A stretch of DNA of 64,000 bases from Deltaproteobacteria bacterium HGW-Deltaproteobacteria-8 (GTDB lineage: Bacteria; Desulfobacterota; Desulfovibrionia; Desulfovibrionales; Desulfovibrionaceae), in the NCBI GenBank assembly GCA_002840405.1, contig PHAR01000001.1, positions 454,320-518,319 of the forward strand, given 5' to 3'. Positions 1 through 64,000 of this stretch are shown one piece after another. Made by a program: the position numbers and the translations under genes. The notes under the pieces are model-generated. The model did not search any database, was not told the origin of the DNA, and worked only from the letters and a program-made list of their open reading frames with translations. How positions within the stretch are numbered: position 1 is the first letter of the stretch; each line of letters opens with the position of its first letter.

Positions 1-3000
1 ACCTGGGGCGTGAGAGGTACTCGTCCCGCTGCTTGGTCTTACGAGCGGGGATGAAGGCCGAGAGTGGCAACCTGGGGAAGTTGTACCCCGGCAGGAAACC
101 CTCGCTGGCGAAATAGCGATAGCAGTAGAAATCAGACTGCTGGATGCTGTCCACGTCCGTCAACAGGGCAAGCTGTGATTCAGCCTCTTGCCGCTGACGC
201 TTGGCCCGCGCCTTTTCATCGTGCGACCTCGTGGCGTCGCGAATGACTGCGTCCTGCTCGTGCGCCTGAGCCAGTGCTGAACGATAGAGGCCACGCCAAC
301 GATCACAGGCCTGGTTGAACCTCTTCCCGACATGGGCAAAAACTCCGTCCAGCCACTTGTCATCGTACCAGTCCACCAAACTCAGATCGCCCTTGATGGT
401 CGCCAGCACCTCTTTCGCTCGAGTCAAAGCTCGCTTCTTCGGATCAGTGGCAGTGAGCTTCTCCAAAACAGAGGGCAGAAAAGGATACTGCTGCTGGTCA
501 CTACCAAGGTCCAGGATGTCCCTGAGTGATTTCTTGAGGTCGAGGTCCGACTCCGCAAGCCAAATGGCCTGCATGTGAGCGCGGACAAGGTCTTCATTCG
601 TCAAGTCCAGCCGGGGCGGAGTGACGCTTCCCGCCACCATTTTCGTCGGGCGCTTGAAGAAATACTGATCGTGGGGACTACCCGTGGTGCAGTAGGTGAA
701 CACCAGCGCGGGCTGTCCACCTCTGCCAGCACGGCCACTCCGCTGAGCATAGTTCGCGGGTGTAGGCGGCACATTCCTGAGGTTCACCACGTTCAAGTCC
801 GAGATGTCGATACCAAGTTCCATTGTCGGGGAGCAGAAGAGGATGGGGAGCCGTGCCTTGCGGAATGCCTCCTCTCGCTCCTCGCGGAGAGAGTATGGCA
901 CCTGGGCCGTATGCTCTCTGGCGGTATACCCCTTCAGGCCGAACGCCACGAACTTGTAGAAATCAACAAAGAAAGGGTTGGTACGGAGACCAGTATCCGA
1001 GATGTGCGGCACCCTGATTGGATCGTGGTATGCCTGAGAGCCATCACCAGCTTTCCAGACGATGGCAGCAGCACGGAGCTGGAACCCAGGAACTTCATCC
1101 GGCTTCCTGGGAGGCCTGACAACTTCAAGCAGACCACCCTCTGTCAGGATGGTCAGGAGGTTGGCAAAAATCCCCGACAGCTCACCCATCTTGATCCGTT
1201 CAGAATACGCTGGGAACGTATTCTTGCGCCCCAGGAATTGGCCGAAGCCGCCACGTGGAGAAAGGTAAACGTAGCCCTGGTATTCTTTTGGGCGAATCCC
1301 TCTGGGGTACAAGACGGCGGCATGCTCCATCTTCTTCTTCTCGGCCTCATCCAATCCCCAAGGCTCGATCAGGTACTGGTAGCTCTGCTGCTGGATGGCT
1401 TCTTGGTGGGCGCTGTCGAGATAGTCCACCTTCACGGCCAGATTCCGTCTGAAGTAGTCCAGCAGGACCTTGCAGACATGTATCCTGGTAGCGACATCCG
1501 CCGAAGAAAGCGCCGCATGGCAGCCTCCCCAGGCCGTGGCATTACCGCAGATGGACGACAAGGCGGGGTAATCGATCCCGAGAAGCCCGCATTGCTCCAG
1601 GTTCGGGGATGTCACGCGCCAACCACGCTTGAGGTCGTTGTACAAGCGATACCCGAGGACATTGCGTAAGGCCTTCCCCGCATTGATCAACTGGATTTCC
1701 GATGCTTCCCCAGTCAGGGTCGAATACTCCTCAGGATCAAGCCCCAAAGCGTTGAAGACTCGAGGGGCCAATTCATCATGGGAGATGCCATCTGGCCCAG
1801 CGTCCAAAGCAGCGCGATAGAGCGCAGAACGGAGCATGCTGACTTCGATAAAATCGTTGAAGTGGCCAGCCTGAAGGGAAGCGTCCTGCCGGTTGTCGGT
1901 GAAACTGAGGAGCTTTTTGGCTTCATCCTCCAGGTCAGCTTCCGCTCGCAGGAGCTTGACGGTGGACAACCCGAGGACTGTTGTCGCAGTACTGCGACCA
2001 CCTGTGGCGAGAGAACTCAACTTGGAGCTGTCAGCCCGCTGGCGAGCGTCATATGCCACGCCGCACTGCAAGCAGAATCGGAATGGCGCAGGGACGAACG
2101 CGGCATCCACCCCATCCTTGCTTGCCACCCCTGAAGCAGCAACCCGGATAGCTTCAGGCACCCGGTCCTTGACCGTGCTTTTGAGACGCCGTTTATCGTT
2201 TTTCTCCTCAACCCAGTCTTCAGGAACACGCTCCACCACCTCGGAGGCGTCCACTGGCCAAGGGCTGTCCTCGGAGATGAACAGAAAGCCTGGAACGGAC
2301 TCCCCATCTGGGAGTTGGTCTTTGTAGTCTCGGGCTTCAAAGCACGTTTCACGCGTCTCTGCATTCTTTGTCTTGTTGACGCTGTAGTACTCCTGACCAC
2401 ACTCCCGGCAGAAGACGACAGGGAAAAGAACTCGCTCTCGACTACCGGGGACGAACTTCTGACCATTCAGGGTGATGTGCCGCTGCTCAATGCTTTCTGG
2501 CGAGGCATAGACCGCATCTCCACGCGAGATGAACTGGTGGAGACGGAAGGCGAAGGGCTTGAAGCCGGTCACAGGATTGGCTTCGCACTGGGTTCCGCCA
2601 AGCAGTGCGGCCTTGATGGCCAGGGAACACGTCTCCTCAACCAGGCCTGTGAGCTTGCTGAGCATCGCGGCGGCCCCATCCTTTCCATCCACACCCTTGG
2701 GTGTGGCACGGACGAGACGGTCAGTCCCAGACTCCTTCTGGATGCCAAGGGTGCTTTCGATCCAGCAGCACAGGGGATCGCGGACAAATGCGTCATAGAG
2801 GACCGGGAAGGGCCGGGAAGGATCACTTACCCGCTCAGTCAGGTCTTTGATGAATGTGGGGTCATCGTCACCCCGGTATGGCGTGGTTCGGAGCAGGGTC
2901 TCGCCAATGACATGCTCCGGAGCCACATCGGCACCAAAGAGCTTGGAGGCGACACCAGCCACCTCAACACGCTGCTGCTCAAAGGTCCCCTCTCCACCAA

Positions 3001-3802
3001 GCGTCGCAGAAGTGCCGACACATTGGAGTTCTCCTCCAGCAAGACGGTTCCGGACTCGCCTGACCAGCATGGCAACGTCTGCGCCTTGCCTTCCCCGATA
3101 GGTATGAAGCTCATCCAGGACAAGAAATTTCAATCCGACAGCAGCCTTGATCAACTCACGTTCACGAGGTCTGGTGAGCATCAGCTCGAGCATGACATAG
3201 TTGGTGAGGATGATGTCCGGGGGCGAGGTGATGATCTCCTGCCTTTCCGTTTCAGACTCCTGGCCCGTGTACCTCCTAAACGTGACCAGGGGCTTCCCGT
3301 CCGGATACCCCTGGCAGAGGAACTTCTCGAGTTCTCCGTGCTGGCTATTCGCCAAAGCGTTCATGGGGTAGATGATGATGGCCTTGATTCCCTTACCGGA
3401 GCCATTGCGCAGAACAAAGTCCACGATGGGCAGGATGTACGCAAGACTCTTGCCTGATCCTGTGCCGGTGGTGAGGACGTAATTGTGGCCACCTCTGGCG
3501 GTCCGCACCGCCGCCTCCTGATGGGTGTACAGTCTGACCGGAGTACCAGCGCCCTTGTCCTTGCCCTTGCGAAAGATCTTCTCGGCCTCAGGATGCAGCA
3601 GCTTCTCTGCCACGAGGTCTGGAACGGACTTGCCTGGGGCATATGATGGGTTGAGTTGGATAAGTGGATCGGGCCAGAGCACACCCTCTTCAATCTTTTG
3701 AGTAACCTCTTGGTCTATCCGGGGGTCACGAATGGTGCGGAAGCTCTTGATGTAGGAGGCATAGTCCGAAATCAGGTTCTCTCGAAATTCGAAGATATTC
3801 AT
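1..3802 (-). CDS. Giant DEAH-type helicase, DUF1998/DruE-like (partial)
   Basis: The reading frame is open from an ATG at 3802 to the left edge: at least 1,267 residues, 3' end missing. Visible helicase motifs: Walker A TGTGSGKS (about residues 112-119), a DELH box (230-233) followed by TYRGRQGADV, TSAT (264-267), and motif VI QRSGRAGRGGQ near 1020. Between the two RecA-like halves are two CxxC pairs (CRECG near 467, CLQCG near 579), a possible zinc site, and a SFTDNRQDASLQ stretch typical of large DUF1998-type helicases. Size and motifs resemble DruE of Druantia anti-phage systems; MrfA/YprA-like or DISARM DrmA-like helicases are alternatives. The C-terminal DUF1998 domain would lie outside the window. 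Helicase identity is firm; DruE assignment is inference. Only weak Shine-Dalgarno signal precedes the ATG. Confidence 0.85.
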   Translation of the reverse strand, partial: MNIFEFRENLISDYASYIKSFRTIRDPRIDQEVTQKIEEGVLWPDPLIQLNPSYAPGKSVPDLVAEKLLHPEAEKIFRKGKDKGAGTPVRLYTHQEAAVRTARGGHNYVLTTGTGSGKSLAYILPIVDFVLRNGSGKGIKAIIIYPMNALANSQHGELEKFLCQGYPDGKPLVTFRRYTGQESETERQEIITSPPDIILTNYVMLELMLTRPRERELIKAAVGLKFLVLDELHTYRGRQGADVAMLVRRVRNRLAGGELQCVGTSATLGGEGTFEQQRVEVAGVASKLFGADVAPEHVIGETLLRTTPYRGDDDPTFIKDLTERVSDPSRPFPVLYDAFVRDPLCCWIESTLGIQKESGTDRLVRATPKGVDGKDGAAAMLSKLTGLVEETCSLAIKAALLGGTQCEANPVTGFKPFAFRLHQFISRGDAVYASPESIEQRHITLNGQKFVPGSRERVLFPVVFCRECGQEYYSVNKTKNAETRETCFEARDYKDQLPDGESVPGFLFISEDSPWPVDASEVVERVPEDWVEEKNDKRRLKSTVKDRVPEAIRVAASGVASKDGVDAAFVPAPFRFCLQCGVAYDARQRADSSKLSSLATGGRSTATTVLGLSTVKLLRAEADLEDEAKKLLSFTDNRQDASLQAGHFNDFIEVSMLRSALYRAALDAGPDGISHDELAPRVFNALGLDPEEYSTLTGEASEIQLINAGKALRNVLGYRLYNDLKRGWRVTSPNLEQCGLLGIDYPALSSICGNATAWGGCHAALSSADVATRIHVCKVLLDYFRRNLAVKVDYLDSAHQEAIQQQSYQYLIEPWGLDEAEKKKMEHAAVLYPRGIRPKEYQGYVYLSPRGGFGQFLGRKNTFPAYSERIKMGELSGIFANLLTILTEGGLLEVVRPPRKPDEVPGFQLRAAAIVWKAGDGSQAYHDPIRVPHISDTGLRTNPFFVDFYKFVAFGLKGYTAREHTAQVPYSLREEREEAFRKARLPILFCSPTMELGIDISDLNVVNLRNVPPTPANYAQRSGRAGRGGQPALVFTYCTTGSPHDQYFFKRPTKMVAGSVTPPRLDLTNEDLVRAHMQAIWLAESDLDLKKSLRDILDLGSDQQQYPFLPSVLEKLTATDPKKRALTRAKEVLATIKGDLSLVDWYDDKWLDGVFAHVGKRFNQACDRWRGLYRSALAQAHEQDAVIRDATRSHDEKARAKRQRQEAESQLALLTDVDSIQQSDFYCYRYFASEGFLPGYNFPRLPLSAFIPARKTKQRDEYLSRPR

Positions 3803-3911
3803 GATTCCCCCAGGAGATTGGCTTGATACTACTGGGTCTATACATGGCAGTCAGCCAGTTGAAAAGATAAAGATATCCCAGAGTCGAAGAGGAGTATTTA
3901 CTCACAAGGCG

Positions 3912-4628
3912 TCATCTTGGAGCTTGTGTTTGGGCCACCTGTGTTTCAACGGAAAGTTTGCTTAGGCGCTCAAGCAAATTGAGAACTGAAGACTTGTGCC
4001 AACGCCCACCACGAGGGGTCAGCATTCCGCGCTCGTTGAGGGACCGCGCCAAGGCTCCGAGCGAAGTAAATCCTTCAATCTGAAGGGACGCGATGACGGG
4101 TGCAAGGTCTGCGGCGTGGCGATTTGCATTGGCCTTGATACTGCTGAGGCTCGCAATATTACCCTTGCCCGCCCGCCGCAGAGCCGCCGCACCATTGGGA
4201 TTGCCCAGCCGCACTCCACGCGCCTTGGCGGACGTCAGGGCCTCCCTGGTGCGCTTGGCGATTGCCTCACGCTCCTGCTGAGCCACCAAGGCCATGATGC
4301 CCACGGTCAAGTCGTTAGCCTCAGGCATGTCAGCAGCGACGAAACGGACCCCGCTGTCCCGTAGCGCTAGCAGAAAGGCCGCATTGCGGGAGAGCCTGTC
4401 CAACTTTGCGATGACCAGCGTCGCCCCTGTCACCTTGGCGAGGTGCAAGGCCTTGGCTAGCTCTGGGCGGGCGTTGATCTTCCCACTCTCAACCTCCGTG
4501 AAGGAGCCGATGAGGGTGGCGTCCTTGGCTCGGGCATGTTCCTGAATGGCACGATCCTGAGCTTCAAGCCCCAGGCCACTCCTGCCCTGCCGGGCTGTGG
4601 AAACGCGTTGGTAAGCGACGATCTTCAT
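3912..4628 (-). CDS. Serine recombinase (resolvase/invertase family)
   Basis: A 238-residue site-specific serine recombinase. The N-terminal catalytic domain has the YQRVST motif with nucleophile Ser10, GLEAQ, and the KLDRLSRN segment. The linker helix follows at about 110-145 (AQQEREAIAKRTREAL). A small C-terminal helix-turn-helix ends with TPRGGRWHKSSV. Such enzymes resolve cointegrates or invert segments at sites that usually lie just upstream of their own gene; an imperfect inverted repeat sits there (4641-4680). It lies between the ART-like gene and the helicase in the same orientation. The target of recombination is not known. Confidence 0.92.
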   Translation of the reverse strand: MKIVAYQRVSTARQGRSGLGLEAQDRAIQEHARAKDATLIGSFTEVESGKINARPELAKALHLAKVTGATLVIAKLDRLSRNAAFLLALRDSGVRFVAADMPEANDLTVGIMALVAQQEREAIAKRTREALTSAKARGVRLGNPNGAAALRRAGKGNIASLSSIKANANRHAADLAPVIASLQIEGFTSLGALARSLNERGMLTPRGGRWHKSSVLNLLERLSKLSVETQVAQTQAPR

Positions 4629-4640
4629 GGTGGGCCTCCG

Positions 4641-4680
4641 GGTACAAATTGGCGCAATGTTCGTTACGCCGTTTTGTACC
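4641..4680. repeat. 40-bp imperfect inverted repeat upstream of recombinase
   Basis: Left arm GGTACAAATTGGCG (4641-4654) and right arm CGCCGTTTTGTACC (4667-4680) are inverted copies with two mismatches, separated by 12 bases. The repeat ends 13 bases before the recombinase start codon and 13 bases after the stop of the ART-like gene. It could be a res/crossover site, a recombinase operator, or a hairpin; no T-run follows on the minus strand, so a simple terminator is unlikely. Confidence 0.6.
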
Positions 4681-4692
4681 TAGCACGCCCTG

Positions 4693-5385
4693 CTACTTGG
4701 TGGCAAGGACCTCGGCAAGCGGACGCCAAGTGGGGAAGCCTCTTAACTGTCCAAATATGACATGCGGATCGACTAGGCGGACGGTAGACCGAACCATTCG
4801 ACATCCAGGAGCAGAGGCCTGGGGGTCTTGCTCAAGTGCCAAATCATTTGCGGAGACGCGGATGATGACTGGTATACGCCTCTTGCTGTCACGCCTTCCG
4901 CGTGAATGGAGATGAGCCACTTCTGCCCACTGCGCGGCACCACGCCAGGACGTAGTGAAAAATACCGCAGAGTCACAGTGAGACCTGGAAACAAACTCGC
5001 TCTTCCAGACAGGTAATCGCCCCGGCACAAGGCCTTCTTCGGCAATCCCAGCCAACCTCCCCATGATGGTCCCATGGTAGACGAAGCGTTTCCTCGTATG
5101 CCCAAGCTCCATAGCCAAGGCATCCGCGAGAAGCTCCGCACGGCCATTTGACCTTTCTAAAGGGTGAGCAATGCCCTGGTTGCGGAAGAGGCCAGCCACC
5201 TCTTTAAGCGTTTCCCGAAGCTCCACGGACAAACCCTGGTCATGTGCGGCCTTGTCAAGGCATAAGAGATGTTTCTCACGCCCATCGCCATCAAGAATCG
5301 GTCCCAAAAGAGCTTCAAAGCACTCATGCAGCAAGTCATCGAGTGGAACCTGGGGTACGGGGGGTAAATCCGAGTCGATCATCAT
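4693..5385 (-). CDS. ADP-ribosyltransferase-fold-like protein
   Basis: Unnamed 230-residue protein. The first ~95 residues are helical and unrecognised. The second half begins with YHGT (103-106), then EEGLVPG, then VFFTTSWRGAAQWAE (141-155), then a valine-rich strand, which is the pattern of YHGT-type ADP-ribosyltransferase/KptA-like folds. No clear third-motif glutamate is seen, so activity is uncertain. The start ATG at 5385 follows the integrase stop TAA by one base, with GAGAGG about 8 bases upstream, so it is probably translationally coupled to the integrase. A longer in-frame start at 5442 inside integrase is less likely. In an island, a toxin, defence effector or NAD-using enzyme are candidates. 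Fold assignment is inference from motifs only. Confidence 0.55.
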   Translation of the reverse strand: MMIDSDLPPVPQVPLDDLLHECFEALLGPILDGDGREKHLLCLDKAAHDQGLSVELRETLKEVAGLFRNQGIAHPLERSNGRAELLADALAMELGHTRKRFVYHGTIMGRLAGIAEEGLVPGRLPVWKSEFVSRSHCDSAVFFTTSWRGAAQWAEVAHLHSRGRRDSKRRIPVIIRVSANDLALEQDPQASAPGCRMVRSTVRLVDPHVIFGQLRGFPTWRPLAEVLATK

Positions 5386-5386
5386 G

Positions 5387-7174
5387 TTATGGCCTCTCGG
5401 ATTTTTGCGGCAAAACGTTGAGGTACGAAAGGTCGAGGTCACGGTACTGAATCCGCTTCATCGCCTCGTCCAACTTCTTCAGGTAATAACCCCGCCCGTA
5501 CCGTTCAGACATGCCTTCCTGTCCATGGCCCTGGAGGGCGTCCATTATCTCCTTAGGGATGTCCGAGTCACGGCAAGCGTCCTCGAAGCTGTGCCGGAAG
5601 CTGTGGAAGGCGTTCTTGCGGTTCTTGATGCCGACAGCCTTGAGGAATCGGCTGAAGTGCTTGGAAAAGGGCGTGGAGTAATAGCCGTCCTCGCCCATGG
5701 CGAGATCGGAGAACAGCCGCTTCTGCCCTTTGCTGCGGCACAGCTCCACATGGTCCATAAAGCCCATGTCCAAAATGGACGCATGGATCGGAATGGACCG
5801 CTGGGAGTAGGTTGTCTTCAGGCGCTTGTCCTCGCCGTTGTCGTTGAGGTCAAAAAAGGCAACGCCACCTTCCTCCCGCACGTCATCAACGTAGAGCTGA
5901 ATGACCTCACCCATGCGAGCGCCCGTGAATAGGCTGAGCAACGGTACCCAGAACATGCCTGAGTTGCGGGGAACAAGCACTCCTGGCCTCTTCCATTCCC
6001 GGAGTGATGCGCACCCGGTGTAGATCGGAGCGCTGAATATTGCCCCAAGTTCCTGAACCGAGAACGGGTCACGCTCCTCACGGATGCGCTTCCGCTGCTT
6101 GATTTTGAGGCCCTTGAACGGGTTGACCGATGCTTCGTCATACTGGTCAGAGGCCCATGTCCAGAACGAGCCAACAAAGCCCAACAGCTTGTTGACGTTG
6201 CTCTCGGTCATAGGCTCCATGCCAAGCTCATGGGCCTTTGCGGAAGCCTTGTCGAGGGAGAGTCCTTGGAGTTCGCTGAATTTGACCCAGTTGGCAGGCA
6301 GCTTGAGGAGCATGCCCTTGTAGGCCCTGGCGTCCGTCTTGGTGTACGCGTCCAAGGGCCGGTCCCCGATGGCCGCGATGAAGTGTCCCATCCATGCGCA
6401 ATGCTCGCGCTTGGTCTTGGCCACCCAACTCGTCCGGGCCTTTTCCTCGACCCACTGTTCGACAGCCATGGAAAGCAGCGGCACCCGCGACTCTGGCCGC
6501 AGACCGGGAACACGTGGCGTATCCACGACCTCGCCCTCGTTCCTCAAGCGGACGGCCTTGGTGGCCTTGATCGTGGCTGCCTGAAGTTCACGGGCCAGCT
6601 TGCGCCAACTGGGCGAGGCTGGATCAAGATTCGCGCTGATCCCTTCCCAGGTCAGCACCTCTTCGGCCTCGCCTTTGTAGAACGAGTTCACCTTGCCACG
6701 GGCGTAGTCGTGGCGGGTCAACTCATCAATGGCATCTTTGTCCTCGGCGTAGCCCTCAAAGCTAGGTGGACGAAACCCGTGAGCGCTGATGATCTCATTC
6801 ACGTCAGCATCAGCGTCCAGCATGATGCTCGGACGATCCCCTTCAGAGAACTGCTCGGATCGAATGGCTTCATCCTCTTCCAGGAGATACGTGTAGTAGA
6901 CCTCGCCGATGCGCTTGATCTCCTCGTCCGACAGCTCCTTCAGCGGTGGCTTCGCCTTCTGGGCGAGCATCCTGCGATGAGCTTCGAACCTCCGGTCCAC
7001 CTCAGCAGCGGCGACTCGAACCCGACGCACGGCTTCCTGATAGTCCTTGGTGCCAAGGGTGAAGGTCTCTTCCGTCTTGGGATAGCTGTCAGCTATGTCG
7101 GCGGGGATCGCGGCACGGTGATAATAGGTCGCGCCACGACGTCTCAGTCTCGGATGTTTAGGCATCTGCTCCAT
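5387..7174 (-). CDS. Tyrosine-recombinase integrase
   Basis: A 595-residue phage/island integrase. The N-terminal part (HPRLRRRGATYYHRAAIP...) resembles the integrase-associated domain known as DUF6538. A core-binding region follows (about 225-330), then the catalytic domain with FTGARMGEV (Arg near 419), HSFR (His524, Arg527), LQGHG (His550) and a tyrosine cluster at 559-564 supplying the nucleophile. Length is on the long side for the family. An in-frame ATG nine bases on (7165) is an equally possible start because GGAGG nearly touches the first ATG. The gene lies just downstream of tRNA-Ser, pointing into the island, so the tRNA 3' end is the likely attachment site. Confidence 0.95.
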   Translation of the reverse strand: MEQMPKHPRLRRRGATYYHRAAIPADIADSYPKTEETFTLGTKDYQEAVRRVRVAAAEVDRRFEAHRRMLAQKAKPPLKELSDEEIKRIGEVYYTYLLEEDEAIRSEQFSEGDRPSIMLDADADVNEIISAHGFRPPSFEGYAEDKDAIDELTRHDYARGKVNSFYKGEAEEVLTWEGISANLDPASPSWRKLARELQAATIKATKAVRLRNEGEVVDTPRVPGLRPESRVPLLSMAVEQWVEEKARTSWVAKTKREHCAWMGHFIAAIGDRPLDAYTKTDARAYKGMLLKLPANWVKFSELQGLSLDKASAKAHELGMEPMTESNVNKLLGFVGSFWTWASDQYDEASVNPFKGLKIKQRKRIREERDPFSVQELGAIFSAPIYTGCASLREWKRPGVLVPRNSGMFWVPLLSLFTGARMGEVIQLYVDDVREEGGVAFFDLNDNGEDKRLKTTYSQRSIPIHASILDMGFMDHVELCRSKGQKRLFSDLAMGEDGYYSTPFSKHFSRFLKAVGIKNRKNAFHSFRHSFEDACRDSDIPKEIMDALQGHGQEGMSERYGRGYYLKKLDEAMKRIQYRDLDLSYLNVLPQKSERP

Positions 7175-7205
7175 ACCTCCACTGTAACAGAGTACTGGAG
7201 CAGTG

Positions 7206-7253
7206 AAAAGAAAAAAGCCTTGTTCTCCGGCAACATACCGAGGAACAAGGCTT
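7206..7253 (-). terminator. Rho-independent terminator after tRNA-Ser
   Basis: AAGCCTTGTTC (7215-7225) pairs perfectly with GAACAAGGCTT (7243-7253) across a 17-base loop. On the minus strand the stem runs into TTTTTTCTTTTC. It lies ten bases past the tRNA-Ser 3' end and insulates the tRNA from integrase transcription. Confidence 0.85.
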
Positions 7254-7263
7254 TATTAATATC

Positions 7264-7357
7264 TGGCGGAGAGGGAGGGATTCGAACCCTCGATGGGCTT
7301 TTAAGGCCCATACCCGCTTAGCAGGCGAGCGCCTTCGGCCGACTCGGCCACCTCTCC
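7264..7357 (-). tRNA. serX: tRNA-Ser (anticodon GCU)
   Basis: On the minus strand the gene begins GGAGAGGTGGCCGAG and ends with an encoded CCA. The anticodon loop reads CTGCTAA, giving GCU. A long variable arm (typical of class II serine tRNAs), a GGTTCGAATCC T-arm and a closed acceptor stem are present. Length is 94 bases. Its 3' end borders the integrase island and is the presumed att site. The gene symbol is generic. Confidence 0.95.
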
Positions 7358-7432
7358 TTGAGAACGCGCCTGACGAGCGCGGTTGAACCCTCTACCCCCT
7401 GGCGGCGTTCGCTGTCAAGGCTCCTGTGCGCA

Positions 7433-8968
7433 TCAGCCCCTCTTGCGCGGCGCGGCGGGCTTGGCTGATTTTGTTCCGGCCTTGCCGCCGGACTTGCCAC
7501 CGGGTTTTCCACCGGGTTTGCCGCCGGGATTGGACGGCGAGTCGACCCAGTGTTTCTTGCCGGCGGCAGTCTTGGCATCCATGGCCTGGCGCGACTTGCC
7601 GAGCCTGGGCGTGCGGGTCTTGAGCACGCGCTCCGGCTCCTTCTTCTCGTGGCTGGAGCGGAACACTGCCGAGAGCGGCGCCATGCGGATGCCCAGCAGC
7701 TTGCGCAGCTGGCTCTCCAGATAGCGCGCGTAGGAAGGCTTCACCAGCTCGGCGTCGTTGACGAAGAACACGAAGGTTGGCGGATCCTCGTCGGCCTGGG
7801 TCATGTAGTAGAACTTGGCCCGGCGGCGGTTGATCACCGGGGGCATGTGCCTGGTGGTGGCCTCGGTCATGGCGCGGTTGAGGGCGCCGGTGCCGATGCG
7901 GATGGTGCACTCGGCCCGGATGTCCTCGGCCAGGGACAAAACCTTCTGCAGGCCCATGCCCGTCAGGGCCGAGACATACAGCGTGGGCACGTACGGCGCG
8001 ATGCGCAGGGCGGCCTCGTAAGTCTCGCGCAGGGCCTTCAGCTGTGTTTTGGGCACCAGGTCGATCTTGTTCACGGCCACGAAGAACGGCGTGCGCTCAG
8101 TGGCCAGGTAGTCGATGAGCCGCTTGTCCTGGCGGGAGAGCCCTTCCAGGGCGTCGAGCACGAGGATGGTCACGTCGGCGCGCTTGCTGCTGGCCAACGC
8201 CCGGTACACGGAGAGCTTCTCCAGATGATCCTGGATGTTGGCCTTGCGGCGTACGCCCGCAGTGTCCACGAAGATATAGCGCTTGCCGCCGATGTCGTAG
8301 GTGATCTGCACGGAGTCGCGCGTGGTTCCGGCCACATCGCTGACAATCTGCCTGCCCTGGCCCACAAGAGCGTTGACCATGGACGACTTGCCCGCGTTGG
8401 GCCTGCCGAGCATGCAGATCTTGAGCCCGCGCTCAGGGGCGTCCGGGTCTGCCGGACCTTGCTCGATGAGCGGCCTGGCCAGCTCGGCGATGCGCGCGCG
8501 CAAGGTGTTCAGGCCGAAGCCGTGGGCCGCGGACACGGGCGCTATCTCCAGGCCCAGGGTGTGGAAGTCCGCTGTGGCCTTGGCCTCCTGCTCGGGTCCG
8601 TCGATCTTGTTGACCACCAGCAGGATGGGCTTGCCTGCGGCGCGCACGCGCTCGCTCACGGACTCGTCCAGCCCGGTGATGCCCTCGCGGCCGTCCACCA
8701 CGAACAGCAGGATGTCGGCCTCTTCGAGGGCCTCGGTGGCCTGCTCGAAGACGCTCTTGTCAATGCCGCCGTCCTCGGAATCAGGCAGCATGCCGCCGGT
8801 GTCGACCACGGCCACGCGCACGTCGTCCTCGACCATCTCGCCATAGATGCGGTCACGTGTGACACCGGGCACGTCGTGGGTAATGGCCTGGTTCTTACGG
8901 ATCAGGCGGTTGAACAGGCTGCTCTTGCCAACGTTGGGGCGTCCGAGAAGTGCGATGATGGGCAACAT
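7433..8968 (-). CDS. der: Ribosome-assembly GTPase Der (EngA)
   Basis: A 511-residue tandem-GTPase that helps mature the 50S subunit. G1 motifs GRPNVGKSS (residues 9-17) and GRPNAGKSS (near 190) mark the two G domains; each is followed by DTxG and NKID motifs. A KH-like domain follows. The protein exceeds the usual 440-490 residues because of a basic, low-complexity C-terminal tail with repeated GGK units, encoded by short G+C-rich repeats near 7485-7535. It is the first core-genome gene beyond the tRNA/island junction and seems to be monocistronic. Confidence 0.97.
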   Translation of the reverse strand: MLPIIALLGRPNVGKSSLFNRLIRKNQAITHDVPGVTRDRIYGEMVEDDVRVAVVDTGGMLPDSEDGGIDKSVFEQATEALEEADILLFVVDGREGITGLDESVSERVRAAGKPILLVVNKIDGPEQEAKATADFHTLGLEIAPVSAAHGFGLNTLRARIAELARPLIEQGPADPDAPERGLKICMLGRPNAGKSSMVNALVGQGRQIVSDVAGTTRDSVQITYDIGGKRYIFVDTAGVRRKANIQDHLEKLSVYRALASSKRADVTILVLDALEGLSRQDKRLIDYLATERTPFFVAVNKIDLVPKTQLKALRETYEAALRIAPYVPTLYVSALTGMGLQKVLSLAEDIRAECTIRIGTGALNRAMTEATTRHMPPVINRRRAKFYYMTQADEDPPTFVFFVNDAELVKPSYARYLESQLRKLLGIRMAPLSAVFRSSHEKKEPERVLKTRTPRLGKSRQAMDAKTAAGKKHWVDSPSNPGGKPGGKPGGKSGGKAGTKSAKPAAPRKRG

Positions 8969-8984
8969 GGTCTTTTTCCAGATG

Positions 8985-9038
8985 CCCGGGCGGCCCCCTT
9001 CATTCCCTCTTGGGGGTCATGGGGGGCCGGGCCGGGCG
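8985..9038. repeat. G/C-block inverted repeat between thi4 and der
   Basis: A GCCCGGGCGGCCCCC block faces GGGGGGCCGGGCCGGGC across about 22 bases; the core GGCCCCC/GGGGGCC pairs well and flanks pair imperfectly. It lies in the 89-base gap after thi4. No T-run follows, so it may be a weak terminator or an intergenic palindrome like the one at 43030-43116. Confidence 0.45.
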
Positions 9039-9057
9039 TATGTGTCTCGCTACAGGT

Positions 9058-9843
9058 TTACAAAAGGGCGTTGATCTCCTCGGCGACCTTGACGCCGGAG
9101 AGGAGCATGCCGCCGAAAATCGGTCCCATGCGATAGGAGCCGTACGCGGCGTTGGCGGCCATTCCGGCCACCCACACGCCAGGGAACACCTCGCGCGTAT
9201 GGCGCACGGTGTTGGCCTCGGCCACATCGGCCCACATGGACTGCTCACCCTCGATGCCGCCGGAGGGCGTGTTCAGCTTCACTCCGTTCTTGCGCACCAG
9301 GGTCTTCAGCATCTCCACATCGTGTCCGGTGCATTCTATGGCATGTTTGCAGTGTAGCACAAGCGGGTCCACGTGCAACCGCGCCATCTCGACGGGGCTT
9401 GAATTCACCACCAGGCCCATGACGCGCTTTTGGCCGTCCACCTCGCGCAGCACCACGTCCTCCACGCTCATGCAGTTGAACACCTTCGCGCCCGCCTTGG
9501 TGGCGCGGTAGGCCAGGGCCGCCGTGGCGGCCACAGAGTCGGCCGTGAAATAGCCGGGCTTGAATTCACTCATGGCGCAGCCCGCCTCTTCGAGGATGCC
9601 CTTGGCCTCTTCCTGGACCACGATGTAGTTCCAGGTCATGCCGCCGCCCCACATGCCGCCGCCCACCGAGAGCTTGCGCTCGAACAGGCCGACGTTGCGG
9701 CCCGCCTCGGCCAGCTTCCAGGCGGCGGTGAGGCCCGAAGGCCCGCCGCCCACGATGGCCACGTCCAGGTCAAGGGCGCTCTTGAACTTCTCAAAAAAGG
9801 CTGTGGCAATGGCCTCGGTGACAATCCTTTCGTCAATGATCAT
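9058..9843 (-). CDS. thi4: Thi4-family thiazole synthase, sulfide-dependent type
   Basis: A 261-residue enzyme forming the ADP-thiazole precursor of thiamine from NAD, glycine and sulfur. A Rossmann motif GGGPSG lies at 32-37, followed by GGGMWGGGM (61-69). Where yeast Thi4 has the sacrificial cysteine, this protein has His157 in LHVDP. That marks the catalytic, sulfide-using archaeal-type enzymes and suits a sulfidogen. An upstream in-frame ATG at 9888 would add 15 residues and overlap the riboswitch terminator, so the ATG at 9843, preceded by GGAGGATC, is preferred. Expression is controlled by the TPP riboswitch just upstream. Confidence 0.92.
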   Translation of the reverse strand: MIIDERIVTEAIATAFFEKFKSALDLDVAIVGGGPSGLTAAWKLAEAGRNVGLFERKLSVGGGMWGGGMTWNYIVVQEEAKGILEEAGCAMSEFKPGYFTADSVAATAALAYRATKAGAKVFNCMSVEDVVLREVDGQKRVMGLVVNSSPVEMARLHVDPLVLHCKHAIECTGHDVEMLKTLVRKNGVKLNTPSGGIEGEQSMWADVAEANTVRHTREVFPGVWVAGMAANAAYGSYRMGPIFGGMLLSGVKVAEEINALL

Positions 9844-9890
9844 CTGATCCTCCTGCAACTGTTGCGGTTTTACAAAAACGCGCCTCAAAC

Positions 9891-9917
9891 GAAAAGCCGT
9901 CCCTAAGAAGGGACGGC
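9891..9917 (-). terminator. TPP-riboswitch expression-platform terminator
   Basis: On the minus strand GCCGTCCCT and AGGGACGGC form a perfect 9-bp stem with a TCTT loop, followed by TTTTC. It lies between the aptamer and thi4, so ligand binding probably ends transcription before the gene. Confidence 0.85.
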
Positions 9918-9929
9918 TCCTCGCGTTGC

Positions 9930-10034
9930 AGAATTCCCTTCGTCGGCATTACCCGGACAGGTTCAACGGTCAACCCCACAGCGTGTGCAAGGGGTCCTCT
10001 CAGCCCGGTTTCTCCGAGCTCCCGCAGGACGGCT
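9930..10034 (-). ncRNA. TPP (thiamine pyrophosphate) riboswitch
   Basis: On the minus strand the conserved THI-box parts appear in order: CGGGAGCTCGG, the CTGAGAGG pyrimidine-sensing core, GACCGTTGAACCTG, and the CCGGGTAATGCCG.CGAAGGGA pyrophosphate-sensing arm. It precedes thi4 with a terminator hairpin between, giving feedback repression of thiazole synthesis. Edges are approximate because P1 was placed by eye. Confidence 0.95.
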
Positions 10035-10049
10035 TAATCAAAAAAAGAA

Positions 10050-11096
10050 CTATCTGAACAAGGCGGCTATGGCCTGCTTATAGGGCGCTGTCAAGACTCC
10101 CCTCTCGGTGATGATGCCGTGGATGAGCCTAGCCGGGGTCACGTCGAAGGCGAAGTTGAACACCCCCACGCCTTCCGGGGTGATCTGGGTGTTGCCCACG
10201 TGGGTCACCTCGCGCGGGGTGCGGTCCTCGATGGGGATGAGCGAGCCGTCGGCCGTTTCCGGGTCGATGGTGGACACCGGAGCGGCCACGTAAAACGGGA
10301 TGCCAAATTCCTTGGCCAGAAGCGCCACGCCAAAGGTGCCGATCTTGTTGGCCGCGTCGCCGTTGGCCGCAATGCGGTCCGCCCCGACGATGACCTTCTG
10401 CACCAGGCCGCGCTGCATCAGAAGCGCGCAGGCGTTGTCGCAGGCGACCTTCACCGGGATGCCGTCCTTGTGCAGTTCATACGCGGTCAGGCGCGCGCCC
10501 TGGAGAAAGGGCCTGGTCTCGTTGGCGATGACCTGGATCTTCTTGCCCTGCTCCACCGCCGCGCGGATGGGCGCCAGCGCCGTGCCGTACCCGGCCGTGG
10601 CCAGGGCTCCGGCGTTGCAGTGGGTCATGACCGTGTCGCCGTCAGCAAGCAGGTCCGCGCCGGACGCGCCGATGGCCTTGCAGGTTTCGATGTCTTCGGC
10701 GTGCACGACCTTGGCCTTGGCCAGCCAGAACACGCACAGCTCGTCCAGGGAGAAGTCCGGGTGCTTGGCCCACTCGCCCTGCATGAGGCGCACGGCCCAG
10801 CGCAGGTTCACCGCCGTGGGCCGGGCGCTGGCGATCTGCTCCAGCTTGGCCGCGAGCGCGGACTTCCAGTCCGCAGTGAAAGGGACGTGATTGGCCACTT
10901 CCCGCGCGGCCAGATAGCAGCCGTAGGCCGCGGTGACGCCGATGGCGGGCGCTCCGCGCACCACCATGACCACCAGGGCCTCGCAGATGTCCTTCACGTT
11001 CTTGCAGACGAACCATTCCTCGCGCATAGGCAGGTAGCGCTGGTCCAGCAGGACAAGGGCGTCCTTTTCCGGGGAATACTGAATATGCTCGGTCAT
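10050..11096 (-). CDS. mtnA: S-methyl-5-thioribose-1-phosphate isomerase
   Basis: A 348-residue methionine-salvage isomerase converting methylthioribose-1-phosphate to the ribulose form. It belongs to the eIF2B-like fold. Visible signatures: VRGAPAIG near the N-terminus, [10 protein letters not shown] mid-protein (catalytic cysteine), NETRP, and [17 protein letters not shown] (catalytic aspartate). The ATG at 11096 is chosen because GAAGGA precedes it; the longer frame to 11156 would overlap the gatB stop. The other methionine-salvage genes are not nearby. It follows gatB in the same direction. Confidence 0.96.
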
Positions 11097-11155
11097 TGTT
11101 GGTCCTTCAAAAGGAGTTGGGGGGAAATAATTGAGGGGAAGATTTATGGGGGGCA

Positions 11156-12586
11156 TTACTTCAGCTTCTCGGCCAGGAGTTGGTTGACCACGGCCGGATT
11201 GGCCTGGCCCTTGGTGCGACGCATGATCTGGCCCACAAAGAAGCCCATGAGCTTGGTCTTGCCGGCGCGGTAGTCGGCCAGTTCCTTGGGGTTCTCGGCC
11301 AGCACGGCGTCGATGTCCGCAGCCAGGGCCGAGGTGTCCGAGATCTGGACCAGGCCCTTGGCCTTGACCAGCTCTTCCGGGTCGGCCCCGGTCAGGAGCA
11401 GCTCGGGCAGAATGTCCTTGGCGCTCTTGGCGCTGATGGCGCCCTCTTCCACCATGCGCACCAGGGTGGCCAGGTTCTGCGGGGTCAACAGCAAGTCCCC
11501 CGCACGGCCGCCGGTCTGGTTCAGCTCACGCAGGATGTCGGTCATGAGCCAGTTGGCGATCTTCTTGGGTTCGGCGAAGGCGGCCACCGCGGCCTCAAAG
11601 TATTCCGCCATGTCGCGCTCGCTGGTGAGCACCTCGGCGGCGTCGCTGGACAGGCCATACTGGCTGAGGAAGCGCTGCTCGCGCGCCTTGGGCAGCTCGG
11701 GCAGCTCAGAACGCCACTGGTCGAGCCAGGACTCCTGAAGCACCAGGGGCACCAGGTCCGGACAGGGGAAATAACGGTAGTCGTGGGCCTCTTCCTTGCC
11801 GCGCATGGAGTGCGTGGTGCCCTTGTTCGCGTCAAACAGGCGCGTCTCCTGCACCACCTGTTCGCCGTCCTCCACCAGGTCGATCTGGCGCTCCACCTCG
11901 AAGTCGATGGCCTTCTGCACGTGCTTGAAAGAGTTCAGGTTCTTCAGCTCCGCGCGGGTGCCGAAGGCCTCCTGGCCAAAGGGCCGGACGCTGACGTTGG
12001 CATCGCAGCGGAAAGACCCCTCTTCCATGTTGCCGTCGCAGATGTCGAGGTAGACCAGGATGCTGCGGATGGCCTTCAGGTAGGCCACGGCCTCCTCGGC
12101 GTTGCGCATGTCCGGCTCGCTCACGATCTCGATCAAGGGCACGCAGGAGCGGTTCAGATCCACATAGCTCGCGTTGTCATGCGCCGAGTGGATGCTCTTG
12201 CCCGCGTCCTCCTCCATGTGGATGCGCGTGACGCCCACGCGCTTGGGACCCTTGGCGGTGACGATGTCCACATGGCCGTGTTCGCAGATGGGCTGCTCGA
12301 ACTGGGAGGTCTGGTAGCCCTTGGGCAGATCCGGGTAGAAGTAGTTCTTGCGCGCGAAGATGCTCGTGCGGTTGATGCGGCAGTCGATGGCCAAGCCCAT
12401 CTTGGCGGCGTATTCCACCACCTTGCGGTTCAGCACGGGCAGCACGCCGGGCATGCCGGAGCACACGGGGCAGACGTTCTCGTTGGGGTCCGCGCCAAAC
12501 TGGGTGGAACAGGAGCAGAAGATCTTGGACCTGGTCTTGAGCTGGGCGTGCACCTCAAGGCCGATGACTGTTTCATACCTGGTCAT
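11156..12586 (-). CDS. gatB: Asp/Glu-tRNA(Asn/Gln) amidotransferase subunit B
   Basis: A 476-residue GatB, which phosphorylates and amidates misacylated Glu-tRNA(Gln)/Asp-tRNA(Asn) with GatA and GatC. It opens [15 protein letters not shown], has the zinc-type CSCSTQFG and [15 protein letters not shown] motifs, LPKGYQTSQ, and a C-terminal YqeY-like tail domain with tRNA-binding helices. Length is typical. gatA and gatC are not in the window. The gene ends 60 bases before the mtnA start. Confidence 0.97.
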
Positions 12587-12765
12587 GAGCCCTCCCCTTG
12601 CCTTCTTCCCAGGCCTCTATGGCCTGTTTCCAATACATGGATCTTGTTCCCCTGGCGAGGGAAGCATCGATTCGAGGCCAGGGAGAGAACTCATGCGGTA
12701 CAGCCCCGGCGCCAAATCGACTCATGACGATGTCCAGGGGGCAAAAGACACTTTTAGAGACAGGC

Positions 12766-13440
12766 CTAGGACCCGGACTTGCGGCTATACAGTTCCGGGT
12801 TCAGGCGCGGATCGTTGTACATCTTGAACTGGTAGTAAACCTTGGGCCGCTTGCGGCCCGAGGCGTATTCGTCCACGAGGTCCAGGACGGCCTGCAAAAG
12901 GTCGGTGCGCTGCTCCTGCAGGACCTCGAGCTTGCGGCGGCACTCGCTGGTCAGGTCGTCGCCCGCGCCCTGGCGTTCCACCTGCTCCAGCATGTGGAAG
13001 GTCTTGAGCGCCAGGATGGAACCGCGATCCAGAGCAACACCCAGGGACTCGGTATTGTAGCGCGGGCGCTCGCCCTCGGCCTGGGCGGGCAGCAGGGGAT
13101 CGATGGCGCGCACCAGGAACAGGTCCAGGCGCTCGATCAGGTCGTTGCGCTCCTGGTTCAGCTTGTCAATGGCGTACTTGCAGTCGGCGATGAGCTCCGA
13201 ACCGGCGTCCTTGCGGCGCGCCCGGTCCTCCACGTGCCACAGGCAGAAGTTGGCCCAGTGCTGGCGCAGAACGAGCTCCGCAAAACCCTCGGCGTCCGGG
13301 GCGGCGGTGATATCTGAGGCAAAGGCGGGCTCCTGGCGGTGCCAGGGGGCCACGGCCTGGTCCTGATCCACAAAGGCGCGCGAGATGAGCGCGCGGATGT
13401 CATCAAACGTGAAATCGGTCATTGAGCTCTCTTGGTTCAT
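12766..13440 (-). CDS. DUF4254 domain protein
   Basis: A 224-residue conserved protein of unknown function. The DUF4254 pattern is visible: NFCLWHVEDRAR, then a helix with IDKLNQERNDLIERLD, and a second long helical region. The protein is mostly helical and highly charged, with no signal peptide. Its ATG overlaps the mltA stop (ATGA), arguing for operon transcription with mltA; an in-frame ATG at 13422 with AGAGAG upstream is an alternative start. DUF4254 genes often sit near envelope polysaccharide genes, which fits mltA, but no function can be stated. Confidence 0.8.
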   Translation of the reverse strand: MNQESSMTDFTFDDIRALISRAFVDQDQAVAPWHRQEPAFASDITAAPDAEGFAELVLRQHWANFCLWHVEDRARRKDAGSELIADCKYAIDKLNQERNDLIERLDLFLVRAIDPLLPAQAEGERPRYNTESLGVALDRGSILALKTFHMLEQVERQGAGDDLTSECRRKLEVLQEQRTDLLQAVLDLVDEYASGRKRPKVYYQFKMYNDPRLNPELYSRKSGS

Positions 13441-14708
13441 GGTCTTGCCCGCAGCGCGCTCTTGCTCACGAGCAGGTGCAATGTGGCGGGCGTACGTAAG
13501 GATGCTTCCAGGCGTTCGGCACGTTCGCCGCTGCCCAGGTACAGGTCAAGCCTGAGTCCCCGGATGTCGGCGCCCGAATCCTGGGCCAGCACAAGGCCTC
13601 GCAAAGGCTCTGGACCACCCTGGCCGGACAGTGGCACAGACAGCGGCGCGGACAGCACGGCCACGGCTCCCAACGGCAGGAGACTTGGGTCTGTAGCCAG
13701 ACTGACAAGCGGCGTCAACGGTTTTCCCAGCGCCCCTTCGCTTGCCGCAGCCGTAAACCTGAAGAATATGTAGCTTTTACTCTCGGCCATAAGTTCAAGG
13801 GCACGGGCTGAGTTGGCCGCGCACCAGGAGCGGATGCTCTCGCGGTTCAGGCGCTCTTTGGGCAGGGCTCCGGCATCCAGCAGAATCTGCCCCAGGCCCT
13901 TGAAGGGCAGGCTGTTGGTCGCCGCGAAGTGCACCCCGCGCACCGAGCCGTCCGGGAAGCGCAAGGAGCCGCCGCCCTCGGTCTGCATCAGAAAGGGGTC
14001 GGCCGGGTTCTTGAGCCAGGCCAGTTCCAGCCCGCGCCCGCCGAGCGCCTGGCCCAGGTCCACGGACCGGCGGTCATAGCTGCCCGGGCGGGCGGCGAGG
14101 TCCGGCGGGGGCGCGTAGAGCGGGTACTCGTAGCCCGGCGCGCGCACCGGGCTGGCCTCCATCTCCGGCGAATAATAGCCAGTAAGCAAGGGGCTGGGGG
14201 CCAGCTCGTACCAGACGAAGCGTTCGGACAGCATGCCTGGGTCCTGGTCCAGGCCCGGCAGCGCGGCCAGCAGTTCCTCGGCGCTCCGGCGCAGCTGGCC
14301 CCAAGAGAGCGAGCCGCCGGGCCGCACCAGGGCGGGCGCATCCTGGGGCATGCGCGAAAGATATTCCAGGCTGAAGCGCAAAGGCCCGGCCAGGTCGGTG
14401 AAGGAGCGCAAGGACTGGGACGCCGGGGACAGCTGCCCGGCCAGGAGCCGGGACTCGGAGCCGCGCAGGGCATTGAACGCCGCAGGGGCCTGGGACAGGC
14501 GGTATTCCGGAGGCTCGGAAGGAGTGGAAATGCGCGGACGCCGCGCCGGGGCCGGTCGGCCGCCGCCGGAGGAGCCGGGCCAGGGCACGTAGTCGCCCAC
14601 GCCGCAGCCCAGGAGCAGGAACACCAGGGCGCAGGCCAGAACAGCCGCCAGAAGCGGACCGCCAGGACGGCTGCGCGGCACCGCAGCACCGGTCGTGATC
14701 TCGGCCAT
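13437..14708 (-). CDS. mltA: Membrane-bound lytic murein transglycosylase A
   Basis: A roughly 423-residue lipoprotein that cleaves peptidoglycan glycan strands to 1,6-anhydro ends. A hydrophobic signal ends in a lipobox LLLGC (Cys35 from this start). The MltA domain shows LTGYYSPEM, DPFLMQTEGGGSLRFPDG and GVHFAATNSLPFKGLG. The C-terminal 3D domain shows LAQDSGADIRG with the conserved aspartates. The ATG at 14708 is preferred because it places the signal peptide near the N-terminus; a GTG at 14789 is also in frame. It sits between a DUF89 gene and DUF4254, all leftward. Confidence 0.88.
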   Translation of the reverse strand: MAEITTGAAVPRSRPGGPLLAAVLACALVFLLLGCGVGDYVPWPGSSGGGRPAPARRPRISTPSEPPEYRLSQAPAAFNALRGSESRLLAGQLSPASQSLRSFTDLAGPLRFSLEYLSRMPQDAPALVRPGGSLSWGQLRRSAEELLAALPGLDQDPGMLSERFVWYELAPSPLLTGYYSPEMEASPVRAPGYEYPLYAPPPDLAARPGSYDRRSVDLGQALGGRGLELAWLKNPADPFLMQTEGGGSLRFPDGSVRGVHFAATNSLPFKGLGQILLDAGALPKERLNRESIRSWCAANSARALELMAESKSYIFFRFTAAASEGALGKPLTPLVSLATDPSLLPLGAVAVLSAPLSVPLSGQGGPEPLRGLVLAQDSGADIRGLRLDLYLGSGERAERLEASLRTPATLHLLVSKSALRARP

Positions 14709-14779
14709 GCTTGCGCCCTGCCCTGCCCGCATCCGTCTAGCCACACGCACTCCATCCACACGGGTCTCCCCACACGGGT

Positions 14780-16531
14780 CTACCCACACTGCTCAATGGA
14801 CGCGTCGCAGTACTTGCCCACCCCGTACTCCCGGCGGCGCAGGAACTTCTCCGGGCTGGGGCCGATGATCTGCAACTCAGGCTGGCGATTCTGCACCGAG
14901 AGCGCGATGGTCATCTCCTTGGTGCAGCCCGTGGAATAGGTGGAGTCCTTGCCGGCCCAGACCGGCGGCACCTTCTTGCCCATGAGCTCGAAGCTCTTCT
15001 CGATGTCCATGTCGGTCTGGAAGCGCCAGACGTTCAGGAACCCGCTTCGCTGCACGCGCTCCCACATGAACATGAGGTCGTCGGCATCCATGCCCTCTTC
15101 AAAGTACTCGCCGGGGTTGATGATGAAGGTGCCCTCCAGACGCGAACGCAGGTGGGCCACAAAGGTGTTCAGCACCTCGATGGCCAGCTTCACCTGGCCG
15201 GGGATGCTGCCCACGATGGCGCTGTAGAACATGACCGTCTTTCCCGCCGAGCGCGCCCGGCGCATCTGGCTGATGATGCCGTCGGCCTTGGCCAGGATGG
15301 CGTCCTCGCTGAACTTGCGCACGTGCGCGGGCTTGGGCTTGAAGTACATGCGGAACTTGCCCTGGGCGTCGATGAAGAAGACCAGCAGGTCGCGGGTGAA
15401 CTCGTGGCTGGTGTTGATGAAGCGCCGGTAATAGGCCTCGCCCTTGGCCAGCACCAGGTCCGACTCCTTCCAGGCCCGGGCAAAGGTGACGGACGTGCGG
15501 TAGGGGTTGAAGCGCTCGCGGGTGCCGTCGGAAATGACCACCAGCCGGTGCTCGCGGGTGGCCTGCAAGAGCTCGTTCTTGCTGGCCCGGTTGTTCTGCA
15601 TGAAGAACGCGTCCTTGAACTCGCTTGCCAGGATGGGGTCGCTCTCCAGGTCCCAGACCGTGGGGCTGTCGAAATAGAAGCCCTCCTTCAGGGCCATGAT
15701 CACGCGGTGGCCCTGGCGCAAAAGCGCGCGCACCACCTTGAGGTCCAGGATGATGCCACCGCTGGCCCTGGGCAGGTACAAAATGCGCAGCGGGCCGCGG
15801 GCGGGGTCGAAGATGCCGCGCAGGGACGAGAAGTCCACCTGCTCAAGGGACGTGCGCAGCTCCTCGGCGTCCAGGGCGGAGGTCGGGTTATCCTCGGTCC
15901 AGAAGCGCTTGTAGGTGGAGAAGAACAAAAGCCGCTCCATCTCCAGCAGGTCCAGCTCGAAGCGCAGCTGGGAGATGCTCGAGCAGTGCAGGCGCTCCTC
16001 CGGGCAGACGTTCACCAACTGGGAGTAGAAGGCGCTGTCCACAAAATTGCGCGTGCGGCGGTTCATCTGGCGCTTGAGGGTGCGGTAGGGGTCGTCCAGC
16101 CCGCTCTGGGTCAGGAAGATGGTCAGCATGCGCTTGAGCAGGCGCGAGGGGATGAGGATGGGGGTGCCGAGGGTCATCCGGAACTTGTGGCGGCACAGGT
16201 TCAAAATCCTCTTGCGCAGCGGCGCCTCGCGCACATGCTCCAGCACAAGCCGCACCAAGAGCTTCCACTGCTCACAGTATTCCGCGGCCAGGGGCTTGAC
16301 CAGCTTGGACTTGAGCAGGAAATGCAGCATCCAGTCGCCGCAGGGGGCGTAGAAGCTGTCCTCCTGCAGGGCCACCATGAAGCGGATCTGCTCCGGCGAG
16401 GCGTTCTTCGCCGGATCGATGGAATGCTCCAGGCTGTTCTCGGTCATGAAGTGCAGGAGCAGCGCATCCAGCACCGGGTCCTTGCCATACTTGAGCTCGC
16501 TGGCGGTCTCGAAGGAAAAGTTCAGTGGCAA
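14780..16531 (-). CDS. DUF89/ARMT1-like domain protein
   Basis: A 583-residue cytoplasmic protein. The N-terminal ~230 residues are helical and unrecognised. The middle carries a DUF89 (ARMT1-like damage-control phosphatase) pattern: YLPRASGGIILDLKVVRALL, then VIMALKEGFYFDSPTVWD, then VVISDGTRERFNP and ESDLVLAKGEAYYRRF. In the family the aspartates and the AKG segment bind metal and substrate, and members hydrolyse damaged phospho-metabolites; function here is inferred. It ends four bases before the extended mltA frame and starts three bases after the nadK stop (16531/16535), so it is cotranscribed with nadK. Confidence 0.6.
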   Translation of the reverse strand: MPLNFSFETASELKYGKDPVLDALLLHFMTENSLEHSIDPAKNASPEQIRFMVALQEDSFYAPCGDWMLHFLLKSKLVKPLAAEYCEQWKLLVRLVLEHVREAPLRKRILNLCRHKFRMTLGTPILIPSRLLKRMLTIFLTQSGLDDPYRTLKRQMNRRTRNFVDSAFYSQLVNVCPEERLHCSSISQLRFELDLLEMERLLFFSTYKRFWTEDNPTSALDAEELRTSLEQVDFSSLRGIFDPARGPLRILYLPRASGGIILDLKVVRALLRQGHRVIMALKEGFYFDSPTVWDLESDPILASEFKDAFFMQNNRASKNELLQATREHRLVVISDGTRERFNPYRTSVTFARAWKESDLVLAKGEAYYRRFINTSHEFTRDLLVFFIDAQGKFRMYFKPKPAHVRKFSEDAILAKADGIISQMRRARSAGKTVMFYSAIVGSIPGQVKLAIEVLNTFVAHLRSRLEGTFIINPGEYFEEGMDADDLMFMWERVQRSGFLNVWRFQTDMDIEKSFELMGKKVPPVWAGKDSTYSTGCTKEMTIALSVQNRQPELQIIGPSPEKFLRRREYGVGKYCDASIEQCG

Positions 16532-16534
16532 GGG

Positions 16535-17383
16535 TCACCTCTCGGTAAAGAAGCCTTTGCTCGCCAGCTTGGCGAAATAGGAGATCTTGTCCGTTTCGGC
16601 CAGGAGCAGGTCGTCCGGGGCGCGGCGCACGCGCACCACGTCGCCAGGCTCCAGGGCGAAGGAGCGCTGCCCGTCCACCGACAGGCGCACCTCTCCCGCC
16701 TGATCCTCCACCACCACGCTGATCTCGCCGCTCGCTGGCAGCACTACGGGACGGAAATTGTTCAGGAATGGGCACACCGGAGTCAGGCACAGGGCCTCCA
16801 TCTCCGGGTGCACCAGCGGCCCGCCGGCGGAAAACCCGTAGGCCGTGGAACCCGTGGGCGTCGAGATGATCAGCCCATCGGAGCGCATGGCCCCCACCCG
16901 CTCGCCGTCTCGCAGCACCAGCAGGCGGATGAGCCGGGCCAGCTCGCCCCGGCTGACCACCAGATCGTTGATGGCCCGGCCGGAGCAGACCGTCTCGCTG
17001 TGGCGCTGCACGTCGTAGGCCAGGCAGACGCGGCGGGACAGGCCATAGTCCCCGGCCAATAGCGCGGTGAGGCTCTTCTGCCAGTCCCCGGCGGGCTCGG
17101 CCAGAAAGCCCACCCGGCCGAGGTTCAGCCCCAGAAGCGGCAGGCCCTGCCCAAGGCTCAAGCGAGCCACGCCGATGAAGGTGCCATCGCCCCCCAAAAC
17201 CAGCACCGCGTCAAAGCCGCCCTCTGGGAATTGGCAGGCGGCGCCACGAGTGGAGCGGTGTTCGCACAGGGTGGCCCGCGCCCCACGGGCCAGAAGCCAG
17301 GCCGAAACCTCCTGGCCCAGGGCCAGAGCCGAGGGGTCTCCGGAGCGCGTCATCACCAGGAAAGAGTTGAGTTGCCTGTTCAT
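16535..17383 (-). CDS. nadK: NAD kinase
   Basis: A 282-residue enzyme phosphorylating NAD to NADP. The GGDGT motif lies at 64-68, NLGRVGFLAE follows, and the substrate loop SDGLIISTPTGSTAYGFSAGGP is intact in order. A C-terminal all-beta domain ends the protein. The ATG at 17383 (MNRQLNSFLV) gives a normal length; the upstream in-frame ATG at 17455 would reach into the divergent sigma-28 promoter region. It is the first gene of a leftward group with the DUF89 gene, mltA and DUF4254. Confidence 0.93.
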   Translation of the reverse strand: MNRQLNSFLVMTRSGDPSALALGQEVSAWLLARGARATLCEHRSTRGAACQFPEGGFDAVLVLGGDGTFIGVARLSLGQGLPLLGLNLGRVGFLAEPAGDWQKSLTALLAGDYGLSRRVCLAYDVQRHSETVCSGRAINDLVVSRGELARLIRLLVLRDGERVGAMRSDGLIISTPTGSTAYGFSAGGPLVHPEMEALCLTPVCPFLNNFRPVVLPASGEISVVVEDQAGEVRLSVDGQRSFALEPGDVVRVRRAPDDLLLAETDKISYFAKLASKGFFTER

Positions 17384-17473
17384 GGCCCAACAGTAGTCAA
17401 ATCCGCAGAAAGATACAACACACTGCGGGACAGAGAAAAGATGAGAAATACGCACTTTATTCGTATCGACCCC

Positions 17474-17501
17474 TAAAGTTCTTTCCGACTTCTGACGATA
17501 A
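17474..17501 (+). promoter_or_regulatory. Sigma-28 (FliA) promoter for flgM operon
   Basis: TAAAGTTC (17474-17481) and GACGATAA (17494-17501) match the FliA consensus TAAAGTTT-N11-GCCGATAA with a 12-base spacer. It lies 26 bases before the ATG of the FlgM-associated gene. A sigma-28 promoter in front of the anti-sigma-28 gene gives the usual feedback loop. Confidence 0.75.
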
Positions 17502-17526
17502 AGGACTCAAGCTAGGAGTACATGAG

Positions 17527-17943
17527 ATGACTGTTCACCCGGTTAATGTTCGCCTGATGCTGCGTACGTATGGTAGGCAGCTCACAAGCGCCAAGCGGCT
17601 GGCCCGCTTCAAGAGGGCGCTTGTACTCTCGGGCGCGCAGGACCAGGTGACCATCTCTCGGGAGGCCAAGCGGCGGGAACTTGTGGAACGCATTGCGCAG
17701 GAAGTCATCGAGAACCTTCTGGTGAACGGCCAGGAGAATCCGGTGGTCACCGGGGTGCTGGAGGATCTGGAACTGGATTTGGGTGAACGGGTGCTGTTCG
17801 ACTATCCCCTGGACGGCGGCGAGGTGCAGCTCCTGCGCCAGACCAAGGCCGGACCGGAGGAGGTTGCTCCGGAGGAAAAGGTGCGCATCTTGCGCAGGCT
17901 CTGGGAAATAACCCTGGACAGGGTTGACGGCACCATGCTTTGA
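17527..17943 (+). CDS. FlgM-associated conserved protein
   Basis: A 138-residue soluble, charged protein with no membrane segment. It begins MTVHPVNVRLMLRTYG and contains a long helical middle (QVTISREAKRRELVERIAQEVIENL) and an acidic second half. I recall homologues in Desulfovibrio next to flgM (a 'DVU0524 family FlgM-associated protein'); the function is unknown. AGGAG sits 8 bases before the chosen ATG. It is first in a two-gene operon with flgM behind a sigma-28-like promoter, so it probably acts in late flagellar regulation or export. Confidence 0.75.
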   Translation: MTVHPVNVRLMLRTYGRQLTSAKRLARFKRALVLSGAQDQVTISREAKRRELVERIAQEVIENLLVNGQENPVVTGVLEDLELDLGERVLFDYPLDGGEVQLLRQTKAGPEEVAPEEKVRILRRLWEITLDRVDGTML

Positions 17944-17969
17944 TACCCCTGAAACGGGGGGGAGGCTTC

Positions 17970-18284
17970 ATGGATATAAAGAATGTGTATGGAGGGCTGG
18001 ACCCCTACGCCACAAAGCGGCTGCAGGAGAACCAGCGGGCGCAGCAGGACCAGGCCGTTACCCGGCAGCCCAGCGCCACGGACCAGCAGACCGGCGACAA
18101 GGTCGCCCTGTCGTCCGAGGCCAGGCTTCTAGGTGCGACGTTGGCTGCCGCAAACACGGCTCCCGACACGCGCGCCGAGAAGGTCCGCACCCTCAAGGAA
18201 CAGGTGCAGAGCGGCACCTACAAGCCAGACATCAAGAAGGCCGCCGCCAACCTGATCCGAGACGACGTGAACCTCATCAGATAA
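17970..18284 (+). CDS. flgM: Anti-sigma-28 factor FlgM
   Basis: A 104-residue FlgM, which holds FliA inactive until the hook is complete and FlgM is secreted. The C-terminal half has the family pattern DKVALSSEARLL...DTRAEKVRTLKEQVQSGTYKPD followed by KKAAANLIRDD; the N-terminal half is Gln/Asn-rich and probably disordered. The ATG at 17970 is preceded by GGGGGGAGG; the frame extends to 17940 but overlaps the previous gene's stop. The preceding sigma-28 promoter implies autoregulation. CsrA/FliW are encoded convergently just beyond. Confidence 0.93.
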   Translation: MDIKNVYGGLDPYATKRLQENQRAQQDQAVTRQPSATDQQTGDKVALSSEARLLGATLAAANTAPDTRAEKVRTLKEQVQSGTYKPDIKKAAANLIRDDVNLIR

Positions 18285-18333
18285 CCTGAAGCGTGCCGGG
18301 ACATCCCGGCGCAGGCAGGTTGCACATGAAGGC

Positions 18334-18372
18334 TCCCCCGGCAGAAGGCTGTCAGGGGGGATTTTGTGTTTT
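18334..18372 (+). terminator. Terminator after flgM
   Basis: TCCCCC-GGCAG pairs with CTGTC-A-GGGGGGA around an AAGG loop (one G-U pair and a bulge), followed by TTTTGTGTTTT. It lies between convergent flgM and fliW. Confidence 0.75.
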
Positions 18373-18401
18373 GTTCGCGGGAGCAGGCTTGAAGGCCCGG
18401 G

Positions 18402-18878
18402 CTATTCGGACGCGGGCTTCTGGGCGGCGCGCTGCGCGTCCACCAGGCGGAAGTGCGTGGGGTGCTTGGCGTCCAGTTGCGGGGCCTGCAGGCCCAGGCG
18501 CGCCTTGGTGTTCAGGATGATGGGGCCGGAAAGGTTCAGGGTGGTGGCTTCCGGGTTGTCCTTGGGGATGGTCACGGTGACGAGCACCGCGATCTGCCGG
18601 ATGCTCTCCACGCGCAGGGTCTTCTTCTCCGGTCCCTCGAGCTTGACGTCGTAGTCTGGCAGGAAGGGATACGGGTCGGCCACGAGCAGCCCCAGACCGG
18701 GGTCGGTGACGCACTGCAAGAGCAGGAATGGGGAGTTCTCGCGCACCTGGATGAGGACAAACTCACGCTTGTCGTCCAGGCCGATGAGCCCATGCGGGAA
18801 ATAGATGATGCTGTCGCGCGCGATTTCCCGCTCGCCCAGCTTCGTCCGGATGCTTATTTTTTTGCTTCTTCCTGCCAT
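18402..18878 (-). CDS. fliW: Flagellar assembly factor FliW
   Basis: A 158-residue FliW, which binds flagellin and antagonises CsrA to match flagellin translation to secretion. The typical core is visible: [21 protein letters not shown], then [36 protein letters not shown] and NLSGPIILN. The extended C-terminus is charged. Its start lies inside the end of csrA in another frame (25-base overlap), which would couple the antagonist to its target. It is the last gene of the long leftward flagellar operon. Confidence 0.95.
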
Positions 18879-19093
18879 AACGATGCCGCCGCAAGCAGAT
18901 CCTGCTGACTGGCCTCAAGGGCCAGGCTGTTCTGCTCTTTGATCTTGAGGTACACTTCTTCCCTGTACACAGTCATTTCTTCCGGCACTTCAAGCCCGAG
19001 CTTGATCTGCTTCCCCTGGATGCTCAGCACCTTGAGCTTGATGTGTTCGCCCAGGTAGAGACTCTCTCCGGGCCGCCGTGTGAGGATGAGCAT
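18854..19093 (-). CDS. csrA: Carbon storage/translation regulator CsrA
   Basis: A 79-residue RNA-binding dimer that represses translation at GGA-containing leaders, in this family often flagellin mRNA. It starts [15 protein letters not shown] and shows [25 protein letters not shown], all standard; the C-terminal extension (about 20 residues) is of the kind that FliW contacts in other species. The frame extends to 19135 but the canonical MLIL start at 19093 is clear. It overlaps fliW by 25 bases and follows flgL by about 100 bases. Confidence 0.97.
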
Positions 19094-19196
19094 GTTTCCT
19101 CGAACTCCGCATTTCGTTTCAGGGTGCCGCGCCAACAGGCTCCAGCTAGCGGCAAGCTATCCGAGGGCTGTGGGAAAGTCCAGCCCGGAACGCTCC

Positions 19197-20849
19197 TTAT
19201 ATGTACTGCATCAGATTCATCTGCATGATCATGGACGAGGACTTGAGCACGGCCTGGTAGACCGTCTGCTGCTGGGTGAGCTTGGTCATGAGCTCGCCGA
19301 TGTCGATGTCCTCTTCGGCGCTGATGCGCTCGTTCTCGTTCAGCGTCAGGTTCGCCAGGATGTTCTGGGTGATGCTCAGCCTGTTCTCGCGGCCACCCAC
19401 GCTGGCCACGCTTGTCAGCACCTGCTGCTGTGAGATCTTGAGGCTTTCCAGGCACTGCTGGACGCCGCTCTGGGTGTTGGTCTCCAAAAAGGCCACCAGA
19501 TTGCCCATGGTCTCGAACAGGTTCTTGGAGACGATGCCGCCGTTGCTGGCGCTGAAATTCATAGAGTTTCCGCTGAACACTGCGGAGGAGTTGCTGCTGG
19601 TGAGCGACAGGCGCTCGCCGCCGTTGCCCCCCACAAGGTCAGGGTCCTGATAGATGCCGCCGAAGATGTCCTTGCCCACGTCGTTGATGCGCACGGACTC
19701 GCTGATGTTCACCTGCAAGGTGATGGCCGCGGTGCGCGGGGTGACCAGGAACTGGGATCCGGCCGTGAGTTGATTCCCGCCGTTGGAGTTGAGCGTGAGC
19801 ACGCCGCCCCCGGCCACGTTGAGCATGGCGTTGCTGGCGGTGGAGTCTGCGGCCACGGTGTTGCCCGTGACCCAGGAGAGCCCGTTGTCCATGCTGTAGG
19901 AATAGTTGATGGCCTGGTTCAGCGTGGCCGTATTGTCAATGCGCACCAGGGTGTTCCCGGTGAACGCACCGGAGGCCACGGCGGAAATGTTCTGCGTGCC
20001 CGTACCCATGGAGCTGACCTTGATGGAGTCGGCGTCGTCGCCCTGGTATACGGCGGAAGGGCGCAGCCAGAGCCAGGATCCCTTGGAGTCATTGGTGTTG
20101 GCCGTGTCGGTGACGCGCACCTGGGCGTCGTGGGCGAAGGTCACAGAGGCGCCGCTCTTTGGCAGGGTCAGGAGAACCTTGCCGTTGGCGTCCTGGGTCA
20201 CGCTGCCGTCTGTCAGGAAGGTCCGGCCGCCATCGATGCTGTATCGCACACGGGTGTTCGGGTCGCTCATGTTGATCGAGCCGCCCGAAGCCGTTGCGCC
20301 ACTGGCGTCGGTGAACTGCACCAGCGTGGTCTGCTTGGAGAAGCCGTCAATCTGGAATGTGTTGTCCGAGGTCAGCGAGGTGTCGTTGGTGGTCATCCAG
20401 AGCACTTCGCGGAAGGCATTGGCGTTGGTCTTCTGCCCCGCATAGATGCTCTTGTCCTCGTAGGTCATGTTGCTCAGCTCGAGCAGCTGGTCGAAAAGCT
20501 GGCGCGCCTCGTAGCTGATCTGCTGGCGGTTGTCGGCGGACATGGTGCCGGTGGAGGCCTGTTCGGCCAGCTCCTTGGCCCGGGTAATGATGGTCGACAC
20601 CTGGGACAGGGTGGAGTCGCTCATGCTGAGCCAGCCCTTGGCCGTGTCCAGGTTGGTCGAGTACTGGTCGTAGGCGTGCAGAGTGTCGCGGTGGTCCATG
20701 ATGCGCGCCGTGGCCGTGGGATCGTCCGAGGGCTTGTTGACGCGCTTCTGGGTCTGGGCCTGCAGGTTCGACTCGAGCAGGTTCGAGAGCGAACTGTTCA
20801 TGCCGTTGAGATACTGCGAATACAGTTGGTTCTGCGAAATTCGAAACAT
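19197..20849 (-). CDS. flgL: Hook-associated protein 3 (FlgL)
   Basis: A 550-residue hook-filament junction protein. The flagellin-like N-terminal helices are clear (MFRISQNQLYSQYLNGMNSS, then QKRVNKPSDDPTATARIMDHRD) and the C-terminal helices end QTVYQAVLKSSSMIMQMNLMQYI. The middle (about 140-430) is a long Ser/Thr/Gly-rich beta insertion that makes it much longer than the ~300-residue enteric FlgL and probably forms surface domains. It follows flgK by 14 bases in the same operon. Confidence 0.95.
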   Translation of the reverse strand: MFRISQNQLYSQYLNGMNSSLSNLLESNLQAQTQKRVNKPSDDPTATARIMDHRDTLHAYDQYSTNLDTAKGWLSMSDSTLSQVSTIITRAKELAEQASTGTMSADNRQQISYEARQLFDQLLELSNMTYEDKSIYAGQKTNANAFREVLWMTTNDTSLTSDNTFQIDGFSKQTTLVQFTDASGATASGGSINMSDPNTRVRYSIDGGRTFLTDGSVTQDANGKVLLTLPKSGASVTFAHDAQVRVTDTANTNDSKGSWLWLRPSAVYQGDDADSIKVSSMGTGTQNISAVASGAFTGNTLVRIDNTATLNQAINYSYSMDNGLSWVTGNTVAADSTASNAMLNVAGGGVLTLNSNGGNQLTAGSQFLVTPRTAAITLQVNISESVRINDVGKDIFGGIYQDPDLVGGNGGERLSLTSSNSSAVFSGNSMNFSASNGGIVSKNLFETMGNLVAFLETNTQSGVQQCLESLKISQQQVLTSVASVGGRENRLSITQNILANLTLNENERISAEEDIDIGELMTKLTQQQTVYQAVLKSSSMIMQMNLMQYI

Positions 20850-20863
20850 GATGTTCTCCTGCC

Positions 20864-22993
20864 CTAGGACTTGAGCGAAAGCAGGGTTTGCAGCATCTGG
20901 TCCGCGGTGGTGATGAGCTTGGCCGCAGCCGTGTAGGCATGCTGGTACTTGATGAGCGCCGCCATTTCTTCATCCAGGTTCACGCCGGAAACAGACTGCT
21001 GGCGATCATCCAGGTCGCTCGCCAGGGTCTTCTTGTACTGGTAGCTGTACTTCACCGTGGCGGTGTCCGAGCCGACAGTGGCAACCAGGCTGTCGTAGTA
21101 CTTGACCACGCTCTGGCTCACGGTGCCTCGGCGCACGGTGGAAATGTCGACGCTTGTGCTGCGCAGGTCGGCGATGGCCTTGGCCGTTGTCGAGTCGCCC
21201 TGGTTGGCCTCACCCGCGCCGTTGACGTGCCCGGTGCAAAGGTTGTCCTGGTTGGTGGTGATCTTTGTGTTCACCTGGATGTCGCGACAGTTGGAGCCGT
21301 CGAAGAAGGTGTTGATTCCCAGAGCCGCCACCACGCCCGTCGTGTCCGTGCCGAAGGCGAACTCGAAGCCGTCCTTGGCCGAGATGGACAGCTTGTGGTT
21401 GACCACCGAGGCATTGAGGTACGTGCCAAAGGTGTTGTTGATGGCATCGCGCACGTCGTTGAGGCTCGTCTTTGAGGGATCGAAGTTCTGCTGGCCCAGG
21501 GTTGCGGCGTCAAAGTCCAGGGCCGCGCCGGAGATCAGCAGGCCGGTCGAGGGGTTGTAGATGTAGATGTTGGCGCTGCCGCTGGTGAGCTTGCTGCCGT
21601 AGATCAGTCCCGAGGAGCCGCTAGCCAGGGCGCGGGCGTCATCGACCACGGAATAAGTGCCCTGCACGTCGGTCAACTTGTCCAGGCCGACGCCTTGGCT
21701 GTGGCGGCGGTTGGTCTCCCAAACCAGGGTTTCGGCGATGGCGTTCAGCTCCTCGCGGTACTTTCCAACGTAGTCGTCCTTGAAGTTGATCAGGCCCGCC
21801 AGGGAGCCGCCGATGAGCCGGTTGGGCTGGTCCCCGCCCGTCAGGCTGGTGACCGGGGAGATGATCTCCTTGGTGGAGGTGTTCTGGTTCCAGTACAGGG
21901 CCTTCTTGGGCACGATGTTGAAACGGTCGCCCTTGGTGAAGGCGGTGCCCGGCGTTAGGGCCGAGTCGTCTTCCTGGCCGAACCATACCTTGATGTTGCC
22001 CACCTCAATCATGTTGTCTTCGCCACGGGCGTAGAAAAGCTTGTCCGTGCCGTCGGCTTTCTTCATCCAGGTGTTCCCGCCGTCCACGGAAACGCGGAAG
22101 GTGGCGGCGGAAGCGGTGTTGCCGACAGCGCTGCCCGTGGGGCTGACGACCTCGAGGGTGTACTCGACGTTGTCGTTGCCCGAGAAATACACGTTGCCGT
22201 CGAAATTCGACTCGGCCATGAGCGCCTTGGTGGACTGGGCGTTGTCATAGGAGAGGCTGAAGTACGACTCGTTGTCCACCAGGGTCTGACCGGCTTTGGT
22301 GGTGATGGCGATGTTTCCGCCGCCCTTGTCGATGTAGTTGATGTCGACATAGGACGCCAGATCGCGCAGGAGCAGTCCGCGCTGGTCATACAACTGGTTG
22401 GCGTTGTTGGAGCCGGGCACGTCGTGGATCCTGATCTGGGTGTTCAGGTCGGCGATCTGCTTGAGCAGGTCGTTGGCGTTGGCCACTTCCTGGGTGATGG
22501 CCGTGTCGGCCTTCTGCTGCATCTGTATGAGATCGGTGTCGGCCTGGCTCAGGGTGGAGACCAGGGTCTGGGCACTCTCGATGACCTGGTTACGGCTGCC
22601 CGCGTCCTCGGTCCGCTGGGTCAGGTTCTCCCACTTGTCCAAGTAATTGGAAAGGCTCGAGCTCAGGCCGTAGCCCTGAGATTCGTTGAACAGGCTCTCG
22701 GTGCCTTGGAGCTGCGTGTAGAGTGTATCCCAGCGGTCGCGCATGGTGGCCTGATCGTAGTACTGGGTCTCCACGTACTGATCGAAGTGGCGCTGGATCT
22801 CGGCAGCCCAAACGCCCGTGCCGACCTGGCCGGGCATGAAGTCTATGTTGTAAGCCTCGTCGAACCTGACTGTGCGGCGGCTGTAACCATCGGTGCTGAC
22901 GTTGGCGATGTTCTCGCCCGTCACCGAAATGGCGGCCTGGGCGGCGAAGAGACCGCTGCGGGCTATGTCGAGGATGGAGTTCGCGCCGAACAT
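20864..22993 (-). CDS. flgK: Hook-associated protein 1 (FlgK)
   Basis: A 709-residue junction protein that caps the hook distal end. The N-terminus has the axial-protein signature SGLFAAQAAISVTGENIANVSTDGYSRRTV. The C-terminus has SGVNLDEEMAALIKYQHAYTAAAKLITTADQMLQTLLSL. The central region is Ala/Ser/Asp-rich beta structure. It starts directly after the flgN stop (22994), so translation is probably coupled to its chaperone gene. Confidence 0.97.
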   Translation of the reverse strand: MFGANSILDIARSGLFAAQAAISVTGENIANVSTDGYSRRTVRFDEAYNIDFMPGQVGTGVWAAEIQRHFDQYVETQYYDQATMRDRWDTLYTQLQGTESLFNESQGYGLSSSLSNYLDKWENLTQRTEDAGSRNQVIESAQTLVSTLSQADTDLIQMQQKADTAITQEVANANDLLKQIADLNTQIRIHDVPGSNNANQLYDQRGLLLRDLASYVDINYIDKGGGNIAITTKAGQTLVDNESYFSLSYDNAQSTKALMAESNFDGNVYFSGNDNVEYTLEVVSPTGSAVGNTASAATFRVSVDGGNTWMKKADGTDKLFYARGEDNMIEVGNIKVWFGQEDDSALTPGTAFTKGDRFNIVPKKALYWNQNTSTKEIISPVTSLTGGDQPNRLIGGSLAGLINFKDDYVGKYREELNAIAETLVWETNRRHSQGVGLDKLTDVQGTYSVVDDARALASGSSGLIYGSKLTSGSANIYIYNPSTGLLISGAALDFDAATLGQQNFDPSKTSLNDVRDAINNTFGTYLNASVVNHKLSISAKDGFEFAFGTDTTGVVAALGINTFFDGSNCRDIQVNTKITTNQDNLCTGHVNGAGEANQGDSTTAKAIADLRSTSVDISTVRRGTVSQSVVKYYDSLVATVGSDTATVKYSYQYKKTLASDLDDRQQSVSGVNLDEEMAALIKYQHAYTAAAKLITTADQMLQTLLSLKS

Positions 22994-23476
22994 CTAAAGC
23001 CTCCCGCTGAAGAAACTGGCCTGGCCCTGCGCCGGCTTGGCGAAGCGCCCGCGCTTGCCATACACGTCGGAGCGGTTCGGCTGGATGGCCTTGTGCAGGT
23101 GCGTCAGGACCTCCATGCTCTGGTCGAAGAGAGCCAGGGCCAACTGACGGTTTTTGTCGGCCTGCATGGCGCATAACTGTTCGACCTTGTCCAGGTCGAG
23201 CAGATCGGCGCTGATCTGCGTGGTCGCCTCGGCCGAAAGCTCCGCCAGCACATCGCGCAGGCGCACCAGGCCGGGATAGCCCGCGCTGATGAAGCGCCTG
23301 AGCTGCATGCGCTCAGTAACGAGCTGGCGCATGAGGTTCTGCACAGAAATTTCAAGGACGCTCACGTCCTGGGGCCGACGATCCATAAGGGCGGCAAATT
23401 CTTCTTCCAAGAGGGAGGAAAGAAGCTCCAGCGCACGCACCTGACGGGACAAATTTGCCTGGATGAGTTGCAGCAT
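22994..23476 (-). CDS. flgN: FlgN-type flagellar export chaperone
   Basis: A 160-residue, almost wholly helical protein. It begins MLQLIQANLSRQVRALELLSSLLEEEFAALMDRRPQDV, the usual FlgN pattern, and the C-terminus is disordered and basic. FlgN binds FlgK and FlgL before secretion, which fits its position immediately before flgK-flgL. AAGGAGG precedes the ATG. Identity rests on helical pattern, length and context; FlgN sequences are weakly conserved. Confidence 0.85.
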   Translation of the reverse strand: MLQLIQANLSRQVRALELLSSLLEEEFAALMDRRPQDVSVLEISVQNLMRQLVTERMQLRRFISAGYPGLVRLRDVLAELSAEATTQISADLLDLDKVEQLCAMQADKNRQLALALFDQSMEVLTHLHKAIQPNRSDVYGKRGRFAKPAQGQASFFSGRL

Positions 23477-23528
23477 GCCAGCCTTCCTCCTTATAAAATA
23501 TCATTATTTTAGACTGTTATGTTTCAAT

Positions 23529-23543
23529 CCAACGTTCTGCCAA
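23529..23543 (-). promoter_or_regulatory. Possible weak sigma-54 element before flgN
   Basis: On the minus strand TTGGCAGAACGTTGGA resembles TGGCAC-N5-TTGC but carries GA in place of the invariant -12 GC. It lies in the 85-base gap between the rod-binding gene and flgN, the only sizeable gap inside the operon, and is followed by an AT-rich stretch. An internal promoter is possible but not secure. Confidence 0.25.
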
Positions 23544-23561
23544 AGGGCTGCTGGGTGTGTT

Positions 23562-24209
23562 CTAGCCAATGACTGCAAGTCTGCGGCCAGAGGATGCGCC
23601 AGAACTCCCGGCAGACTGAGCCCGGCGGTCGTAGGCGTCCACAATGCGCTTGGCCAGGGCTTCCACGTCAGGCATGACATCCCCGGCCACCGAGGCCGGG
23701 AGCACCGGGGCCTCGGTCTGCGTCCGCTCGGCCAGGGGGTTGAGCTGACGTGGTTCGAGCGTGGACTTGTCGGGCGCGTCGGCTGTGGTTTTGGCCGAAA
23801 CCGCCGTTCCCGGCTGCACGGAAGCCGCGCCGTCGGCCTTGGTCGTCTTGGTGGTGTTCGCAAGCTGCCCCTTGAGCTGCTTGTAGAGCATGTCCCCCAG
23901 ACCGATGCCGCCGTCTTTGGCCATCTTTTCGGAAAAGTCGCGGTCGAACATGGAACGGTACATGTCCTCCTGGGGCGAGTTCAGGTAGCCGCCCTTGGGC
24001 ACTGTGGCGCGCATCTGCTCCCAGAGCTTGCTGATGAACACGGCCTCGAAGTTCGTGCAGGCCTCACGCAGCTTCTTGTCCTTGGAAGCTCCGGGAGTCA
24101 GATCGCCACGCAGGCGGTCCACCTGGGTCTTGAGCTGCGTCAGCTCGCTGTCCTGGGCCTTCTTGGCCGCCAGGGAGGCGTCCATTCCCATGGAGGTCAT
24201 GTCAGCCAT
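23562..24209 (-). CDS. flgJ: Rod-binding protein (FlgJ N-terminal type)
   Basis: A 215-residue protein with the rod-capping FlgJ domain: LREACTNFEAVFISKLWEQMRATVPKGG, then MYRSMFDRDFSEKMAKDGGIGLGDMLYKQL. The C-terminal glucosaminidase domain found in enteric FlgJ is absent; the last ~90 residues are low-complexity Ala/Thr/Pro. A separate muramidase would be needed to open the wall for the rod. It starts one base after the flgI stop region (24209/24211), so it is coupled to flgI. Confidence 0.92.
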   Translation of the reverse strand: MADMTSMGMDASLAAKKAQDSELTQLKTQVDRLRGDLTPGASKDKKLREACTNFEAVFISKLWEQMRATVPKGGYLNSPQEDMYRSMFDRDFSEKMAKDGGIGLGDMLYKQLKGQLANTTKTTKADGAASVQPGTAVSAKTTADAPDKSTLEPRQLNPLAERTQTEAPVLPASVAGDVMPDVEALAKRIVDAYDRRAQSAGSSGASSGRRLAVIG

Positions 24210-24210
24210 G

Positions 24211-25356
24211 CTAGAGCACCTCCAGGTCCGCGTGCAGGGAGCCTGCCGTCTTGAGGCTGCGCAGCACAGAGATGAGGTCGCGCGGGGTTGCGCCCACGGA
24301 GTTCAGGCCGTCCACCAGCTCCTGCAGGGTCGCCCCCTCCATGAGCAGCAGGCGGTTGTTCTGCTCCTTGACCTTGACGTCGGTCTGCGGGGTCACCTGG
24401 GTCGTTCCGCCGGAGAAGGCTCCTGGCTGGCTTACGTTGGGGGTCTCGGCCACCACGATCTGCAGGTTGCCGTGGGCCACGGCGACCTTGGTCAGGCGCA
24501 CGTTTCCGCCCAGGACCACGGTGCCGGTCTTCTCGTCCACCACCACCTTGGCGCGGGAGTCAGGCGAGATGTCCAGGTTCTCCAACGAGGCCATGAGCGG
24601 CACAAGATTGCCCTGGAACTTGGCCGGGATGGACAGCTGGATGGTGGCTCCGTCCATGGCCTTGGCCATGTTCTTGCCTACGGCGGAGTTGATGCGGTTG
24701 ACCACCTGCATGGCCGTGCCGAAGTCCGGCGTGCCGGAAAGATGGATGGTCAGGCCCTCCTGCTTGTTGAACTGGAAGGGCACCTCGCGCTCCACGATGG
24801 CGCCGTTGGGGATGTGGGCCACGGTGGTGATGTTCTTCTGGGCCGTGGCGGCCTGGCCTTCGGCCGAGTAGCCGCCCAGCGTCATGGAGCCCTGGGCCAC
24901 GGCGTAGACGTTGCCGTCCAGCCCGCGCAGGGCCGTGATGAGCAGCACGCCGCCGAGCAGGCTCTTGGCGTCGCCGACCGAGGACACGGTGACGTCGATG
25001 GGCGAACCGGGCCGCGCCGAGGCGGGCATCCGGGCCGTGACCATGACTGCGGCCGTGTTCTTGGGCTTCAGGTTGGCCGGGTTCACGCTGACGCCCATCT
25101 TCTCCAGCATGTTGGTCATGGAGCGGATGGTGAACTCGTTGGTGGTGCCGTCGCCGGAGCCGGACAGGCCGACCACCAGGCCGTAGCCCACCAGCTCGTT
25201 GTTGCGCACCCCGGAAAAGCTGGCGATATCCTTCAGGCGCACGGCGTGGGCCGGCGCTGTTCCGGCAACGATGAGCACTGCCAGGCAGAGCAGGAACAGG
25301 GCCAGGTTCCGGGCCAGTTCCTTGCGGCGGTCGTGGATGCGTGCGTCGTAGATCAT
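24211..25356 (-). CDS. flgI: Flagellar P-ring protein FlgI
   Basis: A 381-residue periplasmic P-ring subunit. A signal peptide ([21 protein letters not shown]) leads into [50 protein letters not shown] and the C-terminal [38 protein letters not shown] are all typical. Length is normal. It lies between flgH and flgJ in the rod/ring operon; the FlgA chaperone needed for its assembly is encoded two genes upstream. Confidence 0.98.
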
Positions 25357-25379
25357 GTTCGTCTCCCGTGTCGGCTCGG

Positions 25380-26075
25380 CTAGAACGGCCAGACGTTGTC
25401 AAGAAGCCTGGAAAGCCAGCCGGCGCGCTGCTTGTCGGTAAGCATGCCCTGCCCGTAGACCTCGATCTTGGCATCGGCCAGGGCCGAGGACGGCACGGTG
25501 TTCTTGGAGTCGATGTCGCGCTGGCGCACCAGGCCGCGCACCACCAGGATCTGGGTCTCGGCGTTGATGCGGATCTGACGCGCGCCCTCCACCTGCATGA
25601 CCTTGCCCGGCAGCATGCGGATGACCCGGGCGGCCACGGTGGTGGTCAGCGAGGTCTCCTGCTTGGTCTCCCCGGTGCTGGTGAAGTTGCTCACGCTGCT
25701 GGCGCCCACTGCGGGGTTGCCCACGCCCGTCACCCCGGGCACGACCTTGCCCAGGCTGCCGTAAATGCCGGTCGAGGGTATGGCGGTGATGCCGTAGGTG
25801 TTGGTGTTGGTCTTCTGGGCCGTGGTGTTGGACTTGTTCTTGCCATTGGTGGTCTCGGTAACGAGCACCATGACGATGTCGCCCACCTTGTTGGCCCGAT
25901 TGTCGTCGAAAAGAAAATCAGACTGCCCGGCCTCGTAAAGCGAGGCGGGGTTGTTCACCGGCTCGGCCTCCACGGCGTTGGGGTTCGTCAGGATGGGCAC
26001 GGGCATGGGCTTGTTCTCTGCGGCGCAGCCAGGCAGGACGGACAAGAGGGTCAGGGTCAGGAGCATCTTCTTCAT
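25380..26075 (-). CDS. flgH: Flagellar L-ring lipoprotein FlgH
   Basis: A 231-residue outer-membrane L-ring subunit. A lipoprotein signal [17 protein letters not shown] puts the acylated cysteine at 17. [30 protein letters not shown] and the C-terminal [43 protein letters not shown] are family signatures. Length is normal. It lies between flgA and flgI. Confidence 0.98.
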
Positions 26076-26106
26076 GGTCGCATCCTCTTATAATAGATCA
26101 AACGGG

Positions 26107-27141
26107 CTAGCGGACCAGCACGGTCTCTGCGTCCAGCACGGTTCCAGTGACCTTCCTGTTGCTCTGCACATTACGTACCTGGATGGTCTGGCCAATGCCG
26201 GCGTCCGCCAGGGCCTCGGCCTTCACGGAAAGACGGATGTTGGTGCCCTCGTAAACGAGCTTCACCTGGCCGCCCTTGGCGATGACCGGCACCGGCTCGA
26301 CGCTCTCAACAGTGATGACCTGGTCCGTGCCCACGCTCTTGGCCACGCGCCAAGGGCCGCCGGAGCCATCCCAGGCGTTCTGGTTGTGGGCGATGTTCTT
26401 GCGCTTGAAGGTGATCATGTCCGGAGTCACCAACTGCAGGCGGTTGATGGGCTTCGTGGCGCAGGCCACGGGCCGCCAAAGGTTCACAAAGGCCGAGCCC
26501 GCGAAGCGGCGCGTGGTCTTGCCATCGCCGGAGACGATCTCGTAGAGCATGTTGTTGCGGCCGGGCCGCACAACTTCGCTCATGGTCATGTTCAGGCGGT
26601 CGCCGGGGTGCGGCAGAAAAACGTAGTCGGGCGCGCGCAGGTCGGTGATTTCCAGCTCGCCGCGCAGTCCGGCCCCGCGTGCCGTCAAAAATTCAACACC
26701 CATGCGCGCCAGTGCCGCGCCGTCAATCGCCTTGCCCCCGCGCTGCACAACGAGCTGCTGCGGCAGCACATAGGCCCCGGCCTCTACGCCCAGATAGTGG
26801 CGCAACATGGCCAGCAGGCGCTCGCGGGTCAGCGCGGTCTGGTGCCCGACCTTCTCCGGCGAGGCCCACAAGGGCTTGGCGGCGAGTTCCTTCCACTGGT
26901 CCGCAGGCATGTTCTCGCTGGCGTCGGCGATCTCGCCCAGGAGAACCTTTGGCCCGGACACGCAGGCGGCATTGCGGACCTGGATGCGCCAGTTCTGGCC
27001 AGCCTGTTCCGCAGCGGCGGCGCTGGCGGACAAAAGCAGAACGGACAAGGCCACGGCGGCCAGAATAACCACGCGGGTGCGCACAGGGCAAAAGCCCTGG
27101 CGAAGGTTGTCCCATCGATGATGTTCTCGTGCGCAGTACAT
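26107..27141 (-). CDS. flgA: P-ring assembly chaperone FlgA
   Basis: A 344-residue periplasmic chaperone for FlgI. A signal-like segment (RVVILAAVALSVLLLSASAAAAEQA) follows a 22-residue charged N-region, so a later start is possible. The C-terminal SAF-like domain shows RLQLVTPDMITFKRKNIAHN, the VIAKGGQVKLVYEGTNIRLSVKAEALADAGIGQTIQVRNVQSNRKVTGTV pattern in order, and ends ETVLVR. It is longer than enteric FlgA, as in other deltaproteobacteria. It starts 22 bases after flgG. Confidence 0.95.
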   Translation of the reverse strand: MYCAREHHRWDNLRQGFCPVRTRVVILAAVALSVLLLSASAAAAEQAGQNWRIQVRNAACVSGPKVLLGEIADASENMPADQWKELAAKPLWASPEKVGHQTALTRERLLAMLRHYLGVEAGAYVLPQQLVVQRGGKAIDGAALARMGVEFLTARGAGLRGELEITDLRAPDYVFLPHPGDRLNMTMSEVVRPGRNNMLYEIVSGDGKTTRRFAGSAFVNLWRPVACATKPINRLQLVTPDMITFKRKNIAHNQNAWDGSGGPWRVAKSVGTDQVITVESVEPVPVIAKGGQVKLVYEGTNIRLSVKAEALADAGIGQTIQVRNVQSNRKVTGTVLDAETVLVR

Positions 27142-27162
27142 GAGCCGCTCCCCTTGCCAGTC

Positions 27163-27945
27163 CTAGCGCTTCACGTTGATGGCGGTCTGCAGCATGGTGT
27201 CCGAGGTGGTCAGGGCCTTGGAGTTCACCTCATAGGCGCGCTGGCCGATGATGAGACCGACCATTTCGTCAACCATCTCGACGTTGGAGCCTTCCAAAAA
27301 GCCCTGGGCCAGGGTGCCGAAGTTGGTGTCGCCGGGGGTGCCGGCAGTGGCCGCGCCGCTGCCGTCCGTCTCGGTGTACAGGTTGCGGCCCTGGGCGTTC
27401 AGCCCGGCGGGGTTGACGAAGTTGTAGATGGTGATGTCCGCCCCGGCCAGCTCGGTGCCAGCCTTGTCCATGGCCGAGATGTGGCCCTTCTCGGTGATGA
27501 CCACCGTGGCGGTGCCGGAGGGGATCGTGAACTCCGGCTGCAGCGGATACCCGTTGGCGTTGACGATGCGGCCGTTGTTGTCGAGCTTGAAGTTGCCCGC
27601 GCGGGTGTACACGTCGTTGCCGTTCTGGTTCAGCCGGAAGAACCCCTGGCCCTCGATGGAGATGTCCAGCTGGTTGCCGGTGTTCTGCAGAGCGCCCTCT
27701 GAAAAGAACTTGTGCACCGTCACCGGGCGCACGCCCATGCCGACCTGAAAGCCCGTGGGCAGCCGGTTGCCGCCCTCATTCAGGGCGCCGGCGATGCTCA
27801 TGGTCTGGTACATGAGGTCCTCGAACTCGGCGCGGCTCTTCTTGAAGCCAACGGTGTTCACGTTGGCCAGGTTGTTCGAGAGCACGTCGATGTGTGTCTG
27901 CTGGGCGACCATGCCGGTTGCGGCGGTCCAAAGCGAGCGCATCAT
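27163..27945 (-). CDS. flgG: Distal rod protein FlgG
   Basis: A 260-residue distal-rod subunit. The N-terminus MMRSLWTAATGMVAQQTHIDVLSNNLANVNTVGFKKSRAEFEDL and the C-terminus EMVDEMVGLIIGQRAYEVNSKALTTSDTMLQTAINVKR are classic axial-protein helices; TGNQLDISIEGQGFF is the rod/hook mid motif. Length matches the family. It follows flgF by 30 bases. AGGAGG precedes the start. Confidence 0.98.
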   Translation of the reverse strand: MMRSLWTAATGMVAQQTHIDVLSNNLANVNTVGFKKSRAEFEDLMYQTMSIAGALNEGGNRLPTGFQVGMGVRPVTVHKFFSEGALQNTGNQLDISIEGQGFFRLNQNGNDVYTRAGNFKLDNNGRIVNANGYPLQPEFTIPSGTATVVITEKGHISAMDKAGTELAGADITIYNFVNPAGLNAQGRNLYTETDGSGAATAGTPGDTNFGTLAQGFLEGSNVEMVDEMVGLIIGQRAYEVNSKALTTSDTMLQTAINVKR

Positions 27946-27974
27946 AACTTTTATCCTCCTGAAATAATGAACAT

Positions 27975-28754
27975 CTAGCCGACGGAGCCGACCTTGTTGA
28001 TGACGAGGGATTCCATGCTGTCCGTGGTGGTCATGAGCTTCTGGTTGATCTCAAAGGCCCGCTGGGCCTCCATCATGTTCACCATCTCACCCACGATCTC
28101 CACGTTGGACTTCTCCAGGTAACCCTGCTGGACCTGGATATTCTCCGGCGGGATCTCCGTGGCCTTGCTGCCCTTGCGGATCTGGTACAGGTTGCGGCCG
28201 ACCTTTTCGACGCCCTTGGGGTCGGAAACATCCACCAAGTCAATGGTGCCGATCTGGTTGCCGTCCACGGTGATGGCGCCCTTCGAGTCGATCTTGATCG
28301 TGTTGTCCCGCGGGAGAGTAATGGCGCTTCCGCCGCCCAGGACCTCATAGCCCTGCTCGGTGACCAGGGTGCCTTCGGATGAGAGCTGGAAGCTGCCGTT
28401 GCGCGTCAGAAAATCGCCCTTGGGCGTGCGCACCTTGAAGAAGCCCTCGCCCACCAGGGCCATATCCAGGGGGTTTCCCGTGACCTGCATGCTGCCCTGG
28501 GACATGTCGGAATACTGGCCGCCCAGCCTGACACGAGCCTGAATGTAGGGCTTGGGCCAGATGTCCTTGTCACGGACAAAGGGCTTGGCGTCGACCAGAT
28601 AGTCATGGGCGAAGCGCTGGAACGTGTCCTGAAAGGAGTATGAGTCCTTCTTGTACCCGTTGGTGCTCACGTTCGCCAGATTATTGGCGATGACGTCGAG
28701 GCGGTGCTCGTTGGACATGGCTCCGAAAAGAGCGCTGTACATGCTTTCGCGCAT
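27975..28754 (-). CDS. flgF: Proximal rod protein FlgF
   Basis: A 259-residue proximal-rod subunit and first gene of the leftward operon. It has the axial N-terminus (SNEHRLDVIANNLANVSTNGYKKDS), VTGNPLDMALVGEGFFKVRTPKGD, and the C-terminal VEIVGEMVNMMEAQRAFEINQKLMTTTDSM. AGGAGG lies just upstream of the ATG and a sigma-54 promoter about 30 bases further. FlgF versus FlgG is decided by order and by the divergent mid-region. Confidence 0.95.
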   Translation of the reverse strand: MRESMYSALFGAMSNEHRLDVIANNLANVSTNGYKKDSYSFQDTFQRFAHDYLVDAKPFVRDKDIWPKPYIQARVRLGGQYSDMSQGSMQVTGNPLDMALVGEGFFKVRTPKGDFLTRNGSFQLSSEGTLVTEQGYEVLGGGSAITLPRDNTIKIDSKGAITVDGNQIGTIDLVDVSDPKGVEKVGRNLYQIRKGSKATEIPPENIQVQQGYLEKSNVEIVGEMVNMMEAQRAFEINQKLMTTTDSMESLVINKVGSVG

Positions 28755-28781
28755 GATCTCCTCCTATGCTGATCGCAAACA

Positions 28782-28797
28782 TGCAAATTGCGCGCCA
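28782..28797 (-). promoter_or_regulatory. Sigma-54 promoter of the flgF operon
   Basis: On the minus strand TGGCGCGCAATTTGCA matches TGGCAC-N5-TTGCA with invariant GG and GC ten bases apart. It lies 28-43 bases before the flgF ATG. RpoN-dependent transcription of rod/hook genes is common in polarly flagellated bacteria; the activator is not in the window. Confidence 0.8.
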
Positions 28798-28955
28798 TAC
28801 AACATGACAAAAATCCCCCGACTGCCACGCCAAAACTCGGCGGCGAGCAGCGGCATCCGGTGAAAGCGCCCGTCTGTCGCGGTCCAAAGAAATGCTTGCC
28901 AGAATCTGGTTTTCCGTTGACAACGGCATAACGCGCGACTAGATAGGCCGTGCGG

Positions 28956-29030
28956 GCGGGTGTAGCTCAACGGTAGAGTACGAGCTTCCCAAGCTCGGTG
29001 TTGCGAGTTCGATCCTCGTCACCCGCTCCA
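28956..29030 (+). tRNA. glyX: tRNA-Gly (anticodon CCC)
   Basis: A 75-base tRNA with GCGGGTG acceptor start, TAGCTCAACGGTAGAG D-arm, anticodon loop TTCCCAA giving CCC, GTTCGATCC T-arm and encoded CCA. It is divergent from flgF and lies just upstream of rimP, the place held by a tRNA (metY) in the enteric rimP-nusA-infB operon. A terminator separates it from rimP. The gene symbol is generic. Confidence 0.95.
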
Positions 29031-29079
29031 TGGCCTCAAGGATTTGACCGCCTGAACCTCGTTGGTTCCTCGAGAGATG

Positions 29080-29104
29080 GTGGGCCTTTTGGTCCACTTT
29101 TTTA
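29080..29104 (+). terminator. Terminator between tRNA-Gly and rimP
   Basis: GTGGGCC and GGTCCAC pair (one G-U) around TTTT, followed by seven T. It ends 33 bases before the rimP start and could be partly read through, as rimP has no other obvious promoter. Confidence 0.8.
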
Positions 29105-29137
29105 TTTCCAGGAACTGGGATACGGAGACGAACAGGC

Positions 29138-29695
29138 ATGACGAGAACACCCCTTTCAGAACGGCTCACCGGGATCATCGGCCCGGCGTTGAGCACCCTT
29201 GGGGTTGAGCTCTGGGGGCTTGAATTCGCCTCCGCCGGCAACCGCATGGTGGTCCGTGTATATATTGATGCCCCCGCAGCAGCCCACTCCGGTGACCTGT
29301 CCGAGCCCATGGGTGAAGACGGGATCGAAGCCGCTCTGGATGAGCAGGAACAGCGTACGGGCGTGACCATCGCCATGTGCGCCAAGGCCAGCCGCCACCT
29401 GGGCACCGTGCTGGAGGCCGAGGACGCCGTGCCCGGCGCCTACGTGCTGGAGGTCTCCTCCCCCGGGCTGGAGCGCCGCTTTTTCGCCCCGGAGCAGCTG
29501 GCCGCCTACCTTGGCCGCACGGTGGACATCCGCCTGCACCAGGCCCAGGACACGCGCCGCCATTTTCGCGGGCTCCTGGCCGAGAGCGGCCCCGACTTTC
29601 TCGTGGTGGACGAGTCCGGCGTGCGCACCCGCGTGTTGTGGGCGCATGTGAAGACCGCACACCTCGTGCATGAATTTCCAGGCGCAAGCGCATAG
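29138..29695 (+). CDS. rimP: Ribosome maturation factor RimP
   Basis: A 185-residue protein needed for 30S maturation. The N-terminal domain has GVELWGLEFASAGNRMVVRVYID and the family hallmark EVSSPGLERRF; the C-terminal Sm-like domain follows. A ~20-residue acidic/Gln-rich insertion (about 60-72) precedes the GVTIAMCAKASRHLGTVLE helix. It opens the rimP-nusA-ylxR-infB-rbfA-truB-rpsO-pnp order. Confidence 0.95.
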   Translation: MTRTPLSERLTGIIGPALSTLGVELWGLEFASAGNRMVVRVYIDAPAAAHSGDLSEPMGEDGIEAALDEQEQRTGVTIAMCAKASRHLGTVLEAEDAVPGAYVLEVSSPGLERRFFAPEQLAAYLGRTVDIRLHQAQDTRRHFRGLLAESGPDFLVVDESGVRTRVLWAHVKTAHLVHEFPGASA

Positions 29696-29724
29696 GGCTG
29701 GCGCCGCAGACGTGTTTTCATCCC

Positions 29725-29768
29725 CCGCCACCTGAGCGCGGCCTGACAAGGGCCTTCGCAGGTGGCGG
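29725..29768 (+). promoter_or_regulatory. Stem-loop in the rimP-nusA spacer
   Basis: CCGCCACCTG (29725-29734) pairs perfectly with CAGGTGGCGG (29759-29768), enclosing a smaller GGCC/GGCC stem. No T-run follows. It lies in the 148-base gap before nusA and may be a processing or attenuation element. Confidence 0.55.
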
Positions 29769-29843
29769 AAACAGACGCAAGAATCTCACGCCCACGCGCA
29801 ACGGCAGAAATGACGGACGCTGGGCGGCACCGGAGGGAGCGCC

Positions 29844-31136
29844 ATGAGCTCGGAACTGAAGAAGACCATAGACCAGATCAGCAAGGACCGGGGCATCGAC
29901 CGTGACCTGCTCATCGACACCCTGGAAGAGGCCGTTCGGTCCTCCGTGGCCCGCAAGTACGGCGAACAGATGGACATCGAGGTCAAGTTCAACGAGGAAC
30001 TGGGCGAGATTCAGGTCTACCAGTTCAAGGTCGTTGTGACGCAGATCAACGACGCCGTGAGCGAGATCACCCTGGAAGAAGCCCGCGAGCACGACCCGAA
30101 CATCAATCTCGACGACGAGATGGGCTTCAAGATCAAGATTGAGGACCTGGGCCGCATCGCCGCGCAAAGCGCCAAACAGGTCATCATCCAGCGCATGCGG
30201 GACGCCGAGCAGGAAATCATTTACGAGGAATACCGCGAACGCAAGGGCGAGATCGTCTCCGGCATCGTCCAGCGCCGCGACCGCACCGGCTGGATCATCA
30301 ACCTGGGCCGCACCGAGGCGCTTCTGCCCAAGGACGAGCAGATCCCGCGCGAACGCTACAAGCGCGGCGACCGCATCCAGGCCTACATCATCGAGGTCCA
30401 GAAGGAGTCGCGCGGCCCGCAGATCGTGGTTTCCCGCTCGCACCCGGACTACATGGGCGCGCTCTTCGCCCGCGAAGTGCCCGAGGTCTTCGACTCCACC
30501 GTCAAGATCATGGGCGTGGCCCGCGACTCCGGCCTGCGCGCCAAGGTCGCCGTCAGCTCCCGCGACCGCGACGTGGACCCGGTGGGCGCCTGCGTCGGCA
30601 TCCGCGGCTCGCGCATCCAGAACATCGTGCAGGAGCTCAAGGGCGAGCGCATCGACATCGTGGTCTGGAGCCCGGACATCGCCGTCTACGCCCAGAACGC
30701 CCTGTCCCCGGCCATAATCAGCCGCATCATGGTCGACGACGAGGAAAAGACCCTCGAGGTCGTGGTGCCCGACGACCAACTGACCCTGGCCATCGGCCGC
30801 AAGGGCCAGAACGTGAAGCTGGCCGCGCAGTTGCTGGGCTGGAAAATCGACATTTTCACCGAGAGCCGCTACGGCGAACTCAATGCCGACAAGAAGGGCA
30901 TGGACCAGCTGGCCAGCGTGGCCGAAGTGGCCATGGAGGCCTTCTTCGCCGCAGGGCTTGAGACCACCGCCCAGCTGGTCGAGGCAACCGAAGAACAGCT
31001 CCTGGCCGTAACCGGCATGACCACGGACAAGATCCGCGACATGCGCGCGGCCATCAACATCCTGGGCCTGGCGCCCATTGAAGTTGAAGACGCGAAAAAT
31101 GAGGAAGCGGCCCCGGACGAACCCGGAGCCGAATAG
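29844..31136 (+). CDS. nusA: Transcription factor NusA
   Basis: A 430-residue RNA-polymerase-associated pausing, termination and antitermination factor. The N-terminal RNAP-binding domain (ELKKTIDQISKDRGIDRDLLIDTLEEAVRSSVARKYG), the S1 domain (GEIVSGIVQRRDRTGWIINLGRTEALLPKDEQIP), and KH domains (GACVGIRGSRIQNIVQEL and AIGRKGQNVKLAAQL) are in order. A single C-terminal helix-hairpin-helix (about 365-415) and an acidic tail end it. GGAGGGAG precedes the ATG. Confidence 0.98.
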   Translation: MSSELKKTIDQISKDRGIDRDLLIDTLEEAVRSSVARKYGEQMDIEVKFNEELGEIQVYQFKVVVTQINDAVSEITLEEAREHDPNINLDDEMGFKIKIEDLGRIAAQSAKQVIIQRMRDAEQEIIYEEYRERKGEIVSGIVQRRDRTGWIINLGRTEALLPKDEQIPRERYKRGDRIQAYIIEVQKESRGPQIVVSRSHPDYMGALFAREVPEVFDSTVKIMGVARDSGLRAKVAVSSRDRDVDPVGACVGIRGSRIQNIVQELKGERIDIVVWSPDIAVYAQNALSPAIISRIMVDDEEKTLEVVVPDDQLTLAIGRKGQNVKLAAQLLGWKIDIFTESRYGELNADKKGMDQLASVAEVAMEAFFAAGLETTAQLVEATEEQLLAVTGMTTDKIRDMRAAINILGLAPIEVEDAKNEEAAPDEPGAE

Positions 31137-31145
31137 GCTGCCCTG

Positions 31146-31424
31146 ATGTCCGGAGACGGACGAAAGGATTGCCAGTCCACAGACGGACAGGCAGCAAGCG
31201 CTGCCGGGCCGGTGCGCATGTGCTGCATATGCAGACGCCGCCTGCCGCAAGCCCAACTGCTCCGGCATGTCCGGGCGGCAAAGGCCGGAGAGGAACAGGA
31301 AACGGGGATGGGGTTTGTGCCCGATCCCCGGCGCAGGATGCCCGGTAAAGGGCTATACGTCTGCGACCAGGCCGAATGCCGCGAGAGATTTCTCCGCCGA
31401 GGCGACGGGCGGAAGAAGCGTTAA
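31146..31424 (+). CDS. ylxR: YlxR-family (DUF448) RNA-binding protein
   Basis: A 92-residue basic protein always found between nusA and infB in many bacteria. It shows RMCCICRRRLPQAQLLRHVRA, then PDPRRRMPGKGLYVCDQAECRERFLRRG, the YlxR pattern with paired cysteines. The first ~25 residues are extra and the true start could be later. Its role is not settled; in other species it binds RNA or associates with RNase P. Confidence 0.88.
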   Translation: MSGDGRKDCQSTDGQAASAAGPVRMCCICRRRLPQAQLLRHVRAAKAGEEQETGMGFVPDPRRRMPGKGLYVCDQAECRERFLRRGDGRKKR

Positions 31425-31438
31425 CAAGGGGAACATGA

Positions 31439-34400
31439 ATGGTGACAAAGCTCAAAGTGAAGGACCTGGCGGCCGAACTTGGCATCGGCCATAAGGAGAT
31501 CCTGCAGCAGCTGCGGGACATGGACATCCAGGTAAAAACCTTCATGAGCACCTTGGAGGACGGCGAGGCTGAAAGCCTTCGTCAATCGTTGCGCGCCCAG
31601 CCCGCAGCCAAGACCGAGGTCGTGCGCCGTGAAGTCGGCGACGTCATCGTGCGCAGCCGAAAGGCCAAGCCCGGAGATCCAGAGCAGAAGGCTGCACCGG
31701 CGCCCGCACCAGCGGATGAAAGCGCCGAGGCTCCAGCCAAAAGCCCTGCGGTCAAGCCTGCGGCCAAGCCCTCCGAGGACGAGACCCCTGCCGTTGCCGC
31801 GCAGGTCGAGCAGCCACGCGAGGAGGCCCCCAAGGCCCGCCGCGTAGAAGAGGCCGCTGAAAAGCCGGCCGACAAGCCCGCGCGCATCATTACCCCTCAG
31901 GAAGCCCCCGTGGTTGAGGCAAAGACGAAAGCCAAGCCCGTTGTTGCCGCTACGGAAGCCAAGACCGAGCCCAAGGCCGCCAGAATTGTATCCAAGCCCG
32001 CGCCCCAGCCTGAGCCAGGCGCCGAAGCGGCTGCCGTGGCCGCGCCTGAAGTCGCGGCTCCTGCGCAGGCCCCGGCCGAGCAGCCTGTGGCTGAGAGCAA
32101 GTCCAAGCCCGCCCCACAGGCCGTTGCCGAGACCGTCGTCGCCGAGGCCCCTGCCCCTGCGGCCGGTGTCCCTGCGGCCGATGCTCCGGTCGAGGCTGCA
32201 GCCCCACAGGCCGAAACCGGCTCGACAGAAGAGCTGGACGAGGATGGCAAGAAGAAGCGCAAGCCCAAGCGTGAGGTCCCCGTGTCTGCCGCTCCCCAGG
32301 TGCGCATCATCTCCCGGCCCGAGCCCGGCAGCACTCCTCCGACCCCGCCGCCGAGCAGGCGTCCCGAATTCTCCGCCGGACATGACGGCGGCGCGCGTCC
32401 CTACACTCCGCATCCCGGCGGTGCGCGGCCCGCATACGACGGTCCCCGCGGCGGCGGCTACGGTGGCGGCGCAGCCGCGCCTGGCCAGCGTCCCGCAGCC
32501 CCCGGCGGCTACCAGCGTCCGCCCAGCAGCGCTCCGGGCAGCAGCTACGGCTTCCCGCGTCCGCCCAGCAGCGCTCCGGGCAGCAGCTACGGCCAGCAGC
32601 GGCCTACCGGTCCCGGTGGTCCCGGCGGTCCTGGCATCGCGCCGGTTGTACCGCCCAAGGAAGGCGAGGACCGCGCCCGCAGAAAGCCGCATCGCGTGGT
32701 GGAATTCACCCCGGGCGGCGGCAGCGAAGAAGATCGCCGCAAGGCCGCAGGCGCTGCCGCCAAGAAGAAGACCAACTTCGCCCCGGCGCCCGTTGTGTCC
32801 GAGGACGGCGAGTCGCCCATGCGCCTCAAGTCTTCCCGGCGTGGCAAGAAGCACCGCGGCGGCGTGGAGCAGCGCGAGGAAATCAAGCCCGTCGGCAAGC
32901 GCAAGATCCGCATCGACGAACACATCCGGCTGTCCGACCTGGCGCACCAGATGGGCATCAAGTCCCAGGCCATCATCAAGGCCCTGTTCTCCATGGGCGT
33001 CATGGCCACCATCAACCAGGCCCTGGACATGGACACCGCCACCCTGCTCGCCAGCGAGTTCGGGCACGAGGTGGAGAACGTCTCCTTTGATGAGCAGGAG
33101 TTCCTGGTGGTCGGCGAGCCCGACACCGCCGAGGACTTGAAGCCCCGGCCGCCGGTGGTCACCATCATGGGCCACGTCGACCATGGCAAGACCTCGCTGC
33201 TTGACGCCATCCGCATGACCAGCATCGCCTCGGGCGAGGCGGGCGGCATCACCCAGCACATCGGCGCGTACCACGTGTCCACCAGCCGGGGCGAGGTCGT
33301 GTTCCTCGACACCCCGGGCCACGAAGCCTTCACCACCATGCGCGCCCGCGGCGCCCAGGTGACCGACATCGTCGTGCTGGTGGTCGCCGCCGACGACGGC
33401 GTCATGGACCAGACCCGCGAAGCCGTGAACCACGCCAAGGCAGCCAAGGTGCCCATCGTGGTCGCTGTGAACAAGATAGACAAGGAAGGCGCCAACCCCG
33501 ACCGCGTGAAGCGCGAACTGGCCGAGTTCGACCTCGTGCCGGAAGAATGGGGCGGCACCACCATCTTCGCCAATGTGTCCGCCAAGCAGCGCATCGGCCT
33601 GGACGAACTGCTCGAAATGATCGTGCTCCAGGCCGAAGTGCTGGAGCTCAAGGCCAACCCGGCCAAGCCCGCGCGCGGCCACATCGTCGAGGCCAAGCTG
33701 GACAAGGGCCGTGGCCCGCTGGGCACCGTGCTCATCCAGGACGGCACGCTGAAAAACGGCGACGCCTTTGTCTGCGGCACCGTGCACGGCAAGGTGCGCG
33801 CCATGTTCAACGACCAGGGCCGCAAGATCAAGCAGGCCGGACCGGCGATTCCCGTCGAGATCCAGGGCTTTGACGTGGTGCCCGAGGCTGGCGACGAGTT
33901 CGTGGTCGTGGCCGACGACAAGGTCGCCCGCAAGATCGCCGAAAGCCGCGCCTCCAAGCAGCGCGAGAAGGATCTCGTGGGCAAGAGCAAGGTCACGCTG
34001 GAGTCCTTCCTGCTGTCCAAGCCCGCCGACGAGGCCAAGATCCTCAACCTGGTGCTCAAGGCCGACGTGCAGGGCTCCCTTGAGGCCATCACCGAGGCTG
34101 TGAACAAGCTCTCCACCGAAGAGGTCAAGATCCAGGTGGTGCACGGCGCCACGGGCGGCCTCACCGAATCCGACATCCTGCTGGCCTCGGCTTCCCAGGC
34201 CATCATCATCGGCTTCAACGTGCGTCCCACGGCCAAGGTCAAGGACATGGCCGACAGCGAGCACGTGGAAATCCGTTTCTACGACATCATCTACAAGCTC
34301 GTGGGCGAGATCAAGGACGCCATGAGCGGCATGCTCACCCCGGACATCCAGGAGGTTTACCTGGGCCAGGCCGAGGTGCGCGAGACCTTCAGCGTGCCCA

Positions 34401-34651
34401 AGGTCGGCATGGTCGCAGGCTGCGGCGTTGTCGACGGCAAGCTCACCCGCTCTGCCAAGGTGCGCCTGCTGCGAGACGGCGTGGTCATCTACACCGGCGC
34501 CTTGAACTCGCTCAGGCGCTTCAAGGACGATGCTAAGGAAGTGGCCAAGGGCTACGAGTGCGGCGTCGGCCTGGAGAACTTCAACGATATCAAGATCGGC
34601 GACGTCATCGAGGCCTTCGAGACCAAGGAAGTCGCCAGGACCATCGACTAG
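31439..34651 (+). CDS. infB: Translation initiation factor IF-2
   Basis: A 1,070-residue initiator-tRNA-recruiting GTPase. Order: an N-terminal IF2N helix domain ([19 protein letters not shown]), a ~370-residue low-complexity region (Ala/Pro/Lys, then Gly/Pro/Tyr/Ser-rich with a tandem repeat), a second IF2N domain ([25 protein letters not shown] near 495), the G domain with [12 protein letters not shown] near 577 and NKID, domain II, and the C-terminal C1/C2 domains. The long linker is typical of deltaproteobacterial IF-2. Confidence 0.98.
32516..32593 (+). repeat. 42-nt tandem repeat in infB linker
   Basis: Two copies begin at 32516 and 32558. The first 36 bases are identical and encode [12 protein letters not shown]; the last six differ (FP versus QQ). 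It lies in the disordered linker and could vary in copy number between strains. Confidence 0.9.
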
Positions 34652-34685
34652 CGCAGGCCAGCGATGGGATTGAGAACAGGTATGC

Positions 34686-34985
34686 ATGATCATCGGCGTG
34701 ATGACGCTTGAATTCCGCCTGCACGGCAACGACTCGCTGAAAGGCAAGCGTCAGGTGGCCCAGAGCCTGAAGCAGAAGCTGCGGAACACCTTCAACGTGG
34801 CCGTGAGCGAGGTCGACGCCCAGGAGGCGCACCAGAAGCTGGTGCTTGCGGTGGTCACGGTGTCCGGTGAGACGACCAGGGTGGAAAGCAGCCTGGCCAA
34901 GGCCTTGGCCCTGGTCGAGGCCATATCCCCGGCGGAACTAGTGCGTTGCGACACGGAAGTGTTCAGCAGCAGCGGGGAGGCATAA
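34686..34985 (+). CDS. DUF503 (YlxP-like) protein
   Basis: A 99-residue protein of the DUF503 family: MIIGVMTLEFRLHGNDSLKGKRQVAQSLKQKLRNTFNVAVSEVD, then KLVLAVVTVSGETTRVESSLAKALALVE. The fold is a small alpha/beta sandwich; function is unknown but the gene is regularly placed between infB and rbfA, suggesting a role in translation or ribosome assembly. Its TAA stop directly precedes the rbfA ATG. Confidence 0.9.
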   Translation: MIIGVMTLEFRLHGNDSLKGKRQVAQSLKQKLRNTFNVAVSEVDAQEAHQKLVLAVVTVSGETTRVESSLAKALALVEAISPAELVRCDTEVFSSSGEA

Positions 34986-35330
34986 ATGAAAAGTGCAGGC
35001 AGCAGACGGTCCATCCGTTTGGCCGACCTCATCCTGCGGGAGCTGGCCACCTTGCTCCTGGAGGAGGTCGCTGACCCGCGCCTGGAGCTGGTCAGCCTCA
35101 CCGGGGTCAAGCTCAACTCCGATCTGAAGATCGCCCTGGTGACCTTCACCGTGGGCGGCGGCGAAGAGCGCCGCAAAGAGGCCCTGGACGGCCTGAACAA
35201 GGCCAAGGGCTTCCTGCGCTCCGGCCTGGCCAGGCGGCTGGATATGCGCTCCCTGCCGGACCTGCGCTTCGCCCACGACGATTTCCTCGAGGACATGGTC
35301 TATGCGAAGCCCGATCACCCAAATAGCTGA
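34986..35330 (+). CDS. rbfA: Ribosome-binding factor A
   Basis: A 114-residue KH-type 30S maturation factor. Family features: RSIRLADLILRELATLLLEEVADPRLELVSLTGVKLNSDLKIALVTF in order and RLDMRSLPDLRFAHDDF. It starts immediately after the DUF503 stop and overlaps the nrnA start by 29 bases. Confidence 0.95.
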   Translation: MKSAGSRRSIRLADLILRELATLLLEEVADPRLELVSLTGVKLNSDLKIALVTFTVGGGEERRKEALDGLNKAKGFLRSGLARRLDMRSLPDLRFAHDDFLEDMVYAKPDHPNS

Positions 35331-36270
35331 CCTCATCCGCAGGACGGACAGCTTTCTGGTGTCCTCCCACGCTAATCCGGACGGCGATGCCATCGGTTCC
35401 ACCGTTGCCCTGGGCCACATGCTCGCGCACATGGGCAAGGAATTCTGCCTCTACAACCGCTCTGGCCTGCCAGCGCAGTTCGACTGGCTCCACCTGCCCG
35501 GCCCCATTCACAACACCCTGGCCGGGTGCGAGGCCAACTGGATCTTCGTGCTCGACTGCGGCACCCAGCACCGCGTGGGCGAGGAGCTGTACCAGATCAT
35601 GGGCACGCGCCCCATGGCCAACGTGGACCACCACCTGGGCAACCCCATGTTCGGCCAGTTCAACTGGGTGGACGACAGCTACCCGGCCGTGGCCGCCATG
35701 ATCGCCGACCTGGCCGACGAGCTGAACATTCCCCTCACCGGTCCCCTGGCCGAGGCCATCTACCTGGGCCTGGTCACGGACACCGGCTTCTTCACCTTTG
35801 ACAACACCACCCCCGCCGCGATGGAGTTGGCGGCGCGGCTGATCCGCCTGGGCCTGAACCCCGGCCAGATCAACGCCAAGATCCGCAACCAGTGGAGCGT
35901 GAACCGCTTCCGCCTCTGGGGCGAGAGCTTCGCCACCACGGAATTGTTTTTTGAAGGCCAGGTGGCCTTGGCCTTTGTCACCCAGGGCATGATGGAGCGC
36001 ACCGGGACCAGCGCCGCCGACTGCGAGGAGATCGTCAACTTCCTGCGCCGCCTGCGCGGCGCGAGGGCGGCGGCCATCCTGCGCGAGGAGCCGGACGGGA
36101 GCTACAAGTTCAGCCTGCGCTCCTCCGGGGCGGACAACGTGCAGTCCGTGGCGGCCCTGTTCGGCGGCGGCGGCCACCGCAACGCCGCTGGCGGCACCAT
36201 CGCCTCCGACATTCTTTCGGCCAAGGTCCGCCTGATTGAATCCCTTGGCGAAAGCCTCGGACTGGTGTAG
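35302..36270 (+). CDS. nrnA: DHH-family oligoribonuclease/pAp phosphatase
   Basis: A 322-residue NrnA-type enzyme that degrades nano-RNAs and hydrolyses 3'-phosphoadenosine-5'-phosphate. Metal motifs: SHANPDGDAIGS (about 18-29), DCG near 93, VDHHLGN near 110 and DTGFF. The C-terminal DHHA1 domain has the GGGGHRNAAGG motif. The gene start lies within the end of rbfA and its stop is four bases before truB. RNA turnover fits this operon, which ends in pnp. Confidence 0.95.
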   Translation: MRSPITQIADLIRRTDSFLVSSHANPDGDAIGSTVALGHMLAHMGKEFCLYNRSGLPAQFDWLHLPGPIHNTLAGCEANWIFVLDCGTQHRVGEELYQIMGTRPMANVDHHLGNPMFGQFNWVDDSYPAVAAMIADLADELNIPLTGPLAEAIYLGLVTDTGFFTFDNTTPAAMELAARLIRLGLNPGQINAKIRNQWSVNRFRLWGESFATTELFFEGQVALAFVTQGMMERTGTSAADCEEIVNFLRRLRGARAAAILREEPDGSYKFSLRSSGADNVQSVAALFGGGGHRNAAGGTIASDILSAKVRLIESLGESLGLV

Positions 36271-36274
36271 AAGC

Positions 36275-37228
36275 ATGGGCAGACGCCGCAAGAGGAGCGA
36301 AGGCCAGCTGGATGGCCTGCTGGTTCTGTACAAGCCCAGCGGCCCGACCTCCGCAGGATGCCTGAACAGCATCAAGCATGGGCTGGGCCAGGGCAAAATC
36401 GGTCACGCCGGGACGCTGGACCCGCTGGCTGAGGGCGTGTTGCTGGTGCTTTTGGGCCGGGGCACCAAGGTCGCCGGGTACCTGACCAGCGGCAACAAGA
36501 TTTACTCCGGGCAGATGCGACTGGGCGTGACCACCGACACCTTCGACATGGAAGGCAAGGTGGTGGCCGAGGCGCCGCTCGACACAATTTCGCAAGACGA
36601 TGTGCGGATGGCCATCCTGTCCTGGAAGGACCTCACGGAACAGGAAGTCCCCGCTTACTCCGCGGCCAAGCACGAGGGTCGGCCCCTCTACGAACTCGCC
36701 CGCAAGGGTGAGGCCGTTCCGGTCAAGGAGAAAAGCATCGAGATACACGAGGTCGAACCGCTGGAAATTGAGCTTCCCACAGCACGGTTCAGGGTGCGTT
36801 GCCAGGCAGGCACGTACATTCGATCCCTGGTCCACAGCTTGGGGATACGGCTAGGCTGCGGCGCAGCTCTGGCCCAGCTCACGCGGGAAGCCTGCGAGCC
36901 CTTCGGGCTTGCGGACGCCCACAGCCTGGATGCGGTTCTTGGCGAGCCGGAGCGTTTTGCCGAGCGGGTCATTCCGCTGGGAAAAATGCTCCCGCACTGG
37001 CGCACCATCGCGCTCTCCACCACCCTGGCCGCCCTCGTGAAGAACGGGGCCTGGCTGCCGGTGGGCGGACCAAGCGGACAAGAGCTTCTCGGTGAACCCG
37101 GGGAGCATGTCATGCTGGTCGAGGAGAGCGGCGAACCGGTTGCGCTGGCGCAGGCCACGACCAAGGACGGCATGCTGCGCTGGATGATTCTGCGTGGACT
37201 GTGGCAAGACGGCGATGCGGCGGCCTGA
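36275..37228 (+). CDS. truB: tRNA pseudouridine-55 synthase TruB
   Basis: A 317-residue enzyme forming pseudouridine-55 in the T-loop of tRNAs. It shows GLLVLYKPSGPTS, the catalytic-site motif GHAGTLDPLAEGVLLVLLG, KIYSGQMRLGVTTDTFD, and PAYSAAKHEGRPLYELARKG, then RVRCQAGTYIRSLVHSLG. A C-terminal PUA-like region completes it. The ATG at 36275 follows nrnA closely; an in-frame ATG at 36236 lies inside nrnA and is rejected. Confidence 0.97.
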   Translation: MGRRRKRSEGQLDGLLVLYKPSGPTSAGCLNSIKHGLGQGKIGHAGTLDPLAEGVLLVLLGRGTKVAGYLTSGNKIYSGQMRLGVTTDTFDMEGKVVAEAPLDTISQDDVRMAILSWKDLTEQEVPAYSAAKHEGRPLYELARKGEAVPVKEKSIEIHEVEPLEIELPTARFRVRCQAGTYIRSLVHSLGIRLGCGAALAQLTREACEPFGLADAHSLDAVLGEPERFAERVIPLGKMLPHWRTIALSTTLAALVKNGAWLPVGGPSGQELLGEPGEHVMLVEESGEPVALAQATTKDGMLRWMILRGLWQDGDAAA

Positions 37229-37296
37229 ACTGAGGGAAGCTCCCGGCACAACCCGGATTCCGCATTGATCGGCATCCGGCAAAGGAGGACACTGCT

Positions 37297-37566
37297 GTGG
37301 TCATGACGCCTGAAGGAAAGACTAAAGTCATCGAGGACTTCAAGACCCACGATGGCGACACCGGCTCCCCGGAGGTGCAGGTTGCGCTTTTGACCGAGCG
37401 CATCACCTACCTCACCGAGCACTTCAAGGTCCACAAGAAGGACTTCCACTCCAAGACCGGCCTGCTCAAGATGGTCGGTTCGCGCAGGAAGCTTCTGAAC
37501 TACCTGAAGAGGGAGAACGTCCAGCGCTACCGCGATCTCATCGAGCGCCTGGGTCTCCGCAAGTAG
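37297..37566 (+). CDS. rpsO: 30S ribosomal protein S15
   Basis: An 89-residue primary 16S rRNA-binding protein. The sequence has the usual [75 protein letters not shown] elements. The start is probably GTG at 37297, because AAAGGAGG ends 8 bases before it; the ATG at 37303 is 14 bases away. In E. coli S15 represses its own translation and rpsO-pnp are cotranscribed; the same order here suggests similar coupling. Confidence 0.98.
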
Positions 37567-37589
37567 TATCACGTAGACAACGCCCCGTG

Positions 37590-37620
37590 CGGACAGGGGG
37601 GGCTCAAGCCCCCCTGTCCG
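37590..37620 (+). promoter_or_regulatory. Strong hairpin between rpsO and pnp
   Basis: CGGACAGGGGGG pairs perfectly with CCCCCCTGTCCG around a 7-base loop. GTGCGGAC occurs directly on both sides. No T-run follows, so it is more likely an mRNA-stabilising or processing stem than an efficient terminator. Confidence 0.65.
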
Positions 37621-37727
37621 TGCGGACAAACCACCACGGGCGCGAAGGTCGCGTCCGCTGAACCTCGCCCATGACGCAGGACTCACGTTGAGCCCCCCCT
37701 TTAGTTGGCTGCGGAAAGTGTTCTTGC

Positions 37728-37764
37728 GCGCGCCTGATTTTAAAATTCAGGTCAAGGCGCGCAA
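37728..37764 (+). promoter_or_regulatory. Hairpin in pnp leader
   Basis: GCGCGCCT (37728-37735) pairs with AGGCGCGC (37755-37762); an alternative inner pairing is CCTGA/TCAGG. It lies 73 bases before pnp. In E. coli a leader hairpin cut by RNase III mediates PNPase autoregulation; this stem is a candidate equivalent. Confidence 0.5.
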
Positions 37765-37836
37765 CAACCCTTCCCCAAGCCGGCTAGAATTCCGGGCACG
37801 AGCAGCGTCAGGGCGGAAACTATGCAAGGAGCTTCA

Positions 37837-40062
37837 ATGCTAGTACCGTACACACCGACACGCCTCACCACAAAGGCCGGAAACCTTGGGATCATCATGG
37901 AGACCGGCAAGATGGCCAAGCAGGCCAGCGGCTCTGTGTGGGTCCAGTCCGGCGGCACCGTGGTGCACGTCACGGCCGTGAACCAGCACCTGGAGATCGA
38001 CCGCGGCTTCTTCCCGCTGACCGTGAACTACCAGGAAATGTCCTACGCCGCCGGCCGCATCCCCGGCAGCTACTTCCGCCGCGAGATCGGCCGCCCCAGC
38101 GAGCGCGAGACCCTCGTCTCCCGCCTGATCGACCGGCCCATCCGCCCGATGTTCAAGAAGGGCTTCCGCGACGAGGTCCAGATCATCGCCACGGTCCTCT
38201 CCGCCGACGACACCATCAACCCCGACGTGCTGGCCATCACCGGCGCCTCGGCGGCCCTGCACCTCTCGCACATGCCCTTCGAGGGCCCCATCTGCGGCTG
38301 CCGCGTGGGCTATGTGAACGGCGAGTTCGTGCTCTTCCCGAGCTACAAGCAGATCACCAACGAGAGCAAGTTGAACCTGATCTTCGCCGCCACCCGCGAC
38401 GCCATCGTCATGGTCGAGGGCGGAGCCGAGTTCGTGAGCGAAGACCTGGTGGCCGACGCCCTGGAATGGGGCCACAAGCAGCTCACCCCCATGTTCGACA
38501 TCCAGGACGAACTGCGCAAGCTCGTGGGCAAGCCCAAGCTTGAGGTCGTGGCTCCGGTCCTGAACGAGGCCATCGTCTCCTGTGTCGAGGAAATCGCCAC
38601 CCCGGGCCTCAAGGCCGCCTTCGCCATGATCGAGAAGGCCCCGCGCCGCGAGGCCAAGGGCAAGGCCAAGGATCTGGCCCTGGAAGCCGTGGCCGCCAAG
38701 TTCCCGGACGACTCCGACGCCCTGCGCCAGGCCGGCACCATTGTCAGCGCCCTGGAGAAGAAGATCGTGCGCGAGCGCGTGCGCTCCGAAAAGATCCGCA
38801 TCGACGGCCGCGACCTGACCACCGTGCGCCCCCTGTCCATCGAGACCGGCACCCTGCCCATGACCCACGGCTCGGCCCTGTTCACCCGTGGCGAAACTGC
38901 GGCCCTGTGCGTTGTCACGCTCGGCAGCTCGCGCGACGAGCAGCGCATTGAGACCCTGGTCGGCGAAGACACCAAGCGCTTCATGCTGCACTACAACTTC
39001 CCGCCCTACTGCGTGGGCGAAGTGCGCATCCTGCGCGGTCCCAGCCGCCGCGACATCGGCCACGGCGCCCTGGCCGAGCGCTCCATGCTCCCGGTTCTGC
39101 CCAACCCCGACGACTTCCCCTTCACCCTGCGCGTGGTCAGTGAGGTCATGGACTCCAACGGTTCCTCCTCCATGGCCACCATCTGCGGCGCGAGCCTCGC
39201 GCTCATGGACGCGGGCGTGCCCATCACCGAGCCCGTGGCCGGCATCGCCATGGGCCTGATGAAGGAAGGCGACGAATACATCGTGCTGACCGACATCCTC
39301 GGCGACGAAGACGCGCTGGGCGACATGGACTTCAAGGTGGCCGGCAGCGCCCGCGGCATCACCGGCATCCAGATGGACATCAAGATCATGACCGGCATCC
39401 CCTACGACGTGCTGCGCCGCGCCCTGGCCCAGAGCCGCGACGCGCGTACGCACATCCTGGAGCACATGGCCATGTGCCTGGCCGCCCCGCGGCCGCAGCT
39501 CTCCGAGCTGGCTCCGCAGATGGAGGTCGTGTTCATCAATCCTGAGAAGATCCGCAGCGTCATCGGACCCGGCGGCAAGAACATCAAGGCCATCACCGCA
39601 GAGACCGGCGCCTCCATCGACATCGAGGATTCCGGCAAGGTGGCCATCTTCGCCCCCACCAGCGAGAGCCTGAAGAAGGCCAAGGCCATGGTCCAGTACT
39701 ACGACCAGACCCCGGAGCCGGGCCGCAACTACCTGGGCACCGTGCGCAAGATCCTGGAAGTGGGCGCCCTGGTGGAGATCCTGCCCGGAGCCGAAGGCAT
39801 GCTGCATGTGTCCCAGATGGACGTGGAGCACGTGGCCAACGTCACCGATCTCCTGCAGTTGGGCCAGGAGGTCTGGGTCAAGGTCATCGAGCTTGAGGCC
39901 AATGGCCGCATCCGCCTGTCCCGCAAGGCCTGGCTCATGGAGCAGGCTGGCGAGACCGTCAACATCGACGACTTCCGCCGTCCGCCCGCTCGCGAAGGCG
40001 ACCGTGACCGCGACCGTGGCCGTGGTGGCGATCGTGACCGTGGCCGTGGCCCGCGCCGCTAG
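37837..40062 (+). CDS. pnp: Polynucleotide phosphorylase
   Basis: A 741-residue 3'-5' phosphorolytic exoribonuclease and degradosome component. Two RNase PH-like domains are visible (first with GRIPGSYFRREIGRPSERETLVSRLIDRPIRPMF, second with ALFTRGETAALCVVTLGS and a GGAGxxITGIQMDIK-like segment), then KH (PEKIRSVIGPGGKNIKAITAETG) and S1 (YLGTVRKILEVGALVEILPGAEGMLHVSQM). The tail is RD/RG-repeat rich. The ATG at 37837 is preceded by AAGGAG; the ATG at 37822 lies in front of that site and is rejected. Confidence 0.97.
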   Translation: MLVPYTPTRLTTKAGNLGIIMETGKMAKQASGSVWVQSGGTVVHVTAVNQHLEIDRGFFPLTVNYQEMSYAAGRIPGSYFRREIGRPSERETLVSRLIDRPIRPMFKKGFRDEVQIIATVLSADDTINPDVLAITGASAALHLSHMPFEGPICGCRVGYVNGEFVLFPSYKQITNESKLNLIFAATRDAIVMVEGGAEFVSEDLVADALEWGHKQLTPMFDIQDELRKLVGKPKLEVVAPVLNEAIVSCVEEIATPGLKAAFAMIEKAPRREAKGKAKDLALEAVAAKFPDDSDALRQAGTIVSALEKKIVRERVRSEKIRIDGRDLTTVRPLSIETGTLPMTHGSALFTRGETAALCVVTLGSSRDEQRIETLVGEDTKRFMLHYNFPPYCVGEVRILRGPSRRDIGHGALAERSMLPVLPNPDDFPFTLRVVSEVMDSNGSSSMATICGASLALMDAGVPITEPVAGIAMGLMKEGDEYIVLTDILGDEDALGDMDFKVAGSARGITGIQMDIKIMTGIPYDVLRRALAQSRDARTHILEHMAMCLAAPRPQLSELAPQMEVVFINPEKIRSVIGPGGKNIKAITAETGASIDIEDSGKVAIFAPTSESLKKAKAMVQYYDQTPEPGRNYLGTVRKILEVGALVEILPGAEGMLHVSQMDVEHVANVTDLLQLGQEVWVKVIELEANGRIRLSRKAWLMEQAGETVNIDDFRRPPAREGDRDRDRGRGGDRDRGRGPRR

Positions 40063-40077
40063 ACCACACAACTAGAC

Positions 40078-40139
40078 GGGGCTGCCCCCGGCGTCCGTTG
40101 GCTCACAAGCCCGGACGCTGGAGGCAGCCCCTTTTTTTT
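40078..40139 (+). terminator. Terminator of the rimP-pnp operon
   Basis: GGGGCTGCC (40078-40086) pairs with GGCAGCCCC (40123-40131), with an inner GCGTCCG/CGGACGC stem, followed by eight T. It lies 16 bases after pnp. Confidence 0.92.
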
Positions 40140-40171
40140 GCTTCTGGTTCTTTGATTCTGGCGCTGCGAAG

Positions 40172-40591
40172 CTAGCTGACGGGTTCCTTTGTGGCGGGGC
40201 TGACGGCAAAGCCCTTGATGTCCCAGGGCAGGCGCTCCAGGGCGCGCTTCAGGGCGAACTCTTCCACCTCGTGGTGCCAGGCGACGAAGTCGCGCACCAG
40301 ATCCGCCGCCAGAGGGGTCAGCTCGTAGCCCGTGCGGCCGCTGGCCTTGACCAGCAACGGCTCGCCCAGAGCCTCCTCGGTGCGCTTTATGCGCCCCCAG
40401 GCCGCGCGGTAGCTCATGCCCAGGGCCTTGGCGGCCTTGTTGAGCGAGCCCAGCAGGGTCACCATTTCGAGCAGCTGCGCCCGGCCCAGGCCAAAGAGCA
40501 TGCCGCTCTCCGACTCCAGCCAAAGGTGGACGCGGAGCATGGATTTGCCGGGATGATTCTTGTCCGCTGAGGATGTGGATGTGCGGCTCAT
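40172..40591 (-). CDS. ModE N-terminal-type winged-helix regulator
   Basis: A 139-residue transcription factor with one winged helix-turn-helix like the N-terminal half of ModE: VHLWLESESGMLFGLGRAQLLEMVTLLGSLNKAAKALGMSYRAAWGRIKRTEEALGEPLLVKASGR with GYELTPLAADLVRDF. The molybdate-binding domains are absent. Single-domain ModE-like proteins commonly act near molybdate uptake or molybdoenzyme genes, none of which are adjacent here. It is divergent from the MATE gene across a 174-base gap. Confidence 0.85.
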   Translation of the reverse strand: MSRTSTSSADKNHPGKSMLRVHLWLESESGMLFGLGRAQLLEMVTLLGSLNKAAKALGMSYRAAWGRIKRTEEALGEPLLVKASGRTGYELTPLAADLVRDFVAWHHEVEEFALKRALERLPWDIKGFAVSPATKEPVS

Positions 40592-40765
40592 TGTCCCTCC
40601 GGGCCTTGTGCGCTGGCAGGCGCGGTTTGCTATGCCACAACAGACTTAGCATCATTTTTCGGCAAAGAAAATCCCGCAGCGCCCCTTGGCAGGCAGCGTT
40701 TCGTGCCTACATTAGCCGTTCGCGCACCCACGCCGCAACATGGCACACCCAAACCACCGGACCCC

Positions 40766-42142
40766 ATGCAGATCGAGTCGACACAAAGCACCTCCCGCCT
40801 CATCTGGACCCTGACCTGGCCCCAGGTGCTGATGATGGTCTTCCACTTTCTCATCGGGTTTGCGGATGTCTGGGTGGCCGGGCAGATCGACGCCCGCCTG
40901 CAGGCCGCGCTCGGCATCATCACCCAGTCCCTGTTCTTCTTCCTGGTCATCGCCACGGCTGTGGCGGGCGGCGGCGTGGCGGCCATCACCCAGTCCCTTG
41001 GCGCGGGCAAGATCCTGCGCGCCGAACGCTACGTCGGCCTGTGCCTGCTGGTGGCCGTGGTTTTCGGGCTCATCTTCCCTCTGGTGGGTTTGCCCACCAA
41101 GGGCCTGTTCGTCCGCATGCTCCAGGTTCCCCAGGAAATCGCGCCCTTGACCGAGTACGTGCTCGAGATTTTCCTTTACGCCCTGCCGCCCTACTACATG
41201 CTCATCGTGCTGAACGCCGTGTTCCGCTCTCGCCAGCAGGTCATGGTTCCGCTCTACGCCATGATCCTGGTCACCGTGGTGAACACCCTGGGCGACCTGG
41301 GCTTCGGCCTGGGCTGGTTCGGACTGCCGCGCCTCGGGGTCACCGGAGTGGTCTGGAGCACTTTCTGGTCCATCAGCGCGGGCGCGGCCTTTGGCCTGTA
41401 TATGCTGCGCCGGGACGGCACCCTGCGCCGTCAGATTTTCGCCCCCTGGCGCTGGGTGCGCTGCGCCTATCCGTACCTGTTCAAGGTGGCCGTGCCCGCT
41501 GGACTGATGCAAATCGTCTGGCATTCCGGCTACCTGGTGCTTTTCGCCATCACCGCCAGCCTGCCTGAAGGCAGCGTCATGGCCCTGGCCGGCATGTCCG
41601 CTGGCACACGCATCGAGTCCATACTCTTCTTGCCCGCCTTTGCCCTGAACCTTACGGCCAGCATCCTGGTGGGGCATTTCCTGGGCGCGGGCAGGCCGGA
41701 CGAGGCCAAGCGCGTTGGCCTGCGCATCCTGGCCATCGGCCTTGTCGGCATCGTCGTGATCACGCTGCTGCTGTGGACCGTGCTGGACCCGCTGACCGGG
41801 TTCCTGGCGCCCAACCCCGAGGTCAAGGCCCAGGCGCTGGACTACCTGACCTGGAACATGCTGGCCATCCCCTTCACCCTGACCACCATGATCCTGGCCG
41901 GGGCGCTGGGCGGGGCCGGGGCCACGGTTTACAACCTGCTCGGCATGGGAACGGGCACCTGGCTGGTGCGCCTGCCCCTGGCCTACATCCTGGGGCACCT
42001 GGTGCTGGGCCGGGCCACGGGCGTGTGGATCTCCATGCTGGCCTCACAGGCCTGCCAGGCGGGCATCCTGCTCTACATCTTCACCCGCTGGGACTGGCAA
42101 CGCTTCGCCATGTCCAGCAAACGCAACGGGAACAGCAAATGA
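40766..42142 (+). CDS. MATE-family efflux transporter
   Basis: A 458-residue inner-membrane drug/metabolite:cation antiporter. About 12 hydrophobic segments form two homologous halves; early WTLTWPQVLMMVFHFLIGFADVWVAGQI and later GMSAGTRIESILFLPAFALNLTASILVGHFLGAGRPDEA are MATE signatures. The ATG at 40766 is preferred over the in-frame ATG at 40703. Its stop overlaps the next ATG (ATGA), coupling it to the DUF2156 gene. Confidence 0.92.
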   Translation: MQIESTQSTSRLIWTLTWPQVLMMVFHFLIGFADVWVAGQIDARLQAALGIITQSLFFFLVIATAVAGGGVAAITQSLGAGKILRAERYVGLCLLVAVVFGLIFPLVGLPTKGLFVRMLQVPQEIAPLTEYVLEIFLYALPPYYMLIVLNAVFRSRQQVMVPLYAMILVTVVNTLGDLGFGLGWFGLPRLGVTGVVWSTFWSISAGAAFGLYMLRRDGTLRRQIFAPWRWVRCAYPYLFKVAVPAGLMQIVWHSGYLVLFAITASLPEGSVMALAGMSAGTRIESILFLPAFALNLTASILVGHFLGAGRPDEAKRVGLRILAIGLVGIVVITLLLWTVLDPLTGFLAPNPEVKAQALDYLTWNMLAIPFTLTTMILAGALGGAGATVYNLLGMGTGTWLVRLPLAYILGHLVLGRATGVWISMLASQACQAGILLYIFTRWDWQRFAMSSKRNGNSK

Positions 42143-43017
42143 GCACATCTGAGCGTTTCGAACAAATCTGCCTGAAGCACCAGGAAGCCTTCAAGACCGC
42201 CCTGTGTGCCTGTCCCGAGGTGACCTCGGACTACGCCTTCGCCAACCTCTACGGCTGGGCCGAACACTACGGACTCACCTGGCGCTTCGCGGACGGGCTG
42301 GTGTGGATCAAGCAGACCCTGCCGCATGAGATCCTGTGGGCTCCGGTGGGCGACTGGACCAAGGTCGACTGGGCCGCCATGCCCTGCCTGAGCGGCCCGC
42401 AGCGCTTCATCCGCGTGCCCGAGGCCCTGCTGGTCCTCTGGCAACAGGCCTTTGGCGAGCGCCTGCATGCCGTGGAAGCCCGCGACCACTCCGACTACGT
42501 GTATTCCGTGCCGGAACTCGTGGAGCTCAAGGGCAACAAGTTCCACAAGAAAAAGAACCTGCTCAACCAGTTCGAGAAGTTTAACATCTTTGAGTACACG
42601 CCCATGCAGGCTGACTGCGTGGAGGAGGTGCTGGACATGCAGGCCGAGTGGCATGGCTGGCAGGAGCACCCGTCCGAGGCCCTGGTGGCCGAGAACCAGG
42701 CCATCTCCCGCGTGCTCAAGAACTTCGACCGCCTGGGCAGCCTGCTCGGCGGCACCATCCGCGTGAACGGCAAGGTCATCGCCTATACCGTGGGCGAATG
42801 CCTGAACCGCGACACCATGGTCATCCACTTCGAAAAGGGCGACACGCGCTTCAAGGGCATCTACCAGGCCATCAACAAGCACTTCCTGGCCGCCCAGGAG
42901 GACCGGTTCGCCTTCGTGAACCGCGAACAGGACCTGGGCGACGAGGGTCTGCGCAAGGCCAAGATGTCCTACAATCCGGTGACGTTCATGAAGAAGTATG
43001 AAGTCGAACTGGTGTAA
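42139..43017 (+). CDS. DUF2156 (LPG-synthase C-terminal-like) protein
   Basis: A 292-residue soluble protein of the DUF2156/phosphatidylglycerol lysyltransferase C-terminal family, a GNAT-like double fold. Visible: FANLYGWAEHYGLTWRFADGLVWIKQT, ELKGNKFHKKKNLLNQFEKF, and FVNREQDLGDEGLRKAKMSYNPVTFMKKYEVEL, the usual C-terminal signature. The membrane flippase half of MprF is missing, so the aminoacyl acceptor is unknown. It overlaps the MATE stop by four bases. Function is inferred from family only. Confidence 0.82.
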   Translation: MSTSERFEQICLKHQEAFKTALCACPEVTSDYAFANLYGWAEHYGLTWRFADGLVWIKQTLPHEILWAPVGDWTKVDWAAMPCLSGPQRFIRVPEALLVLWQQAFGERLHAVEARDHSDYVYSVPELVELKGNKFHKKKNLLNQFEKFNIFEYTPMQADCVEEVLDMQAEWHGWQEHPSEALVAENQAISRVLKNFDRLGSLLGGTIRVNGKVIAYTVGECLNRDTMVIHFEKGDTRFKGIYQAINKHFLAAQEDRFAFVNREQDLGDEGLRKAKMSYNPVTFMKKYEVELV

Positions 43018-43029
43018 TTTGGAAAATAT

Positions 43030-43116
43030 CCCTCCGGGGGCCAAAGGGCCTGAGGCCCTTTGGAATCCCCATCTGGGGGGTACCAGGGGGCCTCAGGCCC
43101 CCTGGCCCACGGAGGG
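43030..43116. repeat. 87-nt cloverleaf-like palindromic element
   Basis: Four nested or side-by-side inverted repeats use nearly every base. A closing stem CCCTCCGGGGG (43030-43040) pairs with CCCACGGAGGG (43106-43116) at 10 of 11 positions. Inside are hairpins 43041-43063 (CCAAAGGGCCT/AGGCCCTTTGG), 43067-43078 (CCCC/GGGG) and 43083-43105 (CCAGGGGGCCT/AGGCCCCCTGG), with linkers of 0, 3, 4 and 0 bases. It starts 13 bases after the DUF2156 gene stop and has no T-run. It resembles REP/BIME-type intergenic palindromes. Confidence 0.8.
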
Positions 43117-43158
43117 TATACTCTTCATTGCCGCTGGCTTGGCTGCCGGAGGCTGACC

Positions 43159-44502
43159 ATGACCACCGCCCGCCCGCGCCTCGTCGTCCTCGGACTGGAC
43201 GGCCTGCCGCTGCGCCTGGCCAGGGCGCTTGTTATAAGCGACGGCCCAAGCCTGCCCAACCTGGCGCGGCTCACGGCCCAGGCCAGCAGCATCACCGCCG
43301 AGCTGCCGGAGCTCTCGCCCGTCAATTGGACCAGCTTCTTCACCGCCAGCGGTCCAGGCAAGCACGGGGTGTACGGCTTCACGGTGCTCGACCCGGCCAG
43401 TTATGCCCTGCGCATCGCCAGCTTCAGCGACGTGCGCGTGCCCACCATCTTTGACCGCCTGGGCGAACGCGGGCTGGTGAGCCGGGTGCTCAACCTGCCG
43501 AACATGGCCCCGGCCAAGCTCTTGCGCGGCATGCTCGTGGCCGGGTTCGTGGCCGAGAGCCTGGACGCCGCCGTGTACCCGCTGTTCCTCCTTGGCCCGC
43601 TCAAGGCGGCCGGTTACCGCATCGAGGGCGACACCACGCGCGGCGCGGCCGAGCCTGAATATCTCCTCGCCCAACTGCGCCAGTCCCTGGCTGCGCGCCG
43701 GGCCGCGCTCGACCTCCTCTGGCCGGACCTGGCCTGGGACCTGTTCGTGTGCGTGCTCACCGAGACCGACCGCCTGTTCCACTTCCTGTTCCCGGCGGTG
43801 GAGCAGGCCGAGCACCCGCTGCACGCGGCCTGCCTGGCCTTCCTGGCCGAGTGGGACGCGCTGGTGGGCGAGGTGCTGGCGCGCTACGATGCCCTGCCCG
43901 AGCCCAAGCGGCTGCTGGTGCTGGCGGACCACGGCTTCTGCGCCCTGGAGCGGGAAGTGGATGTCAACCGCGTGCTGGTGGAGGCCGGGCTGCTGCGCCT
44001 GGGCCGCCCGGCGCGCGACGAGTGGGACGCGGGAGTCATCAGCTCCGAATCACGCGCCTTTGCCCTGGACCCTGGCCGCGTGTACCTGCATCGCCAAGAC
44101 CGCTTTGCGCGCGGGCGCGTCACCAAAGCCGAGGCCCCGACGCTCAAGCAGGACATCAGGAACCTGCTCCTGGGGTTGACCTGGGAGGGCCGCCGGGTCA
44201 TGAACACGGTGCTCGACGCACGCGAACTCTACGGCGAGGGCGCAGCAGGCGACGCGCCGGAGGGACAACCAGACCTGGTCTGCGTGCCGGAGCCGGGCTT
44301 TGACCTGAAGGCCAAGTTCGACCGCACGGAGGTCTTCGGCGTGTACGGGCGCTTCGGCATGCACCGGCCCGAGGACGCCATCTTCTGCGACACCGCAGGC
44401 GGCATCGACGCCCCCGTGCGCGTGCGCGACGTGGGCCGCCTCGTGCTTGAACATTTCGGCCTCGGCGCCCCAGGCTGCGGGATCACAGGTATCATCACAT
44501 GA
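43159..44502 (+). CDS. Alkaline-phosphatase-superfamily phosphodiesterase
   Basis: A 447-residue type I phosphodiesterase/nucleotide-pyrophosphatase-like protein. It begins RLVVLGLDGLPLRLARAL (metal aspartate), has SPVNWTSFFTASGPGKHGVYGFTVLD in the nucleophile region, TETDRLFHFLFP, and LVLADHGFCALEREVDVN (metal DH). No signal peptide is apparent. The ATG at 43159 has GGAGG upstream. Similar proteins are common in sulfate reducers; the substrate is unknown. Its TGA stop is the first step of the stop-start ladder leading to the next gene. Confidence 0.85.
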   Translation: MTTARPRLVVLGLDGLPLRLARALVISDGPSLPNLARLTAQASSITAELPELSPVNWTSFFTASGPGKHGVYGFTVLDPASYALRIASFSDVRVPTIFDRLGERGLVSRVLNLPNMAPAKLLRGMLVAGFVAESLDAAVYPLFLLGPLKAAGYRIEGDTTRGAAEPEYLLAQLRQSLAARRAALDLLWPDLAWDLFVCVLTETDRLFHFLFPAVEQAEHPLHAACLAFLAEWDALVGEVLARYDALPEPKRLLVLADHGFCALEREVDVNRVLVEAGLLRLGRPARDEWDAGVISSESRAFALDPGRVYLHRQDRFARGRVTKAEAPTLKQDIRNLLLGLTWEGRRVMNTVLDARELYGEGAAGDAPEGQPDLVCVPEPGFDLKAKFDRTEVFGVYGRFGMHRPEDAIFCDTAGGIDAPVRVRDVGRLVLEHFGLGAPGCGITGIIT

Positions 44503-44554
44503 GCAGAATCGCATGAGCAAAAACGCGTGAGCCCCAACATATGAGTATCGACTT
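44499..44554 (+). repeat. Four-unit 14-nt tandem repeat forming a stop-start ladder
   Basis: Start codons occur exactly every 14 bases at 44499 (ATG), 44513 (ATG), 44527 (GTG) and 44541 (ATG), each in the context [A/G]TGAG. The units read ATGAGCAGAATCGC, ATGAGCAAAAACGC, GTGAGCCCCAACAT, ATGAGTATCGACTT. The upstream gene's TGA overlaps the first ATG. Each of the first three units encodes five residues (MSRIA, MSKNA, [V/M]SPNI) and stops at a TGA overlapping the next start; the fourth start opens the UvrD-type gene. Confidence 0.9.
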
Positions 44555-46796
44555 CGAACGCGAACTGAACCCGGCCCAGCTGGAGGCGGTCATGCACGTG
44601 CACGGCCCGGTGCTGTGCATCGCGGGCGCGGGCAGCGGCAAGACGCGCACCATCGTCTACCGCCTGGCGCGGCTGGTGCAGGAGCATGTCTCGCCGGAGA
44701 ACATCCTGCTTCTGACCTTCACCCGGCGCGCGTCCCTGGAGATGCTGCACCGAGCCGGGAGCATCATGGGCCGCCCCCTCACCGGGGCCAGCGGCGGCAC
44801 CTTCCACTCCTTCGCCTACGGCGTGCTGCGCCGCCACGCCATTGAGGCCGGGTACCCCCAAGGCCTCACCCTCATGGACCGGGGCGACTGCGAGGACCTG
44901 CTGGGCGAGCTGAAAGCCCACCTGGACCTGGGCCGGGGCGACCGCTCCTACCCCAAGCGCGCCACCCTGGCCGACACCATCACCAAGTCCCGCAACAAGG
45001 AACTGGACATCGCGGCCATCCTGGACCGCGAGGCCTACCACCTGCTGCCCTACCAGGCGGACATCGAGCGCCTGGCCGTGGAGTACGAGAAGGCCAAGCG
45101 CAGCCAGGGCCTCATGGACTACGACGACCTGCTCTTCGGCCTGGAGCGCCTGCTGGTGGAACACCCGGAGATCAAGGACGCCCTGCGCCGCCGCTATCCC
45201 TTTGTCATGGTCGACGAGTACCAGGACACCAACCTGGTGCAGGCCCGGCTGGTGCGGCTGCTGGCCGGTCGCGCGGGCAACGTCATGGCCGTGGGCGACG
45301 ACGCCCAGTCCATCTACGCCTTCCGGGGCGCTGTGGTGGCCAACATTTTGGAATTTCCGCACATCTTCAAGGACGCCAAGCTCATCCGCCTGGAGAAGAA
45401 CTACCGCTCGGTGCAGCCCATCCTGGACCTGACCAACTGCGTGCTCTCCGGGGCCGAGCACAAGTTCGACAAGCACCTCTACGCCGCCCGCGCAGGCGGG
45501 GCCAAGCCGCGCATCATCCAGACCCTGAGCGACCAGTCCCAGGCCACCCAGGCCGTGAGCCTCATCGTGGACATGGCCAGCCGCCACCCCCTGCACGAGA
45601 TCGCCGTGCTCTTCCGCGCCGGGTACCAGTCCTATTCCCTGGAGGTGGCGCTGACCCGCGCCGGCCTGCCCTACCGCAAGTATGGCGGGGTGCGCTTCCA
45701 CGAGGCCGCGCACATCAAGGACGTTTTGTGTTACCTGCGCCTGGCCGCCAACTGGGCGGACATGCTGGCCTGGACCCGCGTGCTGGGTCTGCTCAAGGGC
45801 GTGGGCGGCAAGACAGCGGGCAAGATCGCCCAGGCGGTGCTGGCGGGCGAGGCCAAGACGCTCGACAAGCACGCCAAGCGCTTTCCGGACCTGCCAGGCC
45901 TGCTCGCCGAACTGGACGCCCTGCGCCGACTGACCCACGCGCCAGCCGCCGCCCTGGACCGGGCCATGAGCCACTACGCGCCCCTGCTCATCCAGGCCTA
46001 CCCGGACGACTACCCCAAGCGCCAGGCGGGCCTGGAGCAGCTGGCCCAGATCGCGGTGAACTACAAGGACATCGAGGAGTTTTTGGCCGACCTGTGCCTG
46101 GACGGCTCGCCCACGGAGGACGACGACGCGCGCGGGGCCGTGGTGCTCTCCACCGTGCACTCGGCCAAGGGGCTCGAATGGCGCGGGGTGATCTTGATCG
46201 ATCTGGTGGAGGACCGCTTCCCGTCCAAGAAGGCCATGCAGCGCCAGGAGGACATGGAGGAGGAGCGCAGGCTGATGTATGTGGCCTGCACACGCGCCAA
46301 GGACGAGCTGGCCCTGCTGGTGCCGGGCACCCTGTACAACCGCTTCAACAACTGCCGCGAACCCGCCACCCCGAGCCCCTTTGTGCAGGAGCTGCCGGAT
46401 TTGGTCGCCGAGCGCCTGGTGGAGACCTTCACCGGGGGGCTCAGGCGCAAGGACGAGCGTCTGCTTTCAGTGCTGGAAGCCGGGGCCGGAGACAGCCCCG
46501 TGGACAGGACCAGCGAACGCCTGGCCCCGGTGGTGCTGCCCGCACCGCCCCAGCGCCCGGCCTACGAGCCCGGAGCGCGGCCCATCAGCGCTGCGGCCGC
46601 CCCGCACACGACCTATGCGGCCGCGCCCGCGCCAAGATCGGCCATGGAAGGCGCGACCACCAAGCTCGGCCTGTGCGAGCACAAGATCTTCGGTCAGGGC
46701 AAGATCATCGCCGAGATCCCGCCGGACAAGTTCCGGGTGAACTTCCCGGGCTTTGGGCTCAAGGTCATCGTCAAGACGTACCTGAAATTGCTGTAG
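44541..46796 (+). CDS. UvrD/PcrA-type superfamily 1A DNA helicase
   Basis: A 751-residue 3'-5' DNA helicase. Motifs in order: Q-motif region LNPAQLEAVMHVHGP, Walker A GAGSGKT (29-35), LLTFTRRAS, VDEYQDTN near 224, VGDDAQSIYAFRGA, LEKNYRS, VLSTVHSAKGLEWRGV and RRLMYVACTRAKDEL. The C-terminus ends in a Tudor-like segment (CEHKIFGQGKIIAEIPPDKFRVNFPGFGLKVI), as in PcrA/UvrD where it binds RNA polymerase or other partners. The chosen start is the fourth rung of the 14-nt ladder; frames of the earlier rungs close after five codons. Confidence 0.93.
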   Translation: MSIDFERELNPAQLEAVMHVHGPVLCIAGAGSGKTRTIVYRLARLVQEHVSPENILLLTFTRRASLEMLHRAGSIMGRPLTGASGGTFHSFAYGVLRRHAIEAGYPQGLTLMDRGDCEDLLGELKAHLDLGRGDRSYPKRATLADTITKSRNKELDIAAILDREAYHLLPYQADIERLAVEYEKAKRSQGLMDYDDLLFGLERLLVEHPEIKDALRRRYPFVMVDEYQDTNLVQARLVRLLAGRAGNVMAVGDDAQSIYAFRGAVVANILEFPHIFKDAKLIRLEKNYRSVQPILDLTNCVLSGAEHKFDKHLYAARAGGAKPRIIQTLSDQSQATQAVSLIVDMASRHPLHEIAVLFRAGYQSYSLEVALTRAGLPYRKYGGVRFHEAAHIKDVLCYLRLAANWADMLAWTRVLGLLKGVGGKTAGKIAQAVLAGEAKTLDKHAKRFPDLPGLLAELDALRRLTHAPAAALDRAMSHYAPLLIQAYPDDYPKRQAGLEQLAQIAVNYKDIEEFLADLCLDGSPTEDDDARGAVVLSTVHSAKGLEWRGVILIDLVEDRFPSKKAMQRQEDMEEERRLMYVACTRAKDELALLVPGTLYNRFNNCREPATPSPFVQELPDLVAERLVETFTGGLRRKDERLLSVLEAGAGDSPVDRTSERLAPVVLPAPPQRPAYEPGARPISAAAAPHTTYAAAPAPRSAMEGATTKLGLCEHKIFGQGKIIAEIPPDKFRVNFPGFGLKVIVKTYLKLL

Positions 46797-46817
46797 CGCC
46801 TGCGGGACGAAGCGCCA

Positions 46818-46855
46818 ATGAAAAAGCCAGCCGGGTGACCTGCTGGCTTTTTCAT
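46818..46855. terminator. Bidirectional terminator
   Basis: ATGAAAAAGCCAGC (46818-46831) pairs perfectly with GCTGGCTTTTTCAT (46842-46855), with A- and T-runs in the stem. It lies between the UvrD-type gene and the convergent HD-GYP gene. Confidence 0.9.
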
Positions 46856-46901
46856 ATTTCTGGCCTGCGCGGAGGCTGGCCTGTTGCCGCAAAACCAGTT
46901 G

Positions 46902-48662
46902 CTAGCCCTTGCCCGGAGCGTCCTCGCCTGCCGGTGCGGATGGCGGCGCGGCAGGTGGCGCGGGCGGCGGGCTGCCCGGCATGGGCACCTCGTCGATCTG
47001 CTCGGCGTTGAGGTGCGCCTCAGCATACTCCTTGTACACCCCGCTCTGCAGGAACAGGCCGAACACGTCCGGGTCCACGTGCTTGTCCTTGCACATGAAG
47101 CCCAGAATCTTCACGGCCTGGGAGAGCTTCATGGGCTCCTTGTAGGGCCGGTCCTTGGCCGTGAGGGCCTCGAACACGTCGGCCACGGCCAGGATGCGCG
47201 CCTGCAGCGACAAGGCCTCGGCCATAAGGTGGTTGGGGTAGCCCGTGCCGTCGAGCTTCTCGTGGTGGCTGCCCGCGAACTCCGGGATGCGCGCCAGGCG
47301 CTTGGGAAAGGGCAGGCGGCTGAGCATGTCGAAGGTGACCACGGTGTGGTCCTCGATGGTCTTGCGCTCGGCGTCGTTGAGCGAGCCCTTGCGGATGCAG
47401 AGGTTCAGCACCTCGTTCTCGCTCAGCCAGGGCTTCTGCTCGCCGTTGTCGTCATAGGCGCGCGCGGCGATCTCCTTGACCCTGCTGATGCGCTCGTCGC
47501 TCATGAACTCGCCGGGCTTGTTGCAGGACTCGATGAAGGTGAGGTCCTCCTCCAGGTCCTGGCGGCGCTTCTCCATCTCCTCGGTGACGGCGAACATCTC
47601 CGCACGCGCGGCCCCGTGCCCGGCCATCTCCAGCAGCTTTTCCAGCAGCTCGGCCTGCAGGGACTTGCCGATGAGCTTGAAGCGCGTGCGCACGAACTCG
47701 ATGCGGTCCACGATGGCCTCGAGCTTGGTGGACTTGTCGACCACGTGCACGGGCGTGGTGATCTTGCCCACGTCATGCATCCAGGCCGCGAGCTTCAGCT
47801 CCTCCATCTCGTTTTCGCTGAACTGAACGTCGGCGTAGGGGCCATCCTTCTGGGCGTTGATGGTCTCGGCGATGCGCATGGTCAGGTCCACCACGCGGTC
47901 GATGTGGCCCTTGGTGTAGGGGCTCTTGGCGTCGATGGCCGCGGCGATGGACTGCATGAAGGAGTACAGAAGCTCCTTCAGGCCGTTGATGAGCTGGGTG
48001 TTGGTGAGGGCCACGGCGGCCTGGGAAGCCAGGGAGCGCACCGCCTCCAGGCGCTCCTGGGAGAAGCCCACCACCTCGCCGCTGGTCTGGTCCTTGGCGT
48101 TCAGGAGTTGCAGCACGCCGATGATCTCGTGCTCGTGGTTGACCATGGGCATGACCAGCATGGACTGGGAGCGGTAGCCCGTGGACTTGTCGTAGCCGCG
48201 CGTGCCGGTGAAGTCGTAGCCCTCGGCGCAATACACGTCGTCGATGTTGACGTACTCACGGGTCAGGGCCACGTGGGAGGAGACGTTGGCGTGGTTGGGC
48301 TCCCCGCCTTCCTTGTAGAGGGACACCGGGGGCAGGGTCACGGGGTTGCCGCTGGTGCCGCCCAGGCGAACATTCATGGTGTCGTTCTGGAGCACCACGA
48401 ACTCCAGGGCCTGGCCCGTCGGGTCCACGATGTACAGGGTGCCCGCGTCGGCATGGGTGAGGTTGCGGGCCAGCTCCACGATCATCTCAAGCAGCCGGTT
48501 GCGGTCCTGCTCGGCCGAGAGCGCCAGGCCGATCTCCGAGAGGCGCTGCATCTGCCGGTTCAGCCGGGAGACCTGCCCGCGCAGCTCCTCAACGGTCTCC
48601 GGCCCCTGCTCCGGCACGGAAGCGTCACACGTGCTCGTCATTTCCTTGGGTTCATCAACCAT
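46902..48662 (-). CDS. GAF and HD-GYP domain protein
   Basis: A 586-residue probable sensor/cyclic-di-nucleotide phosphodiesterase. An N-terminal coiled coil (about 25-60) leads into a GAF domain (LNLTHADAGTLYIVD-like start to LQLLNAKDQTSGEVVGF). The HD-GYP core follows: AAAIDAKSPYTKGHIDRVVDLT, WMHDVGKITTP, IEDHTVVTFDMLSRL, HHEKLDGTGYP and RILAVADVFEALTAKDRPYK. An insertion of about 110 mostly helical residues separates the HD box from the later HD-GYP helices. A Pro/Ala-rich tail ends it. The start at 48662 is a choice among in-frame ATGs; 48806 is the longest. No membrane segment is seen. Confidence 0.9.
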   Translation of the reverse strand: MVDEPKEMTSTCDASVPEQGPETVEELRGQVSRLNRQMQRLSEIGLALSAEQDRNRLLEMIVELARNLTHADAGTLYIVDPTGQALEFVVLQNDTMNVRLGGTSGNPVTLPPVSLYKEGGEPNHANVSSHVALTREYVNIDDVYCAEGYDFTGTRGYDKSTGYRSQSMLVMPMVNHEHEIIGVLQLLNAKDQTSGEVVGFSQERLEAVRSLASQAAVALTNTQLINGLKELLYSFMQSIAAAIDAKSPYTKGHIDRVVDLTMRIAETINAQKDGPYADVQFSENEMEELKLAAWMHDVGKITTPVHVVDKSTKLEAIVDRIEFVRTRFKLIGKSLQAELLEKLLEMAGHGAARAEMFAVTEEMEKRRQDLEEDLTFIESCNKPGEFMSDERISRVKEIAARAYDDNGEQKPWLSENEVLNLCIRKGSLNDAERKTIEDHTVVTFDMLSRLPFPKRLARIPEFAGSHHEKLDGTGYPNHLMAEALSLQARILAVADVFEALTAKDRPYKEPMKLSQAVKILGFMCKDKHVDPDVFGLFLQSGVYKEYAEAHLNAEQIDEVPMPGSPPPAPPAAPPSAPAGEDAPGKG

Positions 48663-48834
48663 GCGCACCCCGTAAAATCGTAATGTCACATTGTCGAGAA
48701 TGATGGATCGCGTCGATTGGTACGTAACACACCCACACGCCAGAAGGAAAGAGGAAAGCCCCAGGTTGCCCGGAGCACCGGAATAGAGTAGAGCAGACTT
48801 GCGCACAGGCGCGCATCCTCTACCAGGAGCTTAC

Positions 48835-49662
48835 GTGCAGGCATCCCCACATCAGCAACGCATCCTCACCGCAGGCCTGGCAGTGGCCCTTGTGGCCCTG
48901 GCACTCTGGTTCGGCGGCGTGCTGGTCACGCTGCTGCTGCTGGTCCTGTGCGGCCTTGGCCAGTGGGAATTCGCTACCATGTTCCTGCCCGGCCCGGAGC
49001 ACAAAAACCTGCGCCTCACAGGCGTGGCCCTGGGCGCGCTGCTGATCCTGGCGGCCCAGGCGGGCGGCCCCACAGCGGCCCTGTGGGCCTTTGCCGCCTG
49101 CTTCTGGATTCTGGGCCTGCACTTCCTCATGCGCTTCAGCCGGGGCCAGAGCCTCGGGGGGCCTGGCGCGCACGCCGCACAATTCACCGACGAACTCGTG
49201 CTGCTCTGCTCCCTGGCCTACCTGCCGCTCATGCTCCAGTTCTTCCTGCTCCTGAACACCCGCGAGATCATCCTGGTTGTCCTCTCGACCACCGTTTCCG
49301 ACACGGCGGCCTATTATGCAGGAACCCTGCTCGGAAAGCGGAAGATCTGGCCCCAGGTGAGCCCCAAGAAATCCTGGGCCGGGAGCATCGGCGGGCTGGC
49401 CGGGTGCGTGCTGGCCGTGACGGCTTACGGCCTGTACTTCGGGCAGGCCCCGGTCGCCGCCTGGCTGCTCCTCGGCGCGCTCCTCAACCTGGCCGCCCAG
49501 CTGGGTGACTTCTTCGAGTCCGCGCTCAAGCGCAGCCTGGAGGTCAAAGACTCCGGCACGCTCCTGCCCGGCCACGGCGGCCTGCTCGACCGCATCGACA
49601 GCCTGCTTCTGGCCCTGCCCTGCTATGTGCTGGCGCGACTCATCCAGCCCTTCTTCCAGTAA
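48835..49662 (+). CDS. cdsA: Phosphatidate cytidylyltransferase
   Basis: A 275-residue membrane enzyme making CDP-diacylglycerol from phosphatidate and CTP. It has about eight hydrophobic segments and the CDS signature near the C-terminus: SDTAAYYAGTLLGKRKIWPQVSPKKSWAGSIGG, then QLGDFFESALKRSLEVKDSGTLLPGHGGLLDRIDS. The start is probably GTG at 48835, five bases after AGGAG. The usual partner uppS is not present upstream; dxr follows after nine bases. Confidence 0.95.
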   Translation: MQASPHQQRILTAGLAVALVALALWFGGVLVTLLLLVLCGLGQWEFATMFLPGPEHKNLRLTGVALGALLILAAQAGGPTAALWAFAACFWILGLHFLMRFSRGQSLGGPGAHAAQFTDELVLLCSLAYLPLMLQFFLLLNTREIILVVLSTTVSDTAAYYAGTLLGKRKIWPQVSPKKSWAGSIGGLAGCVLAVTAYGLYFGQAPVAAWLLLGALLNLAAQLGDFFESALKRSLEVKDSGTLLPGHGGLLDRIDSLLLALPCYVLARLIQPFFQ

Positions 49663-49671
49663 GGCGCGCAC

Positions 49672-50883
49672 GTGAAGACCTACATCTCCCTCTGGCCCGC
49701 CTACGCGCCACAGCTGCCCTTCCCCCGCAGCCTGGCCATCCTGGGCTCCACCGGCTCCATCGGCGTCAACGCGCTTTCGGTGGTGGCGCAACACCCGGAC
49801 CTTTTTCGCGTGGCCGCGCTCGGCGGGGGCAAGAACGCCGCCCGCCTGGCAGAGCAGGCAAAGCTCTTCCGGCCCGGCCTGCTGGCCGTGCTGAACGAGG
49901 CCACGGCGCACGAACTCAGGGGCCTGCTTCCCGCAGGCTACGCCCCGGAGATCCTGGTCGGCCCCGCGGCCTACGAGACCGTGGCAGCCATGCCTGAGGC
50001 GGACCTGGTGCTTTCGGCCATTGTCGGTGCGGCGGGCTTTCTGCCCACGCTGGCGGCGGCCAAGGCAGGCAAACGCATCGCGCTCGCCAACAAGGAGAGC
50101 CTGGTCCTGGGCGGGCGGCTCATCCGCGCTGCTTGCCAGGCCTCGGGCGCGGTCATCCTGCCCGTGGACTCCGAGCACAACGCCCTGTTCCAGGCCCTGT
50201 GCGGCCATAACGGCGACGAGGAAGTGGCCAGGCTCATCCTCACCGCCTCCGGCGGACCGTTCCGGGGCAAGGACGCGGCCTTCCTGGCCAGCGTGACCCC
50301 GGCCCAGGCGCTCAATCATCCCAACTGGAGCATGGGCGCCAAGATCTCCGTCGACTCGGCCACGCTGATGAACAAGGGCCTGGAGGTCATCGAGGCCTGC
50401 CACCTGTACGGCCTGCCCGTGGCGCGCGTGGACGTGCTGGTGCACCCGCAGAGCATCGTGCATTCCCTGGTGGAGTATGTGGACGGTTCGCAGCTGGCGC
50501 ACCTGGGCGTGCCGGACATGCGCATCCCCATCGCGCACTGCCTGTGCTACCCACGCCGCGTGAACCTTGACATGCCCCGGCTGAATCTTGCGAGCGCGGG
50601 CAGCTTGACATTCGAGGCCCCGGACGAGACGCTGTTCCCCTGCCTGGGCCTGGCCAAGGCGGCCTTCGCGGCCAGCCACAGCCACCCCGTGGCCTTGAAC
50701 GCCGCCAACGAGGTGGCCGTGGAGCTGTTCCTGCAAGGGCGCATCAAATTTCTGGACATCCCCCGGCTCATCGAGGCTGCGCTCAGTAGGCACGCGGCCT
50801 TGCCGGAGAACTGCGGCGCGGACGAGCTCATCGACGCCGACGCCCTGACGCGGCGCGAGACCCTCGCCGCCGCCTTCGATTGA
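49672..50883 (+). CDS. dxr: 1-deoxy-D-xylulose 5-phosphate reductoisomerase
   Basis: A 403-residue enzyme of the MEP isoprenoid pathway. It shows the NADPH motif GSTGSIG (25-31), NKESLVLGG, the metal site PVDSEHNALFQ, LTASGGPF, HPNWSMGAKISVDSATLMNKGLEVIEA and the C-terminal helical domain. It starts at GTG 49672 close behind cdsA. The cdsA-dxr-rseP order is widespread. Confidence 0.98.
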   Translation: MKTYISLWPAYAPQLPFPRSLAILGSTGSIGVNALSVVAQHPDLFRVAALGGGKNAARLAEQAKLFRPGLLAVLNEATAHELRGLLPAGYAPEILVGPAAYETVAAMPEADLVLSAIVGAAGFLPTLAAAKAGKRIALANKESLVLGGRLIRAACQASGAVILPVDSEHNALFQALCGHNGDEEVARLILTASGGPFRGKDAAFLASVTPAQALNHPNWSMGAKISVDSATLMNKGLEVIEACHLYGLPVARVDVLVHPQSIVHSLVEYVDGSQLAHLGVPDMRIPIAHCLCYPRRVNLDMPRLNLASAGSLTFEAPDETLFPCLGLAKAAFAASHSHPVALNAANEVAVELFLQGRIKFLDIPRLIEAALSRHAALPENCGADELIDADALTRRETLAAAFD

Positions 50884-50928
50884 ACGACTGAATTGGTGCG
50901 TCCCGCGCGGACGCACAAGGAGTAGCAC

Positions 50929-51990
50929 GTGGGAGCCATCGCCGTTCTCCTGGTCCTTGGGGGCCTCATCTTTTTCCACGAACTCGGGCACTTCCTCATG
51001 GCCCGCAGCCTCGGCATCGGGGTCAAGGCCTTTGCCCTGGGCTTCGGCCCCAGGATATTCTCCTTCACCATGGGCATGACCGAGTACCGCCTCTGCGCCG
51101 TGCCCCTGGGCGGCTATGTCATGCTGGCGGGCGAGTCACCGGAGAACGCCGAGGACCCGGCCATCCCCACAGAGCGGCTCTTCTCGGCCCGGCCCGTGTG
51201 GCAGCGCATGGCCGTCGTGGCCGCTGGCCCCATGGCCAACTTCCTGCTGGCCTGGGGCCTGTACTGGGCGCTCTTCGCCTCCCAGGGACAGATGGGCCTG
51301 GCCCCGGTCATCGAAAAGGTGCTGCCAGAAACCCCGGCGGCAAGTGCGCACCTCGCCCCTGGCGACACCATCCTCACCGTGGACGGCCAGCCCATCATCT
51401 TCTGGGAGGAGCTGACCGAAAAGATCCAGGCGGCCGAAGGCCGCACCCTGGTGCTGGGCGTCAAGCGCGGCCAGGAGCGTCTCAACGTTTCCGTGGCCCC
51501 GGAAATGCGCCCGCGCAAGAACATCTTCGGCGAAACCGTGTCCACGCCCATGATGGGCATCATGGCGGCCAAAGAGATCGTCACCGTGGAGTTGAACGCG
51601 ATCCAGAGCCTCAAGCTCTCGGGCAAGGAGACCTGGCGGGCCGTGGTCAGCATGGTCACCGCGCTCATCAAGATGGTCGAGAGGGTCATCCCGGCCGACG
51701 CCATCGGCGGTCCCATCCTCATCGCCCAGCTCATCAGCAAGGAGGCCCAGACCGGCATCGTGGGGCTCCTCGCCCTCACCGCCGCGCTCTCGGCCAACCT
51801 CGGCTTTGTGAACCTGCTGCCCATCCCGGTGCTCGACGGCGGGCACCTGGTCATCTTCGGCCTGGAGGCCGTGACCCGCAAGCCGCTCAGCCTGCGCGCC
51901 CGGGCTGCGGCCATCCGCGTGGGCATCGCCATGCTGGCGGCGCTCATGATTCTGGCGACCTACAATGACCTGCGCCGACTGCTCCAGTGA
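50929..51990 (+). CDS. rseP: Site-2 intramembrane metalloprotease RseP
   Basis: A 353-residue membrane zinc protease. HELGH (17-21) is in the first transmembrane segment, GGYVMLAGE follows, one PDZ domain spans roughly 110-190, and the second metal motif NLLPIPVLDGGHL lies near 300. The start is GTG at 50929 with AAGGAG upstream. In other bacteria RseP cleaves anti-sigma factors and leftover signal peptides. Its end overlaps the tsaB start by 26 bases. Confidence 0.97.
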   Translation: MGAIAVLLVLGGLIFFHELGHFLMARSLGIGVKAFALGFGPRIFSFTMGMTEYRLCAVPLGGYVMLAGESPENAEDPAIPTERLFSARPVWQRMAVVAAGPMANFLLAWGLYWALFASQGQMGLAPVIEKVLPETPAASAHLAPGDTILTVDGQPIIFWEELTEKIQAAEGRTLVLGVKRGQERLNVSVAPEMRPRKNIFGETVSTPMMGIMAAKEIVTVELNAIQSLKLSGKETWRAVVSMVTALIKMVERVIPADAIGGPILIAQLISKEAQTGIVGLLALTAALSANLGFVNLLPIPVLDGGHLVIFGLEAVTRKPLSLRARAAAIRVGIAMLAALMILATYNDLRRLLQ

Positions 51991-52771
51991 CCCTGGGCTC
52001 CTGCTGGCCCTAAACGGGGCCGACGAGCGTCTGCAGCTGGCCCTGGGCCGCATGGAGGCCGGGGGCGTCTCGTTCCTGGCCGCCCAGGAGTGGACCGTGC
52101 CGGGTTCCGCCGTGCGTTTTCTGGCTCCGGGCATCCAGCAGTTGCTGGACGGCCTGGGCCTCGCTGGGCGGGACGTCCGGCGCATCGCCTGCGTGACCGG
52201 GCCGGGCAGCTTCACTGGCCTGCGCATGTCCCTGGCCCTGGCCCAGGGCATGGCGGCCGCCACGGGTGCCGAGCTGGCCGGGCTGAACCACCTGGAGCTC
52301 CTGGCCGCCGAGGCCGCGCAACTGCTCGAAGAGGGCGGGGGGGCCGTGGCCGCCCTGGTCTGGTCGCGCCGGGGGCAGGTCTACGCCCAGGCGTTTCAAC
52401 GCAGCGCGGGCCAGACGTCTCCAGTCAGCCCGCCGCAGGTGGTGGCCCTCACGGCCATGCCGGAGTTTTTGGCCGCCCTGCCCCGGCCTCTTTTTCTTTT
52501 GGGTGGCGGTCTGCGCCGCAACCTGCCCTTCTTCGAGGAGCTGGCCGGGCGCGACGTGAACCTGCGCCTGCTGCCCGCGCACTGGGACGCTCCGCGTCCG
52601 TCAGCCCTGCTCGACCTGGCCGGGCGCGCGGCCTTTGGTCCGCAGGCCCTGGAGCCAATGTACCTGCGCGCCTCGGACGCCGAGGACAACCTGGCGGCCA
52701 TCGCCGCCGGGCGCGGCCTGAGCGAAGCCGAGGCCCAGGCCATCCTCGACCGCGGCAGCCGCCCGGTCTGA
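51965..52771 (+). CDS. tsaB: tRNA t6A synthesis protein TsaB
   Basis: A 268-residue ASKHA-fold partner of TsaD in threonylcarbamoyl-adenosine synthesis. It shows LLLALNGADERLQLALGR, the family hallmark VTGPGSFTGLRMSLALAQGMAAATGAELAGLNHLELLA, and C-terminal EPMYLRASDAE. The start overlaps the rseP end in another frame; a slightly later start is possible. It closes the cdsA-dxr-rseP-tsaB group. Confidence 0.95.
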   Translation: MTCADCSSDPGLLLALNGADERLQLALGRMEAGGVSFLAAQEWTVPGSAVRFLAPGIQQLLDGLGLAGRDVRRIACVTGPGSFTGLRMSLALAQGMAAATGAELAGLNHLELLAAEAAQLLEEGGGAVAALVWSRRGQVYAQAFQRSAGQTSPVSPPQVVALTAMPEFLAALPRPLFLLGGGLRRNLPFFEELAGRDVNLRLLPAHWDAPRPSALLDLAGRAAFGPQALEPMYLRASDAEDNLAAIAAGRGLSEAEAQAILDRGSRPV

Positions 52772-52944
52772 AGCGCTTCGAACCTTCACAGCACACAGCA
52801 TTGATTGGGCCAAAGGAAGGCCAATGGTGGTCCGGAAAAGCCTGGAATCACCAGGTTCGATGACGCCCGGCCCTCGCGCAGTCGAGGCATGCGCTCCGCC
52901 CGGTCAGGCTTTGCACTCCTCACAAGAAGACGATGGAAGGATGA

Positions 52945-54303
52945 TCAGGCGAGGAGGCGGTCCACGGTGTTGCCGAGCTGCCTGCCCAGCGGAGTCTGGT
53001 GGGAAATCTCGCGCTCCACGTGGATGATGCCCTTGAGCACCGTGGAATGCTTGCGACCGAGGCGGTCGCCGATGGCGGCGAGGGAAAGGTCGGTGTGGCG
53101 GCGGCAGAGGAAGAAGGCGGTGTTGCGGGCAAGGACGGTCTGCTGGCTGCGACTTTTCGATTTCAGCTCGCGCTCGTCAATGCCGTAGCTCTTGCAGACA
53201 AAGGCCACGATGCGCTCCACGCCCGGCATGGGGGTCTGCACGGCGTAGTTCTCCAGAACCTGCCAGGCCAGCTCCTCAGTGATCTGCTGGCCGAGCAGCC
53301 GGGCCTTGAGCACCAGGTTGTTCAAACAACTCTCAAGCTGGCGGATGTCTGTGGTCAGGCGCTCGGCCAGAAGCCCGGTGACGTTGTCCGGCACCTGGAC
53401 CTGGAGCGAGCGGGCCTTGCGGCGGATGATCTCCTCGCGCGTGGCGTAGTCCGGGGCCTGCATCAGGGCCATGAAGCCCGAGGCGAAGCAGGACACGAGC
53501 TGCGGGTCGACGTCGGAGAGCTCCCGGGGCAAAAACGAGCTGGTGAGCACCACCTTGCAGCCGCGCTGCTGCAGGGCCTTCAGGGTCAGCAGCAGCTCTT
53601 CCTGGAGCTTGCCCTTGCCCTGGAAGAAATGGATGTCCTCCAGGAGCAAAACGTCCACGGAGTCGCGGAACTCGGCCTTGAAGCGCGCAGCCTCCTTGGC
53701 CTTGATGGCCAGCACCAGGCGCGTGGTGAACTCCTCGGCCGAGAGGCAGGCTATGGAGACCCGGCTGCGGTTGGAGCGTTCGGCCAGGTGGCGGCCGATG
53801 GCGTGCAGCAGGTGGGTCTTGCCAAGGCCCGGCCCGGCGCTGAGGAAAAGGTGGTCCGTGGCCAGAGAGTTGTTGCAGATGCCCTTGGCCGCAGCGCAGG
53901 CCAGCTCGTTGCAGGGGCCGACCACGAAGTCGTCGAAGCGGAAGCGCCAGCGGCTCAGGGATTCGGTCCGGGGCGCATGCCCCAGGGGCAGGGCCAGGGA
54001 CTCTGTGGCCGGGGGAGGCCGGGTCTGGGCCAGATTCTGCTGAGGAACCTGGATCACCGGGCGGCGCTGGCCCACGCTGACCACGATCTCGGTGCGGCGG
54101 CCCGTAAGCTCCAGGGCGGCCTCGCGGATGGTCTCCAGCAGTCGGTCACGCACCCAGGCGGCCACAAACTCGTTGGGAGCGGACAGGTGCAGGACATTGT
54201 CCTGGACCTTGGCGTCGAGCGGCTTGATCCAGAGGGTGAATAACCCCTGTTCCAGGCGATTTTCGAGGATGGGAAGCAATTTTTGCCAAAGGTCCGCGTT
54301 CAT
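52945..54303 (-). CDS. dnaA: Divergent DnaA-family replication-initiator paralogue
   Basis: A 452-residue protein with the whole DnaA layout: domain I (WQKLLPILENRLEQGLFTLWIKPLDA), a linker, an AAA+ domain with Walker A AGPGLGKT (156-163), Walker B LLLEDIHFF (219-227) and sensor II Arg321, and a C-terminal helix-turn-helix. Two features differ from normal DnaA. The box VII arginines of RLKSRF are replaced in QLVSCF (Gln268, Cys272). The GGRDHTTV DNA signature is LGRKHSTV (415-422), one residue shorter with Asp to Lys. It is probably a second DnaA with a changed role; a standard copy should exist elsewhere. The ATG at 54303 gives the usual domain I start. Confidence 0.88.
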   Translation of the reverse strand: MNADLWQKLLPILENRLEQGLFTLWIKPLDAKVQDNVLHLSAPNEFVAAWVRDRLLETIREAALELTGRRTEIVVSVGQRRPVIQVPQQNLAQTRPPPATESLALPLGHAPRTESLSRWRFRFDDFVVGPCNELACAAAKGICNNSLATDHLFLSAGPGLGKTHLLHAIGRHLAERSNRSRVSIACLSAEEFTTRLVLAIKAKEAARFKAEFRDSVDVLLLEDIHFFQGKGKLQEELLLTLKALQQRGCKVVLTSSFLPRELSDVDPQLVSCFASGFMALMQAPDYATREEIIRRKARSLQVQVPDNVTGLLAERLTTDIRQLESCLNNLVLKARLLGQQITEELAWQVLENYAVQTPMPGVERIVAFVCKSYGIDERELKSKSRSQQTVLARNTAFFLCRRHTDLSLAAIGDRLGRKHSTVLKGIIHVEREISHQTPLGRQLGNTVDRLLA

Positions 54304-54926
54304 GTGGTAGGGTCTACGCTTTGGACGCTCCAGGGACAATCCTGGCACAGGCCGGAACCAGTCCAGGACAGACCGCTGTTTTCTACAACATAACTATCCG
54401 ACTTTATTGCGTTCATAAGTTCCAAAAGGAGTACAGGGCAAAACGAATACGTACTCGGAACGCCTGCACCGCCTAGGTTAAGCTACTGCTCACGCCGAAC
54501 TTTGGGAAACCTGTGCAAACTTTTATAAACATACACAAGTACGTTTTTCGACGAATTACGAAAAATAAAATGGAATTTCACCGCTGGCCACAAACTGGGT
54601 AGGCATGAAACCTGTGAAACATTTCGGATTGCGGATGTCTTACCACCAAGTCCGCGCCTGCTCACGCTTGGCGGCATGAAGCCCTTCCTGGCCAATTCTC
54701 CCGGCTTCCCACATACCAACGCAAGTTGACAAAAATTGTCTGTCTGGTGGCCTGGTTACGCAATGGCAGGCAATGAACACCGGCAACTGGCGGCAATGCC
54801 GCGCAATTTTCAGCCAGGGGTCCGGGATGCCTTGCGCGACGTGCATTGAAGAAATAATCTGTGGGGATAGCAGACCAAATTGGTTCTTTCAATTGCATGA
54901 GCGGAATGAAGCGATGTACGCCGCAG
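54304..54926. other. 623-bp AT-richer intergenic region upstream of dnaA paralogue
   Basis: The longest gene-free stretch, visibly richer in A+T than its flanks. Only one near-match to a DnaA box was found (TTATAAACA, 54523-54531), with no cluster, so it is not a convincing oriC. It holds a TTTTTCG/CGAAAAA inverted repeat (54544-54565) and a GACAA-AAA-TTGTC palindrome (54728-54740). Short open frames here look non-coding. It probably carries the promoter of the dnaA paralogue. Confidence 0.6.
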
Positions 54927-55385
54927 TCAGTCCAGAGTCAGGGTGCGCCGGGCAGGGATCGCAGGCTGTCGCTTGGGCACGGTGACGGTCAGCAGCCCCT
55001 CGCGCAACACGGCAGTGATCCCCTCGCCGTTTGTGTCTTCAGGCAAGGGGAAACGCCGGGCAAACGCGCCGTGGGCGCGTTCCATTAGATGATAGGCCGT
55101 GTCGGCGTCCTCGTTTGAGCAGGGATCCGAGGGGCGTTCCCCGCGCACCACCAGCGCGCCGTCGGCCACCTCCACCAGCACCTGCTCCGGGGCCACGCCT
55201 GGGAGCTCAATGCGCACCACCAAGGCCTGGACCGTCTCCGTGATGTCGGCCAGGGGCACCCAGACATAGCCAGCGGAGGGAATTCCGGAAGGCGCTGAGC
55301 TCTGCCTGGTCGCGTCCAGCATTCTGTCCATCTGCTCGCGTAACTCGTCCATGCCGCGCCACTGGATCCACTGACTCTTGCCCAT
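54927..55385 (-). CDS. Hsp20/alpha-crystallin small heat-shock protein
   Basis: A 152-residue small chaperone. The alpha-crystallin domain runs from WVPLADITETVQALVVRIELPGVAPEQVLVEVADGALVVRGER to AFARRFPLPED and the terminal strand GLLTVTVPKRQPA (A-x-x-x-G-x-L-x-V-x-x-P pattern). The ACD-flanking C-terminal I-x-I/V motif is weak. Such proteins hold unfolding proteins during stress. It is divergent from cydA; a shared stress/oxygen-responsive intergenic region is possible. Confidence 0.93.
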   Translation of the reverse strand: MGKSQWIQWRGMDELREQMDRMLDATRQSSAPSGIPSAGYVWVPLADITETVQALVVRIELPGVAPEQVLVEVADGALVVRGERPSDPCSNEDADTAYHLMERAHGAFARRFPLPEDTNGEGITAVLREGLLTVTVPKRQPAIPARRTLTLD

Positions 55386-55519
55386 GTCTTGATACCTCCC
55401 TCGGATGCTTTCCAGTAAATCACTCGCGCTCGGCGTGCAAGGCTGCCTGGTAAATGGGATTGCATTTTTCTTCTACCTTGGTACTAGATTTATATTGCAA
55501 TTTATTATCACCACCCTTA

Positions 55520-55536
55520 TCAGGAATCATTCCTGA
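55520..55536. promoter_or_regulatory. 17-bp perfect palindrome before cydA
   Basis: TCAGGAATCATTCCTGA has 8-bp arms around one central base. It ends 21 bases before the cydA ATG, downstream of an AT-rich region that could hold -35/-10 elements, so a bound repressor would block transcription. The regulator is unknown. Confidence 0.6.
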
Positions 55537-55557
55537 CACACTAACAGGGGGAGATCG

Positions 55558-56862
55558 ATGGACGTTCTCATGCTCTCACGGCTGCAATTCGCTGCCGCAA
55601 CAATGTTTCACTTCCTGTTCGTGCCGCTGACGCTCGGCATCTCGGTGCTCATCGCCTGCATGGAGACGGCGTACGCGCGCACAGGCAAGGACGTGTACAA
55701 ACGAATGGCCAAGTTCTGGGGCAAACTCTTCCTCATCAACTTCACCTTGGGCGTGGTCACCGGCATCACGCTGGAGTTCCAGTTTGGCACAAACTGGTCG
55801 CGTTACTCGGCCTACGTGGGCGACATTTTCGGGTCGCTACTGGCCATCGAGGCCACGGCGGCTTTCTTTCTCGAGTCCACCTTCATCGGCGTCTGGCACT
55901 TCGGCTGGGACAAGCTCTCGCCCAGGGCCCACGCCATTTCCGCCTGGCTGGTGGCCGGAGCGGGCAATCTTTCCGCCGTCTGGATCCTCATCGCCAACGG
56001 GTTCATGCAGAACCCCATGGGCTATGAGCTCAGAAACGGCCGCGCCGAACTGACCGACTTCGTGGCCATCATCACCAATCCCTGGGCCTGGAACCAGTTT
56101 GTGCACGTGGTGTCCGCGTCGTTCTGCGTGTCCACCTTCTTCATCATGGGCATCAGCGCCTGGCACCTTCTGCGCAAGCAGAACGAGGAGTTCTTCCTGA
56201 AGTCCTTTAAGCTGGCGCTTTACGTGGGCATGGCCTCCACGGCCATCGTCGTTGCGCAGGGCCACCTGCACGGGAACCTCGTGGCCCAGCTTCAGCCAGC
56301 CAAACTGGCGGCCATGGAGTCCCACTGGGAGACCCGGACCAACGCACCCATGTATCTGCTGCAGATCCCCGACGAGAAAGGTGAGAAGAACCTTGTGGAG
56401 GCCCTGCCCGTGCCCAGCCTGCTGAGCATCCTGGCCTTCAACGACCCCAATGCCGAGGTCAAGGGCCTGAAGGACTTCCCCGCCAGCGACCGCCCCCCCG
56501 TGACCATCACCTTCCTGGCCTTCCGCGTCATGGTCGGCATCGGCACGCTCATGCCCCTGCTCATGCTCTTTGGCCTGTGGAAGCGCGAGGCGCTGACCAG
56601 CTATCCGCTGTACCTGAAGGCCATGGTCTGGGCCATGCCCCTGCCCTATCTGGGCATGCAGGCGGGCTGGACCGTGACCGAGGTCGGCCGGCAGCCCTGG
56701 ATCGTCTACGGGCTCATGCGCACCACGGACGCGGTGTCGCCCATCGCAGCCAGCCAGGCCGGTGTGTCGCTGGTGGCCATGGTGCTCCTGTACACCCTGC
56801 TCGGCGCGGCCGGGGCCTATCTGATGGTCACCTTCGCCCGCAAGGGCCCTGTGGACGCATAA
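55558..56862 (+). CDS. cydA: Cytochrome bd quinol oxidase subunit I
   Basis: A 434-residue heme-bearing subunit of the bd-type oxidase, which reduces O2 with quinol and protects anaerobes from oxygen. It starts MDVLMLSRLQFAAATMFHFLFVPLTLG with ligand His18, has GDIFGSLLAIEATAAFFLESTFIGVWHFGW, and the GWTVTEVGRQPWIVYG motif near 370-385. The quinol loop is short, as in the cyanide-insensitive-like/short-Q-loop group. Nine hydrophobic segments are apparent. GGGGGAG precedes the ATG. cydB follows after 37 bases. Confidence 0.97.
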   Translation: MDVLMLSRLQFAAATMFHFLFVPLTLGISVLIACMETAYARTGKDVYKRMAKFWGKLFLINFTLGVVTGITLEFQFGTNWSRYSAYVGDIFGSLLAIEATAAFFLESTFIGVWHFGWDKLSPRAHAISAWLVAGAGNLSAVWILIANGFMQNPMGYELRNGRAELTDFVAIITNPWAWNQFVHVVSASFCVSTFFIMGISAWHLLRKQNEEFFLKSFKLALYVGMASTAIVVAQGHLHGNLVAQLQPAKLAAMESHWETRTNAPMYLLQIPDEKGEKNLVEALPVPSLLSILAFNDPNAEVKGLKDFPASDRPPVTITFLAFRVMVGIGTLMPLLMLFGLWKREALTSYPLYLKAMVWAMPLPYLGMQAGWTVTEVGRQPWIVYGLMRTTDAVSPIAASQAGVSLVAMVLLYTLLGAAGAYLMVTFARKGPVDA

Positions 56863-56899
56863 GCCGTCCGCACCAGAAGCCAACACAAGGGAGTCTGCT

Positions 56900-57916
56900 A
56901 TGCTCGAGACCATATGGTTTTTGCTCTGGGGAGTCCTCTGGGCCGTCTATTTCGTGCTGGACGGGTTCGACCTGGGCATTGGGACGCTCATGCCCTTCCT
57001 GGCCAAAAATGAGTTTGAGAAACGCGCCATGTACAACGCCGGCGGCCCCTTCTGGGACGGCAACGAGGTCTGGCTCATCGCCGCTGGCGGCGTGACCTTC
57101 GCGGCCTTCCCCCAGGCCTACGCCACCCTGTTCAGCGGCATGTACTCGGCGCTCATGCTGCTGCTCTTCGCGTTGATTCTGCGCGGGGTGTCCTTCGAGT
57201 TCCGTGGCAAGGTCGAAAACGATACCTGGAAGAGCATCTGGGACGGCTGCCAGGTGGCCGGAAGCTTCCTGCCCGCGCTGCTCTTGGGTGTGGCCTTCGC
57301 CAACATCTTCAAGGGGCTGCCCATCAACGAGGCCCACGTGAACACCGGCGGGCTGTTCGACCTGCTGAACCCTTACGGTCTGCTCGGTGGCGTGCTCTTC
57401 GTGGCCATGTTCTGCCTGCACGGGGCGCTGTGGCTGTCCATCCGCGCCACGGGCGAGCTGAAGAACCGCGCCATGGCCACCGCAGCCAAGCTCTGGCCCG
57501 TTGTGCTGGTGCTTGTGCTGGCCTTTTTGGCCTACAGCTTCGTGGAGACCAAGCTCTTCGGCAACTACCTGAAGAACCCCCACCTGTTCCTCATCCTGGT
57601 GGCCGCTGTGGCCGGGCTGGTCATGTCGCGGGTGTACCTGGCCCAGGGCCAGGTCTGGAAGGCCTGGGGCGGCTCGGCCGTGTTCATCGCCTGCGTGGCC
57701 CTGTTCGGCGTGGTGGGGCTGTTCCCGGCCCTGCTCATCTCCAGCCTGAACCCGGCCTGGAGCCTGACCATCCACAACGCCGCCTCCTCGCAGCTGACGC
57801 TCAAGATCATGCTCGGCGTGGCCCTGGTCTTCGTGCCCCTGGTCATCTGCTACCAGCTCTGGTCGCTCATGACCTTCAGCAAGCCCATCGAGGTTGAGAG
57901 CGACCTGGAATACTAG
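56900..57916 (+). CDS. cydB: Cytochrome bd quinol oxidase subunit II
   Basis: A 338-residue membrane subunit with about eight transmembrane segments. It starts MLETIWFLLWGVLWAVYFVLDGFDLGIGTLMPFL and has NEVWLIAAGGVTFAAFPQAYATLFSGMYSALMLLLFALILRGVSFEFRGK, all typical of CydB. Length is normal. It is followed by a terminator. No cydX or cydDC genes are visible. Confidence 0.97.
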   Translation: MLETIWFLLWGVLWAVYFVLDGFDLGIGTLMPFLAKNEFEKRAMYNAGGPFWDGNEVWLIAAGGVTFAAFPQAYATLFSGMYSALMLLLFALILRGVSFEFRGKVENDTWKSIWDGCQVAGSFLPALLLGVAFANIFKGLPINEAHVNTGGLFDLLNPYGLLGGVLFVAMFCLHGALWLSIRATGELKNRAMATAAKLWPVVLVLVLAFLAYSFVETKLFGNYLKNPHLFLILVAAVAGLVMSRVYLAQGQVWKAWGGSAVFIACVALFGVVGLFPALLISSLNPAWSLTIHNAASSQLTLKIMLGVALVFVPLVICYQLWSLMTFSKPIEVESDLEY

Positions 57917-57942
57917 GCCGCGCGCAAGTCCAACAAACAGAA

Positions 57943-57980
57943 GGGCCGCTTCCGATGCACGGAGGCGGCCCTTTCCTTTT
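57943..57980 (+). terminator. Terminator after cydB
   Basis: GGGCCGCTTCCG (57943-57954) pairs with CGGAGGCGGCCC (57960-57971), with one T-G pair, then TTTCCTTTT. Confidence 0.85.
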
Positions 57981-57995
57981 GCTGCGGGGAAAGGC

Positions 57996-58514
57996 TTACG
58001 TGACGCTCTTGCGCAGCGAAAGCGCCAGCGCCGTGGTCAACTTGACCACCTCGGCGTTGGAGCGGCGGATGGTGGCGGCCATGCGTTTGCCCAGGGTCAA
58101 GAGGAGCTTCACGCCCAGTTCCGGTTCGCGCCGGGCCAGATCGAAGAACTGTTCCCGGTTGGTGACCAGGAAGATCGAATCCGTGATGGCCGTCACCGTG
58201 GCCGAGCGCTGGTCCGAGTCGATGAGCGCGACCTCCCCGAAAATGGGGCGGCTCGTGTCGTCGAGCGTGGCCAGGACCTTGCGCGGGGAGGCCATGTTGA
58301 GGAGCGGCACGCTCATGCCCGCCATAAGCATGGCTTTGGAGATCTGCACCCGCCCGCGCACCAGGATGTACATCTCCTCGCCGGTCTGGCCCTCGGCCAC
58401 GACCACGCTCCCGGCGGACCTGGCCTCCTCGTGGAAGATGGCCTCGACCTTGCCGAGTTCCGTGGCGTCCAGGCCCTGGAACACCGGGATGGCGGTAAAG
58501 TCCATGGTGCTCAT
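57996..58514 (-). CDS. Stand-alone cyclic-nucleotide-binding domain protein
   Basis: A 172-residue CRP-fold protein without a DNA-binding domain. The phosphate-binding cassette is intact: FGEVALIDSDQRSATVTA with Glu94 and Arg103. A C-terminal helix (ELGVKLLLTLGKRMAATIRRSNAEVVKLT) replaces the usual helix-turn-helix. Its ATG overlaps the stop of the K+ channel gene (ATGA), so both are probably made together. It may be the detachable ligand-sensing subunit for the channel; this is inference from gene order. Confidence 0.88.
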   Translation of the reverse strand: MSTMDFTAIPVFQGLDATELGKVEAIFHEEARSAGSVVVAEGQTGEEMYILVRGRVQISKAMLMAGMSVPLLNMASPRKVLATLDDTSRPIFGEVALIDSDQRSATVTAITDSIFLVTNREQFFDLARREPELGVKLLLTLGKRMAATIRRSNAEVVKLTTALALSLRKSVT

Positions 58515-59665
58515 GGAGCCTCCCCTCCGGCCCCGGCTCGCAGCACCAGCACCCCGTCATAGCTGGCCAGGGGCTGGCTGTCCGGCGGATTCACCAGCAC
58601 GCTTGCGCCCTGGCGGCCGAGCTTGGTCTCGCGGCCATGGGACTGGAAAAGCTCCAGGATGAACTGGTCCAGGGCCGAGCCCGCGTCCAGGATGTCCTCC
58701 AGGGCCAGGCTGCGCGCGGTCTGGCACAGGGCCATGGCCAGGCCGCCGTCCTGCTGGCGGAGGTTGCCGGAATATTCGCCCCAGCATAAACCCTTGTCCT
58801 GTTCCGAAAGCGGGCGCAGGACCAGGCCGGGGCGGCCATGCAGCCCGAGCAGGGCCTGGATCAGGTTCCAGGCCGGGGGCGCAGTGCCGAGCAGGGCCAA
58901 CACGCCGCTGGAGATCTCGCCCCGGTCGATGAGTTCGGTGACGCCCGCGCGCAGGAGGTGCACGCGGTTCTCGGCCTGGGCCGCCTCGGCGTAGATTGGC
59001 ACCTTGGGGGCCATGCCGCGCACGGTGAGCGCCGCGTAGATGCTCTGCTGGTCGGACTCGTGCGGCGACATGTCGTCCTGGCGCAGGATGTAGATGAGCG
59101 AGGCGTGGTCCGGCCTGGACTTGTGCACCACGTTCTCCTGGGCGATCTTGCCGGCCACGAAGAACAGCCGCTCGCCCAGGTCGAGCTGAAACGCGATCTC
59201 GTCGCGGCGCTCCTGGGGCAGGTCTGTGACCAGCACCAGCCCGTCCCGCTCCAGCAGGCCGTTCTCGCGCAGACCGCGCACCAGGCCGGGGACCGAGGAG
59301 TTCCAACCAAGGATGATGACATGCCCGCTGATTTTCACTTCCAGGAGCCCCTTGCGTTTCTTGGCCTTGCGCTCCACCAGGAGCGAGGCCAGGTTGCCGG
59401 TGAGGGTGGAGACCAGGCCGATGCCGCTGGCCATGACCAGGATGCCGATGAGCTTGCCGGAGTCGGTGGCGGGCACGATGTCGCCGTAGCCAACGGTGGT
59501 CATGGTGACCACACTCCACCACAGGGCCGAGAACAGCCCCGGAACCGTGGCGCGGCTTTCAATGAAATAGATGCCCGTGGAGCTCAAGGACAAAAGCACC
59601 ACGATGGCCAGGGCGAGCTTGAAGGTGCCGCCCCGCATCCAGTCAGGCAGCGGGAGCTTGTTCAC
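58511..59665 (-). CDS. Two-TM potassium channel with RCK/TrkA-N-type domains
   Basis: A 384-residue ion channel. A first transmembrane helix (about 15-35), a pore loop with filter TTVGYGD (56-62) and a second helix (about 72-92) are followed by a Rossmann-like RCK domain (HVIILGWNSSVPGLVRGLRENG) and a second regulatory region. The glycine motif is ILGWNSS, less canonical than GxGxxG. The start is GTG at 59665; AAGGAAG lies rather far upstream. It overlaps the cyclic-nucleotide-binding gene and has an 18-bp palindrome upstream. Confidence 0.9.
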   Translation of the reverse strand: MNKLPLPDWMRGGTFKLALAIVVLLSLSSTGIYFIESRATVPGLFSALWWSVVTMTTVGYGDIVPATDSGKLIGILVMASGIGLVSTLTGNLASLLVERKAKKRKGLLEVKISGHVIILGWNSSVPGLVRGLRENGLLERDGLVLVTDLPQERRDEIAFQLDLGERLFFVAGKIAQENVVHKSRPDHASLIYILRQDDMSPHESDQQSIYAALTVRGMAPKVPIYAEAAQAENRVHLLRAGVTELIDRGEISSGVLALLGTAPPAWNLIQALLGLHGRPGLVLRPLSEQDKGLCWGEYSGNLRQQDGGLAMALCQTARSLALEDILDAGSALDQFILELFQSHGRETKLGRQGASVLVNPPDSQPLASYDGVLVLRAGAGGEAP

Positions 59666-59695
59666 GGCGCCGGGTACTTCCTTTACAGACGTGTG

Positions 59696-59713
59696 ACACT
59701 ACGTACGCAGTGT
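59696..59713. promoter_or_regulatory. 18-bp near-perfect palindrome before K+ channel gene
   Basis: ACACTACGTACGCAGTGT is self-complementary except for one A/C pair. It lies 31 bases before the channel start in a 102-base gap. A dimeric regulator site is possible. Confidence 0.45.
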
Positions 59714-59767
59714 ACCAGAGGTCGCGCAGGAATCAAGACGCAAATGGCGAGGGGGGTGATGGCGGAC

Positions 59768-61210
59768 TCAGGGGTCCTTGTGCACAAGGTGGTGCTCATG
59801 CGCGGGCTTTGTGTGGAACATGCTGCGGCGATACAGCGACAGGCAGGCGGCCAGGCCGGAAAAGACCGCCCCGGCGCTGAGCGCGGCCCGGAACCCGGCG
59901 AAGAAGCATTCCGAAGGGTCCAGGCCCAGGGCCATGGCCCGGCCCTGCGCGGCGCCGAAGACCGTCATGGCCGTGGCGATGCCGGAGACCATGCCCACGT
60001 TGCGCACCAGGGCCAGAAAGCCGCCCACCAGGCCGATCTTGTTCTGGGGGGCGCTGGAGAGCACGCTGTTGTTGTTGGGCGACATGAAGATGCCCACCCC
60101 GACGCCCAGGACCATCTGTCCCAGAAAAACCCGCCACAGCGCCGTTTCCGGCCGCAGCAGGGACTGGCCCAGAAGCCCGGCGCTCATGACGGCCAGGCCC
60201 AGGGTCGTCAGTGTGGCGAAGTTGATGCGCTCGGACAAATAGCCGCTCACCGGCGCGGCCACGGCCATGGCCATTGGCAGGCTGGAGAGCACGATGCCGG
60301 TCATGAGCGGAGTCAGGTGCAGCTGGTCCTGCAGATAGAACGGCAGCAGGATGGCGTTGCTGAACATGGACATGAAGGACAAAAAGGCCACCACGTTGCC
60401 CGAAAAGAAGGGCCAGATGCTGAACAGCGAAAGGTCGATCATGGGCTGGCTGGTGCGGCGCTCCCAGGACACGAACCAGGGAAAGGCGACGAGGGCCAGG
60501 GCCATGCATATCAGCACCTGCGGCGAGGTCCAGCCCCAGTCGTGGCCGTGCGTCATGACCAAGAGCAGGCCTGTCATGCCCACGGCGAATAGCAGGGCCC
60601 CGGGCAGATCCAGGGACTCGTCGTGCAGGCGTTCCACCGGGGGCAGAAAGCGTCGGGTGAGCCACAGCCCGGCCAGGCCGATGGGCAGGTTCACGTAAAA
60701 GACGCTGCGCCAACCAAAGGACTGGATGAGCAGGCCGCCCAGGCCCGGACCGGCCAGGGAGCCCAAGGCCACGGTCATGCCGATGATGCCGAGCGCCCGG
60801 CCACGGGTGGCGCCGGGAAAGGCGGCCATGATGATGGCCGGGCCGTTGGACATGAGCATGGCCGCGCCCACGCCCTGGAGCACGCGCGCGGCGATGAGCG
60901 TCCACAGGCTGGGGGCCGCGCCGCAGAGCATGGAAGCCACGATGAAAACCACGAAGCCCAGGGTGTACATGCGCCTGCGGCCGTACATGTCGCCCATGCG
61001 CCCGAACAAGGGCAGCAGGCAGGAGATGACGAGCAGATAGCCGGCCACGGCCCACTGGATCTCCTGCAGGCTGGCCGCAAAGCCATGCGCCACAATGGGC
61101 AACGCCGTGTTCACGATGCCCGCATCCAGGGTGGCCATGAACGTGCCCGTTGCGGCCACGCTGAAGGCCTGCCAGTCTCCGGCGCGCCCCTTCTGCTCTT
61201 GCTGTTGCAT
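59768..61210 (-). CDS. MFS drug exporter, DHA2 (EmrB/QacA) type
   Basis: A 480-residue inner-membrane proton antiporter with about 14 hydrophobic segments. It begins WQAFSVAATGTFMATLDAGIVNTALPIVAHGF and has GRMGDMYGRRRMYTLGF between helices 2 and 3, and ALGIIGMTVALGSLAGPGLGGLL (motif C), as in EmrB/QacA. The ATG at 61210 follows GGGGGAGG; the frame to 61264 is rejected. It is divergent from tetR across 100 bases and is its likely target. Confidence 0.93.
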   Translation of the reverse strand: MQQQEQKGRAGDWQAFSVAATGTFMATLDAGIVNTALPIVAHGFAASLQEIQWAVAGYLLVISCLLPLFGRMGDMYGRRRMYTLGFVVFIVASMLCGAAPSLWTLIAARVLQGVGAAMLMSNGPAIIMAAFPGATRGRALGIIGMTVALGSLAGPGLGGLLIQSFGWRSVFYVNLPIGLAGLWLTRRFLPPVERLHDESLDLPGALLFAVGMTGLLLVMTHGHDWGWTSPQVLICMALALVAFPWFVSWERRTSQPMIDLSLFSIWPFFSGNVVAFLSFMSMFSNAILLPFYLQDQLHLTPLMTGIVLSSLPMAMAVAAPVSGYLSERINFATLTTLGLAVMSAGLLGQSLLRPETALWRVFLGQMVLGVGVGIFMSPNNNSVLSSAPQNKIGLVGGFLALVRNVGMVSGIATAMTVFGAAQGRAMALGLDPSECFFAGFRAALSAGAVFSGLAACLSLYRRSMFHTKPAHEHHLVHKDP

Positions 61211-61250
61211 AGTCCTCCCCCGCTTTATGCGGTCGGCAGTCAGTATTCCA

Positions 61251-61280
61251 TTTGACAGTCTCAATCAAGCGTTTTAATCT
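61251..61280 (+). promoter_or_regulatory. Divergent promoter/operator region, tetR-MFS
   Basis: TTGACA (61251-61256) and TTAATC/TAATCT (61274-61280) form a sigma-70-like promoter toward tetR with a 17-18-base spacer. TTGA...TCAA forms an imperfect inverted repeat over the -35, and AGCGTTT occurs twice (61268, 61281). A TetR operator covering both divergent promoters is likely. Confidence 0.5.
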
Positions 61281-61310
61281 AGCGTTTCATATTGCATCAA
61301 GGAGAGTTGC

Positions 61311-61982
61311 ATGACGCAGGATGCAGGAGAGGACACCAAGCGGCGGCTCTTGGACGCAGCCGGAGAGGTGTTTTCCAGGCAGGGTTTCAAGTCCGCCACG
61401 GTGCGGACCATCTGCCGCATGGCCAGGGCCAACGTGGCCGCCGTGCACTACCACTTCGGCGGCAAGGACGGGCTCTACGAGGCATTGCTCACCGAGGCCT
61501 TCGAGACCGGGTTGCGCCGCCACCCGCCGGACATGGGCCTGCCCGCCAACGCCCCGGCCGAGGAGCGCCTCTTCGCCTTCATCCATTCCTTTCTGCTGCG
61601 CATGCTGGGCGATGGCAAAAGCGCCTGGTGCGGCAAGCTCATGGCCAGGGAGATGCACGAACCGACCCAGGCGATGGAACAGATGGTGGAGCGCCACATC
61701 CTGCCGCTGTCGGCCTATCTCCGCAACATCGTTGCAGAAGTCGTCGGACATGGCACCAAGGGCGACAGCGCGCTGGCCCGCCAGTGCGCCATGAGCATCG
61801 TGGGCCAGTGCCAGTACATCTTCCGCTCCAGAACCATCATCGACCGCCTGGCCCCAGACATGCGCTTCGACGAACCAGGCATCCGCGCATTGGCTGAACA
61901 TATCACACGTTTCTCTCTTTGCGCCCTGAAGAGTTTCTCGGATTATGCCGAAAAATATGACGCGGCCGCAAGCGCACCCTAG
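61311..61982 (+). CDS. TetR/AcrR-family regulator (CerR-like)
   Basis: A 223-residue repressor. The N-terminal helix-turn-helix is typical (TKRRLLDAAGEVFSRQGFKSATVRTICRMARANVAAVHYHFGGKDGLYEALL). The C-terminal ligand domain (WCGKLMAREMHEPTQAMEQMVERHILPLSAYLRNIV) resembles the DUF1956/CerR type linked to efflux genes. GGAGAG precedes the ATG. It probably controls the divergent MFS gene and the downstream RND operon in response to a toxic compound. Confidence 0.95.
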   Translation: MTQDAGEDTKRRLLDAAGEVFSRQGFKSATVRTICRMARANVAAVHYHFGGKDGLYEALLTEAFETGLRRHPPDMGLPANAPAEERLFAFIHSFLLRMLGDGKSAWCGKLMAREMHEPTQAMEQMVERHILPLSAYLRNIVAEVVGHGTKGDSALARQCAMSIVGQCQYIFRSRTIIDRLAPDMRFDEPGIRALAEHITRFSLCALKSFSDYAEKYDAAASAP

Positions 61983-62021
61983 GCGCACGGTCCATAACTC
62001 TTCCCCAAAGGACACCACCGG

Positions 62022-63311
62022 ATGATCCAGTGCGCCCCCCCCGCCGCCAGCCTTGTCCACAACTCCAGCCAGAAGGCCCTGGCCCTGATCCTGACGGCCT
62101 TGCTGCTGGCCCTGGCCGCCTGCGGCAAAGGGGATGACAAGGGCTCCAAGGCCAAGCGACCGGTTGCCGTCTCCGTTGCCGAAGCCACGGCCATGAACGT
62201 GCCCGTGCTGGTTTTGGCCGTGGGCAATGTCGAGGCTTACGCGAGCGTGGTCATCAAGCCCCAGGTCAGCGGCATCATCGCCAAGCAGCTGGTGCGCGAC
62301 GGGCAGGACGTGCAAATAGGCACCCCGCTCTTCCTCATCGACCAGCGCACCTACCAGGCCTCGCTGCAGGAGGCCCAGGCCCGCCTGCAAAAGGACCAGG
62401 CCCAGTCCCAAAAGGCCGAGGACGACCTGCGCCGCTTCAAGGAGCTGTTCGACCAGGGCGCCGTGAGCCGCGAGCAGCTGGAGCAGATCCAGGCCAACAC
62501 CATCGGGCTGCGGGCCTCCCTGGCCCTTGACCGCGCCCAGGTGGAGCAGGCCCGCCTCCAGCTCGGCTTCGCCAGCATCACCTCGCCCATCGCCGGACGC
62601 GCCGGGCATGTGCTGGTGCAGGAAGGCAACCTGGTGGGCAAGTCGAGCGACGACCGCGCCCTGGTGATCATCAACCAGATACAACCCATCTTCGTCTCCT
62701 TCTCCGTGCCGGAGCGCCACCTGCCGGAGATTCAGAAGCAGTATGCCCTGGGCCAGCTCCGCGTGGAGGCCCAGACCGCCGAGGGCGTGGTGCTGGACAC
62801 GGGCAGGCTCGCCAGCATCGACAACGCCGTGGACAAGACCACCGGCACCATCCGCCTCAAGGCCGTGTTCGACAACAAGGGCAAGAATCTCTGGCCCGGG
62901 CAGTTCGTGCGCGCCTTCCTGCGCCTGGCCGAACGCGAGAACGCCGTGGTCATCCCGGCCCAGGCCGTGCAGACCGGCGTGTCCGGCCCCTTCGTCTTCG
63001 TGGTCAAGGCCGACAACACCGTGGAGATGCGCGCCGTCACCGTAAGCCCGGCACCGGACCAGAGCATGGTGGCGGACACGGGCGTGGCCCCGGGCGAGAA
63101 GGTCGTGGTGGACGGCCAGGTCATGCTCGTGCCCGGCTCGGCGGTGGAGATCAAGACCGCCAAGGACGCGCCCAAGGCCAAGGAGGCCGCCCCGGCTGCC
63201 CAGGCCAATGCTTCGGCACCCCATGCCAACGCCCCGGCTGCCGCAGCCCCGCCAACGCAGAAACCACCGGCCCATTTTGCAGGAAACGCCACAAAGAACG
63301 CCGGGAACTAG
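62022..63311 (+). CDS. RND efflux periplasmic adaptor (membrane-fusion) lipoprotein
   Basis: A 429-residue adaptor between the RND pump and an outer-membrane channel. A signal peptide ends in a lipobox LLALAAC (Cys34). The lipoyl halves, coiled-coil hairpin (QEAQARLQKDQAQSQKAEDDLRRFKELFDQGAVSREQLEQ) and beta-barrel (GFASITSPIAGRAG, ASIDNAVDKTTGTIRLKAVFDN, LWPGQFVRAFLRL) are in order. A ~45-residue Ala/Pro tail follows. It starts 39 bases after tetR and ends two bases before the RND gene. No outer-membrane factor is in the window. Confidence 0.95.
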   Translation: MIQCAPPAASLVHNSSQKALALILTALLLALAACGKGDDKGSKAKRPVAVSVAEATAMNVPVLVLAVGNVEAYASVVIKPQVSGIIAKQLVRDGQDVQIGTPLFLIDQRTYQASLQEAQARLQKDQAQSQKAEDDLRRFKELFDQGAVSREQLEQIQANTIGLRASLALDRAQVEQARLQLGFASITSPIAGRAGHVLVQEGNLVGKSSDDRALVIINQIQPIFVSFSVPERHLPEIQKQYALGQLRVEAQTAEGVVLDTGRLASIDNAVDKTTGTIRLKAVFDNKGKNLWPGQFVRAFLRLAERENAVVIPAQAVQTGVSGPFVFVVKADNTVEMRAVTVSPAPDQSMVADTGVAPGEKVVVDGQVMLVPGSAVEIKTAKDAPKAKEAAPAAQANASAPHANAPAAAAPPTQKPPAHFAGNATKNAGN

Positions 63312-63313
63312 CC

Positions 63314-64000
63314 GTGAACCCCGCCCGCATCTTCATCGAGCGCCCGATCATGACCACCCTGGTCATGGCCGCCATCCTCATCTTCGGCGTCATGGCCTAT
63401 TTCAAGCTGCCCGTGAGCGACCTGCCCAACGTGGACTTCCCCACCCTGCAGGTCTCGGCCACCATGCCCGGCGCCAGCCCGGAGACCATGGCAGCAAGCG
63501 TGGCCACGCCACTGGAGAAGGAATTCTCCAACATCTCTGGCATCGACTCCATGACCTCCACCAACACGCTGGGCAACACGCGCATCACGCTCCAGTTCAA
63601 CCTGGAGCGCAACATCGACGCCGCAGCCCAGGATGTGCAGGCGGCCATCGCCTCGGCCCAGCGCTACCTGCCCTCGGAGCTGCCCGCGCCCCCGGTGCTG
63701 CGCAAGGTCAACCCGTCGGACCAGCCCATCCTGTACCTGGCAGTTTCCTCGCCCACCATGCCGCTCTACCAGGTCAACGAGTACGCCGAGACCTTGCTGG
63801 CCCAGCGCATCTCCATGATCAGCGGCGTGGCACAGGTCATGGTCTACGGCCAGCAGAAATACGCCGTGCGCGTGCAGCTCGACCCAAACCAGCTGGCCAG
63901 CCGGGAGATCGGCGTGGACGAGGTGGCCGAGGCCGTGCGCAAGGGCAACTCCAACATCGCCACCGGCACCCTCACCGGCCCCATGCGCGAGTACACGGTG
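63314..64000 (+). CDS. RND multidrug efflux pump (partial, N-terminal)
   Basis: The first 229 residues of an AcrB/MdtB-like inner-membrane pump, cut by the window end. It starts at GTG 63314: NPARIFIERPIMTTLVMAAILIFGVMAYFKLPVSDLPNVDFPTLQVSATMPGASPETMAASVATPLEKEFSNISG, the RND N-terminal pattern with the first transmembrane helix and pore domain. Together with the adaptor it forms a proton-driven tripartite exporter. Confidence 0.96.
   Translation, partial: MNPARIFIERPIMTTLVMAAILIFGVMAYFKLPVSDLPNVDFPTLQVSATMPGASPETMAASVATPLEKEFSNISGIDSMTSTNTLGNTRITLQFNLERNIDAAAQDVQAAIASAQRYLPSELPAPPVLRKVNPSDQPILYLAVSSPTMPLYQVNEYAETLLAQRISMISGVAQVMVYGQQKYAVRVQLDPNQLASREIGVDEVAEAVRKGNSNIATGTLTGPMREYTV

Follow-up and report, generated by a model that had tools for sequence, protein, structure and literature searches.

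Gene A and its product

The analysed window, a 64,000-nucleotide stretch of contig PHAR01000001.1, carries a gene for an A-type DnaA (gene A), whose features are compiled in Table 1 together with box-like sites upstream of it. The predicted protein passed the Pfam cut-offs for DnaA_N, Bac_DnaA (129.8 bits) and Bac_DnaA_C. It missed the TIGR00362 equivalog cut-off of 343.9 with a score of 340.4 (3.5 bits short), and since the second DnaA of the same genome, B (see below), missed it as well (299.9 bits), this cut-off separates neither copy from DnaA.

Table 1. Features of gene A and of its upstream region, in positions of the window
Feature	Position	Strand	Basis
Gene A (A-type DnaA, 452 aa)	52945..54303	minus	open reading frame, ATG at 54303
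Domain I, residues 4-63, W6 kept	54115..54294	minus	Pfam DnaA_N, 47.9 bits; W6 in 42/42 group A proteins
AAA+ domain III, residues 120-278	53470..53946	minus	Pfam Bac_DnaA; AlphaFold2 model versus 8bv3
Walker A, GPGLGKTH	53812..53835	minus	alignment
Initiator-specific helix pair, residues 189-215; V211 and R227 equivalents kept	53659..53739	minus	residue table, model
Walker B, LLLEDIHFF, with Glu for the first Asp (as in 42/42 group A proteins)	53623..53649	minus	residue table
Box VII, QLVSCF, with Q/C as R281/R285 equivalents	53485..53502	minus	alignment
Sensor II arginine R321, kept	53341..53343	minus	alignment, residue table
Domain IV helix-turn-helix, residues 362-426	53026..53220	minus	Pfam Bac_DnaA_C, 75.9 bits
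Altered box-recognition motif, LGRKHSTV	53038..53061	minus	alignment, residue table
One-mismatch DnaA-box-like site GTTTGCACA, upstream of A	54512..54520	minus	genus-conserved; counts not above shuffles
One-mismatch site TGTTTCACA in TGTTTCACAGG	54613..54621	minus	TGTTTCACAGG identical in four genus-mates

The first-pass annotation described a DnaA in which all domains, both Walker motifs and sensor II were kept. This is correct for domains I, III and IV and for Walker A and the sensor II arginine, which are intact, but the first Asp of Walker B has become Glu (LLLED versus LLIDD). The Walker B sequence and the change of sensor-1 D269 to Ser had been overlooked; L290 is replaced by Phe.

The two motif replacements that had been pointed out, RLKSRF by QLVSCF and GGRDHTTV by LGRKHSTV, were borne out by alignment. 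With the DnaA proteins of B. subtilis, T. maritima and A. aeolicus as references, Q268 and C272 of A fall on the positions of E. coli R281 and R285, so that box VII R281 and the arginine finger R285 of DnaA are Q and C in A. When aligned to solved DnaAs, B. subtilis RLRSRFEWGL is paired with QLVSCFASGF. No shifted or compensating arginine was found near box VII in the same three-DnaA alignment, which disposes of the possibility, raised in the annotation, that the arginines were displaced but present; the arginine of PREL is the counterpart of the usual K/R in PKE. In the recognition motif GGRDHTTV is aligned with LG-RKHSTV, that is, one G is missing and D433 is changed to K. We share the expectation that DNA reading and ATP-dependent assembly of A are altered. 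As R285 varies even among orthologues that are the sole DnaA of their genome, its loss makes it less probable that A works like E. coli DnaA, and does not weaken its descent from DnaA.

The motif for single-stranded DNA binding (H/B) is present, with V at 211, K at the 245 equivalent and K243 kept. In the AlphaFold2 model of A (pLDDT 87) Walker A and Walker B are separated by two helices in tandem, which is a mark of initiators, and domain III superposes on that of B. subtilis DnaA (8bv3) with an rmsd of 1.5. All four genus-mates and another five named relatives share QLVSCF without variation, which excludes a sequencing error. Within the genus, dN/dS was 0.09-0.31 for A and 0.11-0.14 for B; gene A is under purifying selection. 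The loss of conserved catalytic residues could be taken for the mark of a decaying relic, a reading that we consider extremely improbable and refuted by conservation: the frame is open, dN/dS is low, the model shows a confident DnaA fold, and the gene is kept nearly everywhere in the order.

Paralogue B and the position of oriC

The genome that contains the window (13 contigs, 3.51 Mb), which its nearest named relatives place close to Humidesulfovibrio, encodes exactly two DnaA-type ATPases, A and B, and no Hda-like ATPase was detected in it. B (429 aa, about 25% identical to A) is encoded within a dnaA-dnaN-gyrB-gyrA cluster, directly downstream of two strict TTTTCCACA boxes; it has the box VII sequence LRSRLEGGL and the recognition sequence GGKDHSTV, and its Pfam DnaA_N match is below the cut-off. 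Gene A is a paralogue, as had been proposed, with a canonical-type dnaA found elsewhere beside dnaN-gyrB-gyrA. In genus g16 B is short (open frame of about 335 aa) and no longer has the arginines of box VII (L059/L106 in G119, L105 in G149); both DnaAs are without the finger there, the A copies carrying Q or H.

GC skew, which was sampled and not computed cumulatively over whole genomes, changed from minus to plus at B, not at A, in the complete genome G129. The same flip at B, not at A, was seen more weakly in the genome of the window. From these observations B is the most likely site of oriC, whereas A lies elsewhere, and A was rejected as an oriC marker on the same grounds. In the complete or near-complete genomes G114, G129, G121, G065, G044 and G029 the numbering of contig C1 starts at gene A. 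Several chromosomes are thus numbered from A, yet GC skew places the origin of G129, the one checked among them, at B, which affects origin annotation.

Distribution and ancestry of A

DnaA-type ATPases were found in 148 of 150 genomes of the order Desulfovibrionales, a group of sulfate-reducing bacteria; most of these genomes have two, and 106 genomes yielded a group A protein. Drafts G077 and G079 gave a single weak match each, A being apparently absent; G097, a 99% complete draft, had no DnaA of either type, probably because of an assembly gap. In the FastTree phylogeny the 42 sampled A proteins of the order formed one clade, separate from the B clade and nested with 17 DnaAs of other Desulfobacterota (path support 0.86-1.0, with one node at 0.13). 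In several genomes of other Desulfobacterota, including the single-contig G177 and G187, an A-like protein was the single DnaA match. In its own genus, as well as in g7 and g8, A stands in synteny with cdsA-dxr-rseP-tsaB. We conclude that A is an anciently diverged, vertically kept and near-universal protein of the order, and not a recent, decayed or mobile copy.

Capture and domestication of a plasmid or phage initiator, which the first-pass annotation had suggested, would agree with the low identity of A to B (only about 25%). It is scarcely credible for a protein that occurs in all sampled families of the order, is nested in a phylum-wide DnaA lineage and keeps its tsaB-rseP-dxr-cdsA setting in several genera; in the ORF survey no mobile genes adjoined A. 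No description of a second DnaA or of a Desulfovibrio oriC was found in the open-access papers searched.

Two peculiarities were noted among A-type sequences. L379 (G051:C14:53662-54708), from a 43%-complete draft of family f3 (f1-f6 are working family labels), is an A-type dnaA with eight in-frame stops (3 TAG, 5 TAA) and may represent a pseudogene, an assembly fault or unusual coding. In the A-like DnaAs L279 (G227), L281 (G177) and L284 (G221) of other Desulfobacterota, some of which are the only DnaA found, the second acidic residue of Walker B is G or K, which suggests that ATP hydrolysis was lost.

Genomes with A and without B

A was present without B in seven genomes of family f5, one of them a single contig and 99% complete, in seven f2 genomes of good assembly and in one f1 genome. 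In ten A-only genomes dnaN and its upstream DNA could be located; there gyrB follows dnaN, and dnaA-B is absent. In f2 the gene for a GKAVV[VL]NA protein, which is upstream of dnaA-B in G129, is now directly upstream of dnaN, showing that dnaA-B was cleanly lost. Genus g28 of family f3 was withdrawn as an A-only case because dnaN was also missing from those assemblies.

In f5 box VII reads LLASQF or QLASQF, thus both arginines are absent. The arginine finger has been called invariant, and alanine mutants of the Synechococcus, Helicobacter and Deinococcus DnaAs were abolished in unwinding (PMC8287927); the finger is described as a requirement of DnaA for both assembly and unwinding (PMC8287927, PMC5742627). 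Against this background a finger-less sole DnaA is unexpected, and in f5 a DnaA without the arginine finger appears to be sufficient. A natural lineage that dropped the finger several times, once as a family's only DnaA, offers a direct test of a finger-less AAA+ initiator.

From the A-only genomes we infer that A would initiate chromosome replication. The opposite reading, in which B alone initiates and A acts solely as a modulator of replication or as a transcription factor, takes its strength from the genome of the window, where A is far from oriC and lacks the box VII arginines and D433. We hold it to be quite improbable, since A is the sole DnaA in f5, f2 and f1 lineages in which dnaN is present and dnaA-B cleanly missing, and since the ssDNA-binding motifs are kept in the A copy; these genomes contradict it unless an unrelated initiator operates there. 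Accordingly, the modulator or transcription factor role of the first-pass annotation is not supported, given that at least three lineages have an orthologue of A as their sole DnaA. The annotation had also considered that A might be the only dnaA of its genome: this is not the case in its own genome and is so in relatives, some of which lack both arginines. For the A-only genome G010 the sampled GC skew was too noisy to place the origin, which counts against the initiator reading.

Complementary losses in A and B

Residues with roles known for E. coli DnaA (PMC5742627) were tabulated for 42 A and 32 B proteins of the order and for 17 A-type proteins of other Desulfobacterota. The A proteins keep W6 (42/42), V211 (as V/I), the AID-1 arginine R227 (41/42), K243 (42/42), R334 (42/42) and R399, and position 245 is basic, mostly K; changed are R281, R285 (16/42), L290, D269 and D433. 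B keeps D235/D236, R285 (30/32), L290, R334 and D433 (30/32), together with the Walker motifs and sensor II, and has lost V211, R227 and K243, W6 being mostly K. The middle segment of its AAA+ domain is shorter, and two short helices remain there in the B model. Judged from the residue table, A and B are eroded in a complementary manner, each keeping what the other has lost, at least for these residues.

Among the 106 A proteins 68 have Arg at the R285 site and 38 have other residues; on the A tree at least seven changes fall on this site. The notion that A loses the arginine only where B is present was rejected, as f5 has only A, yet lacks the arginine. The sole A of f5, without both arginines, shows that the finger of B is not the general reason for the loss and that another interface must work there. 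In genus g7 the arginine is kept in both A and B, which counts against a shared finger as explanation.

D269, which has changed in A, is reportedly (2006 work by Kawakami) the sensor-1 residue concerned in ATP/ADP binding by E. coli DnaA. Its loss and the failure to find Hda suggest a different control of initiation. In E. coli DnaA, sensor 1 contributes to the very tight binding of ATP and ADP (PMC5742627).

Box sites upstream of A and at dnaN

No strict DnaA box is present in the window, in agreement with the earlier statement that no DnaA-box cluster is nearby, and the number of one-mismatch boxes in the A promoter region was not significant (P 0.056). In other genera strict boxes do occur upstream of the A ortholog. 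Upstream of A, 74 strict TTWTNCACA sites were observed versus 8.1 expected, often paired, 21-22 bp apart. Of the 91 genomes not known to lack B, 38 carry TTTTCCACA upstream of A, with 48 sites in total (in the box counts for B-bearing genomes, here and below, some genomes were assigned by B-type setting alone). That the absence of B is the cause of missing TTTTCCACA sites upstream of A is suggestive, phylogeny being a confounder.

At dnaN of the ten A-only genomes there was no TTTTCCACA site, and all ten had TTWNGAACA. This word was spotted post hoc in f5, and the f2 and f1 A-only genomes served as the held-out set; their dnaN-upstream regions contained 11 sites versus 0.73 expected. The dnaA-B/dnaN gaps of genomes with both genes had 18 sites, in 16 of 50 genomes (some, as said, assigned by setting), versus 0.93 expected. 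In the genome of the window the site is TTTCGAACA, at about position 10377 of L063, in the dnaA-B/dnaN gap. A scan of the 16 TTWNxyACA words placed GA at the top at dnaN and CC at the top upstream of A. Genome-wide, TTACGAACA was not enriched over the control, and only the position near dnaN stands out. In L175 of G090, a reduced genome of 1.5 Mb with A only, TTACGCACA/TTATGCACA sites are mixed with TTACGAACA upstream of dnaN, perhaps reflecting relaxed box reading.

Because A-only genomes have only A, these comparative counts point to A as the natural reader of TTWNGAACA. What counts against this explanation is that each origin has few such sites and that they could be bound by another protein.

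Canonical boxes upstream of gene A also bear on the possibility that A is the sole true initiator order-wide and that B is a box-binding regulator, either a repressor of gene A or a titrator, left at the old dnaA locus. The losses of W6, V211, R227 and K243 in B, its DnaA_N match below the cut-off, its absence in at least three lineages and its decay in further ones would all suit a regulator. The near-invariant finger, the Walker motifs, sensor II and purifying selection (dN/dS about 0.12) are, however, more than a simple repressor needs, and we regard this possibility as rather unlikely.

Discussion

Taken together, we think it reasonably probable that A is a working chromosomal initiator of changed box specificity, which melts oriC beside dnaN and coexists with the dnaN-linked B. 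The altered recognition helix of A would read TTWNGAACA near dnaN rather than TTWTNCACA. Melting would depend on the conserved H/B and AID residues, and domain I would recruit the helicase. In genomes that have it, B probably contributes the arginine finger and the binding of canonical boxes; its targets would be TTTTCCACA sites, including the ones that control gene A.

The two proteins might also assemble jointly. A mixed A/B filament may be capped by B, so that the finger of B touches the ATP bound to A, and provision of the finger in trans would leave A's own finger free to decay. As both copies have lost D269 and no Hda-like ATPase was detected, initiation would not be governed by a tight ATP/ADP switch like that of E. 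coli. The fuller form of this proposal is a split, two-subunit DnaA with two box alphabets, in which B contributes TTTTCCACA binding and the finger, A contributes TTWNGAACA binding at dnaN, melting and helicase recruitment, and some lineages live with a finger-less single DnaA; we put it forward tentatively, as a possibility more doubtful than not. If true, bacteria would have here a counterpart to multi-subunit initiators, a pair of DnaAs whose losses complement each other and whose boxes seem to differ.

Like the E. coli and B. subtilis DnaAs, A has four domains, Walker A, sensor II, the H/B ssDNA motifs, the AID-1 Arg, Lys243 and Arg399, and its domain III fits 8bv3 closely. It differs from them in lacking the box VII arginines, in the ED of Walker B, in the changes D269 to Ser, L290 to Phe and D433 to Lys, in not being encoded beside dnaN, and in the presence of a second DnaA. 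Hda/HdaA is related to DnaA domain III, but Hda has no domain IV, which A possesses, and with TIGR03420 (Hda) A scored 71.8, far below the cut-off of 194.8. T. maritima DnaA resembles A in having a recognition motif without GGRD (NRSHPVV). That protein reads its own tma-type boxes and, in contrast to A, keeps the arginine finger, at position 251 (PMC10316083). The A-type proteins of other Desulfobacterota (e.g. L277-L289, L354-L356) belong to the same clade, mostly have an E-first Walker B, have mostly lost the first box VII arginine and, like A, lack GGRD; R285 is kept in 17/17 of them, whereas the A proteins of Desulfovibrionales are often without it.
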